A program made the position numbers and the translations under genes. The notes beneath the pieces are model-generated. The model ran no database searches. It was given only the letters and a program-made list of their open reading frames with translations, and had not been told where the DNA came from. From an uncultured Prevotellaceae bacterium (GTDB taxonomy: Bacteria > Bacteroidota > Bacteroidia > Bacteroidales > Muribaculaceae), in NCBI GenBank assembly GCA_900318205.1, contig ONJS01000017.1, positions 42,819 through 106,818 on the forward strand: a stretch of DNA of 64,000 nucleotides, written 5' to 3'. This document shows, in pieces, positions 1 through 64,000 of this stretch (positions are counted from its first letter, which is position 1; the number at the start of each line of letters is the position of its first letter).

Positions 1-80
1 AAAAAGTTTTCAGTTGTCGGTTTTCGACTATCAGTTTTATTATATATATTGTGAAATATAAAAAATTATTCCGCGATGCG

Positions 81-112
81 CTTGTTTTTATTCGGATTTT
101 TCTTTATATTTG
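81..112 (+). promoter_or_regulatory. Bacteroidetes-type promoter for the transglutaminase-like gene
   Basis: TTG at 82-84 is followed after 20 bases by TATATTTG at 105-112, matching the -33/-7 pattern of the Bacteroidetes primary sigma factor. It overlaps the upstream in-frame ATG at 76, so that ATG cannot be the translation start and the ATG at 142 is preferred. Confidence 0.65.
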
Positions 113-141
113 CAGCGGATACGTTTAAATACCTAATTAAT

Positions 142-1434
142 ATGAAATCTCTACGTGTTTTTCGGCCAATATTGTCGGCTTTCATCATCTGGATGGCGGC
201 TGTTTCAGTGCGGGCAGGGGACGTCGCTCCTGCTCCACAGGGCGATGCCATTGACGTCTCTTTTTATGGCCAAACTTTGAGCATTGATAAGGTTAAACCT
301 GTTGAGGTGAAATCGGTGTTCAACACTGACGTTTCGGCGGCTTGGAACAAATACAAGAAGCGTGATGTCGCTCCCGTGTTGGCGTCACTGCGCTCATGGT
401 CAACCAATTTGGGCCTGAACGACTGGTTTGTCTTCCAGTTGGTCAGGAACTATGTCGATGTCCTCTTGGATAACGGTACCCCGATGGATCGTATGGTGCT
501 GGAGCACTACCTGTTGACGAGTATGGGATATGATGTGAGGCTGGCGCGCACCGAGCGTCAGCTGGTGCTGCTGGTGCCCTTTGAACAGGAAGTGTATGAA
601 CAGGACTTTGTGAAAGTCGAGGGCAAGGATTATTATTTGTACTATGATGATTTGGATGCCAATCAGGATGAGCAGTCGGTGCTTTACCCGTGTGACCCCT
701 CCAAAAAGGACCTGGGTAAGGGCCACACGCTGAGCCTGCTGTTTGACGGCGAGCCCTTGAAGTTGCGCTCGGGCAGTGACAAGTACTGCGAATATGACGA
801 CGGCAATCTGCGTCTTGCCTGCACGGTCAATGAGGGCGTCATGGAGATGTTGCGCAACTATCCGATGATGGACCTCAGGTGCTATGTGACCTCGGTGGTC
901 ATGCCGCAGTTCCAGGACTCGATCCTGGGGCAGATAAGACCGCAACTTGAGGATTTGAGCCAGTGTGAGGCAGCCAATGCCCTGTTGCACTTCGTGCAGT
1001 ATGTGTTCGAATATGAGAATGACAAGGAGTTACACGGTCACGAGAAGGTCTATTTTGTAGAGGAGAACTTCTACTATGACAAGAATGACTGCGAGGACCG
1101 CTCTATCCTCTATGCTTTTCTCGTGCGGTCACTGCTGGATCTTGACGTGCAGATTGTCCAATATCCGGGGCACGAGTGTACGGCAGTCCGTTTCACCGAC
1201 TGCAGCACCTATGGTAACGGTTATTACCTTGACGGAGAGTTCTACCTCATTTGTGATCCGTCCTACGTCGGAGCGTCCATTGGCAGATGTATGCCCCAAT
1301 ACCGGTCGGTACAACCCCAGGTCTATGTCATGAAGACCAGGACATTGAGCGAGGCCTATCAGCCTCCCTTGCGTCCCAGTATTGACGATATAATTACCGT
1401 CCCCGACCTCCCCAAGGTGCTCGTCGCACTATAA
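142..1434 (+). CDS. secreted transglutaminase-like cysteine protein
   Basis: The 430-residue product starts with a signal peptide (KSLRVF... to about residue 26, ending in VRAG), so it is exported. A C-terminal transglutaminase-like core is suggested by Cys317 in NDCEDRS, His344 in YPGHECTAVRF and a following CDPSY segment that would supply the Asp of the triad. The N-terminal 250 residues are not recognised. The frame is open to an ATG at 76, but a promoter overlaps that position. The gene stands alone, and the downstream gene has its own promoter. The enzymatic reaction (peptidase or transglutaminase) cannot be settled from sequence. Confidence 0.7.
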   Translation: MKSLRVFRPILSAFIIWMAAVSVRAGDVAPAPQGDAIDVSFYGQTLSIDKVKPVEVKSVFNTDVSAAWNKYKKRDVAPVLASLRSWSTNLGLNDWFVFQLVRNYVDVLLDNGTPMDRMVLEHYLLTSMGYDVRLARTERQLVLLVPFEQEVYEQDFVKVEGKDYYLYYDDLDANQDEQSVLYPCDPSKKDLGKGHTLSLLFDGEPLKLRSGSDKYCEYDDGNLRLACTVNEGVMEMLRNYPMMDLRCYVTSVVMPQFQDSILGQIRPQLEDLSQCEAANALLHFVQYVFEYENDKELHGHEKVYFVEENFYYDKNDCEDRSILYAFLVRSLLDLDVQIVQYPGHECTAVRFTDCSTYGNGYYLDGEFYLICDPSYVGASIGRCMPQYRSVQPQVYVMKTRTLSEAYQPPLRPSIDDIITVPDLPKVLVAL

Positions 1435-1525
1435 AGGCATGAGGATGTGCCATCATTGGCTCCTGTTTTTTATATCGGTCTAACGGCCGATGCCGCAGCC
1501 GTTTTTTCAGTTTTAAACCCCTCCC

Positions 1526-1557
1526 CGTTGCTGGATGGTAAAGATTTTGTATCTTTG
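1526..1557 (+). promoter_or_regulatory. promoter for the four-helix-bundle gene
   Basis: CGTTG ends at 1530, then 19 bases, then TATCTTTG at 1550-1557. It lies inside the open frame that begins at 1447, which argues that translation starts at the ATG at 1582. Confidence 0.65.
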
Positions 1558-1581
1558 CAACAGGTTATTCATCGTGTGATC

Positions 1582-2349
1582 ATGGGTAATGAAAATAGGG
1601 AATTCTTGCCTCAAGATGGACGCTACGACGACTTGATTGTCTATAAGAAGTCGGAGTGCATCTGTGATGTGACGGACTACTTCTGCAAGCACTTCTTGGA
1701 TCGCCACAAAGATCGCACCGTAGATCAGATGGTTCAGGCTGCGCGAAGTGGCAAACAGAATATAGTGGAAGGAACATCGGCGTCGGCGACAAGCAAAGAG
1801 ACTGAGATCAAGTTACTCAATGTCGCCAAAGCCAGCCATCAGGAATTGTTGGAAGATTACAAGGATTATCTTGCACATCATCATTTGGCATTGTGGAAGT
1901 CTGGTGACAAGAGATACAACTATACTCGAGCCCGTTGCCGTGAGCATAGCGATCGTGAATACTATAACGGCATTTTGCCAGATTGTACCGATGAGATGAT
2001 CTGCAATATTGCCATCACACTGATTTGCCAGGTTGATGTGATGTTGCGAAATCTCATCGAGTATCACAAACAAGAATTTCTTGAACAAGGTGGAATACGC
2101 GAGGAGATGACCCGTGGGCGGCTTGCTTATCGACGAGAAAATCCTCAGCAACGGCCTGTAGCCACAGGGACTATGCTGTCGCGTCGAGAACAGGAACTCG
2201 ATGCTCGAGAGGCAGCTGTTTCACAAAAAGAAAAAGAACTTGCTATCCGCGAAGCTGCGGTCACTCAACGTGAGCAGACTATCGCCATCCGGGAACAGGA
2301 ATTAGCGAGGATATTGCAACTTGCCGGACTGGAGAGTGATAGGGAGTAA
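1582..2349 (+). CDS. four helix bundle protein with suffix domain and coiled-coil tail
   Basis: The 255-residue cytoplasmic protein carries the pattern QNIVEG...S.....KLLNVAKASHQELLEDYKDYL, typical of the S23/four-helix-bundle family in the 'suffix domain' branch. After about residue 190 a strongly charged heptad-like region (repeated REQELDAREAAVSQKEKELA-type units) predicts a coiled coil of about 55 residues. The start at 1582 is chosen because a promoter lies just upstream inside the longer frame. These proteins are common in Bacteroidetes. A role is not established, and nothing in the neighbours suggests one. Confidence 0.75.
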   Translation: MGNENREFLPQDGRYDDLIVYKKSECICDVTDYFCKHFLDRHKDRTVDQMVQAARSGKQNIVEGTSASATSKETEIKLLNVAKASHQELLEDYKDYLAHHHLALWKSGDKRYNYTRARCREHSDREYYNGILPDCTDEMICNIAITLICQVDVMLRNLIEYHKQEFLEQGGIREEMTRGRLAYRRENPQQRPVATGTMLSRREQELDAREAAVSQKEKELAIREAAVTQREQTIAIREQELARILQLAGLESDRE

Positions 2350-2385
2350 TGAGGAGTAATGGGGAGTGATAGGGAGTAATGAGGA
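2334..2385 (+). repeat. short tandem direct repeat
   Basis: A 22-base unit (GAGTGATAGGGAGTAATGAG plus GA) occurs at 2334-2355 and again exactly at 2364-2385, a period of 30 bases. The first copy overlaps the 3' end of the four-helix-bundle gene. The G/A-rich stretch then runs towards the SDR start. Confidence 0.7.
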
Positions 2386-2460
2386 ACGAAGGGAAATTAA
2401 TCCCATCACACCCCATCAATCCCCATAGCACCCCACAACAAATAATAAAAACAAAGAAAA

Positions 2461-3216
2461 ATGAACAAGATTGCTTTAGTGACTGGCGCGACAAGTGGCA
2501 TCGGAGAGGCCTGCGCGCGCAAATTGGCCCTCATCGGCTACAACATGATTATTGCAGGCCGCAAGGCCGACCGTCTGGATGCGCTTGCCAGAGAGTTGTC
2601 TGCTCTGGGCGTCGGGGTGATAACACTTGAGTTTGACGTCAGGGACCGTGAAGCGGCTACTGCTGCCATCAAGAGCCTGCCCGAGGAGTGGCAAGAGATT
2701 GATGTCCTGGTCAACAATGCCGGTGGCGCATGGGGTCTGGAACCCGAGTATGAAGGTAACTACGAGGATTGGGACACCATGATCGACACCAATATCAAGG
2801 GCCTGTTGACGATGACGCGTCTCATCGTGCCCGGTATGGTAGAGCGTAACCGCGGTCATGTGGTGAACATCGGTAGTGTGGCAGGCGATGCTGCCTATGC
2901 TGGCGGTAACGTGTATTGCGCCACCAAGTCGGCCGTCAAGGCGCTGAGCGACGGCCTGCGCATCGACGTGGCCCACACCAGCGTGCGCGTGACCAACATC
3001 AAGCCAGGTCTGGTAGAAACCAACTTCTCGGTCATCCGTTTCCACGGCGACAAAGAGCGTGCTGACAATGTTTATAAGGGCATCCAACCCCTCACGGGCA
3101 ATGACATCGCCGAGTGCGTCGCTTTCGCCGTGAGCGCCCCGCCTCATGTCCAGGTCGCAGAACTGCTCGTCCTCGCTACCCACCAAGCCAGCGGTAGCGT
3201 AATCCACCGCGAGTAA
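2461..3216 (+). CDS. SDR family NAD(P)-dependent oxidoreductase (YdfG-like)
   Basis: The 251-residue length and the motif set are those of a classical short-chain dehydrogenase: dinucleotide-binding TGATSGIG at 8-15, NNAG at 85-88, catalytic Ser139, Tyr152 and Lys156 (VYCATKSAVK), and the PG segment after the last strand. The arrangement resembles E. coli YdfG (3-hydroxy acid or serine dehydrogenase), but substrate is inferred only from general similarity. ATAAAAACAAAGAAAA precedes the ATG. It ends at a strong bidirectional terminator shared with the convergent MFS gene. Confidence 0.9.
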   Translation: MNKIALVTGATSGIGEACARKLALIGYNMIIAGRKADRLDALARELSALGVGVITLEFDVRDREAATAAIKSLPEEWQEIDVLVNNAGGAWGLEPEYEGNYEDWDTMIDTNIKGLLTMTRLIVPGMVERNRGHVVNIGSVAGDAAYAGGNVYCATKSAVKALSDGLRIDVAHTSVRVTNIKPGLVETNFSVIRFHGDKERADNVYKGIQPLTGNDIAECVAFAVSAPPHVQVAELLVLATHQASGSVIHRE

Positions 3217-3240
3217 TCATCTGAGATAGATTATAGAGAA

Positions 3241-3292
3241 AAGAAAATAGTTGGTTGACAGCGTCGCTGAAAACCAACTATTTTCTTTTTCT
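3241..3292. terminator. bidirectional intrinsic terminator
   Basis: A perfect 16-bp inverted repeat (3241-3256 and 3272-3287) with a 15-base loop and T runs on both strands lies between the convergent SDR and MFS genes. Confidence 0.85.
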
Positions 3293-3309
3293 CTGTTAAC
3301 GATTGACCG

Positions 3310-4701
3310 TTAAGCGATGTTGGGGCTCTCGAGGCCGTAGTGGCGCTTGCGGTCGAGCCACAGCAGTAAGGAGGAGGTGGCGATGGCACCCACGCCAATC
3401 ACGCCGAAGATGAGCAGTGATTGGGTGTAATCCACCTGTTCGCCGATGGTGTTACGTTCCAGCACCTTGCCGATGAGCACGGGGATGAGCATCAGGCCGA
3501 TGTTCTGGATGTAATAGATGATGGAGTAGGAGGTACCCAGTTGCTTCATGGGCACGATCTTGGGCACTGCGGGCCACAGGGCGGCGGGCAGCAGCGAGAA
3601 GGCGATGCCCAGCACGCACATCAGCGTCACGGCAATCCAGCTCGAGTTGAGCGGCATGGCGAACACAAACAGGGTGATCGTCAGCAGCACGCTGCCGATG
3701 ACCATCATCGTCGCGCCGCGGCCCTTGTTGTCAAACCAGGCTCCGAACAACGGCGTCAGCACGATGCTGGTGTAGGGGAGGATAGAGGGGATGGCACCCG
3801 CCAATTCGGCCTCGACACCATACTTGGAAATCATGAGTTTGGTGGCAAAGTCCAGGAAGGGGTAGAGTGCCGAGTAGTAGAACATGCACAGCAGCGTGAT
3901 GAGCCAGAATCCCGGGTTCTTGATGGTGATTTTCATGTCTGAGAAGTGGAACTTCTCGTCGTCTTGAGACGCAAGATTTTGCGTCTCTACATTTTGTTGA
4001 GAGGCAAGTTTTTGTGTCTCGGCATCGAGGCGGCGGTCCATGGTGCAGTAGTAGATGTAGGCGATGAGCCCCACACCCACGCAGAACAGACCGATGAGCA
4101 ACGGACGGGGCAAGCCCCAGTTGAGGGCGATGGGCAGGCTGAAGTTGAGCGCCAGTGCGGTGCCCAGGCGTGCCATCGACACCTGCAGGCCCATGGCGAG
4201 CGCCATTTCCTTGCCCGAGAACCAGCGCACGACGACCTTGGATACCGTGATGCCGCACATCTCATAGCCGATGCCGAAGAAGGCAAATCCCAGCGCCGCC
4301 AGTGCCACCTGGCGCTTGATTGTACCCAGCAGGGGCACATTCCACATGGGATCGGGCGATGTATAGGTGATGACACCATAGACGGCGGCTGCACCGCCCA
4401 GCATCAGTACACAAGAGAGAATGCCCGTGAAGCGTACACCCATCTTGTCGAGGATGATACCGCCCACAAACAGCATCAGCAGGAACACGTTGAAGAAGCC
4501 GCGTGACCCGGCAAAGATGCCGAATTCGCCGCTGGTCCAGCCCACACCACCGTCCTGGGTGGCCTTCTCGAGCATAAACTGCAGCGGGGACATCTCCTTG
4601 GCGACAACATAGCCCGCCATCATCGTGAACGACACTATCGCCAGCACGGTCCACCGTGCCCACGCCTTGGTCGCAATCGTGTTTCTTATCTCGTCTCTCA
4701 T
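3310..4701 (-). CDS. MFS transporter
   Basis: The 463-residue inner-membrane protein has about 12 hydrophobic segments in two six-helix halves separated by a charged loop near residues 225-255. The loop after TM2 carries the MFS-like DKMGVRF (FAGGIILDKMG style) and a mirrored GAWFDNKGRG in the second half. The loop contains two 11-residue in-frame repeats (ETQ.LASQ..), encoded by a palindromic DNA repeat. It is a paralogue of the next upstream gene, with a 91-base spacer, and the pair may be co-transcribed. The substrate is unknown. Confidence 0.85.
   Translation of the reverse strand: MRDEIRNTIATKAWARWTVLAIVSFTMMAGYVVAKEMSPLQFMLEKATQDGGVGWTSGEFGIFAGSRGFFNVFLLMLFVGGIILDKMGVRFTGILSCVLMLGGAAAVYGVITYTSPDPMWNVPLLGTIKRQVALAALGFAFFGIGYEMCGITVSKVVVRWFSGKEMALAMGLQVSMARLGTALALNFSLPIALNWGLPRPLLIGLFCVGVGLIAYIYYCTMDRRLDAETQKLASQQNVETQNLASQDDEKFHFSDMKITIKNPGFWLITLLCMFYYSALYPFLDFATKLMISKYGVEAELAGAIPSILPYTSIVLTPLFGAWFDNKGRGATMMVIGSVLLTITLFVFAMPLNSSWIAVTLMCVLGIAFSLLPAALWPAVPKIVPMKQLGTSYSIIYYIQNIGLMLIPVLIGKVLERNTIGEQVDYTQSLLIFGVIGVGAIATSSLLLWLDRKRHYGLESPNIA
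3966..4020. repeat. two palindromic units inside the MFS coding sequence
   Basis: Unit 1 (3966-3987) is GAGACGCAA-GATT-TTGCGTCTC with perfect 9-bp arms. Unit 2 (3999-4020) is a diverged copy 33 bases on. The 33-base period keeps the reading frame and adds two 11-residue repeats to the central cytoplasmic loop. From general knowledge, GACGCAAAATTTTGCGTC-type palindromes are dispersed between genes in many bacteria, including Bacteroidetes. Confidence 0.7.
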
Positions 4702-4721
4702 GTATTTCAGTTTAAATAAAT

Positions 4722-4757
4722 AGGGACCTTAAAGTCTGTAATGTCCTTAAGGTCCCT
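4722..4757. repeat. palindrome between the two MFS genes
   Basis: AGGGACCTTAA (4722-4732) and TTAAGGTCCCT (4747-4757) form a perfect 11-bp inverted repeat, followed by another GTCC-rich partial copy. It may act as a weak processing or termination element or be a dispersed intergenic repeat. There is no strong T run on the minus strand. Confidence 0.55.
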
Positions 4758-4792
4758 AAAGTCCTTATTAATTTCTAATAGCTGACAGCTGA

Positions 4793-6418
4793 TTAAGCCT
4801 CAGGCTTGATGTTGGGCTCCTCGAGGCCGAGGTGCTTCTTCTTATCAACCACCTTGAGGTACAGACCGAACAGCAGAGCAAGAATACCGAGGCTGGCAAA
4901 GATTACCATGGGCCAGGTGTAGTCATACTTCGTCGGGTCGGTAACGCCAGGGTTGGAGTTGTCGAGAACCATACCGATGAGCATCGGGAAGAGCCACAGA
5001 CCGATGTTCTGAATCCAGAAAATCAGCGCGTAAGCGCTACCGATAATCTTGCTATCCACCAGTTTGGGAACGCTGGGCCACAAGGCAGCGGGAACGAGCG
5101 AGAACGACGAACCCAGCACCAGAATGGTGATGTAAGCCATGATGAAGCCAGCAGCCGTGCTGCCCTTGAACAGCGGCAGAACGTAAGCGAAGGTCAAGTG
5201 GCAGATGATGAGCAGCAGCGAGCCGAGCACGAGCATCGAGGCAGCTTTACCCTTGTGGTCAACATAGTTGCCCAGGATGGGGGTGATACCCACAGCCAGC
5301 AAGGGGAATACAGCGAAGACGCTCTCGGCGCTCTGGCGCATGTAACCCATGTAGCAGTAGCAGATAAGGGCGGCTATCGAAACGATAAGCAGACCGTACT
5401 TGGCACTCTTGTTCTTCATGAAGTTGCTCATAAAGGCGGTGGCTGCTACGATGAGCATCACGATATACTGATAGATAGTCAGACTCTCATTGGCCCAGAA
5501 CGAGTTGGGGTCAACCTCGGTGAACGTGAGGTTGCACTGCAACATGTTAACGGCATATTTCTGGAAGGGGAAGATGGCGCTGTAATAGAGTACGCACAGC
5601 AACGATACAATCCAGAAACCCTTGTTGGTCAGAATCTTGCCGATGTCGCTTACCTTGAACGGATCGTCCTTCTCCTCAGCCTCGCCGGTCTGCTTGTCAA
5701 GCTTACTGTCCATGAAGAAGTAAACGACGAACATTATCAGGGCGATGCACATCAGAACGACACCGAAGGCAACCGAGCGCGAAACGCTCACATTACCGCC
5801 CAAGCGTGCGAAGAAGGGCGAGAAGATCATACAGGTGGCAACACCCAGACGGGCCAGTGCCATCTCGCTACCCATGGCCAGTGCCATCTCGCGACCCTTG
5901 AACCACTTCACGATACCACGGCTCACCGTGATACCAGCCATCTCGACACCGCAACCGAAGATCATGAAGCCGCAAGCAGCCAATTTAGCCGATGCAGGCA
6001 TTCCCTCGGCGAACGGCAGAATGTCGAACCAGGGGGCGATGGGCTTCCAGTTCAGGTGCTCGGTGAACCAGGTCTCCAAACCGGTTCCGATGAATGCATC
6101 GCTAACGGCATACCACTTGATGATGGCACCGATGAGCATTACGGCACCCGAAAGAACTGCCGTGAAGCGCACACCCATCTTGTCGAGGATGATACCAGCA
6201 AAAATCAGGAAGAATACCCATACATTGAGGAATACCTCACTGCCTTGCATTCTACCGAAAGAAGTGGAATCCCATCCGCGAGTTGTTTCCATCAAGTCCT
6301 TGATGGGCGACAGGATGTCCATGAAAATGTAACTGCAGAACATACCCAAAGCGAGTAAGAGCAGCGCCGTCCAGCGCATTCCTGCAGAGTCTCTTAAAGT
6401 CTGAATCTTTTCTGACAT
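4793..6418 (-). CDS. MFS transporter
   Basis: The 541-residue membrane protein has about 12 hydrophobic segments. It shares with its downstream paralogue the DKMGVRF loop after TM2, the GITVSRGIVKWFKGREMALAMG segment around TM4-5, and the closing AALWPSVPKLV and LEEPNI region. It is longer because of an insertion between the halves (residues about 230-330), which includes two extra hydrophobic stretches. A 163-base AT-rich spacer separates it from the phosphohexomutase upstream. The substrate is not predictable, although the pairing suggests a small organic anion or metabolite. Confidence 0.85.
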   Translation of the reverse strand: MSEKIQTLRDSAGMRWTALLLLALGMFCSYIFMDILSPIKDLMETTRGWDSTSFGRMQGSEVFLNVWVFFLIFAGIILDKMGVRFTAVLSGAVMLIGAIIKWYAVSDAFIGTGLETWFTEHLNWKPIAPWFDILPFAEGMPASAKLAACGFMIFGCGVEMAGITVSRGIVKWFKGREMALAMGSEMALARLGVATCMIFSPFFARLGGNVSVSRSVAFGVVLMCIALIMFVVYFFMDSKLDKQTGEAEEKDDPFKVSDIGKILTNKGFWIVSLLCVLYYSAIFPFQKYAVNMLQCNLTFTEVDPNSFWANESLTIYQYIVMLIVAATAFMSNFMKNKSAKYGLLIVSIAALICYCYMGYMRQSAESVFAVFPLLAVGITPILGNYVDHKGKAASMLVLGSLLLIICHLTFAYVLPLFKGSTAAGFIMAYITILVLGSSFSLVPAALWPSVPKLVDSKIIGSAYALIFWIQNIGLWLFPMLIGMVLDNSNPGVTDPTKYDYTWPMVIFASLGILALLFGLYLKVVDKKKHLGLEEPNIKPEA

Positions 6419-6581
6419 AAAATTAATTTTGTTTTTAAAATTGTTTGTTATTTGGTTTATTAATTAATGGTTCTCTTTTTTGGGTTTTAAGTTCTGAGTT
6501 TTAAAGTTTTAAGAATGGTTACCGACGCCTGCAGGCGCCCAACTCCTAACTTTTAACTTCTAACTCCTAACTCCTAACTAA

Positions 6582-8339
6582 TCACGCGATGCCCAGTGAC
6601 TCGCAGATGCGGTCCATCTTAGCATCGGCCCATTCGTTCTTGGCGTCATAGTTCTCGGGTTTGTCGAGCTTGTCATGCACCTCCATGTAGAACTTGATTT
6701 TGGGCTCGGTGCCCGAGGGACGGATAGATACCTTGGTGCCGTCCTCGGTGAAGTACTGCAGCACGTTGCTGGTCGTGGGCATGTCGAGCTTGGTGACCTC
6801 GCCGGTGAGCATGTTGCGCTGCTCGAGCTTCTGGTAGTCCTTTACGATGGTTACAGGCGAGCCGTCGATTTCCTTCTGCGGGTTCTCGCGGAAGTTGACC
6901 ATCATCTGGGCAATCTCGTCAGCACCGCTCTTGCCGGGGCGTACGACGCTGATGCCGCGCTCCTTGCTGTAGCCGTAGTTGACATAGCAGTTGATGAACA
7001 GGTCGTTGAGCGTCATGCCCTTGTCCTTGGCCCATGCTGCAATCTCGCACATCAGGGGGATGGACGATACGGCATCCTTGTCGCGGGCGAAGGTCTCGGG
7101 CAGGAAGCCGTAGCTCTCCTCGCCACCACCCAGGTAGCGTCCCTTGCCTGCTGCTTCCATCTCGCGCATCACGGTGGCAATCCACTTGAAGCCGGTGTAG
7201 CAGTCAAACATCTTGATGTTCTGCTTCTTGGCGATGCGTGCGATGGTCTCGCTGGTCACGATGGTCTTGACGATGTACTCGTCGCCCTTGAGCAGACCCA
7301 GCTCGCGGTTGCGCTCTATCAGGTAGTAGTGGAACAGAATCTGGATCTGGTTACCGTTCACCAGCTCATATTTGCCCTTGGTGTTCTTGATGACCAGGCT
7401 GATGCGGTCGGCATCGGGGTCGCTGGCGAGTGCCAGGTCGGCCTGAACCTCAGTGGCCTTGGCAACTGCCATCTCCATTGCGCTGGGCATCTCGGGGTTG
7501 GGCGAGTCGACAGTGGGGAAGTCGCCGCTCATCACGTCCTGCTCGGGAATGTGGATGATGTTGTCAAATCCCCAGCGCTCGATAGAACGTGGAATGATAT
7601 AGCGTCCCACGCCATGGATGGGGGTATAGACGATCTTCAGGTCGTGGTATTTCTTGTTGATCTCGGGGCTGAGCGAGAGGGTGTAGATGTCCTCGATGTA
7701 GGGACCGTCAACGTCTTCGCCGATGATCTGAATCAGGTCGGGGTTGCCCTCAAACTTGATGTCGCGCACGTCCTCGATGGCGTTAACGTGGTTGATGATA
7801 TTCACGTCGTGCGGGGAGATCACCTGTGCACCGTCATCCCAATAGGCTTTGTAGCCGTTGTAAATCTTGGGGTTGTGAGATGCCGTGATGTTCACACCGC
7901 TCTGGCAACCCAGGCGGCGGATGGCGTAGCTGACTTCCGGAGTGGGACGGGGACCCTCAAACAGATAGACCTTGATGCCGTTGGCGCTGAAGATGTTGGC
8001 GACCGTCTCGGCAAACAGGCGGCTGTTGTTGCGCACGTCATGGCCAACGACTACCGAAATCTGAGGCAGGTCCTTGAAAACCTCCTTTAGGTAGTTGGCA
8101 AGACCCTGTGTGGCGCTGCCTACGGTGTAGATGTTCATGCGGTTGCAACCAGGACCCATGATGCCGCGCAATCCACCGGTGCCAAACTCAAGAATCTTGT
8201 AGAACGATTCTACAAGCTCGGTCTTGTCCTCGTTGTCAAGCATAGCCTGCACTTGGGCACGGGTCTGCTCGTCATAACTGTCACTGAGCCACGTCTTGGC
8301 CTTTGCTGTCACTTCCTGTAATAATTTTTCGTCAAACAT
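6582..8339 (-). CDS. phospho-sugar mutase (phosphoglucomutase/phosphomannomutase)
   Basis: This 585-residue alpha-D-phosphohexomutase interconverts hexose 1- and 6-phosphates in the cytoplasm. Motifs appear in family order: the phosphoserine loop ITASHNPKIYNG with Ser154, the metal-binding SDPDADR near 306-312, the sugar-binding GGGEESYG near 404-411, and the C-terminal phosphate-binding RPSGTEPKIK. The length matches the long PgcA/PGM2-type branch of Bacteroidetes. It has its own promoter (8395-8426). Preference for glucose or mannose cannot be told from these motifs. Confidence 0.93.
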   Translation of the reverse strand: MFDEKLLQEVTAKAKTWLSDSYDEQTRAQVQAMLDNEDKTELVESFYKILEFGTGGLRGIMGPGCNRMNIYTVGSATQGLANYLKEVFKDLPQISVVVGHDVRNNSRLFAETVANIFSANGIKVYLFEGPRPTPEVSYAIRRLGCQSGVNITASHNPKIYNGYKAYWDDGAQVISPHDVNIINHVNAIEDVRDIKFEGNPDLIQIIGEDVDGPYIEDIYTLSLSPEINKKYHDLKIVYTPIHGVGRYIIPRSIERWGFDNIIHIPEQDVMSGDFPTVDSPNPEMPSAMEMAVAKATEVQADLALASDPDADRISLVIKNTKGKYELVNGNQIQILFHYYLIERNRELGLLKGDEYIVKTIVTSETIARIAKKQNIKMFDCYTGFKWIATVMREMEAAGKGRYLGGGEESYGFLPETFARDKDAVSSIPLMCEIAAWAKDKGMTLNDLFINCYVNYGYSKERGISVVRPGKSGADEIAQMMVNFRENPQKEIDGSPVTIVKDYQKLEQRNMLTGEVTKLDMPTTSNVLQYFTEDGTKVSIRPSGTEPKIKFYMEVHDKLDKPENYDAKNEWADAKMDRICESLGIA

Positions 8340-8394
8340 ACTTGGTTCGGTTTATATAGGTTATTGTTGTTGGTTGTTTTTCTCTTCAAACTGA

Positions 8395-8426
8395 CAAAGT
8401 TAGTGCAAAATCTCCAATCACCCAAA
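8395..8426 (-). promoter_or_regulatory. promoter for the phospho-sugar mutase
   Basis: On the minus strand TTTG (8423-8426) is followed after 20 bases by TAACTTTG (8395-8402), a close match to the Bacteroidetes consensus, about 56 bases before the start codon. It partly overlaps the preceding gene's terminator region. Confidence 0.75.
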
Positions 8427-8427
8427 T

Positions 8428-8459
8428 AAAAACCCACTTTTTGCAAAAAGTGGGTTTTT
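8428..8459. terminator. intrinsic terminator of the DUF362 gene
   Basis: AAAAACCCACTTTTT (8428-8442) and AAAAAGTGGGTTTTT (8445-8459) form a perfect 15-bp stem ending in a T run. It is 25 bases beyond the DUF362 stop codon on the minus strand. Confidence 0.85.
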
Positions 8460-8484
8460 ATTATGTAAATAGATGTGTTGTTCG

Positions 8485-9576
8485 TTACTTCTCTTGCACG
8501 AAGGGTTTCAGTCCTTTAGCCGCTTCCTTGGCGGTGATGCGCTTGCCGCCGTTGTCCAAGTCGATAAGGATATAGCGATCGTGGCCCATGCCCAGTTCCT
8601 TCATGTAAGACAGCTGGCGCAGGCCGTGGCGGCTCTCGATGCGCTCCAGCATGTCGTGGTGTTCCTCTTCGGTCATGGCGTAGATGATATCGATGCAGGC
8701 CTGATCGATGGCGAGCAGGTCGGTCGAGGACAGGATGCCGACGTTGGGCGTGACTACCGGTTCGGCTTCCAGACCCTCGCAGTCACAGGACACCGACATG
8801 TTACGCATCACGTTGACATAGGTCACGTGCTGCCCGAAGTAGTCGATACTGGCCTTGGTCGATTCGGTCATGCGTTCCATGAATTCCTCCTCCTTGATGT
8901 CCCACTGGTCGTCCTGGCCTGGGGTGGTGTGAATCCATGCCTTGCCGATACGGCCGTCGGCACAACCGATGCCGATGTTCTTGTTAGAGCCGCCAAAGCC
9001 GCCCTGGGTGTGGCCCTTGAAGTGTGTCAGCGCCACCATAGAGTCGTAGTTCTTGATGTGGCTGCCCATCGACATCTTGTCAAACCACTTGCCGCCGATG
9101 ACGGGCAGTGTCACGGTGTCCTCCTCGTCCAGAATGTCCACGGGACAGAAGGTCCAGCCGTTCACCTCCAGGGTCTTGCGGTGCAGCTCGGTCGTGTAGC
9201 GGTCGCCCTCGTAGTAGGTGTTGGTCTCGATGATGTGGGCACCCTTCAAGTCCTTTTCAATCAGGGCCTTTACCCACTCTCTCGGGATGATGTTGGGTCC
9301 ATGTTGCTCGCCCGTGTGCAGCTTCACTGCCACGCGGCCCTCGATCATCTTATTGACCTGCTCATAGGCCATGATCAGTCCCTCGGCACTCAGGTTGCGG
9401 GTGAAATAGACCACCGCCTCGTCGCCGGTGCGTTGGTCATAGGGGACATACTTGTTGCCGTCAACGCCGGCTACGGGTTTCTGTTCCATGTTGTCGTCGT
9501 TTTGTTGTGATGTTGTAGTGCAGCTGGCCATCAGGAGAGCGATGAGCAATGCAGTGAATACATGATTGAAATTCAT
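8485..9576 (-). CDS. DUF362 domain lipoprotein
   Basis: The 363-residue product has a lipoprotein signal (LIALLMASC, Cys near residue 19), so it should be anchored on the periplasmic or outer face. The rest follows the DUF362 pattern: VAVKLHTGE, a GAHIIETNTYY segment, SMVALTHFKGHTQGGFGGSNKNIGIGCADGRIGK, then VNVMRNMSVSCDCEG. In cytoplasmic DUF362 proteins a ferredoxin domain often follows. Here there is none, but the Cys pairs remain. The function of the family is unknown, with metal or Fe-S association suspected. Its promoter is at 9606-9636. Confidence 0.8.
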   Translation of the reverse strand: MNFNHVFTALLIALLMASCTTTSQQNDDNMEQKPVAGVDGNKYVPYDQRTGDEAVVYFTRNLSAEGLIMAYEQVNKMIEGRVAVKLHTGEQHGPNIIPREWVKALIEKDLKGAHIIETNTYYEGDRYTTELHRKTLEVNGWTFCPVDILDEEDTVTLPVIGGKWFDKMSMGSHIKNYDSMVALTHFKGHTQGGFGGSNKNIGIGCADGRIGKAWIHTTPGQDDQWDIKEEEFMERMTESTKASIDYFGQHVTYVNVMRNMSVSCDCEGLEAEPVVTPNVGILSSTDLLAIDQACIDIIYAMTEEEHHDMLERIESRHGLRQLSYMKELGMGHDRYILIDLDNGGKRITAKEAAKGLKPFVQEK

Positions 9577-9605
9577 AACAGTTGCGATTTGAGAGTTATC
9601 CTCGG

Positions 9606-9636
9606 CAAAAGTAGTATAAACAAACTGATTTTCAAA
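9606..9636 (-). promoter_or_regulatory. promoter for the DUF362 gene
   Basis: Minus-strand TTTG (9633-9636), a 19-base spacer and TACTTTTG (9606-9613), about 30 bases upstream of the ATG. Confidence 0.65.
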
Positions 9637-9649
9637 ATAAAAGGAGGAT

Positions 9650-9705
9650 AAAAAAAGGGCCTCGTCTCACGACGAAGCTGCCTTGTTAGGAAAAAAGTAT
9701 CATAT
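9650..9705 (-). ncRNA. candidate short RNA or attenuated leader upstream of the DUF362 gene
   Basis: A second minus-strand promoter (TTTG 9739-9742, 20 bases, TACTTTTG 9711-9718) would start a transcript near 9705. About 25-45 bases later there is a hairpin (9658-9666 with 9671-9679, loop of four, one mismatch) followed on the minus strand by six Ts (9651-9656). This predicts a roughly 55-nt terminated RNA, either a small RNA or a leader whose read-through would reach the DUF362 gene. No family is recognised. Confidence 0.35.
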
Positions 9706-9910
9706 TGCTGCAAAAGTAATAACGTTGGACGGAATGTGCAAATTTTTTGTGTTTTTTTTAACCTTTTGATGGCAAAATCACCGATATCGACTGACGAATT
9801 AAGCCTTTTTGGTGGGCTGTAGTCTGAAAAGTTTTCTTTTTGTTACCATTATCTAATGTTTTATTTATAACTTTGCCGCGGCAGAAAACAGATTAATATT
9901 ACGATAGACA

Positions 9911-10360
9911 ATGAAGAAATTCTTTTTGACACTTTTCGCGATTTTCGCGATGATGATTGCTGCTCCTGCAGCTCATGCTACTGACTGGTTTAGCGTGTGG
10001 TCCGACGGCGACGAGACGCTTGCTGTGAATCCCGAAATTTCGACCAGCGACAAAGGTACCAGCTACCTTGTCTGGGTGCGCAACTTCTATGAGACGCCCG
10101 AGTCTCGTGCCGCCTACAGCAAAGACCGTGGCTATGACAAGCCCGTGGCCTATAAGCTGACACTCTACAAGTTCACCGACGAATGGAACAAGTTCAACAT
10201 CGTGCAGGTGTCGGTCTATGACGAGGACGGCAACATCATTGACCAGTATGCCAACCCCGACATGGCCTCTACCGAGAGCATCATTCCTGCGGGCTCGCCC
10301 ATTGAGACCGTAGCCGAGGCCTCCAAGGTCATCTACGTGGTCAACAATGACCCTGAGTAA
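9911..10360 (+). CDS. small secreted protein, resembles surface-adhesin E-like proteins
   Basis: The 149-residue product has a clear signal peptide (MKKFFLTLFAIFAMMIAAPAAHA, cleavage near residue 23) and no transmembrane segment. Features such as YLVWVRNFY, VQVSVYDEDGNIIDQY and the ending IIPAGSPIETVAEASKVI resemble the general layout of surface-adhesin E-type small exported proteins, but this is a weak resemblance. A -7 box TAACTTTG lies 36 bases upstream, and a terminator follows immediately, so it is monocistronic. The function is unknown. Confidence 0.6.
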   Translation: MKKFFLTLFAIFAMMIAAPAAHATDWFSVWSDGDETLAVNPEISTSDKGTSYLVWVRNFYETPESRAAYSKDRGYDKPVAYKLTLYKFTDEWNKFNIVQVSVYDEDGNIIDQYANPDMASTESIIPAGSPIETVAEASKVIYVVNNDPE

Positions 10361-10384
10361 TATTAGGGTGCAACATGTGAAATC

Positions 10385-10427
10385 ATCCCTCCTTGGCCCA
10401 TGCGTCGTGGAGGGATTTTTGTTTTTT
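10385..10427 (+). terminator. intrinsic terminator
   Basis: ATCCCTCC (10385-10392) and GGAGGGAT (10409-10416) are followed by TTTTTGTTTTTT. The terminator is 25 bases after the stop of the small secreted protein. Confidence 0.8.
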
Positions 10428-10454
10428 CAAAACCATAATTGACAGAATCCAGGA

Positions 10455-11492
10455 ATGCAACCGATATCCATACGACTACTCAACCAGCAACTTGTTGCCC
10501 CTCAGTTCAACAGTCCTGCCGAGGTGGTCAGCCACATGGGCGCCATTCAGGCACAGGAATACCGCATGATGCGGTGGGCGGTGGGGATGCGGACACGCAA
10601 GCCTTCGGCCCGGGCTTTCAAGAAAGCCTTTGACAGCGGTGAGATCATCCGTCTGCATTTGATGCGAGGCACCTGGCAACTGGTTTCTGCCGATGACTAC
10701 TGGCCAATGGTTGAACTGTGTGCGCCCAAGGCAATCGCCGTTACACGCGGGTGGATGAACAGCAACAGGATTACGATTCCTGATGAGGAACTGATGCGCG
10801 TCAGGGATCTCCTTGTCCAAACGGCAGCCGACAGGGGCAGCGTGACAAAGGAGGATTTTGTCACCGCACTTGCCGAGAAAGACGTGCGTATGGATGACCA
10901 TCGCTTGTCTTATCACATCCGCATGGCGGAACTGTCGGGCATCCTGTGCAGCGGAGACCTGCTGCCCATGAAGGCAACCTATGCCCTCACTGCCGACAAG
11001 GTTGGGCCCAAGGTCAAGGTTGACCGTGATGAAGCCTTGATGCGATTGACGCTGAAGTATTTTCAGAGCCGCCAGCCAGCGACAATGGAGGACTTCGTGT
11101 GGTGGTCAGGACTAAACATCGGCGAGTGCCGCAAGGGGGTTGCACTCTTGGGCGATGCCCTGCAACTGGTGAAATGGAAGGGTAGGGACTTCTACTTGAC
11201 GGACCATTGCCGCACACGAGGCTTCAGGCAGGGCCGCTTCCTGCTGATTCCCCCTTATGACGAATACCTCATCAGCTACAAGAGCCGCGATATTGTACTC
11301 CGTGACGAGCACAGGCACCTGGCCCATAACAACAGCGGCATTTTCAAGCCTGTTATCGCGCTGGACGGCATCATCAGCGGCAACTGGGCACCCTTTATCA
11401 AAGACTGTCAAGTGGAAGCCTTCGACGGCGGGTTCAGTACCCAGGACGTCCAGGACGCATGGCAGGCGTATAGTGATTTCCTCTCAACATAA
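10455..11492 (+). CDS. winged-helix DNA-binding protein, AlkZ-like DNA glycosylase
   Basis: The 345-residue protein belongs to the HTH_42 superfamily, whose characterised members AlkZ and AlkX/YcaQ excise alkylated bases and unhook interstrand crosslinks. The catalytic-loop motif is visible as IQAQEY with Gln32 and Gln34, the QxQ form known from AlkZ rather than the QxD form of YcaQ. Further family features are LHLMRGTWQLVSADDYWPM and FLLIPPYDEYLISYKSR near the C-terminus. It has no SOS-like box that I can see and no obvious operon partner. A self-resistance role cannot be inferred, since no toxin cluster is adjacent. Confidence 0.82.
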   Translation: MQPISIRLLNQQLVAPQFNSPAEVVSHMGAIQAQEYRMMRWAVGMRTRKPSARAFKKAFDSGEIIRLHLMRGTWQLVSADDYWPMVELCAPKAIAVTRGWMNSNRITIPDEELMRVRDLLVQTAADRGSVTKEDFVTALAEKDVRMDDHRLSYHIRMAELSGILCSGDLLPMKATYALTADKVGPKVKVDRDEALMRLTLKYFQSRQPATMEDFVWWSGLNIGECRKGVALLGDALQLVKWKGRDFYLTDHCRTRGFRQGRFLLIPPYDEYLISYKSRDIVLRDEHRHLAHNNSGIFKPVIALDGIISGNWAPFIKDCQVEAFDGGFSTQDVQDAWQAYSDFLST

Positions 11493-11572
11493 GGGGATAC
11501 ACGAGGGGATACACACATGGCGGTGGAATGAAAAAAAGTGAGTTTTTGTGAACCGCCTATGTTGTTTTTTTG

Positions 11573-11603
11573 ATTACTTTTGGAGCAAATAACCAAAAGT
11601 AAT
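11573..11603. promoter_or_regulatory. palindromic promoter/operator before the tannase-like gene
   Basis: ATTACTTTTGG (11573-11583) and CCAAAAGTAAT (11593-11603) form a perfect 11-bp inverted repeat. The left arm contains the -7 box TACTTTTG (11575-11582) in the gene's direction, and the right arm contains the same box reversed. The repeat ends 5 bases before the ATG, so it could serve as an operator or sequester the ribosome-binding region. Confidence 0.5.
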
Positions 11604-11608
11604 GTGAC

Positions 11609-13204
11609 ATGAAAAGGATATTGACATGGATGCTGGCGCTTGCCGTGGTGGCTGGCGCTGGCGCTAAGACCAAGGCGGTGAAAACGCAACCGCAACTGAC
11701 GTTTGACCCGTCCATCGGTGAGACAAGGACCTTGACGATGCCCAATGGTGAGGAAGTGAACTACACGGCCTATGAGGGCATGTTCTTTGTGACCAACGTG
11801 GAAGACTCCGCCTATCAGACCATCAACGTGTATGTGCCTAATGGGGCGACGCAACAGACCCCGATATTGCTGCGCACCTATGTGGGCGGCTATATGGCAG
11901 CCCCTGCCCAGCAGCCCAAAGCCAGTGATGCCACGGGTAGAGCATTGCGGGAGGGCTATGTGGTTGCCATCCCCGGCAGCCGTGGCCGCAATTCAACCGT
12001 AATCGCCAGCAAAACAAATAAAAAGGCTGGCATCAAGAAGGGACAGACCATCTATACGGGCCGCGCTCCTGCCGCTATTCTGGACCTGAAGGCCGCCATC
12101 CGCTACCTGCGCCAGTTTGACGACGTGATGCTCGGCGATGCCGAGAAGATCATCACCGACGGCACTAGCGCCGGTGGAGCGATGTCGAGTCTGATGGGTG
12201 CTACGGGCAACAATCCTGCCTATGAGCCGCTGTTGCGCGCCATGGGTGCCGCCCAGCAGCGCGACGACGTGTTTGCCTCGGTGTGCTATTGCCCGATTAT
12301 CGACTTGGACCATGCCGATATGGCCTATGAGTGGCTTTATAACGGCACCGACAGCCGTCAGCAGGGCGATGCCGACGTGCTCGCCGTGAGCAACAAACTC
12401 AAAGCGCAGTTCCCCGCCTATCTGGCAAGCCTGAACCTGCACACGCCCGACGGCACACTGCTTACCGCCGACAACTACCTGGATTACATCAAGCGCGAAC
12501 TCATCCGCTCGGCACAGCTTGCCAAGAATGCTGGTGCCGACATCCCCGACAGCCTCGGCTTCACGTTCAGCAAGGAGGAAATGGGCGGGATGCCTCCCAT
12601 CAACGGAGGCGAGAAGAGTGTATCTAAACAAGAGTTAGCTGGTCAGAAGAAATTGTCAGAAAATGAATTTGACAAGATGATGTCACGGGATATTCAAGTC
12701 CGTCCGCCCATGAGGTTGCGTCTCCGGCCCTGCGATTACATCATCGACCTGGACATGCCGACTTATCTCAATTATGTCGTATCCACGCAGCCGCTGAAGA
12801 CTGCTCCAGCCTTTGACACGCAGGGCGTGGCTGGCGGACGAGCCTCGGGCGAGAACGAGGAGTTTGGCGACAAGAGCGGCAGTAGCGTCAACTTTACCGA
12901 CTATAGCGCCGCCAAGACCGGCTCGGCGCTGACCGATGAAATCCGCGAAAACGTGCGTCTGCTGAACCCGATGAACTTCATCGGCGACGGCGTGACCGAC
13001 GTGGCGCCACATTGGTATATCCGTCACGGAGCCCGTGACCGCGATACATCATTCCCTGTGCCCATTAATCTCGCCCTCAAACTCCAGAATGCGGGCAAGG
13101 ACGTCAACTTCCTGCTCGCGTGGAACCGTCCCCACAGTGGCGACTATGCCCTCGACGAACTCTTTGAATGGATCAACGGCATCGTGAAAAACAGCCGTCC
13201 CTAG
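11609..13204 (+). CDS. secreted alpha/beta hydrolase, subtype B tannase-like
   Basis: This 531-residue esterase has a signal peptide ending near residue 19 (VAGAGA). The nucleophile elbow GTSAGGAMSS places Ser187. A late Asp in GDGVTDVAPHWYIRHGARD and a His in WNRPHSGDY complete a plausible triad. The elbow, length and wide separation of Ser from Asp/His match subtype B tannases (such as Lactiplantibacillus TanLp1), which hydrolyse galloyl esters of plant polyphenols. A feruloyl-type or other carboxylesterase remains possible. It stands alone between a palindromic promoter and a strong terminator. Confidence 0.75.
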   Translation: MKRILTWMLALAVVAGAGAKTKAVKTQPQLTFDPSIGETRTLTMPNGEEVNYTAYEGMFFVTNVEDSAYQTINVYVPNGATQQTPILLRTYVGGYMAAPAQQPKASDATGRALREGYVVAIPGSRGRNSTVIASKTNKKAGIKKGQTIYTGRAPAAILDLKAAIRYLRQFDDVMLGDAEKIITDGTSAGGAMSSLMGATGNNPAYEPLLRAMGAAQQRDDVFASVCYCPIIDLDHADMAYEWLYNGTDSRQQGDADVLAVSNKLKAQFPAYLASLNLHTPDGTLLTADNYLDYIKRELIRSAQLAKNAGADIPDSLGFTFSKEEMGGMPPINGGEKSVSKQELAGQKKLSENEFDKMMSRDIQVRPPMRLRLRPCDYIIDLDMPTYLNYVVSTQPLKTAPAFDTQGVAGGRASGENEEFGDKSGSSVNFTDYSAAKTGSALTDEIRENVRLLNPMNFIGDGVTDVAPHWYIRHGARDRDTSFPVPINLALKLQNAGKDVNFLLAWNRPHSGDYALDELFEWINGIVKNSRP

Positions 13205-13240
13205 CAACCGTTTGTAACTTACCGAATGGTGCTAATACTA

Positions 13241-13279
13241 ATGGACCCCAAAAGTCGGATAAAAACTTTTGGGGTCCAT
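13241..13279. terminator. palindromic terminator
   Basis: ATGGACCCCAAAAGT (13241-13255) and ACTTTTGGGGTCCAT (13265-13279) form a perfect 15-bp stem with a 9-base loop, 37 bases after the hydrolase stop. The sequence GGACCCCAAAAGT also resembles a dispersed palindromic element seen between Bacteroidales genes, so it may be a mobile palindrome used as a terminator. Confidence 0.7.
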
Positions 13280-13391
13280 TTCATCATTCAATCTGATGGA
13301 ACAATCACCGCCCGTGCGTCAGCACGGCTAAAATACTGGGTCGGTTTCAGGACACATCTTCCACGAAGTGTTTAGGGAAGGAGTGTATCAG

Positions 13392-13976
13392 TTATTTCTT
13401 TTTCCAGGCACCGATGATTTCGCCGATATAGACGGCGTGGATGCCTGCGCTGAACCTGTCGTAGAAATTGCGCGGGGTGTCGTTGCGGAAGTCCTTGGCC
13501 TCTTGATGAAAGGCGGTGATGATTTCACACTCGATTACCGTCTTGGCCTCGGTGTAATAGGGCGTCCCGTTGGGCGTATAGGCCACATGCAGGCCCAGTG
13601 CCGCCGCTTTGTCTCCGTCACGGCCGCTGTGGCTGCCCATGTAACTTGCCACCTCCTCGTCGTCAAACTCCATGAAGGTGAACCTCGGGTAACGCTCCAT
13701 GAACTCATAGGTGTAACGTGCCGGAGCCACATAGACGCTCACGGTCAAACGGTTGTAACCCAGGTAATTGCCCAGGCTGCCCCAGCCGATGGTCATGGCG
13801 TTGTGGGCTGTTTTGTCGCCGGACAACAGGATAGGTGCCCGGGAAAAGAACGTGAACGCATTATCGGTAAACTCCTCCTTCAGGTTAATCTCCTTGTAGC
13901 CCTCAAGGGACTGGGCTAGAACGTCTTGCAGTGATAACATTGTCAACATGATGGCAAAAATGATGTACTTCTTCAT
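13392..13976 (-). CDS. flavin reductase-like domain protein with signal peptide
   Basis: The 194-residue product begins with an export signal (KKYIIFAIMLTMLSLQDVLAQS, cleavage near residue 21). The remainder is a flavin reductase-like split-barrel: FTFFSRAPILLSGDKTAHNAMTIGWGSLG is the FMN-contacting segment, then RYTYEFMERYPRFTF. Family members are normally cytoplasmic NAD(P)H:FMN oxidoreductases or FMN-binding proteins, so a signal peptide is unusual. It would imply a periplasmic flavoprotein. It has a promoter at 14005-14036 and is monocistronic. Confidence 0.75.
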   Translation of the reverse strand: MKKYIIFAIMLTMLSLQDVLAQSLEGYKEINLKEEFTDNAFTFFSRAPILLSGDKTAHNAMTIGWGSLGNYLGYNRLTVSVYVAPARYTYEFMERYPRFTFMEFDDEEVASYMGSHSGRDGDKAAALGLHVAYTPNGTPYYTEAKTVIECEIITAFHQEAKDFRNDTPRNFYDRFSAGIHAVYIGEIIGAWKKK

Positions 13977-14004
13977 ACTCCGAAACTTTGGTTGTTATGT
14001 CCCG

Positions 14005-14036
14005 CAAAGATACAGAACACCCAAGAATTTCCCAAA
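14005..14036 (-). promoter_or_regulatory. promoter for the flavin reductase-like gene
   Basis: Minus-strand TTTG (14033-14036), a 20-base spacer and TATCTTTG (14005-14012), about 29 bases before the ATG. Confidence 0.7.
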
Positions 14037-14128
14037 AGAAAATCCCAATAACCATTCAAAATGCCTTAAAATGAAGCACCTGTTTTACCAAAACTGAAAA
14101 AAAGATGCGGTTTTTGCGAAAAAATCAT

Positions 14129-14136
14129 TAACTTTG
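14129..14136 (+). promoter_or_regulatory. -7 box for the flavodoxin/lactonase pair
   Basis: TAACTTTG at 14129-14136 matches the -7 consensus. No well-spaced TTTG is visible. It predicts a leader of about 105 bases. Confidence 0.45.
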
Positions 14137-14245
14137 TAGGCGTGAAGGCGTGAATCATGAATGGCCTTCTCCCTTTACCTGAATGATCTGTCATCAACTA
14201 ATGAATCAACATTATCAATACTATTCAAATTAAACTACAACCACT

Positions 14246-14761
14246 ATGAACATCCTGATTTTACAAGGCTCGCCCAGAGCGAACGGCAACACCGCATGGA
14301 TGGCCGAAGAGTACAAGAACGCTGCCCTGGCAGCAGGTCATGACGTGACACTGGTCAACGTGTCGAAGAAGAAAATTGCGGGCTGTCTGGCTTGTGAATA
14401 CTGCCACGGCAAGGGCAACGGTGCCTGCATCCAGCAGGACGACATGCAGGAACTCTATCCACTGATGGCCGAGGCCGACGTGCTGGTACTGGCTGCCCCC
14501 ATCTACTACTTCACGCTGGCTGCCCAGATTCAGGCGCCCATCCAGCGCATGTACTGTGTGAACAGCCCCGCAAAGGTGAAGAAGATGGCGCTGCTCATGT
14601 CCTCCTATTCGCCCGGCGTGTATGACGGTGCCATGGCTGAGTACCGCGACATCTGCAACTACTGGAAAGTAGAGGATACCGGCATCGTGACCGCCAACGT
14701 TGAAGAGCAGAAGACCGACGCCACCAAGCAGAAGATCCAAGACCTGGTAAGCAAACTGTAA
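14246..14761 (+). CDS. flavodoxin family protein (NADPH-dependent FMN reductase-like)
   Basis: The 171-residue cytoplasmic flavoprotein starts directly with the phosphate-binding loop LILQGSPRANGNT, followed by CLACEYCHGKGNGACIQQDDM and VLAAPIYYFTLAAQIQ, which contacts the isoalloxazine ring. This is the layout of the iron-sulfur-flavoprotein/azoreductase-like branch (NAD(P)H-dependent oxidoreductase). The CxxCxxC-like Cys cluster is retained, so an Fe-S centre or redox thiols are possible. It forms an operon with the MBL-fold gene 24 bases downstream. Confidence 0.85.
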   Translation: MNILILQGSPRANGNTAWMAEEYKNAALAAGHDVTLVNVSKKKIAGCLACEYCHGKGNGACIQQDDMQELYPLMAEADVLVLAAPIYYFTLAAQIQAPIQRMYCVNSPAKVKKMALLMSSYSPGVYDGAMAEYRDICNYWKVEDTGIVTANVEEQKTDATKQKIQDLVSKL

Positions 14762-14785
14762 AAGACATTATCATTCAAGACTATT

Positions 14786-15532
14786 ATGGAAATCAAAGCA
14801 ATCCGCATGTTTGACGGCGGCTTCATGAACCAGCCGTTCGCCTTCGGTGGCGAGGAGGGTAGGGAAGCCTTCGACGACCAGATTATCTACCGCAGCAGCC
14901 TGCAGAACTTCCTCATCGACACGGGCGACGAGGTGATACTGATTGACACCGGCTTCAAGGCCGACTTTAATGCCCCTGCCAAAAAGCTGGGTGCTCCGCT
15001 CTATATGGGCGAACTGGTGGCCGACTATATGACGGCGTTTGGCGCCCTCGGCTATAAACCCGAGCAGGTGACTAAGATTCTCATCACCCACAAGCATCCC
15101 GACCACAGCGACTGCATCGGCGCGTTCCCCAATGCCAAGATCTATATCGCTCCTGAGGATGCCGACGCGATGAAGCTCGAGGGCGACAATATCGTCCGTG
15201 CCGAGTATGGCCAGGCCTATCACAACTTCCCCAACGCGATGCAGGTGGTCGACGGCCTCTGGTTTATTGAGGCAAGGGGGCACACCAAGGGCAACAGCAT
15301 CGCCATTTTGGAGCATGATGGCCTGTACTACATGTTCCATGGCGACGTGACCTACTGTGACGCTGCGTTGAAGGCTAACAAGCTCTCGATCATCTTCGAG
15401 GACCAGGCTGCAGCCCGCGAGACGCTTGACCGTGTGCGCGAATTCATCCAGCAGAATCCCACCGTTTATCTCTCCACCCATTGCCCCGAGGGCTACGAGA
15501 ACCTGGAGATGAAACGCGTGATGAAGTTGTAA
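14786..15532 (+). CDS. MBL-fold metallohydrolase, N-acyl homoserine lactonase-like
   Basis: The 248-residue metallo-beta-lactamase-fold protein has all expected metal ligands: HxHxDH as His102, His104, Asp106 and His107 (THKHPDHSDC), His166 in ARGHTKGNS, Asp187 in MFHGDVTY, and His232 in LSTHCPEG. The arrangement matches the AiiA/AHL-lactonase branch, which opens lactone rings. Bacteroidales are not known for AHL signalling, so the substrate may be another lactone or ester. It is co-transcribed with the flavodoxin gene. Confidence 0.8.
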   Translation: MEIKAIRMFDGGFMNQPFAFGGEEGREAFDDQIIYRSSLQNFLIDTGDEVILIDTGFKADFNAPAKKLGAPLYMGELVADYMTAFGALGYKPEQVTKILITHKHPDHSDCIGAFPNAKIYIAPEDADAMKLEGDNIVRAEYGQAYHNFPNAMQVVDGLWFIEARGHTKGNSIAILEHDGLYYMFHGDVTYCDAALKANKLSIIFEDQAAARETLDRVREFIQQNPTVYLSTHCPEGYENLEMKRVMKL

Positions 15533-15559
15533 ATGCTCGCTGCGCTCGCAGTTTAGACT

Positions 15560-15636
15560 GGCTGTGTCGTAATCTGCCTCTGTTTTTTAATCGACCTGAC
15601 CGAGAAATTAATTCAGGATTGAATGATGACACAGCC
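15560..15636. repeat. inverted repeat remnant
   Basis: GGCTGTGTC (15560-15568) and GACACAGCC (15628-15636) are inverted about 60 bases apart. Similar GAGGCTGTC...GACAGCCTC arms form the terminator at 23984, so this could be an element with an insertion in its loop. Confidence 0.35.
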
Positions 15637-15673
15637 TCCAAGGGGGCGTTGATGCTCCGACTTCTATAGAATA

Positions 15674-15715
15674 AACCATGCAGGTCCGTTGAAGACGGGC
15701 CTGCATGGTTGTTTG
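15674..15715. terminator. terminator between convergent genes
   Basis: AACCATGCAGG (15674-15684) pairs with CCTGCATGGTT (15700-15710), extended inward by CCGT/ACGG across one G-T pair, and is followed by TGTTTGTT. Confidence 0.65.
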
Positions 15716-15756
15716 TTGAGAGAGAGGGTCAGTCGGTCACGATAGTATGAGCGGAC

Positions 15757-16179
15757 TCATTTGTAGATGGCGTCTCGCAGTTCTGCAAAGCCAATCTGCG
15801 TTTTCCACACGTTATCTTCCTTGTAAAGGCGGAATTTTTTCTTCTTGACCGAGCCATCACTCAGTGTGATGTCACAGACCACTTCGGTGTAGCCGTCACG
15901 AACCTTTGCTTTCTTGGCAGTAACCTTGAATTTCTTTTCGGTGAGCTGTTTGAAGAATTCGTTTTTTTGATAATCGCTCAGTTTGTCCCCTTCTTTGAAT
16001 TTCACAGCCTCTTTGAGGAACTTTTTGTCACTTTTGTTGGGCAACTCGTTAAAGAGCGCTTCAACGGCCTGCTTGGCATTACGGTGGTACTTGTCGAGGT
16101 CAAGCACTGGGCTGTCGCAAGCACTTAGTCCAATGACACACAAGAGTGAAATAATAAAAATGCGCATGAAATGTTTCAT
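15757..16179 (-). CDS. small lipoprotein, unknown function
   Basis: The 140-residue product has a lipoprotein signal (IISLLCVIGLSAC, Cys about residue 21). The mature part is lysine-rich and ends in a beta-rich segment (VTAKKAKVRDGYTEVVCDITLSDG...), like DUF4878-style NTF2-fold lipoproteins, though I cannot assign it firmly. It is the last gene of a likely four-gene minus-strand operon and starts 22 bases after the aldo/keto reductase stop. Confidence 0.65.
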   Translation of the reverse strand: MKHFMRIFIISLLCVIGLSACDSPVLDLDKYHRNAKQAVEALFNELPNKSDKKFLKEAVKFKEGDKLSDYQKNEFFKQLTEKKFKVTAKKAKVRDGYTEVVCDITLSDGSVKKKKFRLYKEDNVWKTQIGFAELRDAIYK

Positions 16180-16201
16180 AATTCTATCAGGTTTTAGTGG
16201 T

Positions 16202-17236
16202 TCATTTGTTTTTTGCTGCTGAGACCCATACGGGGTCGGTGTCCATAACTGGTTTGTTGACCGCCATCACGCCCGAGAGGTTGTGGGGCACGTAGGGTTC
16301 CTCGAGGTAGCGGATGTCATCGGCTGTCAGTTGGATGTCGAGCGAGCGGACGGCGCCCTCGATGTGGTGGAGTTTGGTGGCTCCCACGATGGGCGACTCC
16401 ACCTTGGTCATCAACCACGCCAATGCAATCTGCGTCATCTCCACGCCATAGCGGTCGGCCAATTCCACAACGCGTTCCACGATGCAGTTGTCCTGCTCGG
16501 CGGTCGCGTCATACTTGAAATGCATGAAGGCATCTTTCTCTTGACGCAGGGATGTCTCGCCTGGACGCTTCGCCAACTTGCCCGAGGCCAGTGCGCTGTA
16601 GGGCGTCTGAGCGATGTTGTCCTCGCGGCACAGCGGCTGCATCTCGCGCTCCTCCTCGCGCATAATCAGGTTGTAGTGGTTCTGCACGCTGATAAACTTC
16701 GCCCAGCCGTTCTTTTCGGCCAGAGCGTTCATTTTCGCCAACTGGTAGGCATAGGCGTTGGCAATACCGATGTAGCGGGCCTTGCCTGATCGTACTGCCT
16801 CGTTCAAGCCCTCGAGGATTTCCTCGGCGGGCGTCTTGTAGTCCCAGATGTGGCAGATGTACAAGTCCACATAGTCCATGCCCAGGTGTTGCAGACTGCT
16901 GTCGATATTATTCAGCACGTGCTGGCGGCCATCAATGCCAGTAGCGATTTCCTCATCGGTGCGCGGCAGGAATTTGGTGGCAACGACCACGTCATCGCGC
17001 CGTGTCATATCGCGCAAAGCCCGTCCTACATACTGCTCGGACGTGCCCAGCTGGTAGGCGATGGCGGTGTCAAAGAAGTTCACGCCCAGGTCGAGGCTGC
17101 GGCGGATAATCTCACGTGTCGGTTCCTCGCCGATGGTCCATGAGTGCTGGCCGATGGTCGGGTCACCAAAGCCCATGCAACCCAGGCAGATGCGCGATAC
17201 GCGCAGGTCGGAATTTCCCAGTTTTACGTATTCCAT
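16202..17236 (-). CDS. aldo/keto reductase
   Basis: The 344-residue NADPH-dependent TIM-barrel oxidoreductase starts MEYVKLGNSDLRVSRICLG. Catalytic residues are visible: Asp and Tyr in FDTAIAYQLGTSEQ, Lys in VVVATKF and His in LYICHIWD. The nucleotide-binding end IVGATKLHHIEGAVRSLD is intact. It is of the YajO/GPR (AKR11/12-like) size. Its start codon is one base after the preceding gene's stop region, so translation is probably coupled to the amidohydrolase. The substrate is unknown. Confidence 0.88.
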   Translation of the reverse strand: MEYVKLGNSDLRVSRICLGCMGFGDPTIGQHSWTIGEEPTREIIRRSLDLGVNFFDTAIAYQLGTSEQYVGRALRDMTRRDDVVVATKFLPRTDEEIATGIDGRQHVLNNIDSSLQHLGMDYVDLYICHIWDYKTPAEEILEGLNEAVRSGKARYIGIANAYAYQLAKMNALAEKNGWAKFISVQNHYNLIMREEEREMQPLCREDNIAQTPYSALASGKLAKRPGETSLRQEKDAFMHFKYDATAEQDNCIVERVVELADRYGVEMTQIALAWLMTKVESPIVGATKLHHIEGAVRSLDIQLTADDIRYLEEPYVPHNLSGVMAVNKPVMDTDPVWVSAAKNK

Positions 17237-17237
17237 A

Positions 17238-18584
17238 TTATCGTTGTTTCTTAAAGATCAGTTGCATCGTTTCAGGGTCAAGAGGTTTCATCGTGGGCAG
17301 TTTCAGGCTCTTGACCATATGCAGCGTGCCCTGCTTGTATTTCTGGAAGTGGTCGGTCTTCAGGTGCTGCTGGTAGGCTGCATCCGAAGCATAGATTTCG
17401 AGGATGCGGATCTGTGTGGAGTCCTCGGCACTCTGCATCGGGTAGAGGCAGATGACACCCGGTTCACGCTCCACCGACAAACGGTCCACCTCGTTAGCAA
17501 ACGCCAGATATTCCGCCAGATACTCGGGATAAACCTCAATCTCGGCAATGCGGACAATCATTTGATTTGGTATGGGACTGATGGATGGCTTTTCGCTGGT
17601 TAAGCCGAATAAGTACTCGGCATTCTTGAAGAGAATCATGTCGCGATAGGGGGCGAGGTCGGGCTCATCGGTGAGATACTGCTTCATCCTCTTGAGGCCC
17701 TGTGTGAGCACCTGCGGGGCCACATAGGGGTAGTCGGAGCCGTATAGCAGATGGTTGGGTGTGGTAATGGTGAGCATCATGCGGATGGTCTCGGGCGAAT
17801 GGGCGCCTGCCAGGTCATAGTAGAGCGTAGCCAGGTTGGCCTCCCAATCAATGTCGCCCACCAACTTGTTGGCTTGCATGACGGGCGTGAGCGACTTCAT
17901 GCGCGGAATGGCCAGCGGCAGATAGGCTCCGCAATGAGGCACCACGACCTTCACGTTAGGGTAGCGGGCCAGCACGTTGCGGCTGATCATGTTGCACACG
18001 GCACGGGTCGTCTCCGACAGGTATTCCTGCATGGCGAGCGGCGTCTGTGCCATCACCTCGCGGTTGACGGGAGTAGGGCAGTGCGGATGCAGGATGATGA
18101 CTGCCCGGCGCTCGTTGAGCACCGAGAAGAGCGTGTCGAGTTCGGGCGAGCCCAGGTATTGACCTTGAACGTTGGTCGCCAATTTGATGCCGTCGGCATT
18201 GAGCGTGTCGAGCGCATAGACGGTTTCGCGGATTGCGGCATCCACATCGGGCAGCGGCAGGGCAGCGCAAAACAGGAAACGGCCGGGATGCTGCTGCTTG
18301 AGTTGTGCAGCGGCTTCGTTGGTCTGCCTGATGGTTGCCGCCGATGAGGGTTGTGGTGCGGCGAGGGTCAATACCGAGGTCTTGATGCCTGTCTCGTCCA
18401 TCCACTGCAACTGTTTTTCGGCATCATAGGCAGGCACGGGAAATCCCTCTTCCATCAAGCGGCCTTCAGCCTTCAATGCCGACAAAAACTCAGGTGTGAT
18501 GATGTGGCTGTGCACATCAATCACATCCTGAGCGATAGCGCTGGCTGCAACCATGATTGCAAAAATCGCAGTCCTTATTCTCAT
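17238..18584 (-). CDS. exported amidohydrolase fused to an antibiotic-biosynthesis-monooxygenase (ABM) domain
   Basis: The 448-residue protein begins with a signal peptide (RTAIFAIMVAASAIAQ). Residues about 20-335 form an Amidohydrolase_2 (ACMSD/decarboxylase-like) barrel: DVHSHIITPEF supplies the HxH metal pair, VVPHCGAYLPL another His, and GSDYPYVAP the metal Asp. Residues about 340-435 (MIVRIAEIEVYPEYLAEYLAFA...REPGVICLYPM) are an ABM/YgiN-like ferredoxin-fold domain. The fusion of the two, plus export, is unusual. It lies between two aldo/keto reductase genes with spacers of a few bases. Confidence 0.8.
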   Translation of the reverse strand: MRIRTAIFAIMVAASAIAQDVIDVHSHIITPEFLSALKAEGRLMEEGFPVPAYDAEKQLQWMDETGIKTSVLTLAAPQPSSAATIRQTNEAAAQLKQQHPGRFLFCAALPLPDVDAAIRETVYALDTLNADGIKLATNVQGQYLGSPELDTLFSVLNERRAVIILHPHCPTPVNREVMAQTPLAMQEYLSETTRAVCNMISRNVLARYPNVKVVVPHCGAYLPLAIPRMKSLTPVMQANKLVGDIDWEANLATLYYDLAGAHSPETIRMMLTITTPNHLLYGSDYPYVAPQVLTQGLKRMKQYLTDEPDLAPYRDMILFKNAEYLFGLTSEKPSISPIPNQMIVRIAEIEVYPEYLAEYLAFANEVDRLSVEREPGVICLYPMQSAEDSTQIRILEIYASDAAYQQHLKTDHFQKYKQGTLHMVKSLKLPTMKPLDPETMQLIFKKQR

Positions 18585-18587
18585 GAT

Positions 18588-19529
18588 TTATTCCATTGTA
18601 TGTTCCCAGCTGCCTCGGGTGTCGATACCCGTAGCGTCGGCAAACTGTTCGAGACGGGTTACCTCTTCGGCTGTCAGCTGGATCTTTGCGGCCTCGGCAG
18701 CCTCGATGACATGACGCTCTTTGGTTGCTCCGATGAGGGGCAGCGTGCCTCTGGCGATGGCCCATGCGATGCCCACTTGTGAGCACGATATGCCATACTT
18801 CTTGCCGATGGCAGTCATTTCGGTGGTCAGTGCCTCCAGTTGCGGGAGCACTGCGTTGTATTTCTTGCCACGGTCGCTCTCGGCAGGCAGGGGATTTTCC
18901 TTGTTGTATTTTCCTGAGAGGGCGCCCTGCTCCAGCACCATATAGGCCCAGAACTCAATGCCTTGCTGCTTGCAGTAGTCCAGCACGCCTCCCTTTTCGC
19001 TCGAGCGATAGAGCAGCGAGAAATGGTTCTGCACAGCGCTCACCTTGAAGCCTGCTTCACCCAATATCTCATTGGCACGCTGAATTTCCTTGATGTTGTG
19101 GTTGCTCACACCGACACGCTTCACCTTGCCGCTCTTGAGCAAAGGAATCAGGCCGGGTGTCCACTGCTCCACATCCATGGGATTGTGAATCCAATAGATG
19201 TCGATAAAGTCGCAGCCCATGCGCTCGATGGATGCATCGGCCATCTTCTCAACAGAGTTCTCGTACATTTCAGCAAGCTGCGGTGTGAACTTGGTGGAAA
19301 TCAGCACATCGTCACGGTTTACCGATTTTATCAATGTGCCGAGGATGCGTTCCGACTCGCCCATGCCATAAACTGTCGCTGTATCCCACAAGTTCAGGCC
19401 AGCCTTCATGGCTGCATCAAACACAGGCTTCAGATTCACTTCGTCGGTCGTTGAACCAAACACCATGTCACCACCAAATGCTCCTGCGCCCCAGGCCCAA
19501 GTGCCTAATGCAATCTTTGTCTCTTTCAT
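18588..19529 (-). CDS. aldo/keto reductase
   Basis: This 313-residue TIM-barrel reductase has catalytic Asp and Tyr in LWDTATVYGMGESE, Lys in LISTKF and His in IDIYWIHNPMD, with the cofactor segment PLIGATKERHVIEA near the end. It is the first gene of the minus-strand operon with the amidohydrolase-ABM fusion, a second AKR and a lipoprotein. A -7 box TATCTTTG lies on the minus strand at 19564-19571. The pairing with an amidohydrolase suggests catabolism of a cyclic or aromatic compound, which is inference only. Confidence 0.88.
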   Translation of the reverse strand: MKETKIALGTWAWGAGAFGGDMVFGSTTDEVNLKPVFDAAMKAGLNLWDTATVYGMGESERILGTLIKSVNRDDVLISTKFTPQLAEMYENSVEKMADASIERMGCDFIDIYWIHNPMDVEQWTPGLIPLLKSGKVKRVGVSNHNIKEIQRANEILGEAGFKVSAVQNHFSLLYRSSEKGGVLDYCKQQGIEFWAYMVLEQGALSGKYNKENPLPAESDRGKKYNAVLPQLEALTTEMTAIGKKYGISCSQVGIAWAIARGTLPLIGATKERHVIEAAEAAKIQLTAEEVTRLEQFADATGIDTRGSWEHTME

Positions 19530-19563
19530 CTTTGTCTTTTTAGTTAAGTTTAAGTTTCAGTGG

Positions 19564-19571
19564 CAAAGATA
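19564..19571 (-). promoter_or_regulatory. -7 box of the AKR-amidohydrolase operon
   Basis: TATCTTTG on the minus strand, 34 bases upstream of the first ATG. No clear -33 TTTG. Confidence 0.5.
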
Positions 19572-19722
19572 CAAAGATTACTCATAAACCAGGATAAACG
19601 ATTTACATGTAAACTAACCATTTTTACTGATTTTTGGATATTGTGACGCCCTGGATGGCGATAGGATGACCCCTGGACGAGCAATCTGTGCTGAAAAACA
19701 GATGACCAAAATCTTGTGGGAA

Positions 19723-19754
19723 TTGGGCATTTAGCGAAAAAAACGCTAACTTTG
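19723..19754 (+). promoter_or_regulatory. promoter for the VOC-GNAT pair
   Basis: TTG (19723-19725), a 21-base spacer and TAACTTTG (19747-19754), 65 bases before the VOC ATG. Confidence 0.6.
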
Positions 19755-19819
19755 CGGGAGAAAAAGAGAAGACAAACTTCAAGCGTTTGGAACCTATTAA
19801 CAAGACCTACAGTTAGATT

Positions 19820-20209
19820 ATGATACACGTCAACAGAGTACACCACATTGCCATCATCTGCTCGGACTATGAGCGGAGTCTTGAATTCTATAAAAAAGTG
19901 CTGGGGTTTACCGTCCTGGCCGAGAATTACCGTGAGGAGAGCAAGTCGTACAAGACCGACTTGGCCCTGGGTAACCAATAAGTGATAGAGTTGTTCTCTT
20001 TCCCGTCTCCGCCCGCACGGCCCACCAATCCCGAGGCTGCGGGACTTCGCCATTTGGCTTTTGAGGTTGACGATATCGTCGCCGAGGCCGAAGAGTTGGA
20101 ACGTCTCGGCATCGAGCATGAAGCCATTAGGATTGACAAAACCACCAATCGCCGTTTCATGTTCTTCTTTGACCCCGATGGCTTGCCCCTGGAGTTGTAT
20201 GAGAAATAA
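19820..20209 (+). pseudogene. VOC family (YaeR/GloA2-like) gene with an in-frame stop
   Basis: From the ATG at 19820 the frame encodes a 130-codon vicinal-oxygen-chelate protein closely following E. coli YaeR: VHHIAIICSDYERSLEFYKKVLGF, then LALGNQ-stop-VIELFSFPSPP, LRHLAFEVDDI and FDPDGLPLELYEK. The TAA at 19979-19981 (codon 54) sits where the family has Tyr in QYVIELFSFP. One base change from TAT or TAC explains it. The rest of both halves is intact, so the mutation looks recent. A sequencing error, readthrough or GTG re-initiation at 19982 are alternatives. It heads a two-gene unit with the GNAT gene. Confidence 0.85.
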
Positions 20210-20224
20210 CGCCCACATCACCGA

Positions 20225-20713
20225 ATGATTATCATCAGGGAATATCAGCAGCAGGACATGGCCGAGGCCATGGGCATTTGGAACGAGGTGGTGCGTGAAG
20301 GCGTGGCGTTCCCGCAGGTCGAGGAATTGACCGAGCGTGAGGCTGACGGTTTCTTCAGCAGTCAGTCCTATACCGGCGTCGCTGTGGATAGCGAGACGGG
20401 CGAGCTTGTCGGTCTCTACATCCTACACCCCAACAACGTGGGCCGATGCGGTCACATCGCCAACACCAGCTATGCCGTCAGGTCGGACAAACGCGGGCTG
20501 CACATCGGCGAGCAACTTGTGAAAGACTCGCTGGCTATGGGTGCCCGACTGGGCTTTCGCCTCATGCAATTCAATGCAGTCGTGGCTGCCAACGTCCATG
20601 CCCTGCATCTCTATCAGCGCCTGGGCTTTACACAACTGGGCCGCATCCCTCAGGGCTTCCTCATGAAGGACGGCCACTACGAGGACATCATCCTCCTCTA
20701 CATCGAGTTGTGA
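20225..20713 (+). CDS. GNAT family N-acetyltransferase
   Basis: The 162-residue cytoplasmic acetyl-CoA-dependent transferase has motif A as YAVRSDKRGLHIGEQLVKDSL (pyrophosphate-binding R/KxxGxxxG layout) and motif B as ALHLYQRLGFTQLGRIP. It resembles the phosphinothricin/YhhY-type small-molecule acetyltransferases. It starts 15 bases after the broken VOC gene, and translation may depend on it. The substrate is unknown. Confidence 0.85.
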   Translation: MIIIREYQQQDMAEAMGIWNEVVREGVAFPQVEELTEREADGFFSSQSYTGVAVDSETGELVGLYILHPNNVGRCGHIANTSYAVRSDKRGLHIGEQLVKDSLAMGARLGFRLMQFNAVVAANVHALHLYQRLGFTQLGRIPQGFLMKDGHYEDIILLYIEL

Positions 20714-21053
20714 TGATGCTCAGGATGCTCGCTGTGCTTACAGTGCATCTGTGAGTACAACGGTTTTAATGTCCTTGACAACAGCCATGCCTAGCACCAT
20801 GATGACCCACTTAACCGTTATGTCCAAGTATCAAATTTCAAACAAACCGCAACTGAATTACTACTATTTTCCAAACCAAGGCTGATACAAGTCAAAAATT
20901 ACCCCTTTAGGTGAAACCATTGAGCTAATTGGTGATTGCGAGCATTTGTGCAATAGAGAAAAAATCTATTCTTTTGCTGCGAAATTGATTAAACCTTGGT
21001 TTTAGTTATTCGTACGAAGTAGAATGGTAAAAGTCTTAAATGTGCAGTTATTA

Positions 21054-21085
21054 TTTGTTTGTTTTGTTAATTATCGGTATCTTTG
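21054..21085 (+). promoter_or_regulatory. strong promoter of the TIR-WYL operon
   Basis: TTTG (21054-21057), exactly 20 bases, then TATCTTTG (21078-21085) followed by CAACC, one of the best consensus matches in the window. Confidence 0.75.
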
Positions 21086-21356
21086 CAACCGAGATATCAG
21101 TATTATTGTTTTTTGTATGATACCAATATGACACGGTTTCTTATAATTAAGGCAACTCCCCATCCATATGTTAATAGTTGTTCGGTGAACTTGTTTGTTT
21201 CATCAAGCCGTCCCTTTTTTCATTTTACAACCGTTAGCATTTCAATGTGATTATATCTTGAGAATTTAACGTGTTAATGAAGGAAATATTAATGATATAT
21301 ATGAGTCAACCAATCAGAGAACAACTCAGGTCCAAATTCATGTTGGTTTGCAGAAC

Positions 21357-21384
21357 GCAAGAGAATATGAAAATATTCTCTTGC
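21357..21384 (+). promoter_or_regulatory. GNRA-type hairpin in the TIR leader
   Basis: GCAAGAGAATAT (21357-21368), loop GAAA, ATATTCTCTTGC (21373-21384) give a perfect 12-bp stem capped by a GAAA tetraloop. No T run follows, so it is not a simple terminator. Confidence 0.5.
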
Positions 21385-21507
21385 CCTCGGAAAGCATTAT
21401 GCGAATCAAAAGCAATGAAATTCTTGCTTATATCATTGCTCTTTGACATTTGTTCATTGACTTCTAACATAATAGTATAAACAATCCAAATAAAAGAGTT
21501 AAAAAAT

Positions 21508-22995
21508 ATGTATTATCCACATCTGCTATTTGCGATTGGTCTCTCTATGGTCGCCAATGATGATTTAATTAGCTTAGAAATGAGAGTCAAAGAACAACTC
21601 TCAGCTTTGAAACACAAATGCGTTTTAATTCTTATTGCTCATTATAATTCTTATGGCAAAGCGGTTAATTATATCATAAATAATTTTACAACACTGGATA
21701 TCTTGTCAGGTGATATTGATTTTCAATTTGTGGGTTATTCAAATGATAAAAACAAACCAATAGAATCAAATCAAAAAGCCAAAGATGAAATTCTTAATAA
21801 GGCTTTGGATGATCTCAAATTAATGTCTCATGATGAAAAGATTTCACGAGTGAAGATAATGGAATTAAGGGACAAACTGAATTCCCTTAGATATGTATCA
21901 GATACTTATGATGAAGATTATCCTGGAGATACAAGAAAAACAAAGATAAAAAGTAAGCGTCTAGGAACAATATGGTTTATAGAAAGTAAATTTTCTGGCT
22001 TTGTCTCAGATTTGAACAAAGCAACCAATGGTAAGTATAATTACTCAGGAGGATGTGATTTAGTCATGATTCCTTTCATAAATAAAGAGCTTAAGTACGA
22101 TAATTGTAAAGTTTATCATCTAGATAGCATAGTGAACACTGAGACCAATCTATCGTTAGATGGCTTTTTATATGGAATTATAAAAATAATTAAAAACGAA
22201 GAAGGCCGTTGGACCATTCCCTTTATTTATTGTAAGTCATTCAAGGATGCTTTATATGACTATGAACAATGTGTAAACTCATTTGTTCAACTCTATGATT
22301 CAAGTAATCAAAGAGGCAATGTTAAAAGATTAAAAATTGAAGCATTAAGATTGATTGAAGACTATAAACGGCCATTTATGTTCATGAGAAGAAAGAAAAA
22401 AGTATTAGAAAAAGCAGAGTCTATTTTATCTGATTTCCGTAAAGAATATGACGGAATTGTTTTTTCTGCAATTGAAAACGAAATTGATCAATTGTACTCA
22501 AAAGCAACCTCAAATGTACTTCTGCCATCACAAGCTGAAGTGAAACAAAAGCTAATTACTGATATAGAAAGACATTTACATTGGAAACTTACGGAGAACT
22601 TTTTCTTTATAAGTTATTCAACCAAGGATATAACAAAAGCAGAGTTAATACGCAAAAAATTAGAAGAAAAGAATGCCAGAGTATGGATTGCTCCAGATGG
22701 TATTCCTCAGGGTCGCGACTATGCATCTGTGATTCCTGCTACTTTACGAAGTACAAAGAACTTTGTTTTGATTTTGACTAAGAATTCAGCAAAATCTCAA
22801 TGGGTATTAAGAGAGATTGATTCTGCAATTACTAATAGTCAAGCATTATTAAGAATAGTTCTAGCTGATGGTTTTACTATCAATGATTTTGAAGATTATG
22901 AAGAGTTGAAGTTCTATTTTAATAAAGTCCAAATATCTTGTCGATATGAAGATATTATCCAAGATGATATTCTTTTCAATAAATTTATGAATTAG
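21508..22995 (+). CDS. TIR-domain protein with unrecognised N-terminal region
   Basis: The C-terminal third of the 495-residue protein is a TIR domain: FFFISYSTKD (365-374), then ARVWIAPDGIPQGRDYASVIPATL (BB-loop-like), FVLILTKNSAKSQWVLREIDSA with the candidate catalytic Glu436. TIR domains with this Glu often cleave NAD+ in antiphage systems. Residues 1-355 match no family I know. They include hydrophobic strands (CVLILIAHY, GGCDLVMIPFI) and a lysine-rich helix near 285-305 and could form a sensor. It is strongly AT-rich compared with flanking genes, suggesting acquisition. The WYL gene follows after 14 bases, so regulation or co-function is likely. Confidence 0.8.
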   Translation: MYYPHLLFAIGLSMVANDDLISLEMRVKEQLSALKHKCVLILIAHYNSYGKAVNYIINNFTTLDILSGDIDFQFVGYSNDKNKPIESNQKAKDEILNKALDDLKLMSHDEKISRVKIMELRDKLNSLRYVSDTYDEDYPGDTRKTKIKSKRLGTIWFIESKFSGFVSDLNKATNGKYNYSGGCDLVMIPFINKELKYDNCKVYHLDSIVNTETNLSLDGFLYGIIKIIKNEEGRWTIPFIYCKSFKDALYDYEQCVNSFVQLYDSSNQRGNVKRLKIEALRLIEDYKRPFMFMRRKKKVLEKAESILSDFRKEYDGIVFSAIENEIDQLYSKATSNVLLPSQAEVKQKLITDIERHLHWKLTENFFFISYSTKDITKAELIRKKLEEKNARVWIAPDGIPQGRDYASVIPATLRSTKNFVLILTKNSAKSQWVLREIDSAITNSQALLRIVLADGFTINDFEDYEELKFYFNKVQISCRYEDIIQDDILFNKFMN

Positions 22996-23009
22996 AATGG
23001 AAGAAAATC

Positions 23010-23957
23010 ATGAGGATTCCAACTTTATTTAAGGAATATATATGGCTTGTGAATACTATTCGTAGGGCGGGTGATGATGGAATCTCATTTGCAGAGATCA
23101 ATGAAAAGTGGCTTGAGATGGACATAAGCGAGGGTGTGGAACTCGCTCGTTCGACCTTCAACCGTCACAAGGATGCAATTGAGGACATCTTCGGCATCTA
23201 TATCGATTGCAACCGTCAGAACGGCTACAAGTATTACATCGGTAATCCCGAGGTGCTCCAAGGCGAAAGCGTCCAAAACTGGATGTTGAGCACCTTGACG
23301 GTGAACAACATCATCGGAGAAGCGATGTCGTTGCAGGATAGGATTCTTCTCCAACCGGCTATCGTAGAGGGGGATTACCTGAAGATGGCCATCGAGGCGA
23401 TGAAGAAGAATGTTAAACTGGCCGTGGATTATAGGAAATATGGTGATGAGGAACCCCGCCATTTGACATTTGAGCCTTATTGCATCAAACTGTTCAAACA
23501 GCGTTGGTACATCCTGGGCCACTTCCATCGAGACGCAATGGCCGACAGGCCAGAAGTGGACTATTTCGGTGTATTCTCGTTTGACCGCATCATGAACATG
23601 TCGCTTACCGACGACAAGTTCCAGATGGATCCCAGTTTCAACGCTCAAGCCTACTTCGAGGAATGTTTTGGCGCACTGGTCAACGATGATACTGTAGCCC
23701 AGCGGATCGTTATCAGGGTCTTTGGCGATGAAAGGTTCTACGTCCGAGACCTGCCCATCCACAAAAGCCAACGTGAGATCGGGCAGGGTGAGGGTTACAC
23801 CGACTTTGAACTGTTCATGCGCCCAACGGTAGACCTGAGTACTCACTTCGTGAGTCGCAGCTTTCTGATTAAGGTCCTCGAACCGCAATGGCTTGCCGAC
23901 GAAGTTTATCACATGCACCAGCAAGCAGTGCAGATGTACGAGGTCGATAATCAATAA
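23010..23957 (+). CDS. WYL-domain transcriptional regulator
   Basis: The 315-residue protein has an N-terminal winged helix-turn-helix (residues about 1-75, FAEINEKWLEMDISEGVELARSTFNRHKDAI) and a central WYL domain (about 130-215) with FEPYCIKLFKQRWYILGHF, where WYI replaces WYL, then the C-terminal extension. WYL proteins sense nucleic acid or nucleotide ligands and often control defence or RNA-repair loci. Its base composition is typical of the host, unlike the AT-rich TIR gene 14 bases upstream, so the two probably have different histories. A terminator follows, then the tRNA-like RNA cluster. Confidence 0.85.
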   Translation: MRIPTLFKEYIWLVNTIRRAGDDGISFAEINEKWLEMDISEGVELARSTFNRHKDAIEDIFGIYIDCNRQNGYKYYIGNPEVLQGESVQNWMLSTLTVNNIIGEAMSLQDRILLQPAIVEGDYLKMAIEAMKKNVKLAVDYRKYGDEEPRHLTFEPYCIKLFKQRWYILGHFHRDAMADRPEVDYFGVFSFDRIMNMSLTDDKFQMDPSFNAQAYFEECFGALVNDDTVAQRIVIRVFGDERFYVRDLPIHKSQREIGQGEGYTDFELFMRPTVDLSTHFVSRSFLIKVLEPQWLADEVYHMHQQAVQMYEVDNQ

Positions 23958-23983
23958 AAACTTACGGAAAATAATAATTTTAA

Positions 23984-24023
23984 GAGGCTGTCCCATGATT
24001 TGAGACAGCCTCGTGTTTTCTTT
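23984..24023 (+). terminator. terminator after the WYL gene
   Basis: GAGGCTGTC (23984-23992) and GACAGCCTC (24004-24012) followed by GTGTTTTCTTT. Confidence 0.8.
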
Positions 24024-24043
24024 GCACCGTAAAACAAGTTTGC

Positions 24044-24131
24044 GTGTGCAGGATGATGGTCGCAGGTTTGGTAGCGGGCGTTCCCGAAAGGGCACGAGAT
24101 AGGAGGTTCGAGTCCTACCCATCCTGCACAC
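24044..24131 (+). ncRNA. tRNA-like RNA unit A
   Basis: The 88-base unit is closed by a perfect 12-bp helix, GTGTGCAGGATG (24044-24055) with CATCCTGCACAC (24120-24131). Inside there is a D-arm-like hairpin (UCGC 24060-24063 with GCGG 24074-24077, loop AGGTTTGGTA containing GG), a second hairpin with a GAAA loop (24079-24085/24090-24096, one mismatch) and a T-arm-like hairpin around GGTTCGAG (TAGGA 24100-24104 with TCCTA 24113-24117). The cloverleaf layout is tRNA-like, but the acceptor-side helix is far longer than 7 bp and no CCA end or normal 7-base anticodon loop is present. Best seen as a tRNA mimic or Y-RNA-like molecule. Confidence 0.6.
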
Positions 24132-24136
24132 TTTTC

Positions 24137-24194
24137 GCTCCGACAAGGGTAGTAGTCCCGATTGAACTGGCAAGCTAGCTATGTGAGTCGGAGC
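24137..24194 (+). ncRNA. structured RNA unit B
   Basis: The 58-base unit is closed by a perfect 8-bp helix, GCTCCGAC (24137-24144) and GTCGGAGC (24187-24194), starting 5 bases after unit A. It contains a GGG-TAGTAGT-CCC hairpin (24147-24159). A T-arm is not obvious, so membership in the same class rests on position and on the closing helix. Confidence 0.35.
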
Positions 24195-24211
24195 ATTTTG
24201 AAAGTAAATAG

Positions 24212-24294
24212 GTGGGCAAGCAGACTCGCGATGTATGGAATGGCGGCCCCTCAATATGAGGGAGGGGAATGGTTCGACTCCATCACCTGCCCAC
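24212..24294 (+). ncRNA. tRNA-like RNA unit C
   Basis: The 83-base unit is closed by GTGGGCA (24212-24218) and TGCCCAC (24288-24294). It contains a CCCTC-AATAT-GAGGG hairpin (24248-24262) and a T-arm-like hairpin with loop TTCGACT (24273-24279) on an ATGG/CCAT stem. The 3' flank CACTATTAG is shared with unit D. Confidence 0.5.
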
Positions 24295-24309
24295 TATTAG
24301 AAATAAGCC

Positions 24310-24403
24310 GTGTGAGCAAGTAGAGCGCATGATACTTGGGACGGAGCGGCAATGCCCACAGGCATTGATATGAGGGTGACTCGATAACCCCACTTGCTCA
24401 CAC
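24310..24403 (+). ncRNA. tRNA-like RNA unit D
   Basis: The 94-base unit is closed by a perfect 12-bp helix, GTGTGAGCAAGT (24310-24321) and ACTTGCTCACAC (24392-24403). It carries TAGAGCGCAT, a D-arm-like string, a CAATGCC-CACA-GGCATTG hairpin (24350-24367) and a GGGT-GACTCGATA-ACCC hairpin at the T-arm position. It is followed by CACTATTAG-type sequence as in unit C. Confidence 0.5.
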
Positions 24404-24436
24404 TATTAGTGTCAAACCAAATAACTTATATATCAA

Positions 24437-24721
24437 ATGGAAGAGGAGGTTAAATATCAAAGGGAAGAGGACATCAAAGTAATGGTCGTGCTAAGGCTGA
24501 GGTACAGAAAGCCTGTGAATCCCTCATGTGTCATCGTAGAAATGAGTTGGAATGTATGGCGTGAATTCCTTCGTTCCAGCCACAAAGATAGGCTGAAGAT
24601 AGCACTGAGGATTCTCAACAGACCGTTCTTCGCTGAATACATCGAAGAGCTCTTGTGGATTCCCCTTGGGAAACAAAACAAGCTTCAAATCATTGACGAA
24701 AACGATATCATCAGAGTTTAA
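24437..24721 (+). CDS. small protein of unknown function, RNA-cluster ORF1
   Basis: The 94-residue soluble protein has no signal peptide, is rich in charged residues at the N-terminus (EEEVKYQREEDIKV) and has a central MSWNVWREFLRSSHKDRLKIALRIL helix-like segment. I recognise no family. It starts 33 bases after tRNA-like unit D, and the next ORF starts 20 bases after its stop, so the two are probably co-expressed with, or processed from, the RNA cluster. Confidence 0.55.
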   Translation: MEEEVKYQREEDIKVMVVLRLRYRKPVNPSCVIVEMSWNVWREFLRSSHKDRLKIALRILNRPFFAEYIEELLWIPLGKQNKLQIIDENDIIRV

Positions 24722-24741
24722 TCACCAATACATTGGATCAT

Positions 24742-25293
24742 ATGAGAATTAGAAACTGGTATAGCGAGAGAGCGCGGCTATTGCAAGAGATAGCCCTTCA
24801 ACAGCCCATAACAACTGACCATATAAGTATTAGATTTAAGAAACTGGAGGGCGAACAATCGGTGATGGTCATTCATGTTGATTACGAAGAGGTCAAAAAA
24901 CGCAAGTCGAAAACGCTCCATATTCCTATGACTGATGAGAACTTGGCCCTGTCTTATCTTCACGAATGGCTCCTATATATCAACCTCACTTGGTGCTGTG
25001 GTTCAGCTTCTGTTACCGTTGACAATGGTGAGGATAAATACACATTGAGCTTTGAGCCTGTCATCCACAACGATAGACGCAAGTTCAAAAATATGGCGAA
25101 TGACATCTTTGAAACCGCATATTTCTATGTGTACAGTTCAAAGAAGAAACGCATTGTCCTGTCGGCTTATATTGATTCATTCTTATTCTTTAGCCATCTA
25201 GATTCAATGATGATGAAGCACATTAAGGAGCATCAAATCTTTGAACTCGATGAAAATGGCAATCTTGCATCAATCCGCGAATACGTAGAATAA
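24742..25293 (+). CDS. protein of unknown function, RNA-cluster ORF2
   Basis: The 183-residue product starts at the ATG at 24742. The frame is open from a TTG at 24733, which is less likely. It is predicted soluble with alternating beta and alpha character (ISIRFKKLEGEQSVMVIHVDYEEVKKRKSK..., ITLSFEPVIHN-like strands) and no motif I can assign. Its stop codon is two bases before the closing helix of RNA unit E, so the ORF and RNA E are physically fused in one transcript. An RNA-binding role is a guess from context only. Confidence 0.6.
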   Translation: MRIRNWYSERARLLQEIALQQPITTDHISIRFKKLEGEQSVMVIHVDYEEVKKRKSKTLHIPMTDENLALSYLHEWLLYINLTWCCGSASVTVDNGEDKYTLSFEPVIHNDRRKFKNMANDIFETAYFYVYSSKKKRIVLSAYIDSFLFFSHLDSMMMKHIKEHQIFELDENGNLASIREYVE

Positions 25294-25294
25294 T

Positions 25295-25359
25295 CAAGTG
25301 TGGGTGAATGACGGTTGTTAGTGACAATCGCAGGTTTGAATCCTGCACGCCCACACTTG
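25295..25359 (+). ncRNA. tRNA-like RNA unit E
   Basis: The 65-base three-way junction is closed by CAAGTGTGGGTG (25295-25306) and CGCCCACACTTG (25348-25359), 12 bp with one G-T pair. It has a GGTTGT-TAGTG-ACAATC hairpin (25313-25329) and a canonical T-arm, GCAGG-TTTGAAT-CCTGC (25330-25346), with a perfect 5-bp stem and 7-base loop. There is no room for an anticodon arm, so it is not a functional elongator tRNA. TTGTTTTA follows the 3' end. Confidence 0.6.
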
Positions 25360-25406
25360 TTTTAAGAAGATAACTAACATGTTTCATTATCAAAATACAT
25401 TTAATC

Positions 25407-25799
25407 ATGAAGAAATTATTCTTATTCTTTTCACTGATGGTTGCCACTATGGCCTTAGTATCCTGCGGCAACGATGACGAACCAAATCTGCAGTTTGACA
25501 AAGAAACCATTGTTGGTGCATGGGAAATCACCGAAGTACAAGGTACCCCTGAATGGTGGTGGATCGCCAAGGGCACTGCGCTCACGTTCAATTCCAACGG
25601 CACTTGCTCTACAGGATTCTCTATGGAAGACTCCTATAAGATTGAGGGCGGCCAGGTCAAGACCTTTTACGCTGAAACGCAAGAGCCGATGTACATTTAT
25701 GAGCTCCAGGGTAAAAAGGGGAATACCTTGACCGTTAAGATGAAAGGAACGCTCGATGAAAGCAACCTTTCAACGGTCTTCAAGATGTCCAAGAAATAA
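25407..25799 (+). CDS. lipocalin-like lipoprotein
   Basis: The 130-residue product has a lipoprotein signal ending in MALVSCGNDDEP (Cys about residue 19) and the pattern ETIVGAWEITEVQG...ALTFNSNGTCSTGF...YELQGKKGNTLTVKMKG, typical of the small lipocalin-like domains abundant in Bacteroidales. It is envelope-anchored, and its ligand is unknown. It begins 47 bases after RNA unit E, with no separate promoter visible. Confidence 0.75.
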   Translation: MKKLFLFFSLMVATMALVSCGNDDEPNLQFDKETIVGAWEITEVQGTPEWWWIAKGTALTFNSNGTCSTGFSMEDSYKIEGGQVKTFYAETQEPMYIYELQGKKGNTLTVKMKGTLDESNLSTVFKMSKK

Positions 25800-25833
25800 A
25801 ACCACAATGAAAGTGTCTTTCATTTGAATCGCA

Positions 25834-25867
25834 GAGGGCAAGTCAATGGCTCGCTCTCGTTTTTCAT
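25834..25867 (+). terminator. probable terminator
   Basis: GAGGGC (25834-25839) pairs with GCTCTC (25853-25858, one G-T pair) and is followed by GTTTTTC. An AATGAAAG-TGT-CTTTCATT hairpin lies at 25806-25824. Confidence 0.4.
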
Positions 25868-26062
25868 TTCCTTTATAACACTAGGATGGGTTATAATATT
25901 TTTTGTTTTATTCCGTTTTTTAAGGTAAAGGGACTGTTTTTTGAGAATGGTCACCCTTTGTGGGACACAATTACGTTTAACGCTAAATATTGTTTGGGAC
26001 ATTAAGTATCAAGTCATTACCTAATTTTTTAAATTTAAAACATTCATTATAAATTTTGAGTT

Positions 26063-27481
26063 ATGAATAGAATAATAAATATCCTTTTAGCCTTGTCGTT
26101 ATTTGTTGTAATGGCAAGTTGCTCTGATTCGGATAACACCATCATTGATGATCCCGACATCAGCCAGACGACTACTATCGATCTTATCGTTCCGTCAGCT
26201 TGGACGCTGGCCTCGACTCCTGCCGATCTGTTTCCCGAGGCGTCGTTGATGAACGACGTGGCCTATGGTAATAACCGCGCGCTGCTGGCGTGGTATACCA
26301 TCGACCGCCTGTTCACTCAAAGCAATTCACACGATGCCCCCGGCTACATCAAGAATGACCTGGATGGCTTGTCCTATCCCTATGCCCGTGAAGTGGCAAT
26401 CAATGAGGTATTTCCTGAACAGGAGTTGAACAACGGTCAGTCCCCCGTCATCCAGACATTGAACCTCTCGTTCTATCCTCGCGAGCGTGGCCCGTACAAC
26501 CTCGATGGCAAAAACGTTGATGAGAACGGCTACCTGCTCTACCCCGAGCGCCGTTGGGGTGGTATCATGCGCCCGATTGACATAGCCAATACCAACTTTG
26601 AGCAGACTGGCATCAAGTATATCCAGTTCTGGCTGCTTGACCCGTTTATGGACCCCGAATTGGGCAACCATGATGGTGGCTATCTGTACTTCAACCTGGG
26701 TGAGGTGAGTGAGGATGTCCTCAAGGATGGTCTCAAGAGTTATGAGCAAGGATTGCCGCTCAATGGTGATGATGCTGATGCAATCCTAACAGTTTGGGGA
26801 AAAGTCCACGCTCAGGATGAGCTGCTGAATTATAGCACCGATGCCATACGCCACCTGCAGGATGTCGGTCTTGACGGCCTCATCAATCAGGAAGAGTTCA
26901 CCCATCCCACTTATACCAATTATCTGAATGAGTTGCGCGCTGCCTTATCTGCATCCACCTATGCTGCCATGCTTGCCGATCCGTTCTCTCCCTTCAATGA
27001 CCCGGCAGGAGATAATTACGCCTACTATCGCCATACCTACTACGATAATCAGCGCGTGCAGATCATCGGCCGTTACAAGCACTACAACAACTGTGACGGA
27101 AACTCACTCCTTCAGGGCCATACTACCGATGCACAGTACCAGCAGGGTCGTTCAAATCCCGATGTTGAGGATATCAACAATGATAACACCCTCAACGAGG
27201 CTGAGCGGTTTTTCCAGTACCGCATTGCTATCCATCCTGATTCCATGCAGGTGGGTAGGAACTATATCACCGACAAACGAGTGGCCAATGTGCACACGCG
27301 CAATGGGATGACTCAGAAGGCAACGTGGTACCAGTTCACCATCCCGTTGAATCAATATCAGAAGAAAGTCGGTTCCATCCAGGACTTCTCCAACATCCGT
27401 TTTATGCGTATCTTCATGACGGGATTCAAGGGTGTCACCCATTTGCGGTTCGCGACGCTGGAACTGACCCCTGGTGACTGA
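26063..27481 (+). CDS. stand-alone SprA-like lipoprotein
   Basis: The 472-residue product has a lipoprotein signal (LFVVMASCSDSD). The mature part follows an internal segment of the T9SS translocon/gliding protein SprA: LFPEASLMNDVAYGNNRALLAWYTIDRLFT, VFPEQEL...VIQTLNLSFYPRERGPYNLD, RRWGGIMRPID, IKYIQFWLLDPFMD, LYFNLGEVSEDVLKDGLK, VGLDGLINQEE, ending at RFMRIFMTGFKGVTHLRFATLEL. SprA itself is about 2,400 residues and forms a large barrel. Here only this plug-like/periplasmic segment exists, with its own lipobox and stop. It may be a domesticated fragment or a T9SS accessory factor. Confidence 0.75.
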   Translation: MNRIINILLALSLFVVMASCSDSDNTIIDDPDISQTTTIDLIVPSAWTLASTPADLFPEASLMNDVAYGNNRALLAWYTIDRLFTQSNSHDAPGYIKNDLDGLSYPYAREVAINEVFPEQELNNGQSPVIQTLNLSFYPRERGPYNLDGKNVDENGYLLYPERRWGGIMRPIDIANTNFEQTGIKYIQFWLLDPFMDPELGNHDGGYLYFNLGEVSEDVLKDGLKSYEQGLPLNGDDADAILTVWGKVHAQDELLNYSTDAIRHLQDVGLDGLINQEEFTHPTYTNYLNELRAALSASTYAAMLADPFSPFNDPAGDNYAYYRHTYYDNQRVQIIGRYKHYNNCDGNSLLQGHTTDAQYQQGRSNPDVEDINNDNTLNEAERFFQYRIAIHPDSMQVGRNYITDKRVANVHTRNGMTQKATWYQFTIPLNQYQKKVGSIQDFSNIRFMRIFMTGFKGVTHLRFATLELTPGD

Positions 27482-27513
27482 CGAATTTCACAAAAATATC
27501 ATCATCTATAGTT

Positions 27514-27553
27514 AAGGAGGGAAATGTTACACAGCATTCCCTCCTTGTTTTGT
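27514..27553 (+). terminator. terminator after the SprA-like gene
   Basis: AAGGAGGGAAATG (27514-27526) pairs with CATTCCCTCCTT (27535-27546) with one bulge and is followed by GTTTTGT. Confidence 0.7.
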
Positions 27554-27682
27554 GAGAGAGGGTGCTAAGCGGGTAGTGAATGATGCGTTCAAGTCTTAAC
27601 AAAATATAAAAGTGAGTTTTTTAATCGGCTGATTTGTCCATTTCTAACATCAAAGTGCGTAGCGAACATTTCGGGCGGTTCA

Positions 27683-27712
27683 TTGTCATGTCAACCAATG
27701 GTAGTAACTTTG
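27683..27712 (+). promoter_or_regulatory. promoter for the HxlR gene
   Basis: TTG (27683-27685), a 19-base spacer and TAACTTTG (27705-27712), 48 bases before the ATG. Confidence 0.6.
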
Positions 27713-27760
27713 CAACCGCAACAATAGAAAAGTTAGTAAAACTGATAATCAGAACAAAAT

Positions 27761-28141
27761 ATGTTACGAGACATTATAGTTGATCCTTATTTTCCTGATT
27801 GCCCGATACGCAATATCTTGTCGCGCATCAGTGACCGCTGGTCGATGCTGATACTGTACACGCTTGACGGCAAAGACACGGCGATGCGGTATTCCGACAT
27901 CCTCGCAGCCATCCCCGACATCTCGCAGAAGATGCTCACCGTGGTGCTGCGCAACCTGGAAGCCGACGGGCTGGTGCTGAGGCAGGCCTATGCCGAGATT
28001 CCGCCGCGGGTGGAGTACAGCATCACCGAGCGTGGCAAGTCACTCATGCCGCACATCAACAACTTGATAGAGTGGGCACTGGCCAACCTGGCCGATATTA
28101 TGAATGACCGTAAGAATTATTCATCCAATAAAAAACATTAA
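27761..28141 (+). CDS. HxlR family transcriptional regulator
   Basis: The 126-residue winged-helix protein has the family signature near its N-terminus (DCPIRNILSRISDRWSMLILYTL), with the single Cys that often serves for redox or electrophile sensing, then MRYSDILAAIPDISQKMLTVVLRNLEADGLV and the wing YAEIPPRVEYSITERGKSL. HxlR proteins usually regulate adjacent detoxification genes. The cupin gene follows after 19 bases and an aldo/keto reductase further on, both plausible targets. Confidence 0.88.
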   Translation: MLRDIIVDPYFPDCPIRNILSRISDRWSMLILYTLDGKDTAMRYSDILAAIPDISQKMLTVVLRNLEADGLVLRQAYAEIPPRVEYSITERGKSLMPHINNLIEWALANLADIMNDRKNYSSNKKH

Positions 28142-28160
28142 TTATCATCTTTGTTACACA

Positions 28161-28616
28161 ATGAAACAGATTGAAAAGATTGCACAGGGTGCAAATTATG
28201 CCGCCATCAACGTTGGCCGCATCAGCGAGATTATTGAACACGAGTTGCCCATGGGTCCGGACTTCACGATTCAGGGTAAGGTCTTTGGCGGGCAGGCTGT
28301 TGGTGCCGCTGCCAGCGAGTTTTCTTTCCAGACGCTCGTTCCCGGACAGGACAGTGGTTTCCTGCACACCCACAAGACACACGAGGAACTCTACTTCATT
28401 CTGCGTGGCGAGGGCCAGTACCAGGTCGATGGTGAGATTTTCCCCGTCAGCGAGGGCAGCGTGATCCGCGTGTCTCCCAACGGCAAGCGCGCGTTGAAGA
28501 ACACCGGCAACGAGAACCTGACGATGCTCTGCATCCAGTACAAGGCCACCCCGTTCACCGAGGCCGACAGCCCCATGACCGACGGCAACATCCTGCAAGA
28601 GCCCCTCAACTGGTAA
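28161..28616 (+). CDS. cupin domain protein
   Basis: The 151-residue single-domain cupin starts at the ATG at 28161 (MKQIEKIAQG). The open frame extends further upstream but overlaps the HxlR gene. The metal-binding cupin motif 1 is HTHKTHEELYFILRGEGQYQVDGE, with two His and the Glu, and motif 2 is SVIRVSPNGKRALKNTGNENL with a degenerate ligand. The role (oxygenase, isomerase or ligand sensing) is unknown. It is probably co-transcribed with the HxlR gene and ends at a strong terminator. Confidence 0.82.
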   Translation: MKQIEKIAQGANYAAINVGRISEIIEHELPMGPDFTIQGKVFGGQAVGAAASEFSFQTLVPGQDSGFLHTHKTHEELYFILRGEGQYQVDGEIFPVSEGSVIRVSPNGKRALKNTGNENLTMLCIQYKATPFTEADSPMTDGNILQEPLNW

Positions 28617-28647
28617 ACCACGTTTGAAGACTTAAGTCTAAAGATTT

Positions 28648-28688
28648 AGTGAGGTGGACGATTGTTTCGTCCATCTCACTCATTTTTG
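28648..28688 (+). terminator. terminator after the cupin gene
   Basis: AGTGAGGTGGACGA (28648-28661) and TCGTCCATCTCACT (28667-28680), 14 bp with one G-T pair, then CATTTTTG. Confidence 0.8.
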
Positions 28689-28741
28689 CCCGATTATATC
28701 TATTTTTGTAACGGAGTTTTTTTTGATTGTGTAGAAGTAAT

Positions 28742-29575
28742 ATGGAACATAAGACCTTAAATAACGGATTGCAGATGCCGATGGTGGGCCTCGGTGTCTA
28801 TGATGTCCCTGAAAGGGAAACACAGCGGGTTGTGGAAGACGCCATTTCGGTTGGCTACAGGAGCATCGACACGGCAGCCATGTACTACAATGAGAGAGGG
28901 GTGGGGGATGCCGTACGGGCTTGTGGCGTTCCTCGTGAAGAACTGTTTATTATGACGAAGATTTGTGATTCCTGCTATACGCGGGATGAAACGATGCGCT
29001 CGGTAGATCATTCCATGCGGCAGCTTGGTCTGGACTATGTGGACCTGATGTTGATTCACTGGCCCGTGGGGAAGCCTGCTGTCATGTGGCATGCGCTCGA
29101 GGAACTCTATGGGCAAGGCTTGTTCAAGGCTATCGGTGTGTCAAATTTCTATCCCAACACCTTCCCGATGATTGTGAAAGGTGCCCGAGTCATGCCTGTT
29201 GTGAACCAGTGCGAGACCCATGTGCTCTATCAGCAGCGAGGGATGATGGAATATTTGCAGCCCTACAACGTAGCCCTGGAAGCCTGGAGCCCGTTGGCCG
29301 AGGGTAAGCATGGCATTTTCAAGAATTCGGTTCTCAAGAGCATCGGCGAGAAATATGGAAAGACCGCCGCCCAGATTGCCTTGAAGTTTTTGATCCAGAA
29401 CGAGGTCATCATTATCCCCAAGACTACCCACAAAGAGCGGATGATAGAGAATATTGACCTCTTTGACTTTACGCTGACCGATGATGACCTGCGTGAGATA
29501 CGTCGTCTTGATACAGGCCGGAATGTCACCGGTTGGCCGTCGGATGCCCTCAAGTATAATCCTGAGAGTGTTTAA
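28742..29575 (+). CDS. aldo/keto reductase (AKR5-like)
   Basis: The 277-residue reductase starts at the ATG at 28742 (MEHKTLNNGLQMPMVGLGVY). It has the AKR catalytic tetrad: Asp and Tyr in SIDTAAMYYNERGVG, Lys in LFIMTKI and His in LMLIHWPVG, with IIIPKTTHKERMIENIDLFDF at the cofactor end. Size and sequence style match 2,5-diketo-D-gluconate reductase-type enzymes. The -7 box TATTTTTG is at 28701-28708. It may be part of the HxlR-controlled group. The natural substrate is unknown. Confidence 0.88.
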   Translation: MEHKTLNNGLQMPMVGLGVYDVPERETQRVVEDAISVGYRSIDTAAMYYNERGVGDAVRACGVPREELFIMTKICDSCYTRDETMRSVDHSMRQLGLDYVDLMLIHWPVGKPAVMWHALEELYGQGLFKAIGVSNFYPNTFPMIVKGARVMPVVNQCETHVLYQQRGMMEYLQPYNVALEAWSPLAEGKHGIFKNSVLKSIGEKYGKTAAQIALKFLIQNEVIIIPKTTHKERMIENIDLFDFTLTDDDLREIRRLDTGRNVTGWPSDALKYNPESV

Positions 29576-29670
29576 TACAGCAATATTTTGTACTGTGTCA
29601 TAATTCCCATTCGTTAATATGCCCGTGCTATGTGAGGGAATAAATCCTTCTATCTGGTCATGAAAAAACG

Positions 29671-29708
29671 AAGGGGGGAGCAGGACTGTAGCAGTCTGCT
29701 CCCCCCTT
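29671..29708. terminator. bidirectional terminator
   Basis: AAGGGGGGAGCAG...ACTG pairs with CAGT...CTGCTCCCCCCTT (29692-29708) with one bulge, between convergent genes. Confidence 0.75.
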
Positions 29709-29735
29709 AGTGATGTGGTGACGATGGGCTAATCG

Positions 29736-30248
29736 TTATAATGCGTAGAATGGCATTTCTTTTCCGTTATCAATCTGGAGGGTGAGTTCCTTGTTGGTGA
29801 GCTTGACGATCTTCATTTTGTGCATCTTGGGCATGCCGTTAAGCATTGTATTTTTGAATTCGCCTTTCAAACCATTGAGTTCGTTCCTGATTTGCTTGTC
29901 CATCTTGGCCTTGGTTTTGGCATCCATGCCCTTGATTTCATAGTCAAAATCCACCTCGGCCTGGCTTTTGTTAAGGTCCATTGTCAGGTCTTTGTCATTC
30001 AGGGTGTAGGTTCCGGGAACGCTCACACTGCCCGTGATGGTGATGGGCACACCATCCTCTTTCATCTGATGCTCGGCACCGACAAGGAGTTCACAGGCTC
30101 CGTTTTTATCAAAGGCCAAAGCCACGAGCACGTCTTTTCCGTCATCATCGGCAAGTTTTGTACCCCATTGATGGGCAGTCAGGCTCTGGGCATTCATCAC
30201 AAACGCTGACACAAGCATCAGCATCAAGGTAAACAATGTTTTTTTCAT
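29736..30248 (-). CDS. secreted protein of unknown function
   Basis: The 170-residue product has a signal peptide (MKKTLFTLMLMLVSAFVMNAQS). Most of the mature chain is beta-type (GKDVLVALAFDKNGACELLVG, ITGSVSVPGTYTLNDKDLTMDLN), resembling lipocalin-like exported proteins, with a lysine-rich helical insert (MDAKTKAKMDKQIRNELNGLK). No family is assigned. A minus-strand -7 box TAATTTTG lies at 30345-30352. The gene is monocistronic and convergent with the AKR. Confidence 0.6.
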   Translation of the reverse strand: MKKTLFTLMLMLVSAFVMNAQSLTAHQWGTKLADDDGKDVLVALAFDKNGACELLVGAEHQMKEDGVPITITGSVSVPGTYTLNDKDLTMDLNKSQAEVDFDYEIKGMDAKTKAKMDKQIRNELNGLKGEFKNTMLNGMPKMHKMKIVKLTNKELTLQIDNGKEMPFYAL

Positions 30249-30425
30249 AATCTAAATGAATTGGTGTGGGTTGATATGATTAAATGAATAGAAATCAGCG
30301 TTACATAGCATGCAATGACCATACTGCCGCTATGATTTCTGCCACAAAATTAGATAAATTAATCCAATAGATACTTAAAAATTGCGTATTTTCTCATAAA
30401 AATGATTGCTTAGCTAAAAAATCGC

Positions 30426-30433
30426 TATCTTTG
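30426..30433 (+). promoter_or_regulatory. -7 box for the PepSY-like lipoprotein
   Basis: TATCTTTG, 28 bases before the ATG, with a TTG 17 bases upstream (short spacing). Confidence 0.5.
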
Positions 30434-30460
30434 CCCATTGAGAAAGAATAATCAAGATTT

Positions 30461-30832
30461 ATGAAAAATATTGTCATATTATCCGCGTTAGTCGTCTTGT
30501 TTCTATGTTCATGTCATAGAAGCAAAACCGATGTGATGCAACACCCGTGTGTAACTGCAGAGATGGCCTTTGAGGGCGTCAACAATTATTGCCACAGTGA
30601 ATATGACTGGAGTAGGGCAGAAGAAAACCCCGACGTGATGTATGTCGCGATGGGAGACTCGACAGAATCTGAATACAAGGTAATATTCCGCAGTTACACG
30701 GGCGCCATTGTCAATTTCTATGTCGATAAAGCAAGCGGCAATACCCGTATGGTGGAGTCGGTCCCCGCTCTTGATGTCGATACCGTCACCGGCACCATCA
30801 ACCTGTTTGATTACTTGGACAAGGCCAACTAA
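30461..30832 (+). CDS. small lipoprotein, PepSY-like
   Basis: The 123-residue product has a lipobox in VVLFLCSCHRS (Cys about residue 18). The mature domain MAFEGVNNYCHSEYDWSRAEEN...YKVIFRSYTGAIVNFYVDKASGNTRMVES has the helix followed by three strands of a PepSY-like fold. It is envelope-anchored, and its function is unknown. The Nim-like gene follows 87 bases downstream. Confidence 0.6.
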   Translation: MKNIVILSALVVLFLCSCHRSKTDVMQHPCVTAEMAFEGVNNYCHSEYDWSRAEENPDVMYVAMGDSTESEYKVIFRSYTGAIVNFYVDKASGNTRMVESVPALDVDTVTGTINLFDYLDKAN

Positions 30833-30919
30833 TCAGAATCCTATGGAAGTAAAAAAACAGGCCTAATTCTAAAGAGGCTTTCCCAAATCCTAATAACCCA
30901 AGCCTGTGCTTCATCAAAT

Positions 30920-31417
30920 ATGACAGAATTCAGACCCATGCGCCGCAATCGGCAGCAGTTATCCAGAGAAGAATGTGAACGCATCCTTGGCCGTTGCACC
31001 TCGGGCGTGCTTGCGCTGACGGGAGACAACGGCTATTCTTATGCCGTGCCGCTCAGTTACGTCTATGCCGACGGAGCAATCATCTTCCATTCGACAGTGG
31101 AGGGGCACAAGGTCGATGCCATCAAGCGAGACAACCGTTGCTCATTTTGTGTCATCGAGCAGGACGAAATCAAGCCCGCCGAGTTCACAACCTATTTTAG
31201 GAGCGTCATCGCCTTCGGTCGCATCCACATCCTGGAGACTGCCGACGAAAAAGTCCAAGCCTTGCGCCTCCTGGGCCGCCGATACTCACCTGGTGACGAG
31301 CCCGGCCTCCAGCGCGAGATTGACAAATCCCTGGACCACGTCCTACTCCTTCGCCTCAACATCGACCACCTGTCCGGCAAAGAAGCCATCGAACTGGTGC
31401 GAGCTAGACAGCACTGA
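30920..31417 (+). CDS. pyridoxamine 5'-phosphate oxidase family protein, Nim-like
   Basis: The 165-residue FMN-binding split-barrel protein starts MTEFRPMRRNRQQLSREECERIL. The order GVLALTGDNGYSYAVPLSYVY, IIFHSTVEGHKVDAIKRDNR and FTTYFRSVIAFGRIHIL is that of NimA-type 5-nitroimidazole reductases and their chromosomal homologues, including the FHxxxEGHKxD motif. True Nim proteins reduce metronidazole to an inactive amine. Homologues without that activity are common, so resistance cannot be predicted from sequence. Confidence 0.83.
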   Translation: MTEFRPMRRNRQQLSREECERILGRCTSGVLALTGDNGYSYAVPLSYVYADGAIIFHSTVEGHKVDAIKRDNRCSFCVIEQDEIKPAEFTTYFRSVIAFGRIHILETADEKVQALRLLGRRYSPGDEPGLQREIDKSLDHVLLLRLNIDHLSGKEAIELVRARQH

Positions 31418-31637
31418 TTGCCATATACTCCCTATGCTCGCTCGACCCTCTCCAAGCAGGGGGGCGGCCCGTTCGGTATGTGTGTTCTGCTGATGATATG
31501 AAATGTTCCAACAATCTGTGGTTTTGAATAGAATACGAATAGTTTTTGAGATTTTTTAAAATAATTATGTCCATTTGTGCATAAAATAGTACCTTTGACG
31601 CCTAAGAATGCTATAGTTTATTTCACAAATTGACATT

Positions 31638-32588
31638 ATGAAGAGAAGAACCAAGAAAGTGCTACTGACGTTGGCGGGAATCATCGCAGCCATCGTCATC
31701 ATCGGTGGAATCGCTTGCCTGATTGACGGGCGCTCGCCACAGGCAATCGTCATCAGTCATTTATTTGATCAGGCCACCATGGATACCTACAACCAGCAGC
31801 GTGGAGACACGACCGACCAGAGCACGGTGGAGATACCGGAGGATGTGACGTTCCCCCGTGAAATGCGTCAATACCGCGTGGGTGGCATGCAGGTGTTCCA
31901 TATGGAGCCTCAGGACGACAGCAAACCCGTTGTGCTTTACATCCATGGCGGTGCCTATTACCATAACTTTAATGAGCTGCATTGGAAGGCGATGGCTGAG
32001 TGGGCCGAGCGGACGGGATGCGGCATCGTAGCCCCCAACTATCCGCTGCTTTACTGCTACACCGCCCGTGATGCCCATCCGCTGATGATGCAGCTCTTTC
32101 AGCAGTTGGTCAAGCAGTATTCAGCAGGGCGCATCATCGTTATGGGCGACTCGGCTGGCGGAGGCTTCACGCTCGCTCTGGCGCAAGAGGCTCGTAATGA
32201 CACCGTTGACCAGCCAAAGCGACTGGTGCTTATCTCGCCCTGGGTTGATGTGCTGGGAGGTGATGATGCGTTACAGGGATATGATACCTTCCTCAATGCC
32301 GAAGTGCTCAGGAAAGTCGGTGCCGATTGGGCAGGGGAGATGGCCCCCCGTGACCCGATGATTTCGCCCCTCTATGGTGATATGCAGGGCCTGCCTCCCA
32401 CCGACCTTTTTACAGGCACGTGGGAAATCTTCTATACCGATATCGTCAAGACCTTTGATAAGATGAAGGCAGCCGGCGTGGATGCCCGTCTGCATGTGGC
32501 TGAGAAGATGGGCCATGCCTATCCCCTTTGGCCATGTCCCGAAGGCAAAAAAGCCCGCACCGAAATCTCCTCCATCATCCAGCAGTAG
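31638..32588 (+). CDS. alpha/beta hydrolase, HSL-family esterase
   Basis: The 316-residue product has an N-terminal membrane anchor or signal (VLLTLAGIIAAIVIIGGIACLI). The catalytic domain shows HGGAYYH (oxyanion-hole motif of the hormone-sensitive-lipase family), nucleophile elbow GDSAGGG and a His in EKMGHAYPLW near the C-terminus. It probably acts on short acyl esters at the envelope. A -7 box TACCTTTG is at 31590-31597. Steryl-acetyl or xylan/pectin acetyl ester substrates are possible but not shown. Confidence 0.82.
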   Translation: MKRRTKKVLLTLAGIIAAIVIIGGIACLIDGRSPQAIVISHLFDQATMDTYNQQRGDTTDQSTVEIPEDVTFPREMRQYRVGGMQVFHMEPQDDSKPVVLYIHGGAYYHNFNELHWKAMAEWAERTGCGIVAPNYPLLYCYTARDAHPLMMQLFQQLVKQYSAGRIIVMGDSAGGGFTLALAQEARNDTVDQPKRLVLISPWVDVLGGDDALQGYDTFLNAEVLRKVGADWAGEMAPRDPMISPLYGDMQGLPPTDLFTGTWEIFYTDIVKTFDKMKAAGVDARLHVAEKMGHAYPLWPCPEGKKARTEISSIIQQ

Positions 32589-32963
32589 ATTTATTTCATA
32601 ATAAACACGATAATTGCTGCCTTCTGTTTCAAGGCCTTTGCCTGTGTGTTGTTCATGTTGGACAATGACATGGGCGATTGCGGTTGGCTCCCCGAAACAA
32701 ATGGCGTCAACTGCTCTTTTTGTCAACTAACAAAATCTGATAGAAACGAGAAGAAAACTGTCATCAAACTGCCAGGTGTTGAAAACAATGGTGGTGGTTT
32801 TACTTATATTTCCTAAGAATTTGCTATATTTGCGGCGAGAATTGGATAAGTTGTCAATTGTGATGCTACGGTGTCAGCATCTGATTGTTACAGCGTAAAC
32901 CAAACAGAGTCAGCTGATTAATTTCGGTTTATTTTATAACAACATTAACCAATCTTTATTATT
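32589..32963 (+). other. intergenic region before the acid phosphatase
   Basis: The 375-base region has the -7 box TATATTTG at 32825-32832 and a leader containing a GATGCT-ACGGTGTC-AGCATC hairpin (32862-32881). One frame is open for about 80 codons from the esterase stop to 32816, with an ATG at 32655, but the product matches nothing I know, so it is not called. Confidence 0.5.
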
Positions 32964-33830
32964 ATGAACAAATTCAACAAGTTTATCATTGCCACCCTCT
33001 TTGTTGTATGTGGCGCAATGACGGTATTTGCAGGTCAAGACGAGCAGAACGGTAATGCCTATTTTACCCAGGCTGAGTTGCCTAACATGGTGAATTTCCT
33101 GCCGCCTCCTCCCGAATTTGAGTCGTCCCGCTTTGCTGCCGACCAGACGCAGTACCTCTGGGGCATCCGTATGCGTCAGAACCAGGAGCGCGCTGAAATG
33201 GCCATCCGTGATGCTGTTTATGGAATGCAAACCATCATTCAGGAGTTCTGCCCCATTCTGGGTCTCGAGATCACTAAGGAAGGTACGCCCGAGCTGTACA
33301 CCCTCTTGCAGGACGTAGGAGCCACTTGCGACAGTATCAGCAACCGCGCGAAGGAGAAGTATATGCGCACGCGTCCCTTCGTGTACTACAATCAGCCGAC
33401 CCTCGTGCCTGAGCAGGAAGAGGAGCATATCACCAACGGTTCCTATCCCTCGGGACACACCGTCCTCGGTTGGACGATGGCTCTCTTGTTGTCGGACATC
33501 AACCCCACTGTTGCCGATGCACTGCTGGCTCGTGGCTATGAGTATGGCCAGAGCCGTGTCATTGCCGGATATCACTGGCAGAGCGACGTGGATGCAGGCC
33601 GCCTGGGCGCATCGGTGCTCTATGCTAAATTGCAGGGCAACGAGCGTTTCCGCGACCAGTTGGCAAAGGCCCAGCAGGAATTCAGGGAGAAGACCGAGGG
33701 TCCCAGCAAGGTAAAAGAGGTCATCGCCCCCGTCGGCACCTCTAGGGCTTACACCATCACCGGTCTTCCCGCCACGAGCGAAACACGCGGCATCATCATC
33801 CAAGACGGTAAAAAGACGCTTAGACCGTAA
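32964..33830 (+). CDS. class A acid phosphatase (PAP2 superfamily), exported
   Basis: The 288-residue product has a signal peptide (FIIATLFVVCGAMTVFA, cleavage near residue 23) and the complete class A nonspecific acid phosphatase signature: K130-x6-R137P138 (KEKYMRTRP), YPSGH at 151-155, and S187R188-x5-H194-x3-D198 (GQSRVIAGYHWQSD). It hydrolyses phosphomonoesters in the periplasm. The C-terminal 40 residues are an unrelated tail. A terminator with a UUCG loop follows. Confidence 0.9.
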   Translation: MNKFNKFIIATLFVVCGAMTVFAGQDEQNGNAYFTQAELPNMVNFLPPPPEFESSRFAADQTQYLWGIRMRQNQERAEMAIRDAVYGMQTIIQEFCPILGLEITKEGTPELYTLLQDVGATCDSISNRAKEKYMRTRPFVYYNQPTLVPEQEEEHITNGSYPSGHTVLGWTMALLLSDINPTVADALLARGYEYGQSRVIAGYHWQSDVDAGRLGASVLYAKLQGNERFRDQLAKAQQEFREKTEGPSKVKEVIAPVGTSRAYTITGLPATSETRGIIIQDGKKTLRP

Positions 33831-33859
33831 GTGATCAAACCCATCTGGATTATCATAAT

Positions 33860-33888
33860 AAGCCATCCTTCGGGGTGGCTTTTTTTAT
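33860..33888 (+). terminator. terminator with UUCG tetraloop
   Basis: AAGCCATCC-TTCG-GGGTGGCTT (33860-33881, one G-T pair) followed by a T run. Confidence 0.85.
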
Positions 33889-34022
33889 GATGTAATGATG
33901 TCGCTGCCAGCCAAGAGCCTGCAGGGCTGATGCTGATGAAACGGTTTTCGGTGCTCACTTCTATATCGTTTGCTTTAACAAAGTATAACATACATCATTT
34001 TTAAGATTAGCGAAGTAAAACG

Positions 34023-34168
34023 TATTTTTGTACTTTATTCGGATGGCGTGCCCGTCAACAGACCCTGTGGTAAAGCCGACAACGGTCGGGAATGCTGAGC
34101 CGCGGGCTCGCCGTGAACAGTTCGTATAGCCTTATGTAATAGATAATAACGTTTAAACCTAAAAAGAT
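34023..34168 (+). promoter_or_regulatory. promoter and structured leader of the NRPS gene
   Basis: The -7 box TATTTTTG (34023-34030) predicts a 5' leader of about 130 bases. It contains CCGAC-AACG-GTCGG (34076-34089) and GAGCC-GCG-GGCTC (34097-34109) hairpins. An alternative long-range pairing is GGCG (34045-34048) and CCCG (34051-34054) with CGGG (34103-34106) and CGCC (34109-34112), which would disrupt the second hairpin. The mutually exclusive folds look riboswitch-like. No known class is recognised. Confidence 0.45.
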
Positions 34169-37100
34169 ATGGAACTTTACCCACTGCTTCAATCCCAACT
34201 GGGCGTTTTCTATGACTGCATGAAATATCCTAAAGTGATGCAGTACAACATCCCGTGTATTGTGCCCCTCACTGATGACATCGATTTGGATCGTGTCGAG
34301 GCTGCACTACAAACCATTTTCGCAGCAAGAAAGGAACTGAAAATACGCTTCGTCATTGACGATAACGGCGAGCCTCGACAGTATGTCGACGACAACAAGA
34401 CGCTGAACGTCGTGCGTCGCGAGATGTCCGAAGCCGACTTCCAGGAGTATGCCCACCACGGTTTCTGCCGCCCCTTTGACATCATGGGTGACGAGCCGCT
34501 GATAAGGACCGAATTGGTGACGACACCCGAGAGGAACTACCTGCTGGCGGACATCCACCACATGGTGACCGACGGCACCAGTTACCTGGTCTTGTTCCCG
34601 CAGCGCGACTTGCCGTTGGCCTACGAAGGAAAGCCCCTGCCCATGCCAGAGTACGGCATGCTGGAGGCTGCCGCCGACGAATATTCCCACTTGGGTGATG
34701 ATGAATACCAGCGAGCCATGAGTGTGATGAAGGAGAAATATGCCGGTATGGATTTGGCATCACTCTCGAGTCGCCCCGAGAATCCGGTAGGCGAGATGGG
34801 ACAGGAGTCTGCTTACATCAGCAGGCCGATGGTAGATGCCTGGTGCAAGGCTCAGGGTTTTGCTCCGTATCAGATTTTCCAGGCGGCGTTCAGCTACGTG
34901 CTCGCCAGAATCCTGCGCGAGGACAAGGTGGCCTATACCACCATCTATCACGGACGCCGCGACCCGCGCGTGCGTGAGGACTACGGTATGTTTGTTCGCA
35001 CGATCCCGTTTATGATGGAAATAGGGCAGCAGCAGACCGTGCGCGAGTATATCGCCTCGGTCCATGACGAGATGAAGGCCACGCTCTCGCAGCTGGCTTA
35101 TCCGTTCTCCCACTTCTGCCGCGACATCGGTGTGCAGCCGGGCATCTCGTTCAATTTTACCGCCCTGCCCGGATGGGAGGAGGAATACCACTTCGGCGAC
35201 AAGCACTGTCCGTTTGTGCAGCAAGACCGTGGAGACGTGTTCTATGATCTGCTGGCTCACATCTTTATCGTGGGCGCTGATGTGGCAGGCGACGCTTCAT
35301 CGGGCGACGAGTATTACGACATCCGCATGGAGTCGAGCCTGGCCATGAACAGCCGCAAGACCATGCGCATGATGGCCGATGCCATCAAGGCCACCATGGA
35401 GCAGATGATGGCCCGTCTGGACGACTCTATCAACAGCATCAGCATCGTCAGCGACGACGAGGCCGAGCGCATCATCAAAATCGGCACTGGCAAGGATATT
35501 GATGTTGACTTGAGCAAGACGTTCGCCAACCTCTTTACCGAGCAAGCCAAGCGCACGCCCGATGCCCCTGCCGTGGTGGATAAAGACAGCCAGTTGACCT
35601 ACGGCGAGATGGACCGTTACTCCAATATGCTTGCCCACCGACTCATTGAATTCGGCGTGCGGCCCGACGACTTTGTCTGCGTCATGCTCGACCGCACCAA
35701 GGAATTCCCGCTGTCGGTACTGGCTATCCACAAGGCCGGTGCCGCCTATACCCCCCTTGACTTTGAATATCCTAACGAGCGACTGAGCTATATGCTCGAT
35801 AATTCCGAGTCCAAGGTACTCATCACCTCGCATGAAGTGCTTGCCGCCAAACAGGCCGAAGGAAACTTCGATACTGCCATGGCCCGCACGTTCTTTATCG
35901 ACGACTTCATGGCATCGGTGGCTGACGCTTCTCCGATGGGTGCTATTGACCTTTCCCGCCCCGACGGCCTGGCCTACATGATTTACACCTCAGGCTCTAC
36001 GGGCAAGCCTAAAGGCGCCATGCTCCATCAGGCTGGTCTGCGCAACTTCATCGCCGTGGTCATCGACATGGAGAAACTGACCGCTGCCGACCGCATCAGC
36101 GGCCACCGTTCATTCTCCTTTGACGCCCACATCGAGGACATGTATCCCGTGCTCACACTGGGTGGCTCGTTCCACATCATGCCGACCGAGATTCGCAAAG
36201 ACCTGAATTCCATTCGTCAGTTCCTCTTTGACCATCAGATTACTGGTGGCGGCTACTCGACGGCCATGACCTGCCTGCTGCTCAACACCTTCGACGACCT
36301 GCCCATCCGCTTCACCACGGGTGGCGGCGAGAAGATGGATGGCGTCTTCAGCGACCACATAGAGATCATCAACGTCTATGGTCCCACCGAGTGCACCGAC
36401 GACACGTCCTACTACAGCATCCCGCCTGGCAAGCGCATCGAGAATATCCCCATCGGCGAGAGTGTGGCGAACAACTGGAACTTCATTGTCGATACTGCTG
36501 GCAACCTGGTGCCCCAGGGCGTGGCAGGTGAGTTGTGCTTTGCCGGCATCCAGGTGGGACGCGGCTATTGGCGGTTGCCCGAGCGCACGGCTAAATCGTT
36601 CGTCGATTGTCCGTTCGTACAGCAAGACCGCTGGGGACGTCCTGTCCGCATGTACCACACCGGTGACCTCTGCCGCTGGAACGAGGACGGACAGATCGAG
36701 TACATGGGACGCATCGACACGCAGGTGAAGCTGCGCGGCTTCCGCATCGAGCTGGGTGAGATCGAGAGTAAAGCCCTTAACATCGAAGGCATCCGCCAGG
36801 CTGCTGCCGAGGTCCGCAAGGTGATGGGCAACGAGCATCTGGTGCTCTACTATACCGTGGTCGAAGGTTCCGACATCGACGATGAAGCCCTGCGCACCGC
36901 TCTTGCCGCATCGTCGTTGGCCGAATACATGGTGCCCGACACCTATATGCGCCTCGATGCCATGCCAATGACCCCCAACGGGAAAATCAACCGCAAGGTG
37001 CTGCCCATGCCCGAACTGAGTCGCAGCATCGACTATGTGGCTCCCGAAGGGGAAACCGAGCAACTCTTTGCCAAGATCTTCTCCGAAGTCTTGGGCATTG

Positions 37101-38518
37101 AACAGGTAGGTGCCCTTGATGATTTCTTTGAGATTGGCGGTACCAGCCTCAACGCCATCAAGGTCATCGTTGAAGCCAGCAAACACGGTGTGCAGATTGT
37201 CTTCAATGACCTCTTCAATAACACGACGCCAAGGAAATTGGCAGCCTTTGTGAAAGAGAAGGATGAAGAAGGTGAAGAGTTGAAGGCGAAGAGCGTCACA
37301 CCCCCCGTGAAGGTCGATGAAGCGGCTGCAGCCGACCCCAAACTCTCGGCTCTCAACGCCCAACTCAAGGGTAACAACCTGCAGGCCTTCCTTGACGGCG
37401 AGCGCCAGCCCATCGGCGACGTCTTGCTCACGGGTGCCACGGGCTACCTGGGCATACACATCCTCAACGAGTTGCTGACGACAAGCGACTGCCACATCTA
37501 TTGTCCGCTGCGCGCCAGTGGTGGCGAAGACCCGATGCGTCGCCTCAAGACCATGTTCTTCTATTATTTTGGTGATACCGAGGCATTTGAATGTTTTGAC
37601 AAGCGAGTCACCGCATTTGTCGCCGAGATTACCAAGCCTGGCGCCCTCGACGCCCTCGACTGCCAGGGCCTCACCGTTGTCAACTGCGTGGCCAACGTGA
37701 AGCACTTCTCGGCAGGCAACGACATTGAACTGGTCAACATTGAGAGCGTGCGCCATCTCATCGCATTCTGTCTGCGCACCGGTTCGCGTCTTATCCATAT
37801 CTCGACGATCAGTATTGCGGGTCTGAGTGTCGATGGTGTGCCTGGGCCCGACGTCAAGCTCACTGAGCAGGATTTGTGGCTCGGCCAGAATATCGACGCC
37901 AACAAGTATGTCTATTCCAAGTTCAAGGCCGAGGAACTGGTGCTCGATGCCATTTCCCATCACGGCCTCAATGCCAAGATCATGCGTGTGGGCAATCTCT
38001 CGGCCCGTCAAAAGGACGGTGAGTTCCAAATCAACTTCAGCACCAACAACTTTCTGGCGTTGCTCCGAGCCTACGTCATCATCGGTATGGTGCCCTATGA
38101 GGCACTTAGCGAGGTCTTCGAGTTCTCGCCCGTTGACGATGTGGCTCATGCCATCATGCTGCTGGCTACGACACCCAAGGAGTGCACCGTATTCCATCCC
38201 TATAACATCCACCGCCCGTACTTGGCCGATATCCTGAATGGTTTTGCCGACTCAGGCATCACGTTGAAGCGTGTGGAGAAGGAGGAATTCCAGAAGGCTT
38301 TGGATCGAATGATGGACAATCCCGACCTTGTCACGCTGCTGCGCCCGTTGATGGCCTACAACCTGAGCAACACCCACCAGATGCGCTGGATAGAATCGGA
38401 CAACTATTACACCACACAGGTGCTCTATCGCTATGGTTTCCAGTGGCCTTCCACCAACCGCAACTATGTCCATCGCTTCGTCGACACAATCACCGGCTTT
38501 GACTATTTCAACAGCTAA
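34169..38518 (+). CDS. single-module non-ribosomal peptide synthetase, C-A-T-reductase
   Basis: The 1449-residue protein has four domains in order. Condensation (about 1-430) has HHMVTDG at 130-136. Adenylation (about 455-960) has YTSGSTGKPKG at 606-616, YGPTE at 737-741, YHTGDLCRW, GRIDTQVKLRGFRIELGEIE and PNGKINRKVL. The carrier has GGTSLNAIKV with phosphopantetheine Ser993. The terminal thioester reductase (about 1085-1449) has NADPH loop GATGYLG at 1089-1095 and a YSKFKAEELV-type Tyr/Lys pair. It would condense a donor acyl group with one amino acid and release it reductively as an aldehyde or alcohol. Related gut-bacterial C-A-T-R enzymes make dipeptide or N-acyl amino aldehydes. No phosphopantetheinyl transferase or tailoring gene is adjacent. 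Confidence 0.92.
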   Translation: MELYPLLQSQLGVFYDCMKYPKVMQYNIPCIVPLTDDIDLDRVEAALQTIFAARKELKIRFVIDDNGEPRQYVDDNKTLNVVRREMSEADFQEYAHHGFCRPFDIMGDEPLIRTELVTTPERNYLLADIHHMVTDGTSYLVLFPQRDLPLAYEGKPLPMPEYGMLEAAADEYSHLGDDEYQRAMSVMKEKYAGMDLASLSSRPENPVGEMGQESAYISRPMVDAWCKAQGFAPYQIFQAAFSYVLARILREDKVAYTTIYHGRRDPRVREDYGMFVRTIPFMMEIGQQQTVREYIASVHDEMKATLSQLAYPFSHFCRDIGVQPGISFNFTALPGWEEEYHFGDKHCPFVQQDRGDVFYDLLAHIFIVGADVAGDASSGDEYYDIRMESSLAMNSRKTMRMMADAIKATMEQMMARLDDSINSISIVSDDEAERIIKIGTGKDIDVDLSKTFANLFTEQAKRTPDAPAVVDKDSQLTYGEMDRYSNMLAHRLIEFGVRPDDFVCVMLDRTKEFPLSVLAIHKAGAAYTPLDFEYPNERLSYMLDNSESKVLITSHEVLAAKQAEGNFDTAMARTFFIDDFMASVADASPMGAIDLSRPDGLAYMIYTSGSTGKPKGAMLHQAGLRNFIAVVIDMEKLTAADRISGHRSFSFDAHIEDMYPVLTLGGSFHIMPTEIRKDLNSIRQFLFDHQITGGGYSTAMTCLLLNTFDDLPIRFTTGGGEKMDGVFSDHIEIINVYGPTECTDDTSYYSIPPGKRIENIPIGESVANNWNFIVDTAGNLVPQGVAGELCFAGIQVGRGYWRLPERTAKSFVDCPFVQQDRWGRPVRMYHTGDLCRWNEDGQIEYMGRIDTQVKLRGFRIELGEIESKALNIEGIRQAAAEVRKVMGNEHLVLYYTVVEGSDIDDEALRTALAASSLAEYMVPDTYMRLDAMPMTPNGKINRKVLPMPELSRSIDYVAPEGETEQLFAKIFSEVLGIEQVGALDDFFEIGGTSLNAIKVIVEASKHGVQIVFNDLFNNTTPRKLAAFVKEKDEEGEELKAKSVTPPVKVDEAAAADPKLSALNAQLKGNNLQAFLDGERQPIGDVLLTGATGYLGIHILNELLTTSDCHIYCPLRASGGEDPMRRLKTMFFYYFGDTEAFECFDKRVTAFVAEITKPGALDALDCQGLTVVNCVANVKHFSAGNDIELVNIESVRHLIAFCLRTGSRLIHISTISIAGLSVDGVPGPDVKLTEQDLWLGQNIDANKYVYSKFKAEELVLDAISHHGLNAKIMRVGNLSARQKDGEFQINFSTNNFLALLRAYVIIGMVPYEALSEVFEFSPVDDVAHAIMLLATTPKECTVFHPYNIHRPYLADILNGFADSGITLKRVEKEEFQKALDRMMDNPDLVTLLRPLMAYNLSNTHQMRWIESDNYYTTQVLYRYGFQWPSTNRNYVHRFVDTITGFDYFNS

Positions 38519-38547
38519 TTTCACAACAAGATAGAACAGAATAGGCT

Positions 38548-39312
38548 TTGAAAATACAGTTTGCATCTGATTTGCACTTGGAGTTCCGCGATAACTGGTG
38601 GTATCTAAGGGACAACGGCCCTATGGACGTGAAGGGCGATATCTTGGTCTTGGCGGGTGACACGGGGTACCTGGGAGACGACATGTACAACGTGCACCCG
38701 TTCTGGAACTGGGCGTCCGAGAACTTCGAGCAAGTGCTGGTCGCATTGGGCAACCACGAGTTTTATAAGTACTACGACCTGAAGACAATGCAGGACGGAC
38801 TTGTGGGCGAAATCCGCCCCAACGTCCACTACTACTATAACAAAGTCGTCACGATCCAGGAAATAGACTTCATCATATCCACCCTGTGGGCGCATATTGA
38901 CATGGACAACGCCTTCGTCACCGAGCGAGGCGTGGCCGACTTTTACCGCATCGTCTATGGCGAGAACTTGCTGAGGTATTCCGATTTCAACAGTGAACAC
39001 CAGCGCTGCCTCGACTTCATCAAGAAGTCAGTCAGTGCCAGCCAAGCCAAGCACAAGGTCGTCGTCACCCATCATGTCCCATCCTATCAACTGGTTGCCC
39101 CGGAGTTCCAGGGTAGTCGCATCAACGGCGCCTTTACCGTCGAGCTTGCCGACTACATCGCCGACAGCGGGATCGACTACTGGATCTACGGCCACTCCCA
39201 CCGCAACATCGACAAAACCATCGGCACCACCCACTGCCTCTGCAACCAATTCGGCTACGTCTCCCACAACGAACACCTCACCTTCGATAGAGGAAAATTA
39301 ATTGAAGTGTAA
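38548..39312 (+). CDS. metallophosphoesterase
   Basis: The 254-residue calcineurin-like phosphoesterase has FASDLHLE (DxH), LVLAGDTG (GD), ALGNHEFY (GNHE), VVVTHHVPS and IYGHSHRN (GHxH), the full metal-binding set. Translation must start at the TTG at 38548, because the DxH motif lies only 8 codons in and no ATG occurs before it in frame. It begins 29 bases after the NRPS stop and could be co-transcribed. A phosphatase in NRPS product maturation is speculative. A nucleotide or nucleic-acid phosphodiesterase is equally possible. Confidence 0.87.
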   Translation: MKIQFASDLHLEFRDNWWYLRDNGPMDVKGDILVLAGDTGYLGDDMYNVHPFWNWASENFEQVLVALGNHEFYKYYDLKTMQDGLVGEIRPNVHYYYNKVVTIQEIDFIISTLWAHIDMDNAFVTERGVADFYRIVYGENLLRYSDFNSEHQRCLDFIKKSVSASQAKHKVVVTHHVPSYQLVAPEFQGSRINGAFTVELADYIADSGIDYWIYGHSHRNIDKTIGTTHCLCNQFGYVSHNEHLTFDRGKLIEV

Positions 39313-39583
39313 CTAAAAAGAGCAGAACTGAGATACTTTCTCTTCTCTGTCGTTTTCAATTATTCTTTACTTAATTACCGATGTTAAATCACATTTACAA
39401 ACCGATTATTCGAACAATCAGACTAAAAAGCAAATGCGATGAAATACAACCGATTTTTTATGACTTTGTAGTCGATAGAATAATACTGCAGTGATGACAT
39501 GCCTGTCGATAACCTCTACCAGTAGCACATTCACATAGACTCCTATTCTGAACTAACGGTACTTTAAGAAACACTAAATCATT

Positions 39584-40411
39584 ATGGAAGAGAATAAAGA
39601 GAAACGATTTGTTTTGAATCAATCATTAGATAATGACACAAGGATTTGTCGTTATATGAGTTTTGACGTGTTCTTACAATTGCTATATGGTAAATTATTT
39701 GTTCCACGCAGACAATTGTTCATGGACGTTCGAGAAAGTGGAAGGAGGCCTATAGGAAGTCAATTCTTGTTAAAGTCTATTGGTGAAACAAACCATGACA
39801 TTCAAAAGATACAGGAAGAGCTAAAAACTTATGACCAATATTCGAAAAACCTAAGTCAATCCAGATTTTTACTTACTGCCTGTTGGACAATTGATAATGG
39901 GGAAGATTTCCTAATGTGGAAATCTTATGCGTCTCAAATTGGTGTGTGCGTTAAAACATCTATTGGTCAATTGCTTGCTAATATCAATTATGAAAAATAT
40001 GATCTCATGCCAATTTGCTCAACCATGTCATATCTGAGCATTTATCAAAAGGCTGGTTTTCTTGAGTCTGTCTTTGCTAAGGACAAGTATTATCAATCAG
40101 AAAACGAATTTCGTATATATTTTGTTCCAAGAGGCAATGTGTTGGATGAAGAAATGAAGTCAATCGACACAGAAACGGTTGAAAGAATTATATTAAGATC
40201 ATCTGAAAAGGAAGAGGAACAATCTAAGGATCCAAAATACCCAATGAATATATTTTTAGATGTTGATCCGCAATTAATTAGTTCTATTGTACTATCACCG
40301 TTCATTAAAACAAGTACGATAGATTGTTTTAGGAATCTTCTTAGGAATCAATTTGGTGAAATATTCCCGAACGATAAATACATTAAAGAATCAGAAATTA
40401 TTATTAAGTGA
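39584..40411 (+). CDS. DUF2971-like protein
   Basis: The 275-residue soluble protein shows ICRYMSFDVFLQLLYGKLFVPR near the start, then FLLTACWTIDNGEDFLMWKSYASQIGVCVKTS and FAKDKYYQSENEFRIYFVPRG, the core of DUF2971 (W..Y, then K...W/Y..E.E.R). The function of the family is unknown, although members occur in variable, often defence-associated regions. It is markedly AT-rich, starts an AT-rich block running to 46 kb, and is not in an obvious operon. The upstream 270 bases contain only weak promoter-like sequence. Confidence 0.7.
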   Translation: MEENKEKRFVLNQSLDNDTRICRYMSFDVFLQLLYGKLFVPRRQLFMDVRESGRRPIGSQFLLKSIGETNHDIQKIQEELKTYDQYSKNLSQSRFLLTACWTIDNGEDFLMWKSYASQIGVCVKTSIGQLLANINYEKYDLMPICSTMSYLSIYQKAGFLESVFAKDKYYQSENEFRIYFVPRGNVLDEEMKSIDTETVERIILRSSEKEEEQSKDPKYPMNIFLDVDPQLISSIVLSPFIKTSTIDCFRNLLRNQFGEIFPNDKYIKESEIIIK

Positions 40412-40499
40412 TTTATGTGGCAATCGTTCATGAATCGATGTTATAATTGCATTTTTGTAAATAAAGCATTACTAGAAGCTTTATTTATGAAAAAAAGAC

Positions 40500-40507
40500 T
40501 AACTTTG
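40500..40507 (+). promoter_or_regulatory. -7 box for the giant LRR gene
   Basis: TAACTTTG, 30 bases before the ATG. No clear -33 element. Confidence 0.5.
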
Positions 40508-40537
40508 CCAAATTAGTAATCAAATCGCATTTGAAAG

Positions 40538-43500
40538 ATGGATAAACTAAAACTCACACTTTTGCTTTTCTGCTTTATAGCTTTTTCTGCTATTCCTATA
40601 TTCGCAGATAATGATTATGATTTTCTAGCAGATGGTATCTATTATAATATTAATGGTGATAATGTTTCTGTTACATTGGGTCCATTAGACAATTATTATA
40701 GTGGCAGTTATACCGGTGATATTAGTATACCTGAGACTGTTAATTACAATGGTCGAACCTATACCGTAAATAAAATTGAAAGTGAAGCTTTTGTTCATTC
40801 AAGTATAACCAGTATTAATCTCCCCAAATCGATTACCGTAGTTGGCAATTACGCTTTTGAGTATTGTTCAAAGCTTAGAAAGATAACTTGTTTGGCAACG
40901 ACTCCACCCACTTCTTATAATCATTCATTCTACACATACAATGCTACGTTATATGTGCCCGTTGAATCTTTAAGCGCATACAAAAATACACTCTATTGGT
41001 CGTATTTTTACTATTTTGAACCAATTCACGATTTTGAACAAAACGGCATATATTATAATGTATTAGATCAGACCAATAAAACTGTTGAAGTAACTTATCG
41101 TGATACATATTATAACAGTTACAGTGGCATTGTAACCATACCATCATCGGTCAATTATGACGGAAATGTTTATACCGTAACTAGTATTGGCAATTCCGCG
41201 TTTCGAAATAGCAAAAACTTAACTGATGTATGCCTGCCTAAATCTATCAATTATATTGGTGAATATGCATTCTATGGATGTACAGGATTAATCAATTTCA
41301 CGTGTTTTGCAACGACTCCTCCAACTGTTCAGGACAATTCATTTAATTCATATTCAAATAATGCCACATTAAGAGTTCTCAAATTATACTTAGGTGCATA
41401 TAATTCTTATAACTGGAGTTCTTTCAAAAGCAGAGAGCCAATTTATGTTTACGATTTTGAGCAGGACGGATTATGTTATAATATTATATCACAAGCCGAT
41501 AAAACTGTCGAGGTCACTTATCGCGATACAACCTACAACAGTTATAATGGGGCAATTAATATCCCGTCAAAAGTTGTCTATACAGGTACTGAGAACGACA
41601 CTTATACAGGTACATCTTTTGATGTGAATCATATTGGAAACCATGCATTTGATAATTGTATAAGTTTATCAAGTGTAAATATACCTAATTCAATTTTAAC
41701 AATAGACAATAGGGCATTTTATAATTGTAAATATCTGACTACAATTAGCATTCCTAGTTCTGTTACTTCTATCGGAAGCGCAGCATTTCAAGGATGTAAC
41801 TCATTGAGCATACTTAACTATAATTCAGTTGTATGTGAGGATTTCTCTTCATGGTCAAGTAATCCATTTTATAACTTAAATATATCGACAATCAATGTTG
41901 GTGATGTTGTTCAAAGAATACCTGCATATTTTGCCTATGGAATGTCAAATCTGAGTAATCTATCAATTGGCAATTCAGTTACGTCTATTGGCGACTATGC
42001 GTTTTATAACTGTACAGAATTAAACAATTTTACACTTCCTAATTCTCTCAAAACTATAGGCAATTACTCTTTCCAAGGCTGTACTTCGATAACTACCGTC
42101 ACCATACCTAATTTAGTAACATCCATAGGTTATTCTGCATTTCAAGGTTGTTCATCATTGACTACTTTAAATTATAATGCTGTTTCTTGTTCAGGATTTA
42201 GTTCAAGTACGTATCATCCATTTTATAGTTTAAATATATCGACCATAAATGTTGGTGATGCTGTTCAAAAAATACCATCTTACTTTGCATATAATTTTAC
42301 AAAACTGACTAATTTATCAATTGGAAACTCTCTTACTTCGATCTGTGATTATTCGTTCTACAATTGCTCAAGTTTGTCCAGTCTAACTCTTCCTTTTAGT
42401 TTGACCTCTATCGGTAACTCGTCATTTAGTAATTGTACCTCTTTGGCGAGTATAACTATCCCCAAGAATGTTTCATTCATTGGAAGTAGTGCCTTCAAGA
42501 GTTGCTCGTCTCTTTATGAATTAAACTTCAATGCAATTAATTGCGATGATTTTAGTTCTGAGTCTCCATTTAGATACTCATATATCGGAACCATAAATGT
42601 TGGCAACAACGTAGAAAAGATTCCGGCCTATTTGGCATCGGGATTAACCACCTTAAGAAATCTAAATATCGGTAATTCAGTTAAAACTATTGGAACGTAT
42701 GCTTTTCAAGGATGCAATAGTTTAACCGAAGTTATATTTGGAAACTCCGTTGAAACAATTGATAATTTATCCTTTTTCCAATGTACTGGTCTTAAGAAGA
42801 TAACATTACCGAACACAGTTACTACAATCGGAACTTCTGCATTTTATGGATGTAGTGGTTTGACTGAAGTTATACTCCCGGCTTCGATTAAAACTCTAGG
42901 GTTTAGAGCTTTCTATTATTGTAACGGAATACAATCTGTATATAGTTATGCAGAAGATCCTCCCATTATGGGATCAGATGATTGTTTTACTGTATATAAT
43001 ACCGCAACATTGTATGTGCCGAATCTATATCTTGACACATATAAAAATACGCTTTATTGGAGTAGATTCTTGAAGATATATGGGTTGGATGAAAATGATA
43101 ATGTCCTAGCTTCTGACATTGCTTTGAATTTTACTGAAAAGGCTCTAAATGTTAATCAAACTTTACAGCTAATAGCAACAGTAACACCTGAAATTGCTTC
43201 AAATAAAACTGTTACTTGGTCGTCAAGCGATCCAATTATAGCTAACGTAAACAACGACGGGCTAGTAACTGCTTTTGCCGATGGAAATGCTACTATTACA
43301 GCGACCACTACAGATGGCACCAATTTAAGTGCATCTTGCAATTTGACTGTGACATCAATCCCTGTTGCATCAATTAAATTGAACAAGACAAGATTAACTC
43401 TTGATATTGATGAATCCTACCAATTGGTTGCCACGATTACGCCAACTAATGCAACAGACAAAACTATAGTTTGGTCTTCAAGCGACACTACTATCGCAAC

Positions 43501-45379
43501 AGTTTCGGATAATGGATTAGTCATTCCGAATGAACCAGGGGATGCTGTAATTACTGCATCTACAACCGATGGCACAAACTTAAGCGCATCATGCCAAGTA
43601 ACGGTAGTTAAGCGAGTAAAGGAAATAACACTCAATGAGAGCAGTTTGCATCTCACGCTTCCAGAAACGGCACAATTGACCGCTTTTGTTTCACCAAATG
43701 ATGCAACTAATGCCGTTTTGAATTGGACAAGTAGTAAACCTTCTGTAGCAACTGTAGATAATAACGGTTTCATCATCTCCAAATCTGTTGGGACCACTAC
43801 AATAAAAGCTACAACAACAGATGGCAGCAATCTTAGTGCAACTTGTCAAGTAAATGTTACCAAGCAGTATGTCAATTCTATTTTACTCAACGAGGACAGC
43901 CTTATTATGCATATAGGTGAAACATTCCAGCTAATAGCGGACGTTCAACCAGAGAATGCATCTAATCCCAACTTGAATTGGATCTCAAATAACTCTTCGG
44001 TTGCAAGTGTTGATAATACTGGATTGATTACTGCTAACTCAGGAGGAACAACTTTGATTTTGGTATCAGCAACAGATGGTACGAACATCACTTCTAGTTG
44101 TTTCATAGAGGTCGTGCCAGATTATTATATCGAGATTGATACTCTAACACACATTAGAGGCTCTTCAACTCAAATTGTTGATCTGCCTGTGTCGTTAATT
44201 AACAAGAATCCAATTTCAGGTATCCAATTTGACGTGACCTTACCTGATAATGTTCAGTTTAATACTATTGATGACATACCCGATATTTGGCTTGATGATG
44301 CTCGAGGAACGCGAAGTCACAGCATTTCGGCAAGTAAATTGAATGATGGCAAATATAGGATACTTGTTACATCTTCAACTTCTAAAAATTTGAAGGGTAA
44401 TGATGGTGAATTAGTTCACATGAATTTAGTATTACCTCAGGTTCATGATTCTGGAGATTGTTTAATAATCTTTTCAAATATCATTGCATCCGAAGCAAAT
44501 GAAACCAGACATAACTTGGATAACAAGTCTACATCTGTTCATTTCTATTACATTGTAGGTGATGCTGATGCCAATGCTATTGTTGATATTGCTGACCATG
44601 CTTCTACAGCCAGCAAAATCTTGGGTAAGTCACCATCACCCTTCTATTTTGAAGCGGCCAATGTGGATGCAAATGGCTCGCTTGATGTTGTGGATTTGGT
44701 GGGTATCACTAATATTGCACTCGGAATAAAACCGATTACAGTTAGGCAAGCGCCCTTGAAGGGTGTTGTTGAAAACCATCTCTTCTGCGAAAAGCTGAAT
44801 CTTAATGCTGGAGGAGATCGCGAACTTACCATAGGTATTGATTGTGGCTTTGATTTTGCAGGCTTCCAAATGGATTTGAAGTTGCCAAATGGCTTGAATC
44901 TTACGGGAGCGATGCTCGGTGAGAATACTGCGATTCTAGGAATTGCTTCTGAAACGATGCATGACGGCACAATCCGGTTTTTGGGAACTTCGTTCTCGGA
45001 TGCAGAAGTAGATGGCTGTTGTCGTGAACTTATAACCTTGAAAGTAAAAGCTGATAATAACTATATACCTGGCTCTGAAATCGAGTTTTTGAATATTCTC
45101 TTCGCAGAACGCTATTTGACTGCTCATTCTTTTGATAGTTCAAACGTCGAATTTATTGAGCCGAGTTCAATCTATGAATTGGTGGAAGATGCAAGAATCT
45201 ATATTGAGGATGGCAACATTATCGTTGACACTCCTTTTGAAGGATCCGTGAGACTAATATCCGTTGACGGTCGTATGGTTGAGTACCGTGCCCATATAGG
45301 ACATAACGTGTACAAGACCAATGCTAACGGTATTTATATCATCCATTTTAATGGTAAAACTATTAAAGTAAGATTATAA
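40538..45379 (+). CDS. giant BspA-type LRR surface protein with Big_2, cohesin-like and dockerin-like segments
   Basis: The 1613-residue exported protein has a signal peptide to about residue 24 (SAIPIFA). Residues about 25-850 contain BspA/LRR_5 repeats (SIGNSAFRNC-, TIGNYSFQGCTSITTVTIP-type units). About 860-1190 hold four Big_2 immunoglobulin-like repeats (each NATDKTIVWSSSDTTIATVSDNG...TDGTNLSASCQVTV). Cohesin-like beta domains follow at about 1195-1335 and 1410-1530, separated by a dockerin-like pair (GDADANAIVDIADHAS and VDANGSLDVVDLVG). The last 70 residues end in a T9SS-type sorting tail (VRLISVDGRMVEYR...GIYIIHFNGKTIKVRL). It is a likely adhesin. AT-rich and probably acquired. The next gene follows after 4 bases. 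Confidence 0.88.
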   Translation: MDKLKLTLLLFCFIAFSAIPIFADNDYDFLADGIYYNINGDNVSVTLGPLDNYYSGSYTGDISIPETVNYNGRTYTVNKIESEAFVHSSITSINLPKSITVVGNYAFEYCSKLRKITCLATTPPTSYNHSFYTYNATLYVPVESLSAYKNTLYWSYFYYFEPIHDFEQNGIYYNVLDQTNKTVEVTYRDTYYNSYSGIVTIPSSVNYDGNVYTVTSIGNSAFRNSKNLTDVCLPKSINYIGEYAFYGCTGLINFTCFATTPPTVQDNSFNSYSNNATLRVLKLYLGAYNSYNWSSFKSREPIYVYDFEQDGLCYNIISQADKTVEVTYRDTTYNSYNGAINIPSKVVYTGTENDTYTGTSFDVNHIGNHAFDNCISLSSVNIPNSILTIDNRAFYNCKYLTTISIPSSVTSIGSAAFQGCNSLSILNYNSVVCEDFSSWSSNPFYNLNISTINVGDVVQRIPAYFAYGMSNLSNLSIGNSVTSIGDYAFYNCTELNNFTLPNSLKTIGNYSFQGCTSITTVTIPNLVTSIGYSAFQGCSSLTTLNYNAVSCSGFSSSTYHPFYSLNISTINVGDAVQKIPSYFAYNFTKLTNLSIGNSLTSICDYSFYNCSSLSSLTLPFSLTSIGNSSFSNCTSLASITIPKNVSFIGSSAFKSCSSLYELNFNAINCDDFSSESPFRYSYIGTINVGNNVEKIPAYLASGLTTLRNLNIGNSVKTIGTYAFQGCNSLTEVIFGNSVETIDNLSFFQCTGLKKITLPNTVTTIGTSAFYGCSGLTEVILPASIKTLGFRAFYYCNGIQSVYSYAEDPPIMGSDDCFTVYNTATLYVPNLYLDTYKNTLYWSRFLKIYGLDENDNVLASDIALNFTEKALNVNQTLQLIATVTPEIASNKTVTWSSSDPIIANVNNDGLVTAFADGNATITATTTDGTNLSASCNLTVTSIPVASIKLNKTRLTLDIDESYQLVATITPTNATDKTIVWSSSDTTIATVSDNGLVIPNEPGDAVITASTTDGTNLSASCQVTVVKRVKEITLNESSLHLTLPETAQLTAFVSPNDATNAVLNWTSSKPSVATVDNNGFIISKSVGTTTIKATTTDGSNLSATCQVNVTKQYVNSILLNEDSLIMHIGETFQLIADVQPENASNPNLNWISNNSSVASVDNTGLITANSGGTTLILVSATDGTNITSSCFIEVVPDYYIEIDTLTHIRGSSTQIVDLPVSLINKNPISGIQFDVTLPDNVQFNTIDDIPDIWLDDARGTRSHSISASKLNDGKYRILVTSSTSKNLKGNDGELVHMNLVLPQVHDSGDCLIIFSNIIASEANETRHNLDNKSTSVHFYYIVGDADANAIVDIADHASTASKILGKSPSPFYFEAANVDANGSLDVVDLVGITNIALGIKPITVRQAPLKGVVENHLFCEKLNLNAGGDRELTIGIDCGFDFAGFQMDLKLPNGLNLTGAMLGENTAILGIASETMHDGTIRFLGTSFSDAEVDGCCRELITLKVKADNNYIPGSEIEFLNILFAERYLTAHSFDSSNVEFIEPSSIYELVEDARIYIEDGNIIVDTPFEGSVRLISVDGRMVEYRAHIGHNVYKTNANGIYIIHFNGKTIKVRL

Positions 45380-45383
45380 TCTA

Positions 45384-46037
45384 ATGAAACACTCAATATT
45401 ATCATTTACATTAATTGTTCTTGTAACGCTGTCATCTTTAGGTAGAGACAGGCTATATATTGAGAACTTTAACATTGATGCTGGAGAAACTCTACGAGTT
45501 CCAGTCATCTTGCTTAATGACACAGCATATACAGGCTTGCAGACTGACTTATATCTGCCTGCAGGACTAACACTGGAAATGGAAGATGACGAGTACATCA
45601 TTGATCTTACGTCACGCAAGGACAATTCTCACACAGTTGCATCCCGTCTAATGGAAGACGGCGCCATTAGAATTTATATTTCTTCAGTAAGTGCCAAAGA
45701 ATTCACTGGCAATAGTGGTGCAATTATGACATTAAGCATTACTGCTGCCGGTGAATTTATAGGCGAAGCAATGATCCAATTGAAGAATAGCATATGTGCT
45801 GAATCTATTGGCACTAGACATGTCCTAAAAGATGAGATATGTCATGTGAACCCAAATGAAGTTCCTGGCATTGTTGGCGATGTCAATGGAGATGGCGAAG
45901 TGAATATAGCCGACATAAACGCAGTCATTGATATGATTCTTTCTGGAACTCCTCGTGAAAAAGGCGATGTCAATGGAGATGGCGAAGTTAATATTGCTGA
46001 TATTAACTTGATCATTGATATGATTCTAAACCAATAG
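45384..46037 (+). CDS. small exported cohesin-like plus dockerin protein
   Basis: The 217-residue product has a signal peptide (SILSFTLIVLVTLSSLG). Residues about 22-155 form a cohesin-like beta domain similar to those in the preceding giant protein (RVPVILLNDTAYTGLQTDLYLPAGLTLE). Residues about 163-217 hold two type I dockerin repeats, both GDVNGDGEVNIADIN followed by (A/L)(V/I)IDMIL, nearly identical in DNA. It is translationally close to the giant gene (4-base gap). A cohesin-like and a dockerin module in one small protein suggests self-assembly or interaction with its large neighbour, which is inference. Confidence 0.8.
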   Translation: MKHSILSFTLIVLVTLSSLGRDRLYIENFNIDAGETLRVPVILLNDTAYTGLQTDLYLPAGLTLEMEDDEYIIDLTSRKDNSHTVASRLMEDGAIRIYISSVSAKEFTGNSGAIMTLSITAAGEFIGEAMIQLKNSICAESIGTRHVLKDEICHVNPNEVPGIVGDVNGDGEVNIADINAVIDMILSGTPREKGDVNGDGEVNIADINLIIDMILNQ

Positions 46038-46584
46038 GATGATTCCATTCCAAATGGAATGATTTTTTAATTTTGTCATGCCCTCGGAAACGCAATCGTT
46101 CTGGGGCTTTTTTTTCGGTATAGGAGGGAAAAGCCCGTGGTGGGCGAACCCTCCTTTTGCTGTCTTTCGGCACTCTGCTTGACGGGTGAGATGTGATACC
46201 GTGAAGCTGCAATGATGAAACAAAATGTTGATATTGTCCTGTCGCTACCAACTTTTATACCGCAAAGTTGCGGGGATAGTGATAGTGCAGGGTCATGCGG
46301 TGTTGCCTTGAAATAATTTACAACTCGGGAGACTCTTAACTTGATGGACTGTTTTATGGCATCAAAAGACATTTGTCGCTTTTTTTCTGGGGGGAGTTTG
46401 ATGTGATTTTCTTGCATGTGTCAAGAATTTTGACGAAATTTGCCTACAAGTTGTGCGTACGGTGATTTGATTTTATTGCATTTATTGCCAATAAATTTTT
46501 GGAAATCAGTGATATGTATGGCTTTTGGGTCGTTTATTATTCACCTTTTGCTCCTGCCAATGGGGTTATCAAAATTGCTTGATT
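46038..46584. other. intergenic region, no supported gene
   Basis: The 547-base region contains the terminator and then GC-richer sequence with a TTTTTTTT run near 46110-46117. Minus-strand frames in it are short and unrecognised. I see a GTCAA...TTGAC palindrome near 46419-46434 shortly before the next gene, but no good -33/-7 pair. Confidence 0.5.
46042..46070 (+). terminator. terminator after the dockerin gene
   Basis: ATTCCATT-CCA-AATGGAAT (46042-46060) followed by GATTTTTTAATTTT. Confidence 0.7.
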
Positions 46585-48759
46585 ATGAAAAAAAATGTAT
46601 TATTTCTCTTGATGCTGGTGGCGACATTAATCGCACAAGCGGCAACCGATTACAATTTCTACGTGGGTGGCGTGAAGGTCACGAGTGACAACTGCAGCAA
46701 CATCACGGGCAGCAACATCACTGGCGGCACCGCGGTTTTCACCCCCAGTAACAACACCTTGACATTGACCAATGTCACCATCACACGCACGGGCACCGAC
46801 AACCGCGCCATCCAGAGTGACCGCTCGGGCCTCATTATCAAGCTCGTGGGTACCAATAACCTGAGCGCCTCCTCGGCGTCGGTCATCCGCTTCAACCAGC
46901 CAGGCTCAATCGTTGTCGCTAGCGGCACCACGACCGTCACCGGTGGCAGCGAGGGCGGCGTGTATAGCAACAACGTAGCAGTTACCGTATCTGGCCCCGG
47001 CAAACTGATTGTGAAGTCCACCAGCGACAAGTATGGCTTTGAGGGCAAGGGCACCAGCAGCTCGAGCACATTGACTTTTACCAATGTCAATGTCGAGGCA
47101 TCGGGCAAGAAGGGCGCCCTGTATGACTGGGCTCGTGTGACCGTGAATGCGGGCAGCCACATCGTCCTCTTGGCAACGAGCAACAGCAGCTACCCCGTCG
47201 CTTCTAATATTGCCGCTATGACCCTTAATGGCAACGAGGCCGTCGCATCGCCATCGGATGCCTACTACAGCAATCCCTACAAGGGCATTATCAAAGACGG
47301 CAGCCTGATTTATGGTCAAAGCATTCACATTACCGACAATTATGCGGTACTGATTAATTCCAACACTTTCCCCGATGCCAACTTCCGTTCCTACATGCTC
47401 TTGAACTATCCCTTGGGCTACATGACCACAAGCGATGTCAACGGTTGCACCGGGGTCTACGTGAGCAGTCGCAACATCTCCAACCTCAAGGGTATCGAGC
47501 TACTTACCGGAGTGGAGGCGTTGAATTGCTCTGACAACAATCTTACCTCGCTCAACGTGTCGGCATGCACCAAGTTGCTGTCGCTGTATTGCAGAAACAA
47601 CGCCTTCACGTCACTCAATATCACCAACTTGCCGCAGCTGACCACCCTGGATGTAAAGAACAACGCATCGCTGACCAAACTCCTGTGTAACAACAATAGT
47701 CTGTCATCCCTCTACCTGAGTGGCTGCAACCAGCTACAGGAACTGGACTGCAGCTATAATTATTTGGGAAGACTCGATCTAACCGACTGCACGAAGTTAA
47801 AGAAATTTTCCAGCTATAATAACCACCTGTCAGAACTCGACCTGGATCATTGCCACCAAATTGAAGAGATTTACTGCACTGGCAGCCAGATGACCATCTT
47901 TTCAATTACAGGCAAAGAGAAACTTAAGACCCTGTATCTCAATGACAACTATTCCCTGAATTGGCTCTACTGCAACAGCAATGCGTTGACTCAGCTCAGC
48001 GTGGGGGGCTGCAGTGCGCTACAGGGCCTTGATTGCCGTTCCAACTCGCTGACATCGCTCTACCTGTCGGACTGTGTGCAGCTGCGAAGCGTGTACTGCA
48101 ATAACAACGCTCTCACCGCGTTCATTCCGCCACAGGGCCTACAGGTCCTGGAGTGTGGAAACAACAATTTCACCTCCATCACGCTGACCGGTCTGTCGAG
48201 GTTGACGTCATTGAACGTGTCGAATAACGCCCAGTTGACGGCACTCATTTGTCAACAAAATGCACTGACCGTAATTAACCTCACGGGCTGCACAAAGCTA
48301 CAAAAACTCAACTGCTACTCCAACCACTTGGCATCGCTTGACATCTCGTCATGCCCACAGTTGCAGCAACTGTACTGTTACGACAACTATTTCTCCGAGG
48401 ATGGAATGACAGCACTCGTCAACAATCTTCCCGACCGTAGCACAACTACTGCAGGAAACCTGCGCGTGCTGTACTCGACTGGAGAGAATAACGTGTTTAA
48501 CAACACCCACACCATTGATGCCCGCGCCAAGAATTGGTTGCCTTACAGACACGATGGCGCGAACTGGACTGAGATTACAGCATCCCTCATTGGCGATGTG
48601 AATAGCGATGGCTATGTCAACATCACCGACGTGACCTATCTGATCAGCCTGCTGTTCGGTAACACAGGTGTTCCAGCGGTAGCCGATGTCAATACCGATG
48701 GCATTGTCAACATCAGTGACGTGACCGCACTGATCAGCATCTTGCTGAATGGTCATTGA
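46585..48759 (+). CDS. leucine-rich repeat surface protein with C-terminal dockerin
   Basis: The 724-residue exported protein starts at the ATG at 46585 (MKKNVLFLLMLVATLIAQAA signal peptide). The longer open frame upstream lacks support. Residues about 20-250 form a beta-rich N-terminal domain (YNFYVGGVKVTSDN...TLTLTNVTI). Residues about 280-640 hold about 18 LRRs of the LNCSDNNLTSLNVSACTKL type. The end has two type I dockerin repeats (IGDVNSDGYVNITDVTYLISLL and ADVNTDGIVNISDVTALISILL). Unlike the giant gene nearby, it has host-like GC content. There is no obvious T9SS tail beyond the dockerin. Confidence 0.87.
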   Translation: MKKNVLFLLMLVATLIAQAATDYNFYVGGVKVTSDNCSNITGSNITGGTAVFTPSNNTLTLTNVTITRTGTDNRAIQSDRSGLIIKLVGTNNLSASSASVIRFNQPGSIVVASGTTTVTGGSEGGVYSNNVAVTVSGPGKLIVKSTSDKYGFEGKGTSSSSTLTFTNVNVEASGKKGALYDWARVTVNAGSHIVLLATSNSSYPVASNIAAMTLNGNEAVASPSDAYYSNPYKGIIKDGSLIYGQSIHITDNYAVLINSNTFPDANFRSYMLLNYPLGYMTTSDVNGCTGVYVSSRNISNLKGIELLTGVEALNCSDNNLTSLNVSACTKLLSLYCRNNAFTSLNITNLPQLTTLDVKNNASLTKLLCNNNSLSSLYLSGCNQLQELDCSYNYLGRLDLTDCTKLKKFSSYNNHLSELDLDHCHQIEEIYCTGSQMTIFSITGKEKLKTLYLNDNYSLNWLYCNSNALTQLSVGGCSALQGLDCRSNSLTSLYLSDCVQLRSVYCNNNALTAFIPPQGLQVLECGNNNFTSITLTGLSRLTSLNVSNNAQLTALICQQNALTVINLTGCTKLQKLNCYSNHLASLDISSCPQLQQLYCYDNYFSEDGMTALVNNLPDRSTTTAGNLRVLYSTGENNVFNNTHTIDARAKNWLPYRHDGANWTEITASLIGDVNSDGYVNITDVTYLISLLFGNTGVPAVADVNTDGIVNISDVTALISILLNGH

Positions 48760-48814
48760 TCTGCCGTACGCGTTGCGTTTCCACAATCCTCTCACAACGC
48801 TGTATCAATATTAA

Positions 48815-48865
48815 ATGAGCTGCACCCCAAGCACAAAACTTTTGGGGGCGCAGCTCATCTTTTTG
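48815..48865 (+). terminator. terminator after the LRR-dockerin gene
   Basis: ATGAGCTGCACCCCAA (48815-48830) pairs with TTGGGGGCGCAGCTCAT with a small mismatch and is followed by CTTTTTG. Confidence 0.75.
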
Positions 48866-48940
48866 AGGGTGGGGGAGAATTAAAACTTGGTGGTGGCATC
48901 ATGTTTTTTTTAATGCTCGTTGAGGTTTTTGATGAATTTC

Positions 48941-48972
48941 ATTGCAAAATTGAATTAAACCATGTAATTTTG
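48941..48972 (+). promoter_or_regulatory. promoter for the gene at 49010
   Basis: ATTG (48941-48944), a 20-base spacer and TAATTTTG (48965-48972). Confidence 0.65.
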
Positions 48973-49009
48973 CAAAAGCAAGTGTACAATAACATTTAAC
49001 GATAGAATT

Positions 49010-49756
49010 ATGAAAGTAAACGCGAAACAAATATTGGATAAATGCGTATCAGGCTTGAAGAAATTAAAGGTGCGTGATGTCGTTTATATTGTTGTCATAT
49101 TGGCGATGCTGGGCGCCCTGGCATCTGCAGCGCGTTCATGCAAAAAGAATGAGAGCCGATATAAAAACAACATAGAAGCATTGACTGACAGTATCAAGTA
49201 CTTAAAGAGCAAATCGGGTGAAACAGTCGTAAAAAAAACTGTTTTTGAGATTGAGGACATTGATGAATTGCGTCAATTGAATAAGCAATTATATGATGAA
49301 GTCCAGGACCTTAAAAACCTGGTGAAGCTCAAAAACATAACCAATGCAACACAATTCAGTGGCGAAATTGTCAATGTAAAGCATGATACTACCTTTATCG
49401 TTCAGCATGATACCATTAAAAATGGGTTCAATCATAATTTTGCATTCAATGATGAATGGCGTGACCTTGAAGGAAACGTGAATTATGCCGATGAGCAGCT
49501 CTCGATGGCGATTACCAAAGATGTTACAAGATTTGATTATACGGTTGTCACCGACAAGGATAATAAAGTATATATCAAATCTAAGAACCCATACGTCAAG
49601 TTTGATGAGTTTACAGGATTCACGGTTCCTGACAAAGTGCAGAAGAAATCAAAACATTTCGGCGTAGGTCCTGAAATCGGTGTGGGTGTATCCACTGACG
49701 GAAAGGTGGTACCATACGCAGGAATCGGCGTACACTGGTCATTATGGAAATTCTAA
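49010..49756 (+). CDS. membrane-anchored coiled-coil protein, unknown function
   Basis: The 248-residue protein has one transmembrane segment (VVYIVVILAMLGALASAA, about 24-42) and a coiled-coil stretch (about 50-105, NNIEALTDSIKYLKSKSGE... LRQLNKQLYDEVQDLKNLVKLKN). A beta-rich C-terminal domain ends in GPEIGVGVSTDGKVVPYAGIGVHWSLWKF, reminiscent of outer-membrane-type strands. The arrangement resembles hypothetical proteins of Bacteroides phages and conjugative elements. No phage genes adjoin it. It is monocistronic, with a clear promoter and terminator. Confidence 0.6.
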   Translation: MKVNAKQILDKCVSGLKKLKVRDVVYIVVILAMLGALASAARSCKKNESRYKNNIEALTDSIKYLKSKSGETVVKKTVFEIEDIDELRQLNKQLYDEVQDLKNLVKLKNITNATQFSGEIVNVKHDTTFIVQHDTIKNGFNHNFAFNDEWRDLEGNVNYADEQLSMAITKDVTRFDYTVVTDKDNKVYIKSKNPYVKFDEFTGFTVPDKVQKKSKHFGVGPEIGVGVSTDGKVVPYAGIGVHWSLWKF

Positions 49757-50136
49757 TCAGTTGTATCGGTTAAAACGAAGGCGAGAGTCAATTAAGTTTG
49801 ACTCTCGCCTTTGTATATAGGTCGTAGACGAACTTCAACATCTGCCAAAAGCCTGTCAATTACAAAGTTCCTCTTCGAGGCACTTGCAATGTTCAGCTTA
49901 TGGACCAAGCTGCGAACCTCTCCGAGGTTCTTGCATGGTCTTTCTCATTGAAATCGGTTCTTCGAACCGTTAACATCTTCGATGTGTCCCCGGACACCCA
50001 GATGATTCGGATTATAGGGCTGATGAAAATTTGGACCTGGTGGTACCGTAATCGTGGAAAAAAGATAACTTTGCACGATCGGAAACTGCAACAGCATGCT
50101 TCCGTTATTTGAAATGGCAGATTTGAATCATCGATT
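49757..50136. other. intergenic region before the archaemetzincin gene
   Basis: The 380-base region contains the terminator at 49778-49811 and the -7 box TAACTTTG at 50066-50073. Short open frames on both strands (49893-50198) look like chance and carry no recognisable product. Confidence 0.5.
49778..49816 (+). terminator. intrinsic terminator
   Basis: AAGGCGAGAGTCAA (49778-49791) and TTGACTCTCGCCTT (49798-49811) form a perfect 14-bp stem with a 6-base loop. Confidence 0.85.
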
Positions 50137-50796
50137 ATGAAGTATTCTACAATCATCATCGCTCTTGCCTTGAGCCTGTTACTGATTGCTTGTGGCAATG
50201 GGGACCAGACCAGGAAAACGGCACGTAAGTCAAGCGCTACACAGCCAGCATCTCATGTCGAGCCACAACAGTTGCCTGGCATACACATCTATCGTTATGG
50301 AGACTTCCCTGTGGCTAAAGCGAAACAGTTAAAAGCGGAGCTAGAGAAGGCCTATCCATCGGTATCCTTAGCCGACGAGGCTATTGAGTTGCCCAAGGCG
50401 TGCTATTATAAGCCCCGTGACAGATATCGGGGCACTGGTCTGCTTGATGACCTGATGAAGTTGCGCAATGGTTGTTTTGTGCTCGGCATGACCAACAAAA
50501 TCATCTATGATGAAAATGAGATTTCGCCCACCTTCGGCATTTTTGGCATCAGCTATCAGGGCGACAGCGTCTCGGTGATCTCATCATTGAGGCCAAAGAC
50601 CCTCAAGCCGCTCAGTGATGACGAAATGCAGGAACTGATGCTGCATGAGTTGGGGCATGCCTTCGGCTTGCCTCATTGCAAGGATGAGCGTTGCATCATG
50701 GTGGATGCCGAGCACGGAAACAAATTTGCCCATACGCAATCCTTCTGTACTTCTTGCAGGAATTATCTCAACAATAAGGGTTGGACACTGCGATGA
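50137..50796 (+). CDS. archaemetzincin-like (M54) metalloprotease lipoprotein
   Basis: The 219-residue product has a lipoprotein signal ending in LSLLLIACGNG (Cys19), so it is envelope-anchored. The zinc motif HELGHAFGLPHC lies at 170-181 and is followed by ERCIM (Cys186, Met188) and FCTSC (Cys204, Cys207), the combined catalytic and structural zinc signature of archaemetzincins. The N-terminal half resembles the family's IYRYGDFP...LKAELEKAYP start. The stop codon overlaps the next start (ATGA), so expression is coupled to a PP2C phosphatase. Substrate unknown. Confidence 0.87.
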   Translation: MKYSTIIIALALSLLLIACGNGDQTRKTARKSSATQPASHVEPQQLPGIHIYRYGDFPVAKAKQLKAELEKAYPSVSLADEAIELPKACYYKPRDRYRGTGLLDDLMKLRNGCFVLGMTNKIIYDENEISPTFGIFGISYQGDSVSVISSLRPKTLKPLSDDEMQELMLHELGHAFGLPHCKDERCIMVDAEHGNKFAHTQSFCTSCRNYLNNKGWTLR

Positions 50797-51446
50797 AACA
50801 CGTTCAATTCTCAGAAAAGGGACCCCGTGTCAACAACGAGGACTGTTGCAGCACAGTGGAGATTCCCGGCAAGCGGACCCTGTTTGTTGTCTGTGATGGC
50901 ATGGGCGGCCATGCCCATGGTGAGATCGCCAGTAGGGTAGTGTGCGACACCTTCGCCGCCTACTGGCAGTCGCATGTTAACGAAGCCGATACTGCTGAGA
51001 AAGTGGGTGAGGCCGCCAACATAGCGAGCCAACAGATTGATGAGCAATCCGGCACCAGTGAAATGGGGACGACGATGGTGATGGTATCCATCGAGGACGA
51101 TCGTGCCCTGGTGGCTCATGCCGGAGATAGCCGCTGTTATGTCATTGACATCAAGGGGAATGTGAAGTACCGGACAATAGACCATGTAGAGCGTGGATTG
51201 ATCACTAATGCGTTCTTTACAGGAAACGCCCAATCCATCCAGCCGGAAGTCAAAACCGTTATCCTTGAGCCTCTTGACCGCATCTTGCTGTGCACCGATG
51301 GCCTGTATAATACCATCGATGACGAGACCTTGCTCCACACCCTGCAATGCGCCAAGGATGTAGAACAAGTGGCCGAGAAATATATGACCCTTTGCCAGGA
51401 CAAAGCATCCGACAATTATTCCGCCATCATTATCGAGATAGAGTGA
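50793..51446 (+). CDS. PP2C-family serine/threonine phosphatase
   Basis: The 217-residue cytoplasmic phosphatase starts at the ATG at 50793, overlapping the archaemetzincin stop. Motifs in order are RVNNEDCC, VVCDGMGGHAHGE with the metal Asp, GTTMVMVSIEDDRALVAHAGDSRCYV, ILLCTDGLYN and ASDNYSAIIIEI. It is a short single-domain form without a membrane segment. It would dephosphorylate Ser/Thr residues. No Hanks kinase is in the window. The tight coupling with a metalloprotease lipoprotein is unusual. Confidence 0.88.
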   Translation: MKHVQFSEKGPRVNNEDCCSTVEIPGKRTLFVVCDGMGGHAHGEIASRVVCDTFAAYWQSHVNEADTAEKVGEAANIASQQIDEQSGTSEMGTTMVMVSIEDDRALVAHAGDSRCYVIDIKGNVKYRTIDHVERGLITNAFFTGNAQSIQPEVKTVILEPLDRILLCTDGLYNTIDDETLLHTLQCAKDVEQVAEKYMTLCQDKASDNYSAIIIEIE

Positions 51447-51453
51447 TCAATTG

Positions 51454-52230
51454 CTACTTACCAGATAAGAATCCGATAAGGTCGTTAATTTCTTCTTCAG
51501 TGAAATTACCTGCAACTTGAACATTTCCATTTTCCACTTGACACATTACCATAGGATAAGAATACACCTTCCCTTTTATCACAGTTGCTATGTAGCGATT
51601 GATGTTTTGTGCTGTTAATCGGGAAAACTGTTGTTTTCCATTATCGTCAAATCTGAATAACACGCAGTACTGACCTTCAGGCGCGGTCTCTTTCTTCGCA
51701 CTGGTTATCGATTCTCCAGTCATATAAGGCTTGCCGTCAAGAGCTTTGAGCGCAATAAGCTCATAGCACTCAGGCCCTTGAGAATCACGGTAGGGCTTAA
51801 TAGACCACGCAAGTTTCATGTCTTGAGGCAGAAATTTAGCTCCATACTGAGCTATAATGCTGTTTACTCTTGCTGTATCTTCAACAAGAGTATGACCGAT
51901 TACAGGTGTTGGGTTGTTATATTCCGGTCTGCTCCAGTCCTCCGTATGACTTCTTGTATTTAGTAACTGCTCAAGCGTAAATTCATCAGGCTTGAGGTTT
52001 TGCTTTTTAACCTCATTATTCAGGTTTATAAATGCTTCGGCAATTTCATACCAAGAGTATGTTTCATAAAAACCAATTTGAGACACAGCATCTTTTTGTA
52101 CTTTGCTGCCTTTAGAGTTTACGGCACTGTTGCATGAAGGTGACAGAGCACAGACTGCTGCAGCAATAAGAATCATTATTCCGCAATGCGGTTTGGATGA
52201 CATAGTTCTTAATGATTTCATTATATTCAT
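51454..52230 (-). CDS. lipoprotein with SecD P1-head-like domain
   Basis: The 258-residue product has a lipoprotein-type signal (IMILIAAAVCALSPSC). The C-terminal 150 residues resemble the periplasmic P1 head of SecD: YELIALKALDGKPYMTGESITSAKKE, then GQYCVLFRFDDNGKQQFSRLTAQNINRYIATVIKGKVYSYPMVMCQVENGNVQVAGNFTEEEINDLIGFL. In SecDF this domain binds the emerging preprotein. There is no transmembrane part here, so it may be a stand-alone periplasmic chaperone-like protein. It is convergent with the PP2C gene, 7 bases apart. Confidence 0.7.
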   Translation of the reverse strand: MNIMKSLRTMSSKPHCGIMILIAAAVCALSPSCNSAVNSKGSKVQKDAVSQIGFYETYSWYEIAEAFINLNNEVKKQNLKPDEFTLEQLLNTRSHTEDWSRPEYNNPTPVIGHTLVEDTARVNSIIAQYGAKFLPQDMKLAWSIKPYRDSQGPECYELIALKALDGKPYMTGESITSAKKETAPEGQYCVLFRFDDNGKQQFSRLTAQNINRYIATVIKGKVYSYPMVMCQVENGNVQVAGNFTEEEINDLIGFLSGK

Positions 52231-52632
52231 TGTTTATTCAGTAATTATCGTGACTGCAAATATAAACCTAATTATTTTAAAGAGAGTCTTTGGTGGCGCA
52301 AATCTTTTGTCTTTTAGCATTTCACATAGGAAATCTACCTTTGTGATATATTTTTCAATAAACTCAAACTGCGCCTCAAGGCTGGTAACCCGGTCGATCT
52401 GAAGCTCTGGACCAAGAGCGGGGAAATCAAGTGCTGGCGCAACTGCATCTCTCTGCGCTACAACTTCTACCAAGGCACCCAGCAGTTCAAGCTGCTTGGC
52501 TCGCACCAGATACGCCAGGCCCGCATCTGCTACATCTTCGAGATCAACAGCCTGGAAATTTTCCTCAAATAATTGGTGAGTAATAGAATAATTTATATCT
52601 TTGCGAGAGTTAAATCATTAAAAACTATTATT
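52231..52632. other. gap with gene remnant and promoters
   Basis: It contains a minus-strand -7 box TATATTTG (52257-52264) for the SecD-like gene, the remnant at 52350-52572, and a plus-strand promoter, TTG (52573-52575), 20 bases, TATCTTTG (52596-52603), for the gene at 52633. Confidence 0.6.
52350..52572 (+). pseudogene. C-terminal remnant of an unknown gene
   Basis: A GC-rich stretch in an AT-rich gap is open for about 70 codons (KAGNPVDLKLWTKSGEIKC, NCISLRYNFYQGTQQFKLL, RICYIFEINSLEIFLK-stop at 52570-52572) but has no start codon. Its composition and protein-like content suggest the tail of a once longer gene, of a kind seen as hypothetical proteins in Bacteroidales mobile elements. A promoter for the next gene follows immediately. 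Confidence 0.5.
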
Positions 52633-52971
52633 ATGAGACGGATTTTATTTGCAATTATTGGATCTATTTCGGTCATTCTATCTATTGTTTGTTTCTGTAA
52701 AGATGTTGGACGAGAATCTAGCTATAGTTTTTACGGTGGGGATGCGTTCACTGGAATACAACAAGCAGGTGCACAAACAAGTAATAATGTAACTGATCTT
52801 GCAAAAGTAACACGTTTTGGATTCGGGTCAATTCTTTTGATTTCTGGAATGGTGCTTATTTCTCTGGCGGTACCCTGCACCGAGAAAACGAATCAAATAG
52901 TCAAAGAGAATAATGCAAATAGAGAAGTTGAGACCAACATATCAGTTGAGAAAACAGATGCATCTGAGTAA
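52633..52971 (+). CDS. small membrane protein, unknown function
   Basis: The 112-residue protein has two hydrophobic segments (LFAIIGSISVILSIVCFC near the N-terminus and GFGSILLISGMVLISLAVPC about 68-88) with a short Gly/Ser-rich loop between and a hydrophilic acidic tail. The start at 52633 is chosen because the promoter lies inside the longer frame. It precedes the formylglycine-enzyme-like lipoprotein by 20 bases and is probably co-transcribed with it. No family is recognised. Confidence 0.6.
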   Translation: MRRILFAIIGSISVILSIVCFCKDVGRESSYSFYGGDAFTGIQQAGAQTSNNVTDLAKVTRFGFGSILLISGMVLISLAVPCTEKTNQIVKENNANREVETNISVEKTDASE

Positions 52972-52991
52972 TTTTTCATGAGATAACAATT

Positions 52992-54221
52992 ATGACTTCT
53001 AACATTAATAAAAAACATTTTATCACTGGTACTCAGTTGATTGTATTTTTGTTTGTTTCAATACTTTTTCTTGTATCTTGTTCTCGTAATGCTGATGTCA
53101 GTTTTATGGGAAAATCTTTAAAGAGCCCAGAAAAAGAATTTGTTAAACATCTGGAAGATAAAGGCTTTTCTTACGATGGTTCATCATATAAAGGAAAATA
53201 TCTAAATGAGGATGTTTTTATTATTTTAAGTGACGACATAAACGGTCACTATAATAAGATGATTGTTAGCGCAATATTTTCAAACCCTCAAGCAGCGAAG
53301 GATTATTATGATAAAGCTTGCAAAGCAATCGCCAAAGAACATCGTGGATTTGAAGCTAAAGATGATAACTCATTTGGTACTATAGGCAAAGAATTCATAA
53401 ACAAAGATGGGCAATCAATAAAAATCACGATGGCCTCTGAGAGCATTATGGCTATGGTTGTAACCACCTATAATGTTAATGACACAGATAATGAAGAAAA
53501 TCTGATTAGTTCAACAAAGGCTGACACTATGGCATTTTCCGTAAATGATGTTTCGTTTAATATGGTAAAGGTAGATGGTGGAGTCTTTAAGATGGGTGGC
53601 ACAGAAGAACAAGGGAAAGAGGTTGAAGAGAATGAATTACCCATTCACAATGTTACAGTAGCCTCTTTTCTTATTGGTCAAACCGAGGTGACTCAAGAGT
53701 TGTGGGAATCTGTTATGGGGTTCAATCCATCTGATAATAAACATAGATACCACCCTGTAGAGAATATCTCATGGGATGATTGTATAGTCTTCTTGAAAAA
53801 GTTAAATGCACTTACACATCAAAATTTTCGCATTCCAACGGAAGCAGAATGGGAATATGCTGCTCGTGGAGGCAAAATAAGCAAAGGATACAAGTATTCA
53901 GGCAGCAATAACTTAGATGAAGTGGCATGGAATAGTGATAACAGTTCTTCAACTCATGCCGTTGCTACTAAAAAAGCGAATGAACTTGGCCTTTTTGATA
54001 TGAGTGGAAATGTATATGAGTACTGTAGCGATTGGTATGATGAAACTTCATATCAAACTGGTGAGCCGAAGGCTTCCTTAGATGAGAATCATGTAATTAG
54101 AGGAGGAAATTATCGAGGTCATACTACTACTTGTAGAGTATCAAGTAGGTCATATAGTCCATCACCTCAATTTGGAGAACACATATTAGGAATAAGACTA
54201 GCCTTAAGTACGGCAAACTAA
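52992..54221 (+). CDS. lipoprotein with formylglycine-generating-enzyme (SUMF1) domain
   Basis: The 409-residue product has a lipoprotein signal (LFVSILFLVSCSRN). Residues about 35-165 are an unrecognised alpha/beta domain, and residues about 185-405 form an FGE-sulfatase domain: FNMVKVDGGVFKMGGTEEQG, ELPIHNVTVASFLIGQTEVTQELWESVMG, PVENISWDDCIVFLKKLN, FRIPTEAEWEYAARGG, LFDMSGNVYEYCSDWYD, VIRGGNYRG and HILGIRLAL. The pair of active-site cysteines needed for sulfatase activation is not clear here, so a C-type-lectin-like binding or structural role is more likely. AT-rich. Confidence 0.83.
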   Translation: MTSNINKKHFITGTQLIVFLFVSILFLVSCSRNADVSFMGKSLKSPEKEFVKHLEDKGFSYDGSSYKGKYLNEDVFIILSDDINGHYNKMIVSAIFSNPQAAKDYYDKACKAIAKEHRGFEAKDDNSFGTIGKEFINKDGQSIKITMASESIMAMVVTTYNVNDTDNEENLISSTKADTMAFSVNDVSFNMVKVDGGVFKMGGTEEQGKEVEENELPIHNVTVASFLIGQTEVTQELWESVMGFNPSDNKHRYHPVENISWDDCIVFLKKLNALTHQNFRIPTEAEWEYAARGGKISKGYKYSGSNNLDEVAWNSDNSSSTHAVATKKANELGLFDMSGNVYEYCSDWYDETSYQTGEPKASLDENHVIRGGNYRGHTTTCRVSSRSYSPSPQFGEHILGIRLALSTAN

Positions 54222-54249
54222 TTTGTTGTCTTATGCAGGTCTAGTTTGG

Positions 54250-54446
54250 CTCCATGATTTTGCGGTAACTTAATACCGCGAAATTATGGAGTTAAATAAA
54301 TAGTGTAGAAATGTCAAGCCAGCCGAACGCAGAGGCAAGCTCGCTTGACTATGCTGAGGCGCCGCTGACATTCAACTCGGTTGAAACCATCCCTGTGTTT
54401 AACGCTGGGGTGTGCTACGGTAGTCACGTGTTCTGTACCTGCTGAG
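54250..54446 (+). repeat. cassette repeat, copy 1
   Basis: The 197-base unit is near-identical to 55403-55600 (from the second ATG onward, about 130 of 135 bases match). It starts with a 17-bp hairpin (54250-54266 with 54275-54291, two G-T pairs), followed by a 44-codon ORF. Identity stops one base after the TGA. Homology to copy 2 ends abruptly at both sides, as for a mobile or recombining unit. Confidence 0.8.
54311..54445 (+). CDS. candidate small Cys-rich peptide, copy 1
   Basis: The 44-codon ORF has an acidic, Ser/Ala-rich N-terminal part (ends EASSLDYAEAPL) and a C-terminal segment with three Cys (NAGVCYGSHVFCTC-stop). The layout of a leader plus Cys/Ser/Thr-rich end resembles ribosomally made peptide precursors. 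It has four codon differences from copy 2, three of them changing residues. An in-frame upstream ATG present in copy 2 is lost here by a 2-base length change and a stop. No modifying enzyme is adjacent. It may be a non-coding repeat that is open by chance. Confidence 0.4.
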   Translation: MSSQPNAEASSLDYAEAPLTFNSVETIPVFNAGVCYGSHVFCTC

Positions 54447-54526
54447 TCGCTGTGCTCCCAGCGAGAAGGAGCCACCACCGTGCATGATCCTGGACAATAG
54501 CCAAGTGTAAACCGCTGGAAAAATGC

Positions 54527-54555
54527 TTGATTCTCATAAAAATCATCTATATTTG
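54527..54555 (+). promoter_or_regulatory. promoter abutting the esterase start codon
   Basis: TTG (54527-54529), 18 bases, TATATTTG (54548-54555). The ATG is only 5 bases beyond the box, so the transcript may be leaderless. Confidence 0.6.
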
Positions 54556-54559
54556 CAAC

Positions 54560-55372
54560 ATGAAAAAAATCATTTCGCTTACAATAATGGTGATATTCAC
54601 CGCTGTGTTGTTTGAGGCCAACGCTCAAACAGAGTCAGACTTACTCGGAGTTTTTGGCGACAAGGCTTTGAAATTACAGGGCAAGAAGTTAAGGTATCGC
54701 GAAGTGCTAACCGCTCCTCAAGACACCGCTCAACCCATCTTGGTCATTTACCTGCATGGCGGTAGCGGCGGCGGAAGTGACAATAAGAAACAGATGATGT
54801 CGCCTGCCGTGGGAAAGATTTATGATTACCTGAACGGGAACAACATCAAAGCATATTACCTCGTGCCGCAATGTCCGAACAACGCTTCATGGAATGGAGA
54901 TGCGCCACGACAGCGCAATCGTGGCGGTCGCCCATCGCCTGGTGAGCGTCGCCCTCATGAGCCACAAAAGTGCGAAGCCTACAACAAGTATGTCAAGGCT
55001 TTGGCCGATTACTATGTTAGAGAGTTTGGTGTCGATTCGACGCGCATCTACGTTTTCGGCTCGTCGATGGGCGGTCAAGGCGTTTGGTATTTGCTTGCCG
55101 ACTATCCGGACTATTTTGCCGCCGCCATGGTGGCTTCGGGAGGATATCGGGGATATAATACCACTCAATTGGCTCGTACTCCCATAATGTGTACACGAGG
55201 TACGTTAGAAACGAGATCCGAACAAGTGAAGCAATTGATAGATGACATCAACCTGTTAGGAGGCAATGCCGTCTTCCAGCTGCTGGAAGGGTTGGACCAT
55301 CACGAAGCAACATCTGCCGCATACACACCCGAAAGGATTGAGTGGGTGTTGTCACACCGAAGAAAGCCATAA
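54560..55372 (+). CDS. exported alpha/beta hydrolase (esterase/dienelactone hydrolase-like)
   Basis: The 270-residue product starts at the ATG at 54560, with a signal peptide (LTIMVIFTAVLFEANAQ). The hydrolase domain shows VIYLHGGSGGG (oxyanion hole), nucleophile elbow VFGSSMGGQGVW, and LLEGLDHHEATSAAY with the catalytic His. This is the style of the phospholipase/carboxylesterase, PHB depolymerase-like branch. It lies between two copies of the Cys-peptide cassette, suggesting it was moved as, or trapped within, a composite unit. The substrate is unknown. Confidence 0.82.
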   Translation: MKKIISLTIMVIFTAVLFEANAQTESDLLGVFGDKALKLQGKKLRYREVLTAPQDTAQPILVIYLHGGSGGGSDNKKQMMSPAVGKIYDYLNGNNIKAYYLVPQCPNNASWNGDAPRQRNRGGRPSPGERRPHEPQKCEAYNKYVKALADYYVREFGVDSTRIYVFGSSMGGQGVWYLLADYPDYFAAAMVASGGYRGYNTTQLARTPIMCTRGTLETRSEQVKQLIDDINLLGGNAVFQLLEGLDHHEATSAAYTPERIEWVLSHRRKP

Positions 55373-55384
55373 AATTCTCTGTCT

Positions 55385-55415
55385 TTTGGACAACAGAACA
55401 GACTCCATAATTTTG
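55385..55415 (+). promoter_or_regulatory. promoter of cassette copy 2
   Basis: TTTG (55385-55388), 19 bases, TAATTTTG (55408-55415), a very good match. Copy 1 has TGATTTTG here and no matching -33. Confidence 0.65.
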
Positions 55416-55600
55416 CGGAAACTAAAACCGTAAGATAATGGAGTTAAATTTTAATTCAGTAGAAATGTCAAGCAAGCCGAATGCAGAGGCAAGCTCGCTT
55501 GACTATGCTGAGGCGTCGCTGACATTCAACTCGGTTGAAACCATCCCTGTGTCCAACGCTGGGGTGTGCTACGGTAGTCACGTGTTCTGTACCTGCTGAG
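55403..55600 (+). repeat. cassette repeat, copy 2
   Basis: The 198-base counterpart of copy 1 has the same layout: a hairpin (55403-55418 with 55428-55443, one mismatch), a short spacer, and a 44-codon ORF ending at the repeat boundary. Confidence 0.8.
55465..55599 (+). CDS. candidate small Cys-rich peptide, copy 2
   Basis: The 44-codon ORF ends in SNAGVCYGSHVFCTC. An in-frame ATG nine codons upstream (55438) adds MELNFNSVE, giving a 53-residue form in which NFNSVE recurs as TFNSVE, a partial internal duplication. It has a good promoter. Three Cys, His and Ser/Thr in the last 14 residues could be a modified-peptide core or a metal site. Copies 1 and 2 differ mostly by amino-acid-changing substitutions, so purifying selection on the peptide is not demonstrated. 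Confidence 0.42.
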   Translation: MSSKPNAEASSLDYAEASLTFNSVETIPVSNAGVCYGSHVFCTC

Positions 55601-55663
55601 AAAGGCAATAACTGCCACAGAAGCCACCGAAAAGTTGGCGCCCGAGAGAAATCGTCAAATTAA

Positions 55664-55695
55664 TTTGGCATTTCTCATGGCTTGCACTACCTTTG
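55664..55695 (+). promoter_or_regulatory. promoter abutting the Cys/His protein start
   Basis: TTTG (55664-55667), 20 bases, TACCTTTG (55688-55695). The ATG at 55702 lies 7 bases beyond, so the mRNA may be leaderless. Confidence 0.7.
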
Positions 55696-55701
55696 CGGCG
55701 C

Positions 55702-56076
55702 ATGAGAAGCGAGCATTTACATAACGGCATCTCCCGCAGGCAACGGTTGTTTGCCTGGATAATGCTGTCGGTCTATGTGCCGATGGTGCTGCTTGCTTCG
55801 CTTCATGTGCACTCACTGCAGGAATACTCCAAGGTGGTGGACTGCTACGAATGCCAGACGGATGTGCACCATTCTGGGCACATCATGGCCAGCCCCCATC
55901 ATCATGGCGAGTGTCTGTCTTGCCGATTCCTGACCACACAGGTAGAAAGCCCGGAAATGTCGGTCTGCTGTATCATCAAACAGACCGTCAGCAAGATAGA
56001 GTTTCCCCAGGCCGCCGAGCTTGCTACGGCAATGGTGGCCCATCCGTCGCTGCGGGCTCCTCCGTGCATTCTGTGA
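55702..56076 (+). CDS. small membrane-associated Cys/His-rich protein
   Basis: The 124-residue protein has one hydrophobic segment (LFAWIMLSVYVPMVLLASLHVH, about 16-37), then a metal-ligand-rich stretch: DCYECQTDVHHSGHIMASPHHHGECLSC with four Cys and seven His, and later SVCCIIK. This suggests binding of Zn, Cu or Ni in the periplasm. The TonB-dependent receptor starts 101 bases downstream, so it may be a metallophore-like partner or sensor of that receptor. The start is fixed by the promoter just upstream. Confidence 0.65.
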   Translation: MRSEHLHNGISRRQRLFAWIMLSVYVPMVLLASLHVHSLQEYSKVVDCYECQTDVHHSGHIMASPHHHGECLSCRFLTTQVESPEMSVCCIIKQTVSKIEFPQAAELATAMVAHPSLRAPPCIL

Positions 56077-56177
56077 TTACTCTGTGCCAGCCAGATAGTC
56101 CTGTTATATTGGGATTATCCGGCTCATGCGCTATTGTGTAGTTTTTCACTTACATCATCATTAAAAAGAATCACAGA

Positions 56178-58274
56178 ATGAAATCATACTTATCGATTCT
56201 GCTGCTGGCGTGCGCATGCACGATGGCGGCTCAAGAAACGGCCGTGCTCGACTCGACCGACGTGTTCTTTCGCCATATAGAACTCAAACAAGTGGTAGTT
56301 ACCGGCCCGACTGGTGCCGTGAAGATGCAGGACATGTCGATGCCTGCTGGTATCGTTGACCGCAACAGGCTGCGCATGACGCCCGCCACCAACATTGTCG
56401 ATGCCGTGGCCAAGCTGCCCGGCGTGTCACAGGTGAGCACCGGCAGCGGCATCTCCAAGCCCGTCATCCGCGGATTGGGATATAACCGCGTGGTCGTTGT
56501 TGCCGACGGCGTGCGCCAGGAGGGGCAGCAATGGGGCGATGAACACGGCGTGGAGATTGACGCCAACGCCGTGAGTTCGGTCGAGGTGCTCAAGGGTCCC
56601 GCGAGCCTGCTCTACGGTTCGGATGCCCTGGCGGGAGTCCTCAAACTCAACACCGACCCTGTGGTGCCGCTGGGCAAGATGCGTCTGAACGTGAACTCCG
56701 AGTACCATACCAACAGCGGCCTTGTGAACTACTCGTTCAACTTTGGCGGCAACAAGCAGGGCCTGTCCTGGAACATCCGCTATGGCGACAAGTTTGCCCA
56801 TGCCTATAAGACCCCCATCGACGGCTATGTGCCCAACACGCAGTTCCGCGAACGTGCCCTGTCGGGTATGCTGGGCATCAACAAGGCATGGGGCCACTCG
56901 CGCCTGACGGGCTCCTATTTCCACCTCACGCCCAGCATCGCCGAGGGTGAGCGCGACCCGTTGACGGGCAAACTGGTGCAACCCTACACCGACGCCAAGA
57001 CCTATCACCACGGCCTGCCTTATCAGCAGGTGTATCATTACAAGGCCGTGTTTGACAATTCGTTCTATCTGGCAGACGGCCGCTTCAATGCCGTGCTGGC
57101 TTACCAGCAGAACCGCCGCCAGGAGTTTGAAGAGCCCGACCAGTACGGTCTTTACCTCAAGCTGCACACGGTCAACTACAACATCCACTACGTGACCAGG
57201 CGCTTGGGCGACTGGCGCATCACCAGCGGCGTTAGCGGCATGTGGCAGCGCTCGCTCAACGAAGGCGATGAGTTCCTGATTCCCGACTATAGCCTGTTCG
57301 ACTTCGGTGCCTTTATCACAACGACAGCCAACATCGGCAATTGGGCCCTGAACGGCGGTATGCGCTATGACAACCGTCATCTCAACAGCCATGAGTTGAT
57401 GGACGACGGCGACCTGCGTTTCCAGGCGTTCAAGCGCAACTTCGGCGGCTTCACCGCAAGCATTGGTGCCGTTTGGCACGCCACCGAACAGTTGGATTTG
57501 AGACTCAATGCCGCCCGTGGATTCCGTGCACCCAATATCAGCGAGCTGGCTAGCAACGGCGTACATGAGGGCTCGCTGCGCTACGAGGTGGGCAACCGTG
57601 ATCTCAAGCCCGAGTTCAGTCTGCAGTTCGACCTTGGTGCGGAATTCACCACTTCGTGGATGGACGCTCAACTGTCGCTGTTCAGCAACCGCATCGACAA
57701 TTACATCTTCATCCATCGCACGGGCGAGGTCATCGACGATGAGTTCATGACCTATCGCTACGACAGCGGTGATGCCCAGTTGCTGGGCGGTGAGTTTGCC
57801 GTGGACATCCACCCCTGGCACTTCCTGCACCTGGGAACCAGTTTCTCTCTGGTCAATGCCGTGCAACTGCACCAGCCCGAGGACTCCAAGTACCTGCCGT
57901 TTACCCCGGCTCCGCGATGGCAGTCCGACATCAAGTGGGAAATCCTGCATGACGGTCGTGTGCTGAACAACGTCTTCGTCTCGCTGGGTGTGGATCACAA
58001 CTTCAAGCAGAACCATTATTACCGCACCGATAACACCGAGACCGCCACTCCGGCCTACACCCTGCTTAATGCCGCCATCGGCACCGACATCATGTGCAAG
58101 GGACGCCGTGTGGCTTGCGTGAGCATTATGGGGACCAACCTCACCAACGAGGCTTATCAGAATCACCTGAGCCGCCTGAAGTATGCCGACGTGAATCCCG
58201 TCACCGGGCGCCAGGGCGTGCTGAACATGGGACGCAACATCATCTTCAAACTCGCTATCCCGCTGGAGTTCTGA
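56178..58274 (+). CDS. TonB-dependent outer-membrane receptor, possibly metal uptake
   Basis: The 698-residue receptor has a signal peptide (SILLLACACTMAAQ), a plug domain (about 45-155; VDAVAKLPGVSQVSTGSGISKPVIRGLGYNRVVVVADGVRQEGQQWGDEHG, SSVEVLKGPASLLYGSDALAGVL) and a 22-strand barrel ending in aromatic-type NIIFKLAIPLEF. It lacks the N-terminal CarboxypepD-like domain and SusD partner of glycan systems, so small solutes are more likely. WGDEHGVEID resembles ZnuD-type zinc receptors, and the upstream Cys/His protein supports metal transport. Confidence 0.88.
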   Translation: MKSYLSILLLACACTMAAQETAVLDSTDVFFRHIELKQVVVTGPTGAVKMQDMSMPAGIVDRNRLRMTPATNIVDAVAKLPGVSQVSTGSGISKPVIRGLGYNRVVVVADGVRQEGQQWGDEHGVEIDANAVSSVEVLKGPASLLYGSDALAGVLKLNTDPVVPLGKMRLNVNSEYHTNSGLVNYSFNFGGNKQGLSWNIRYGDKFAHAYKTPIDGYVPNTQFRERALSGMLGINKAWGHSRLTGSYFHLTPSIAEGERDPLTGKLVQPYTDAKTYHHGLPYQQVYHYKAVFDNSFYLADGRFNAVLAYQQNRRQEFEEPDQYGLYLKLHTVNYNIHYVTRRLGDWRITSGVSGMWQRSLNEGDEFLIPDYSLFDFGAFITTTANIGNWALNGGMRYDNRHLNSHELMDDGDLRFQAFKRNFGGFTASIGAVWHATEQLDLRLNAARGFRAPNISELASNGVHEGSLRYEVGNRDLKPEFSLQFDLGAEFTTSWMDAQLSLFSNRIDNYIFIHRTGEVIDDEFMTYRYDSGDAQLLGGEFAVDIHPWHFLHLGTSFSLVNAVQLHQPEDSKYLPFTPAPRWQSDIKWEILHDGRVLNNVFVSLGVDHNFKQNHYYRTDNTETATPAYTLLNAAIGTDIMCKGRRVACVSIMGTNLTNEAYQNHLSRLKYADVNPVTGRQGVLNMGRNIIFKLAIPLEF

Positions 58275-58589
58275 TCATTCCGTTCACTCTGCGCATGGGG
58301 ATGTGTCATAAATGCATGCTTGTACTAATGTCCGTGCTTTGCATGGAGAAATTAAACAAGACAACTTGTTATTAATATTTTTTGTTTAATTAGGCTTCGC
58401 CGAGCTAAAGGTTCTTGGCCGTAATACCGATTAAAAATCTTGAAGCGAATGATGATACACTTCCATGCTTGGGGGAGGCATATATTCTTTCATCTGAGCT
58501 ACTATCCCAAATCTTGGGTGAATTAATGTCCAAAGCATATTGTTGCTTGATTATTAGGAAATGACTACATTTGCAGTGACAAATCCATC
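58275..58589 (+). other. intergenic region before the DUF5714 gene
   Basis: It contains an inverted repeat AATTAAACAA (58350-58359) / TTGTTTAATT (58382-58391) that may terminate the receptor transcript and, at its 3' end, the promoter TTG (58543-58545), 20 bases, TACATTTG (58566-58573). No ORF was recognised. Confidence 0.55.
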
Positions 58590-59288
58590 ATGATGATGAA
58601 AGAAGAATGTCTGATTTGTAAGGCTCCGCTGGAGTATCTCGAGAGCGATGAACTCATGGAGTGCGCCATCTGCCACAAGAAGGAGAGCAGCAAGACCCGC
58701 TGCATCCATGGGCACTATGTGTGCAACGATTGTCACACGGCAGGGCTGGATACCATCATCGGGCTTTGCCTCGCTGAGACATCCCGAAACCCTATTGAGA
58801 TTATCGAGAAGATGATGGCACAGCCCTTCTGCCACATGCATGGTCCCGAACATCATGTGATGGTGGGGGCAGCCTTGCTCACGGCCTACAAGAACGCTGG
58901 GGGCGAACTCAACCTGCCCAAGGCCCTGAACGAGATGATGTCCAGGGGAAAGAGTGTGCCAGGCGGAGCATGCGGTTTCTGGGGTGCCTGCGGTGCGGGC
59001 ATCAGCACAGGGATGTTTGTGTCAATCATTTCTAAGTCCACACCGCTAGCCAACGAGCCTTTTGCCCTGTCGCACCTGATGACGGCCAGATCCCTCGGTG
59101 AGATAGGCCACATCGGTGGTCCGCGGTGCTGCAAGCGCGACTCGTTTCTCTCCATCCTTGCTGCCGTCGATTTCGTCAAGGAACATTTCGGTGTAGAGAT
59201 GGAACGGCCCGAGGTCATCTGCCGCTATTCAGCCAAGAACAACCAGTGCATCGGGCGGCGGTGCCCTTTCTCACCAGCAAACCATTGA
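58590..59288 (+). CDS. DUF5714 domain protein
   Basis: The 232-residue cytoplasmic protein starts at one of three consecutive ATGs (MMMKEEC). The N-terminal zinc-ribbon-like part has CLIC, CAIC and C..H...C..C (about 6-50). The main domain has FCHMHGPEHHVMVGAALLTAY, SVPGGACGFWGACGAGISTGMFVSI, GGPRCCKRDSF and a closing NNQCIGRRCPFSP, all Cys-rich and typical of DUF5714. A metal or Fe-S-linked redox role is suspected for the family, but no function is established. It is monocistronic. Confidence 0.8.
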   Translation: MMMKEECLICKAPLEYLESDELMECAICHKKESSKTRCIHGHYVCNDCHTAGLDTIIGLCLAETSRNPIEIIEKMMAQPFCHMHGPEHHVMVGAALLTAYKNAGGELNLPKALNEMMSRGKSVPGGACGFWGACGAGISTGMFVSIISKSTPLANEPFALSHLMTARSLGEIGHIGGPRCCKRDSFLSILAAVDFVKEHFGVEMERPEVICRYSAKNNQCIGRRCPFSPANH

Positions 59289-59381
59289 GAACCGCTTACC
59301 GCCCATCTTGCATGAAAGAAATCTCGTGCCACTAATCCATCACCGCGTCGAGCATCAGGACGAGGCCGATGGTGCTATCAT

Positions 59382-59416
59382 AGGCGCCCCCAGCGATGGA
59401 GGCGCCTGGCTTTTGT
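59382..59416 (+). terminator. terminator after DUF5714
   Basis: AGGCGCC (59382-59388) and GGCGCCT (59401-59407) followed by GGCTTTTGTT. Confidence 0.6.
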
Positions 59417-59462
59417 TATTGGTGATACTTTTTCTTTCATGTATTAAATTCGAAATTAATTA

Positions 59463-59494
59463 TTTGCGGTTTTTTGAAATTATTTGTATTTTTG
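59463..59494 (+). promoter_or_regulatory. promoter for the choice-of-anchor protein
   Basis: TTTG (59463-59466), 20 bases, TATTTTTG (59487-59494), 45 bases before the ATG. Confidence 0.7.
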
Positions 59495-59539
59495 TGCCAT
59501 ATTTCCAATGAGTTTTACTTTCAATTTTAATGATTTGCT

Positions 59540-62500
59540 ATGACAAAAGGTTTACGAATTCTATGGTGTGGAGTGCTGGCTGCGCTAGTACTGGCATTGC
59601 CGGCAATGGCACAGGCTCCACAAGGTAGCGATCTGTCGAGTGGGCCGCAGAAGGACCGGAAAACGTATGCTCAATTGAGCACTTTGCGTTTGTCCCCAAC
59701 ACTGGTGAACAACCTGAATAGTCCCAGCCGCGACGCTGCTGGCGAGGTGGTTGACGAACATGGCATCATCACTCAGCCTGCTGAGGGTGAGTTGAAGACT
59801 TACGAGCGTACGGGTCAGGGAATGCTGGGCGAGGATTACGGTGACGGCATGTTCCTGTACTATGAGGCCCAGGACGGCACGATTGAGGTGGTGGAGTGCA
59901 GTGACGGTACAGTGTACTTCAAAGACCTCATCTACGGCTATCAGCGTGGCTATTGGGTAAAGGGCACAAAGGTCGGCAACGAGATTAAAGTCGCTGCCAA
60001 TCAGCCCGTGTCTTATTCCGAGGAGTACAATGCCTCCATCAATCTGCGTTGGGCTCACGGCATCGGCGACGGCACCATTGAGCCTGCCGACAGTTATGCC
60101 GACGGCTTTACATTCACCATCGGCAACGATGGCAGCCTGACGCTGGAAGGCACGACTGAGTTCAAGGTGGGGGGCGAGAACTACTTTATCGGCCTGTTCT
60201 GGAGTGACAACAATGAATATGCCATCTTCGGCGACGCTTTGACGGTCTACAAGCCGATTAACATCGTCACTCAGGTAGATGTGCTGCCCTATGTCAACGA
60301 CTTCACAACGATGGGCGACCAGAAGTCGTTCACCATTGTCGATGGTAATGAAGACAACAGCACATGGTATCCATTCGACGGGAAGTTCTCACACTTCGGC
60401 AGCTATGACTATGATGCCGATGACTGGTTGATCTCGCCCGCTATCAAGCTGGAGGCCGGCAAGAACTACTATGTGGCATTTGACACATGGAGGGGTGCCG
60501 ACTATGCCGATAAGACCATTGAGCTCAAAATGGGTATGAGTCCCTCTCCTGAGGCGTTGACGCAGGATGCCATTGCTGCTGTCGAAGTCGAGTCCTTGGG
60601 TGCCGTCACGTTGGAGAACGACAGGCTGACTGTTGACGAGACAGGCTACTACTACTTCGGCATCCACGACATCAGTGTGGCTGGAGGCTATTCGTTATAT
60701 GTTGACAACTTCGTCATTGAGGAAGGCGCTGCCGACAAAGCCCCTGCTGCCATTACAGACATGCAGGTGGTTCAGGATGCCGACGCCTTGAAGGCCACCG
60801 TCAGCTTCACAGCTCCAGACATGGCCTTTGACGGCTCGGCACTGACAACGAACCTGACAAAGATTGAGGTACTGCGCGACGGTGTAGTGGTGGAGACGCT
60901 GGAGGACATCGCTCCCAGAGCCGCCGTGCAGTTTGAGGATGAAGGCATGACGATTGGTAATCACACCTACACCGCCATTGCCTACAACGAAAACGGAAGA
61001 GGACAGAAGTCGCCGATGCTCACCGTGTTCTTCTTCGAGGCTCAGGATATTCCCTATACCGTTGTCTTTGATGACCCGAGCATACTCAACGTGCTGAACG
61101 TCATTGATGCCAATGGTGACGGCAATACCTGGGAATGGAATGACTACGAGAACGGATTGATATATCCTCCCGGCTACAATGACGATGCCGACGACTATCT
61201 GGTCGTGATGCCTGTCAGGGCTGAAGCCGGCAACAACTATAAAGTGACGTTTACGGCTCACACCGGATACGCAGCCGAACGCTTTGAGGTGCTGGCTGGC
61301 CGTCAGGGTACACCTGATGCCCTCACCATGACCGTCATACCCGCAACGGCGTTCCAGGCTGACGAAGCTACTGACTTTGAAGGCAGCTTCACGGCCGATG
61401 AAGGCGGATTGTATTTTGTCGCTATCCATTGCATCAGCGATATGTACGCTTATGACTTGTTCGCTGACAAGTTGGTCATTGAGAAGGGTGCAGAGCCTAC
61501 CGCTCCTGCTGCAGTCAGCGACCTGGCAGTAGTTCCGGGCGAACTGGGTGCCAAACTGGCCGTTGTGACCTTTACCGCACCGTCAACGGCTATTGACGGC
61601 ACGGCTTTAACCGAGAATCTGACGAAGATTGAACTGCTGTGCGACGGTGTGGTCGTGGCTACAGAGGAGAATGTTGCCCCCGGTGCTACGGTCGAGATTA
61701 CCACCACGGTAGCGACCCCCAACTACTACACCTATCAAGTGATAGCTTACAATGCCTCAGGCATGGGTCTCCCGAGCGACAAGGTGAAGGTGTGGATTGG
61801 TCAGGATGCACCCGGCAGCTTCTACGGCGTGCAGGCTACAGACAACGGTACCAGCGTCGAGTTCAGTTGGCCAATGATCACCGAGGGTGCCAACGGCTAC
61901 TATCTGAATCCCGATGATGTGGAGTATCAGATTTTGGCCACCGAGTTCAACGGTTGGAGCTATGACTACACCGATGTCCTTGGCAGCGTGACAGGTGCCG
62001 ACCACTATAGCCTTGAGTACAACACCGACGAGGGCGAGCAGCAGTTCACCACCTGGGGCGTCAAGCCTGTCAACGAGGCTGGTGAGGGCTATCCCGTCAG
62101 TGTGACACTGCTCACAGGAGCACCCTACACTCTGCCCTTCGAGGAGAACTTTGCCAATGGAGATGTTACCTACTTGTGGGAAAAGGACAGCAATGCAGCC
62201 CTGTATGTTGTGGACCAGGATTCTGACGGTGACGGTTACGGATTGGCGATGACCACTACGTGGTTTACTGGAGACTTCACTCTGACATCAGGCAAGTTGG
62301 CACTGCAGGACGCTTCCAACCCCGTGCTCTATATCGACGTGAAGGGTAATGGTGTTGAAACGCTTCAGATCAAGGGCGCCACACTTGCTGGCGAACCCGT
62401 TCTGCTGCAGGAAGTGTCGCTCAGCAACGAGTGGAACACCATAGCGATACCGCTCAACGACATCAAGGATGCCCGTTACTCGAGACTGGCCTTTACGGCA

Positions 62501-62740
62501 ACGTTCGTTAATCCGTCGACCGAAGACTGGATGAGCGGCACTATCACATCGTGGGGCGATGCTGTGTTCTTCGACAACATCCGTATTGTTGACGATAACG
62601 ACAGTGGAATCGTCAGTGTGCAAAGTGACGAGACTGCCACTCAAAGCGGCATCTTCACAATCGACGGTCGCCGCGTGAGCGACACATCGGATCTTAAGGG
62701 CTTCTATATCGTTAACGGCAAGAAGGTCTTCATCAAGTAA
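59540..62740 (+). CDS. large exported choice-of-anchor J / fibronectin-like adhesin-type protein
   Basis: The 1066-residue product has a signal peptide (GVLAALVLALPAMAQ). An N-terminal beta domain (about 40-255) is followed by repeated jellyroll choice-of-anchor J/cleaved-adhesin-like domains (WLISPAIKLEAGKNYYVAFDTW at about 310; DYLVVMPVRAEAGNNYKVTFTAH at about 555; a third near 865-1025), alternating with fibronectin type III-like domains (APAAITDMQVVQDADALKATVSFTAP; APAAVSDLAVVPGELGAKLAVVTFTAP). The end, GIFTIDGRRVSDTSDLKGFYIVNGKKVFIK, is a short T9SS-type tail. It is a probable surface or secreted binding protein. No catalytic domain was seen. Confidence 0.82.
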   Translation: MTKGLRILWCGVLAALVLALPAMAQAPQGSDLSSGPQKDRKTYAQLSTLRLSPTLVNNLNSPSRDAAGEVVDEHGIITQPAEGELKTYERTGQGMLGEDYGDGMFLYYEAQDGTIEVVECSDGTVYFKDLIYGYQRGYWVKGTKVGNEIKVAANQPVSYSEEYNASINLRWAHGIGDGTIEPADSYADGFTFTIGNDGSLTLEGTTEFKVGGENYFIGLFWSDNNEYAIFGDALTVYKPINIVTQVDVLPYVNDFTTMGDQKSFTIVDGNEDNSTWYPFDGKFSHFGSYDYDADDWLISPAIKLEAGKNYYVAFDTWRGADYADKTIELKMGMSPSPEALTQDAIAAVEVESLGAVTLENDRLTVDETGYYYFGIHDISVAGGYSLYVDNFVIEEGAADKAPAAITDMQVVQDADALKATVSFTAPDMAFDGSALTTNLTKIEVLRDGVVVETLEDIAPRAAVQFEDEGMTIGNHTYTAIAYNENGRGQKSPMLTVFFFEAQDIPYTVVFDDPSILNVLNVIDANGDGNTWEWNDYENGLIYPPGYNDDADDYLVVMPVRAEAGNNYKVTFTAHTGYAAERFEVLAGRQGTPDALTMTVIPATAFQADEATDFEGSFTADEGGLYFVAIHCISDMYAYDLFADKLVIEKGAEPTAPAAVSDLAVVPGELGAKLAVVTFTAPSTAIDGTALTENLTKIELLCDGVVVATEENVAPGATVEITTTVATPNYYTYQVIAYNASGMGLPSDKVKVWIGQDAPGSFYGVQATDNGTSVEFSWPMITEGANGYYLNPDDVEYQILATEFNGWSYDYTDVLGSVTGADHYSLEYNTDEGEQQFTTWGVKPVNEAGEGYPVSVTLLTGAPYTLPFEENFANGDVTYLWEKDSNAALYVVDQDSDGDGYGLAMTTTWFTGDFTLTSGKLALQDASNPVLYIDVKGNGVETLQIKGATLAGEPVLLQEVSLSNEWNTIAIPLNDIKDARYSRLAFTATFVNPSTEDWMSGTITSWGDAVFFDNIRIVDDNDSGIVSVQSDETATQSGIFTIDGRRVSDTSDLKGFYIVNGKKVFIK

Positions 62741-63074
62741 GAACTTAGATGAGTTCATTATCAAAGGAGGGGGGAGTCCACGGTGGACTTCCCCCTTTTT
62801 TGAAGATGTGCTTTTACTCATCTCTGCCATGGTGGCCAGATTGCTTCTTTGACAACAAGCCCTCCACCATCAGAGGAATAGCATTGTCCACGATACTGTA
62901 CAATAGCCAAGTATAATCATCAAAGAAGAGTATATCGGGCACGAGGTCTAAGAGGTTTTGACGAGGTGGGGACTGCTCCCCACCTCACGAAACCGCGCCG
63001 AGCGATCCCCCAAAAGGGGAAACGCCCGGACTTGTCTTTTGCAGTAAGTATTTGAATAGTTTTAGGACTTGGTT
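62741..63074. other. intergenic region between convergent genes
   Basis: It contains the terminator, a copy of ACAATAGCCAAGT (62900-62912) and a perfect GAGGTGGGG-ACTGCT-CCCCACCTC hairpin (62963-62986). No ORF was recognised. Confidence 0.55.
62764..62801 (+). terminator. terminator of the choice-of-anchor gene
   Basis: GGGGGAGTCCA pairs with TGGACTTCCCCC across CGG and is followed by TTTTTT. Confidence 0.8.
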
Positions 63075-63596
63075 TTATGGGTACTTGAAATACTCAGTTG
63101 CAGAGACACCTGATGTTGGTTTGAATTTCAATCCATAGGGATGTGTAATGGCGCCAGTCAAAGTTAACGATTTGCTTGTCAAGTTCGAATATTGAAAATT
63201 GATACTTCCGACATTGAACGAACTAATAAAGACAGGTTGAAGGTGACTAAACTCACAATTAATCCATCCGCTCTTTTTGTCGTACTGTTCTACTATCCAA
63301 TATAAGCCATTACCAGCAATATACCATTTGTTATGAGAGTGGAAATATTGAATCATTGTTCCATTTTCTTTAAACTCAAATACGATTCCATCTGTCTCAG
63401 AAAAAACTCCGTATGGAGATACTTGAACATCATTTGCTAAATCATCCAAATTTTTTAATTCCCATTGTCCAACTAATGAGCCTTCGCTTTCAGGCTCATC
63501 TTTGCCACAAGATGTTAATACAATAGAAATGCTTAAAGAAATGATTGGGACTAAAACAATGGCATAGAAAGCAATCTTAAATCTAGATGTATTCAT
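63075..63596 (-). CDS. lipocalin-like lipoprotein
   Basis: The 173-residue product has a lipoprotein signal with a long hydrophobic segment (FYAIVLVPIISLSISIVLTSCGKDEP, Cys about residue 30). SLVGQWELKNLDD..., VFEFKENGTMIQYF, WYIAGNGLYWIVEQYDKKSGW and LTLTGAI give the strand pattern of Bacteroidales lipocalin-like lipoproteins. The -7 box TAAATTTG is on the minus strand at 63631-63638. AT-rich. Confidence 0.65.
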   Translation of the reverse strand: MNTSRFKIAFYAIVLVPIISLSISIVLTSCGKDEPESEGSLVGQWELKNLDDLANDVQVSPYGVFSETDGIVFEFKENGTMIQYFHSHNKWYIAGNGLYWIVEQYDKKSGWINCEFSHLQPVFISSFNVGSINFQYSNLTSKSLTLTGAITHPYGLKFKPTSGVSATEYFKYP

Positions 63597-63748
63597 TGTA
63601 TGTTCATTTAAATGATAACTTTTTATGTTGCAAATTTACGTGTAATTATTGACTTGCATAATACCCGAATGGGTATTTTTGATAAATAGTTCTAAAAACG
63701 CTGTCCTTTAAGAGTCCGAAAAACATGCGATAGTAGAGCAAAAATCAC

Positions 63749-63756
63749 TACCTTTG
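63749..63756 (+). promoter_or_regulatory. -7 box upstream of the acetyltransferase remnant
   Basis: TACCTTTG followed by CATT, 30 bases before the remnant's ATG and about 167 before the CatA-like start. Confidence 0.5.
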
Positions 63757-63785
63757 CATTCAGTTGTAACGGTAAAACGTCATTT

Positions 63786-63940
63786 ATGGATTATAGGCCC
63801 ACCACAAATGAGATTTTCTCGACCCCGGTATTCCAAGCCTGTGCTTAATAAAGAATGTGGTGGAGAATCCTAACATCGTTATTGGTGATTTCGTAATTGT
63901 TTGTGATATAAAACTTGACTCTAATGAAAACAGAGATTGA
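63786..63940 (+). pseudogene. frameshifted N-terminal remnant of a Vat/CatB-like xenobiotic acetyltransferase
   Basis: From the ATG at 63786, MDYRPTTNEIFSTPVFQAC leads to a stop. Shifting frame by two bases continues as LIKNVVENPNIVIGDFV, which matches the conserved start of hexapeptide-repeat acetyltransferases (FIKN...NPNI.IGDYTYYDD), then degenerates and stops at 63938-63940. The hexapeptide body is missing. It overlaps the first codons of the CatA-like gene and probably lends it its promoter. Confidence 0.6.
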
Positions 63941-64000
63941 TCCTAAGACCACCGAGCGGGCACAATCTTTTGAGATATGGAAGAATGCTCCCATGCCCAA
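63924..64000 (+). CDS. CatA-like O-acetyltransferase (partial, runs off the window)
   Basis: The first 25 codons (MKTEIDPKTTERAQSFEIW, then KNAPMP) match the start of CatA-like O-acetyltransferases of Bacteroidetes, relatives of chloramphenicol acetyltransferase. Active-site His and Asp lie beyond the window, so activity cannot be judged. The gene probably uses the promoter upstream of the broken Vat-like remnant. Confidence 0.6.
   Translation, partial: MKTEIDPKTTERAQSFEIWKNAPMP

Follow-up and report, generated by a model that had tools for sequence, protein, structure and literature searches.

The window, a stretch of 64,000 nucleotides on contig C26 of genome G000, carries a cluster of five structured RNA units (A to E) interleaved with two small open reading frames, all read on the forward strand. 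The array region is bounded by a gene for a WYL-domain transcription regulator (23010-23957, forward strand; PF13280, 3.8e-8), the proposed regulator of the array, and by a lipoprotein-like gene (25407-25799). Behind wyl lies the palindrome GAGGCTGTCCCATGATTTGAGACAGCCTC (23984-24012, no strand assigned), of the form TGTCCCA-N5-TGRGACA, which is followed by a candidate promoter -7-like box, TTTTCTTTGC (24016-24025, forward strand), identified by reading the sequence; the 5' leader of the array comes next. The Bacteroidetes promoter consensus is TAnnTTTG. Units A to D precede ORF1 (24437-24721, 94 aa) and ORF2 (24742-25293, 183 aa), and unit E follows them.

The cluster of five closed units that the initial annotation had placed at 24044-25359 was recovered, with closing helices of 12, 8, 7, 12 and 12 bp. 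Unit A (24044-24131) was described there as having D-arm-like and T-arm-like hairpins, and folding agrees: its order is a 12-bp stem, the D-arm TCGC-AGGTTTGGTA-GCGG, a GAAA-capped central hairpin, a T-arm with the loop TTCGAGT, and the second stem strand. The D-loop contains a GG like the one that in tRNA pairs with the T-loop, and the GAAA-capped hairpin takes the place of the anticodon arm. Unit C (24212-24294; T-loop TTCGACT) and unit D (24310-24403; 12-bp closing stem, 7-bp central hairpin, T-loop read as CTCGATA) have the T-arm-like loops ascribed to them, and both also have a D-arm-like hairpin, which in D is only 3 bp long. The closing helix of C is 7 bp contiguous in the window and 9 bp in most relatives. 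Unit E (25295-25359) is a minimal tRNA-like RNA made of a 12-bp stem with one G-U, a hairpin and a perfect T-arm; it lacks an anticodon arm, as had been stated, and, as a correction, it lacks a D-arm as well. Unit B (24137-24194) has an 8-bp closing stem, neither D-arm nor T-arm, and a structure unlike that of the other four units; compensatory changes are found at two of its stem pairs in relatives.

Three 12-bp helices (at most one G-U, span 55-105) occur in 24001-25400, against a mean of 0.02 and a maximum of 1 in dinucleotide shuffles, where any such helix was seen in 4 of 200; this test leaves out B and C, the closing helices of which are too short. The folding z-scores are -3.3 (A), -3.2 (B), -2.0 (C), -3.7 (D) and -5.6 (E).

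ARAGORN called no tRNA in the window, at eight units of other genera or at the viral units described below, and Rfam gave nothing at gathering level for the window units; Rfam 15 called the units in none of 14 unit-bearing records (the window, L035, L059, L162-L169 and L174-L176). Membership in tRNA-Sec was rejected, the scores of E, C and A being 20.6, 17.5 and 16.4 bits against the Rfam gathering cut-off of 47. The units resemble tRNA and tRNA-Sec in the GG-bearing D-loop, the 7-nt T-loop and the T-arm next to the acceptor strand, and tRNA-Sec in the long acceptor. They differ in that a 7-nt anticodon loop is found by folding in none of A to E and in that ARAGORN does not call them. A D-arm and a T-arm with a TTCRA-type T-loop are present in the alignments of the units (A4 and A12), the rows U10, G128b and V177 being among those that depart from this pattern.

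The initial annotation had also likened the units to bacterial Y RNAs such as YrlA, a kinship that did not hold. The YrlA model (Rfam RF02553) has no match in 23950-25420 up to E = 10. The Y-type motif GCCGTAG..ACTTC, of which L072 has six copies and L073 and L074 one apiece, is absent from the window and from L012-L016 and L018. Contig C50 of the same genome (L072) carries a WYL gene, the six motif copies, TROVE and RtcB, and one of these copies is matched by the YrlA model with 46.8 bits (35 bits at L074, likewise a TROVE locus; both are below the 69-bit cut-off). In this matched copy the T-arm stands ahead of the D-arm, whereas the window units run, unpermuted, from D-arm through central hairpin to T-arm. 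By model, motif and arm order, Y-RNA membership of the window units is ruled out. As the initial annotation remarked, no TROVE/Ro60 gene stands beside the array. A search of 11 unit-bearing genomes found TROVE in 3, where it does not share a contig with the array or unit. The YrlA RNAs of Rsr-RtcB RNA-repair loci are similar to the units in their tRNA-like D-arm/T-arm modules and, at L072, in forming a tandem array beside a WYL-type regulator, and differ from them in the permuted arm order and in having TROVE next door, where the window units have variable stems and no adjacent TROVE.

Among 101 genomes of the genus, an RNA model built from nine units (R1) matched 15, in five of which the match is an ordinary tRNA-Ala gene (ARAGORN). 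The remaining ten comprise seven with arrays (G000, G018, G020, G097, G106, G115 and G124), one with a single decayed A-like unit (G010) and two with one lone unit each (G091 and G024). The C-type model, R3, matched 8 of the 101 genomes, namely the seven with arrays and, weakly, G073; a second weak match in G010, to model R2, lies at L078:3388-3472. The lone unit of G091 has a core near that of A and, instead of the stem of A, AATGAATTG/CAATTCATT.

The layout of the array varies between loci. Homology to ORF2 brought in five of them (L012-L016). The order is A-B-C-D-ORF1-ORF1'-ORF2-E in L012, and A-B1-B2-F-C-D in L013, followed by the ORFs as in L012 and by E. In L014 and L015, A-B-C-ORF1-ORF2 is followed by a second palindrome with an A-like unit, E2, at the place of E, and L016 has A-B1-B2-C-ORF1-ORF2 with a truncated E2.

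Covariation of the closing helices, by which the initial annotation had proposed to judge the units, is present: in relatives, the helix of A is replaced by different, still complementary helices. Over 12 A-type units, 13 of 27 pairs are changed on both sides, eight of them in the closing helix, and 94.4% of the alignment cells are paired, compared with 37-47% when the partners are slid by 1 to 3 columns. The covariation score was reached by none of 500 shuffles, a test that is inflated by related sequences. A closing score of at least 6 was obtained with their own strands for 22 of 23 units, and for 11.7% of 506 swapped strands; the one unit that falls short stands beside the WYL gene of G010 and has lost most of its closing helix. 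The proposal of a class of tRNA-like RNA is supported, in that neither Rfam nor ARAGORN calls it here and its closing helices covary.

Loci that agree at 37-89% of the fourfold sites in wyl have A and C units with 84-98% identity. This comparison supports, and does not prove, conservation of A and C above fourfold sites, recombination between wyl and the array being possible. In 19 of 23 units a -7-like box, T[AT]nnTTTG, lies no more than 45 bases ahead of the core; 5.2% of 2074 random windows taken from the same loci contain one. A terminator-like hairpin with a T run follows 13 of the 23, against 8.2% of the random windows.

The placement of the units downstream of the WYL gene also stands, and the tie is a tight one. 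A WYL orthologue (at least 77% identity) is present in 10 of the 101 genomes, and in eight of these ten units lie 0.1-10 kb downstream of it; the contig ends 1.75 kb after wyl in one of the other two (G099) and inside wyl in the other (G119). In G020 and G106, other genes stand between wyl and the units, up to about 10 kb. The palindrome TGTCCCA-N5-TGRGACA is found within about 50 bp behind wyl in all nine full-length orthologue loci. A narrower pattern, TGTCCCANNNTTTGRGACA, has 13 exact copies in the 101 genomes, ten of which precede units: seven stand ahead of A, one in each genome with an array, and three ahead of E2 (the E2 of G115 is truncated). Two of the others stand just behind wyl before another gene, and one elsewhere. 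Read backwards as a control, the same pattern has one match in the 101 genomes. Ahead of A and E2 the TTTG box comes after the palindrome. Five of ten more distant WYL loci (45-57% identity) have TGTACC-N7-GGTACA with the same geometry at the same place (L128, L129, L131, L132 and L133), and no palindrome was found at the other five (L125, L126, L127, L130 and L134), of which L125 and L127 offer only about 110 bp behind the gene. From this co-occurrence, the palindrome is proposed to be the operator of the WYL protein. CapW and BrxR are WYL regulators of defence islands, and here, too, a WYL protein is found with a promoter palindrome behind its gene and with defence-type genes around it; the difference from their loci is that the first product here is an array of structured RNAs.

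The array locus sits among restriction- and defence-type genes. In the window the neighbours are a TIR protein and the WYL protein. G106 has a PD-(D/E)XK protein and a UvrD-type helicase, the same genes being found in G020 by tblastn and gene order, and the genes upstream in G106 seem to include type I restriction genes. In G020, G106, G018 and G124 a gene of one family separates wyl from the array; the tentative name nuclease-like is given to it solely for a match of the G020 member to HSDR_N that stays below the Pfam cut-off. A cytosine methylase and restriction-type genes are near the array in G115 and, by gene order, in G097, and a kinase and AbiL-like genes in G018. As for the lone units, that of G024 is downstream of DruE of Druantia type III, and that of G091 is upstream of Cas6 in a type III CRISPR locus; the pattern TGTCCCANNNTTTGRGACA is absent at both of these standalone units. 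In a loose control, PADLOC models were matched by 2 of 10 other proteins of the window, so that an enrichment of defence genes is not established.

Neither ORF1 nor ORF2 matches a family above cut-off in Pfam, NCBIfam or PADLOC. A PDB sequence search returned nothing for ORF2 and, for ORF1, only matches at E above 0.4; the structure predicted for ORF2 (mean pLDDT 42) is unusable. ORF1 has homologues in 6 of 61 relatives, and the named records with a relative of ORF2 are metagenome assemblies labelled Prevotellaceae, Muribaculaceae or Bacteroidales. Synteny with the regulator is frequent: ORF1 is present in 7 of 8 WYL-linked loci (missing from G010) and ORF2 in 6 of 8 (missing from G124 and G010). 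At the 18 standalone loci, an ORF1 homologue is found once (L077, in G024) and ORF2 never.

Relatives of unit A occur in other genera and on viral contigs. Over 397 genomes of the family, model R2 found nine genomes of this genus, eight genomes of six other genera, and one tRNA-Pro, the only one of its 19 matches there that ARAGORN calls a tRNA. Over 393 genomes of the order it gave, besides G000, only G128 (two units), 24 of the 27 matches being tRNAs (ARAGORN), and over 395 genomes of the phylum all 14 other matches (of 15) are tRNAs by the same program. A pattern search of viral contigs returned seven stretches on six contigs, of which six stretches on five contigs are units; a variant of the pattern returned the same seven. 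The six viral units score 34.7-59.2 bits with R2. Ordinary tRNAs score 28-38 bits with the RNA models, and three of the viral units score 35-38 bits, inside that range, so that for these three the kinship claim is carried by the shared motif, which is also the search pattern. Five stretches returned by the first viral pattern were discarded as chance matches (coding DNA by reading; 16-18 bits in three and none in two). With blastn, the whole array matched nothing in INPHARED or PLSDB, and the matches of single units in INPHARED were no longer than fragments of about 20-28 bases, which, where annotation is listed, lie inside tRNA genes.

The core TGATGGTCGCA...GGTAGCG is kept across genera and viruses. 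The tie to the phage core concerns unit A (and E2) only; for B, C, D and E the match is weak or absent. The single-gene copies mostly stand behind a promoter box of their own and often tail-to-tail with gene X, an unnamed phage gene family: at 8 of the 18 standalone loci (L075, L174, L175, L177, L181, L182, L184 and L186) the unit converges with gene X, or with a homologous end or a remnant of it, and lies 15-53 bp from the 3' end. Terminase genes are named by PHROGs in L174, L175, L181 and L186. At 5 of the 18 loci (L174, L175, L176, L186 and, as a remnant, L185) the unit has a terminase small-subunit gene no more than about 110 bp away, and at L181 the distance is about 1.9 kb. Matches to gene X, terminase, ParB-like (a label given in this analysis) or ASCH-like genes, counted at E of 1e-3 or better, some of them weak and none by self-match alone, are found at 13 of the 18 loci; none is found at L076, L077, L079, L173 and L179. 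Of five ASCH-like proteins tested against Pfam, three were confirmed as ASCH. The same phage genes are absent from 14 array-locus records covering all eight WYL-linked loci. Close TerS homologues have a clear unit on only one of seven contigs and a weak 19.5-bit match on two more, which argues against a strict rule joining terminase and unit. A search with gene X returned two contigs, both among those already in the set.

By these comparisons, the locus is a module of a WYL regulator, a putative palindromic promoter and predicted tandem tRNA-like RNAs without anticodon loop and with variable closing stems, and the core of unit A belongs to a predicted RNA family that is also found, as single genes, on viral contigs and at Bacteroidales prophage-like loci. 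The palindrome, the defence-type neighbours and the phage-borne relatives go beyond the initial annotation. We infer that the array and phage copies share descent, the host array having probably been taken from a phage. The anatomy and the phage kinship are well supported; for the function we infer a decoy. It is about an even chance that the array is a set of decoys of the tRNA elbow, induced by infection and akin to a phage RNA. The WYL protein would repress the promoter as long as the cell meets neither infection nor nucleic-acid stress, a sensing step carried over from related regulators. The induced RNAs would then present the tRNA elbow (the D-loop/T-loop contact) on differing stems and would most likely serve to tie up a protein that binds this elbow. 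That protein could come from the phage, with the phage copy of the RNA as its usual ligand, or be a tRNA-attacking enzyme of either side; units unlike one another would widen the range of matching partners. Since the elbow and stem are kept while the anticodon end is mostly a cap and free to vary, the partner should bind the elbow and not the anticodon. The closing helices may have other uses.

Two other readings also take the phage copies into account. One, which we hold to be a possible but clearly weaker account, is that the phage copies are anti-defence or superinfection-control RNAs that keep anticodon nucleases off the tRNA of the host, while those of the island would be the cell's antidote, by the same action, to its own immunity. 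Anticodon-less tRNA mimics would bind a tRNA nuclease uncut, and the host-type promoter boxes on the phage copies make expression in lysogens possible; against this, a scan of part of the neighbouring proteins recognised no anticodon nuclease. Competitive inhibition of an anticodon nuclease has been raised as a possible role of YrlA (PMC7790460). A little less probable still, and rather unlikely, is that the island has turned the phage's tRNA-like RNA into a weapon: on infection a WYL sensor would switch on counterfeit copies with differing stems, and these would flood the phage protein for which the genuine RNA, encoded by phages near gene X and the terminase genes, is required. A late step, for instance packaging, would thereby be blocked. 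The packaging RNA of phage phi29 is similarly a small structured RNA linked to packaging genes; the units here differ in being tRNA-like and, where terminase genes are near, in being transcribed against them.

That the RNAs are antitoxin-like or structural partners of ORF1 and ORF2, like type III toxin-antitoxin RNAs or Ro60-Y RNA particles, we consider improbable, and the partner role that the initial annotation gave to the two ORFs looks weak. The frequency of both ORFs at WYL-linked loci and the two ORF1 homologues downstream of unit U10 (G024) speak for it; yet the G010 unit and 17 of the 18 standalone loci have neither ORF, ORF1 homologues in L002 and L005 have no unit within about 1.5 kb on either side, and no toxin or RNA-binding family was recognised. 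ToxI is a type III toxin-antitoxin RNA array, and the array here is like it in placing tandem structured RNAs ahead of a small ORF; the present units differ from one another and are tRNA-like, and no ToxN-like toxin was found by Pfam, PADLOC or NCBIfam. Still less credence is due to the units as processing punctuation, tRNA-like folds that would guide cuts in a longer ORF1/ORF2 transcript. Units are interleaved with the ORFs and E directly precedes the lipoprotein-like gene, but at many standalone copies a separate promoter box stands a few bases ahead of the stem and a terminator just after the unit, and the length of closing plus T-stem departs from the tRNA measure of 12 bp. Least probable is that the units are decayed or captured ordinary tRNA genes, such as integration-site remnants. 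Their T-arm/D-arm cores do resemble tRNA and ordinary tRNAs score with the models, but the closing stems of about 7-12 bp covary, conservation exceeds that of fourfold sites, promoter boxes and terminators are well above chance, and the core is kept across genera and viruses. As a whole account, decay is refuted by the covariation, the fourfold-site comparison and the promoters and terminators; an origin of the units from a tRNA is possible.

Searches of openly accessible literature returned no title or abstract opening that describes such an array or a terminase-adjacent tRNA-like RNA. The finding adds a tRNA-like RNA family, with strong covariation and its own promoters, that is common to phages and WYL-linked islands of Bacteroidales. 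A single genome has tRNA mimics at two distinct WYL-linked loci, and Ro60 and YrlA-like RNAs are present at only one of them. If the counterfeit reading is true, it would mean immunity by RNA counterfeits, together with a class of phage RNA tied to packaging. The question why phages and immune islands both keep an anticodon-less copy of tRNA is thereby made testable.

The genome that contains the window also holds, on contig C50, a locus in which a WYL gene and six copies of a Y-RNA-type motif are combined with TROVE and RtcB (L072, 842-5544). One of the six copies can be read in the sequence as being followed by an apparent anticodon arm and a T-arm, in permuted order.

Less close WYL genes (loci L128, L129, L131, L132, and L133) are followed on their 3' side, around 2485-2510, by a palindrome, TGTACC-N7-GGTACA, the geometry of which is that of the palindrome preceding unit A in the array. 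A gene for a putative HIRAN-like protein is also found behind these WYL genes.

Unit E2, which in some relatives occupies the place of window unit E, is readable in L015 (5730-5814) as containing an anticodon-like arm of 5 bp with a 7-nt loop, CTAGGAA, a reading that sets the L015 unit apart from the window units. In the WYL region of genome G010, a second match to the RNA model R2 is weak (27.1 bits; L078, 3388-3472) and stands directly before a lipoprotein-like gene.

Gene X, the phage family often convergent with standalone units, is found at L174 (7397-7894), L175 (3743-4276), and L181 (6599-7126), and in L177 it forms the end of a longer protein. A Pfam search with the L175 protein and PHROG searches with those of L174 and L175 gave no match, while the L181 protein has a weak PHROG match (phrog_220). 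ASCH-domain proteins (PF04266) share the phage-type neighbourhood with standalone units (L182, 6873-7247; L183, 1806-2222; L176, 1405-1797). In genome G128 (L075, 4024-4623), a standalone unit adjoins a gene X remnant, and the tmRNA gene lies about 120 bp upstream of this unit.

Judging from sequence, L108 (4162-8495) appears to be a phase-variable type I restriction locus, with HsdS-like genes in both orientations and a recombinase-like gene. In G000 an acetyltransferase gene (window 20225-20713) borders the array locus on its upstream side, and in G124 the same gene (L018, 2702-3096) borders it on the downstream side, which suggests an insertion hotspot.
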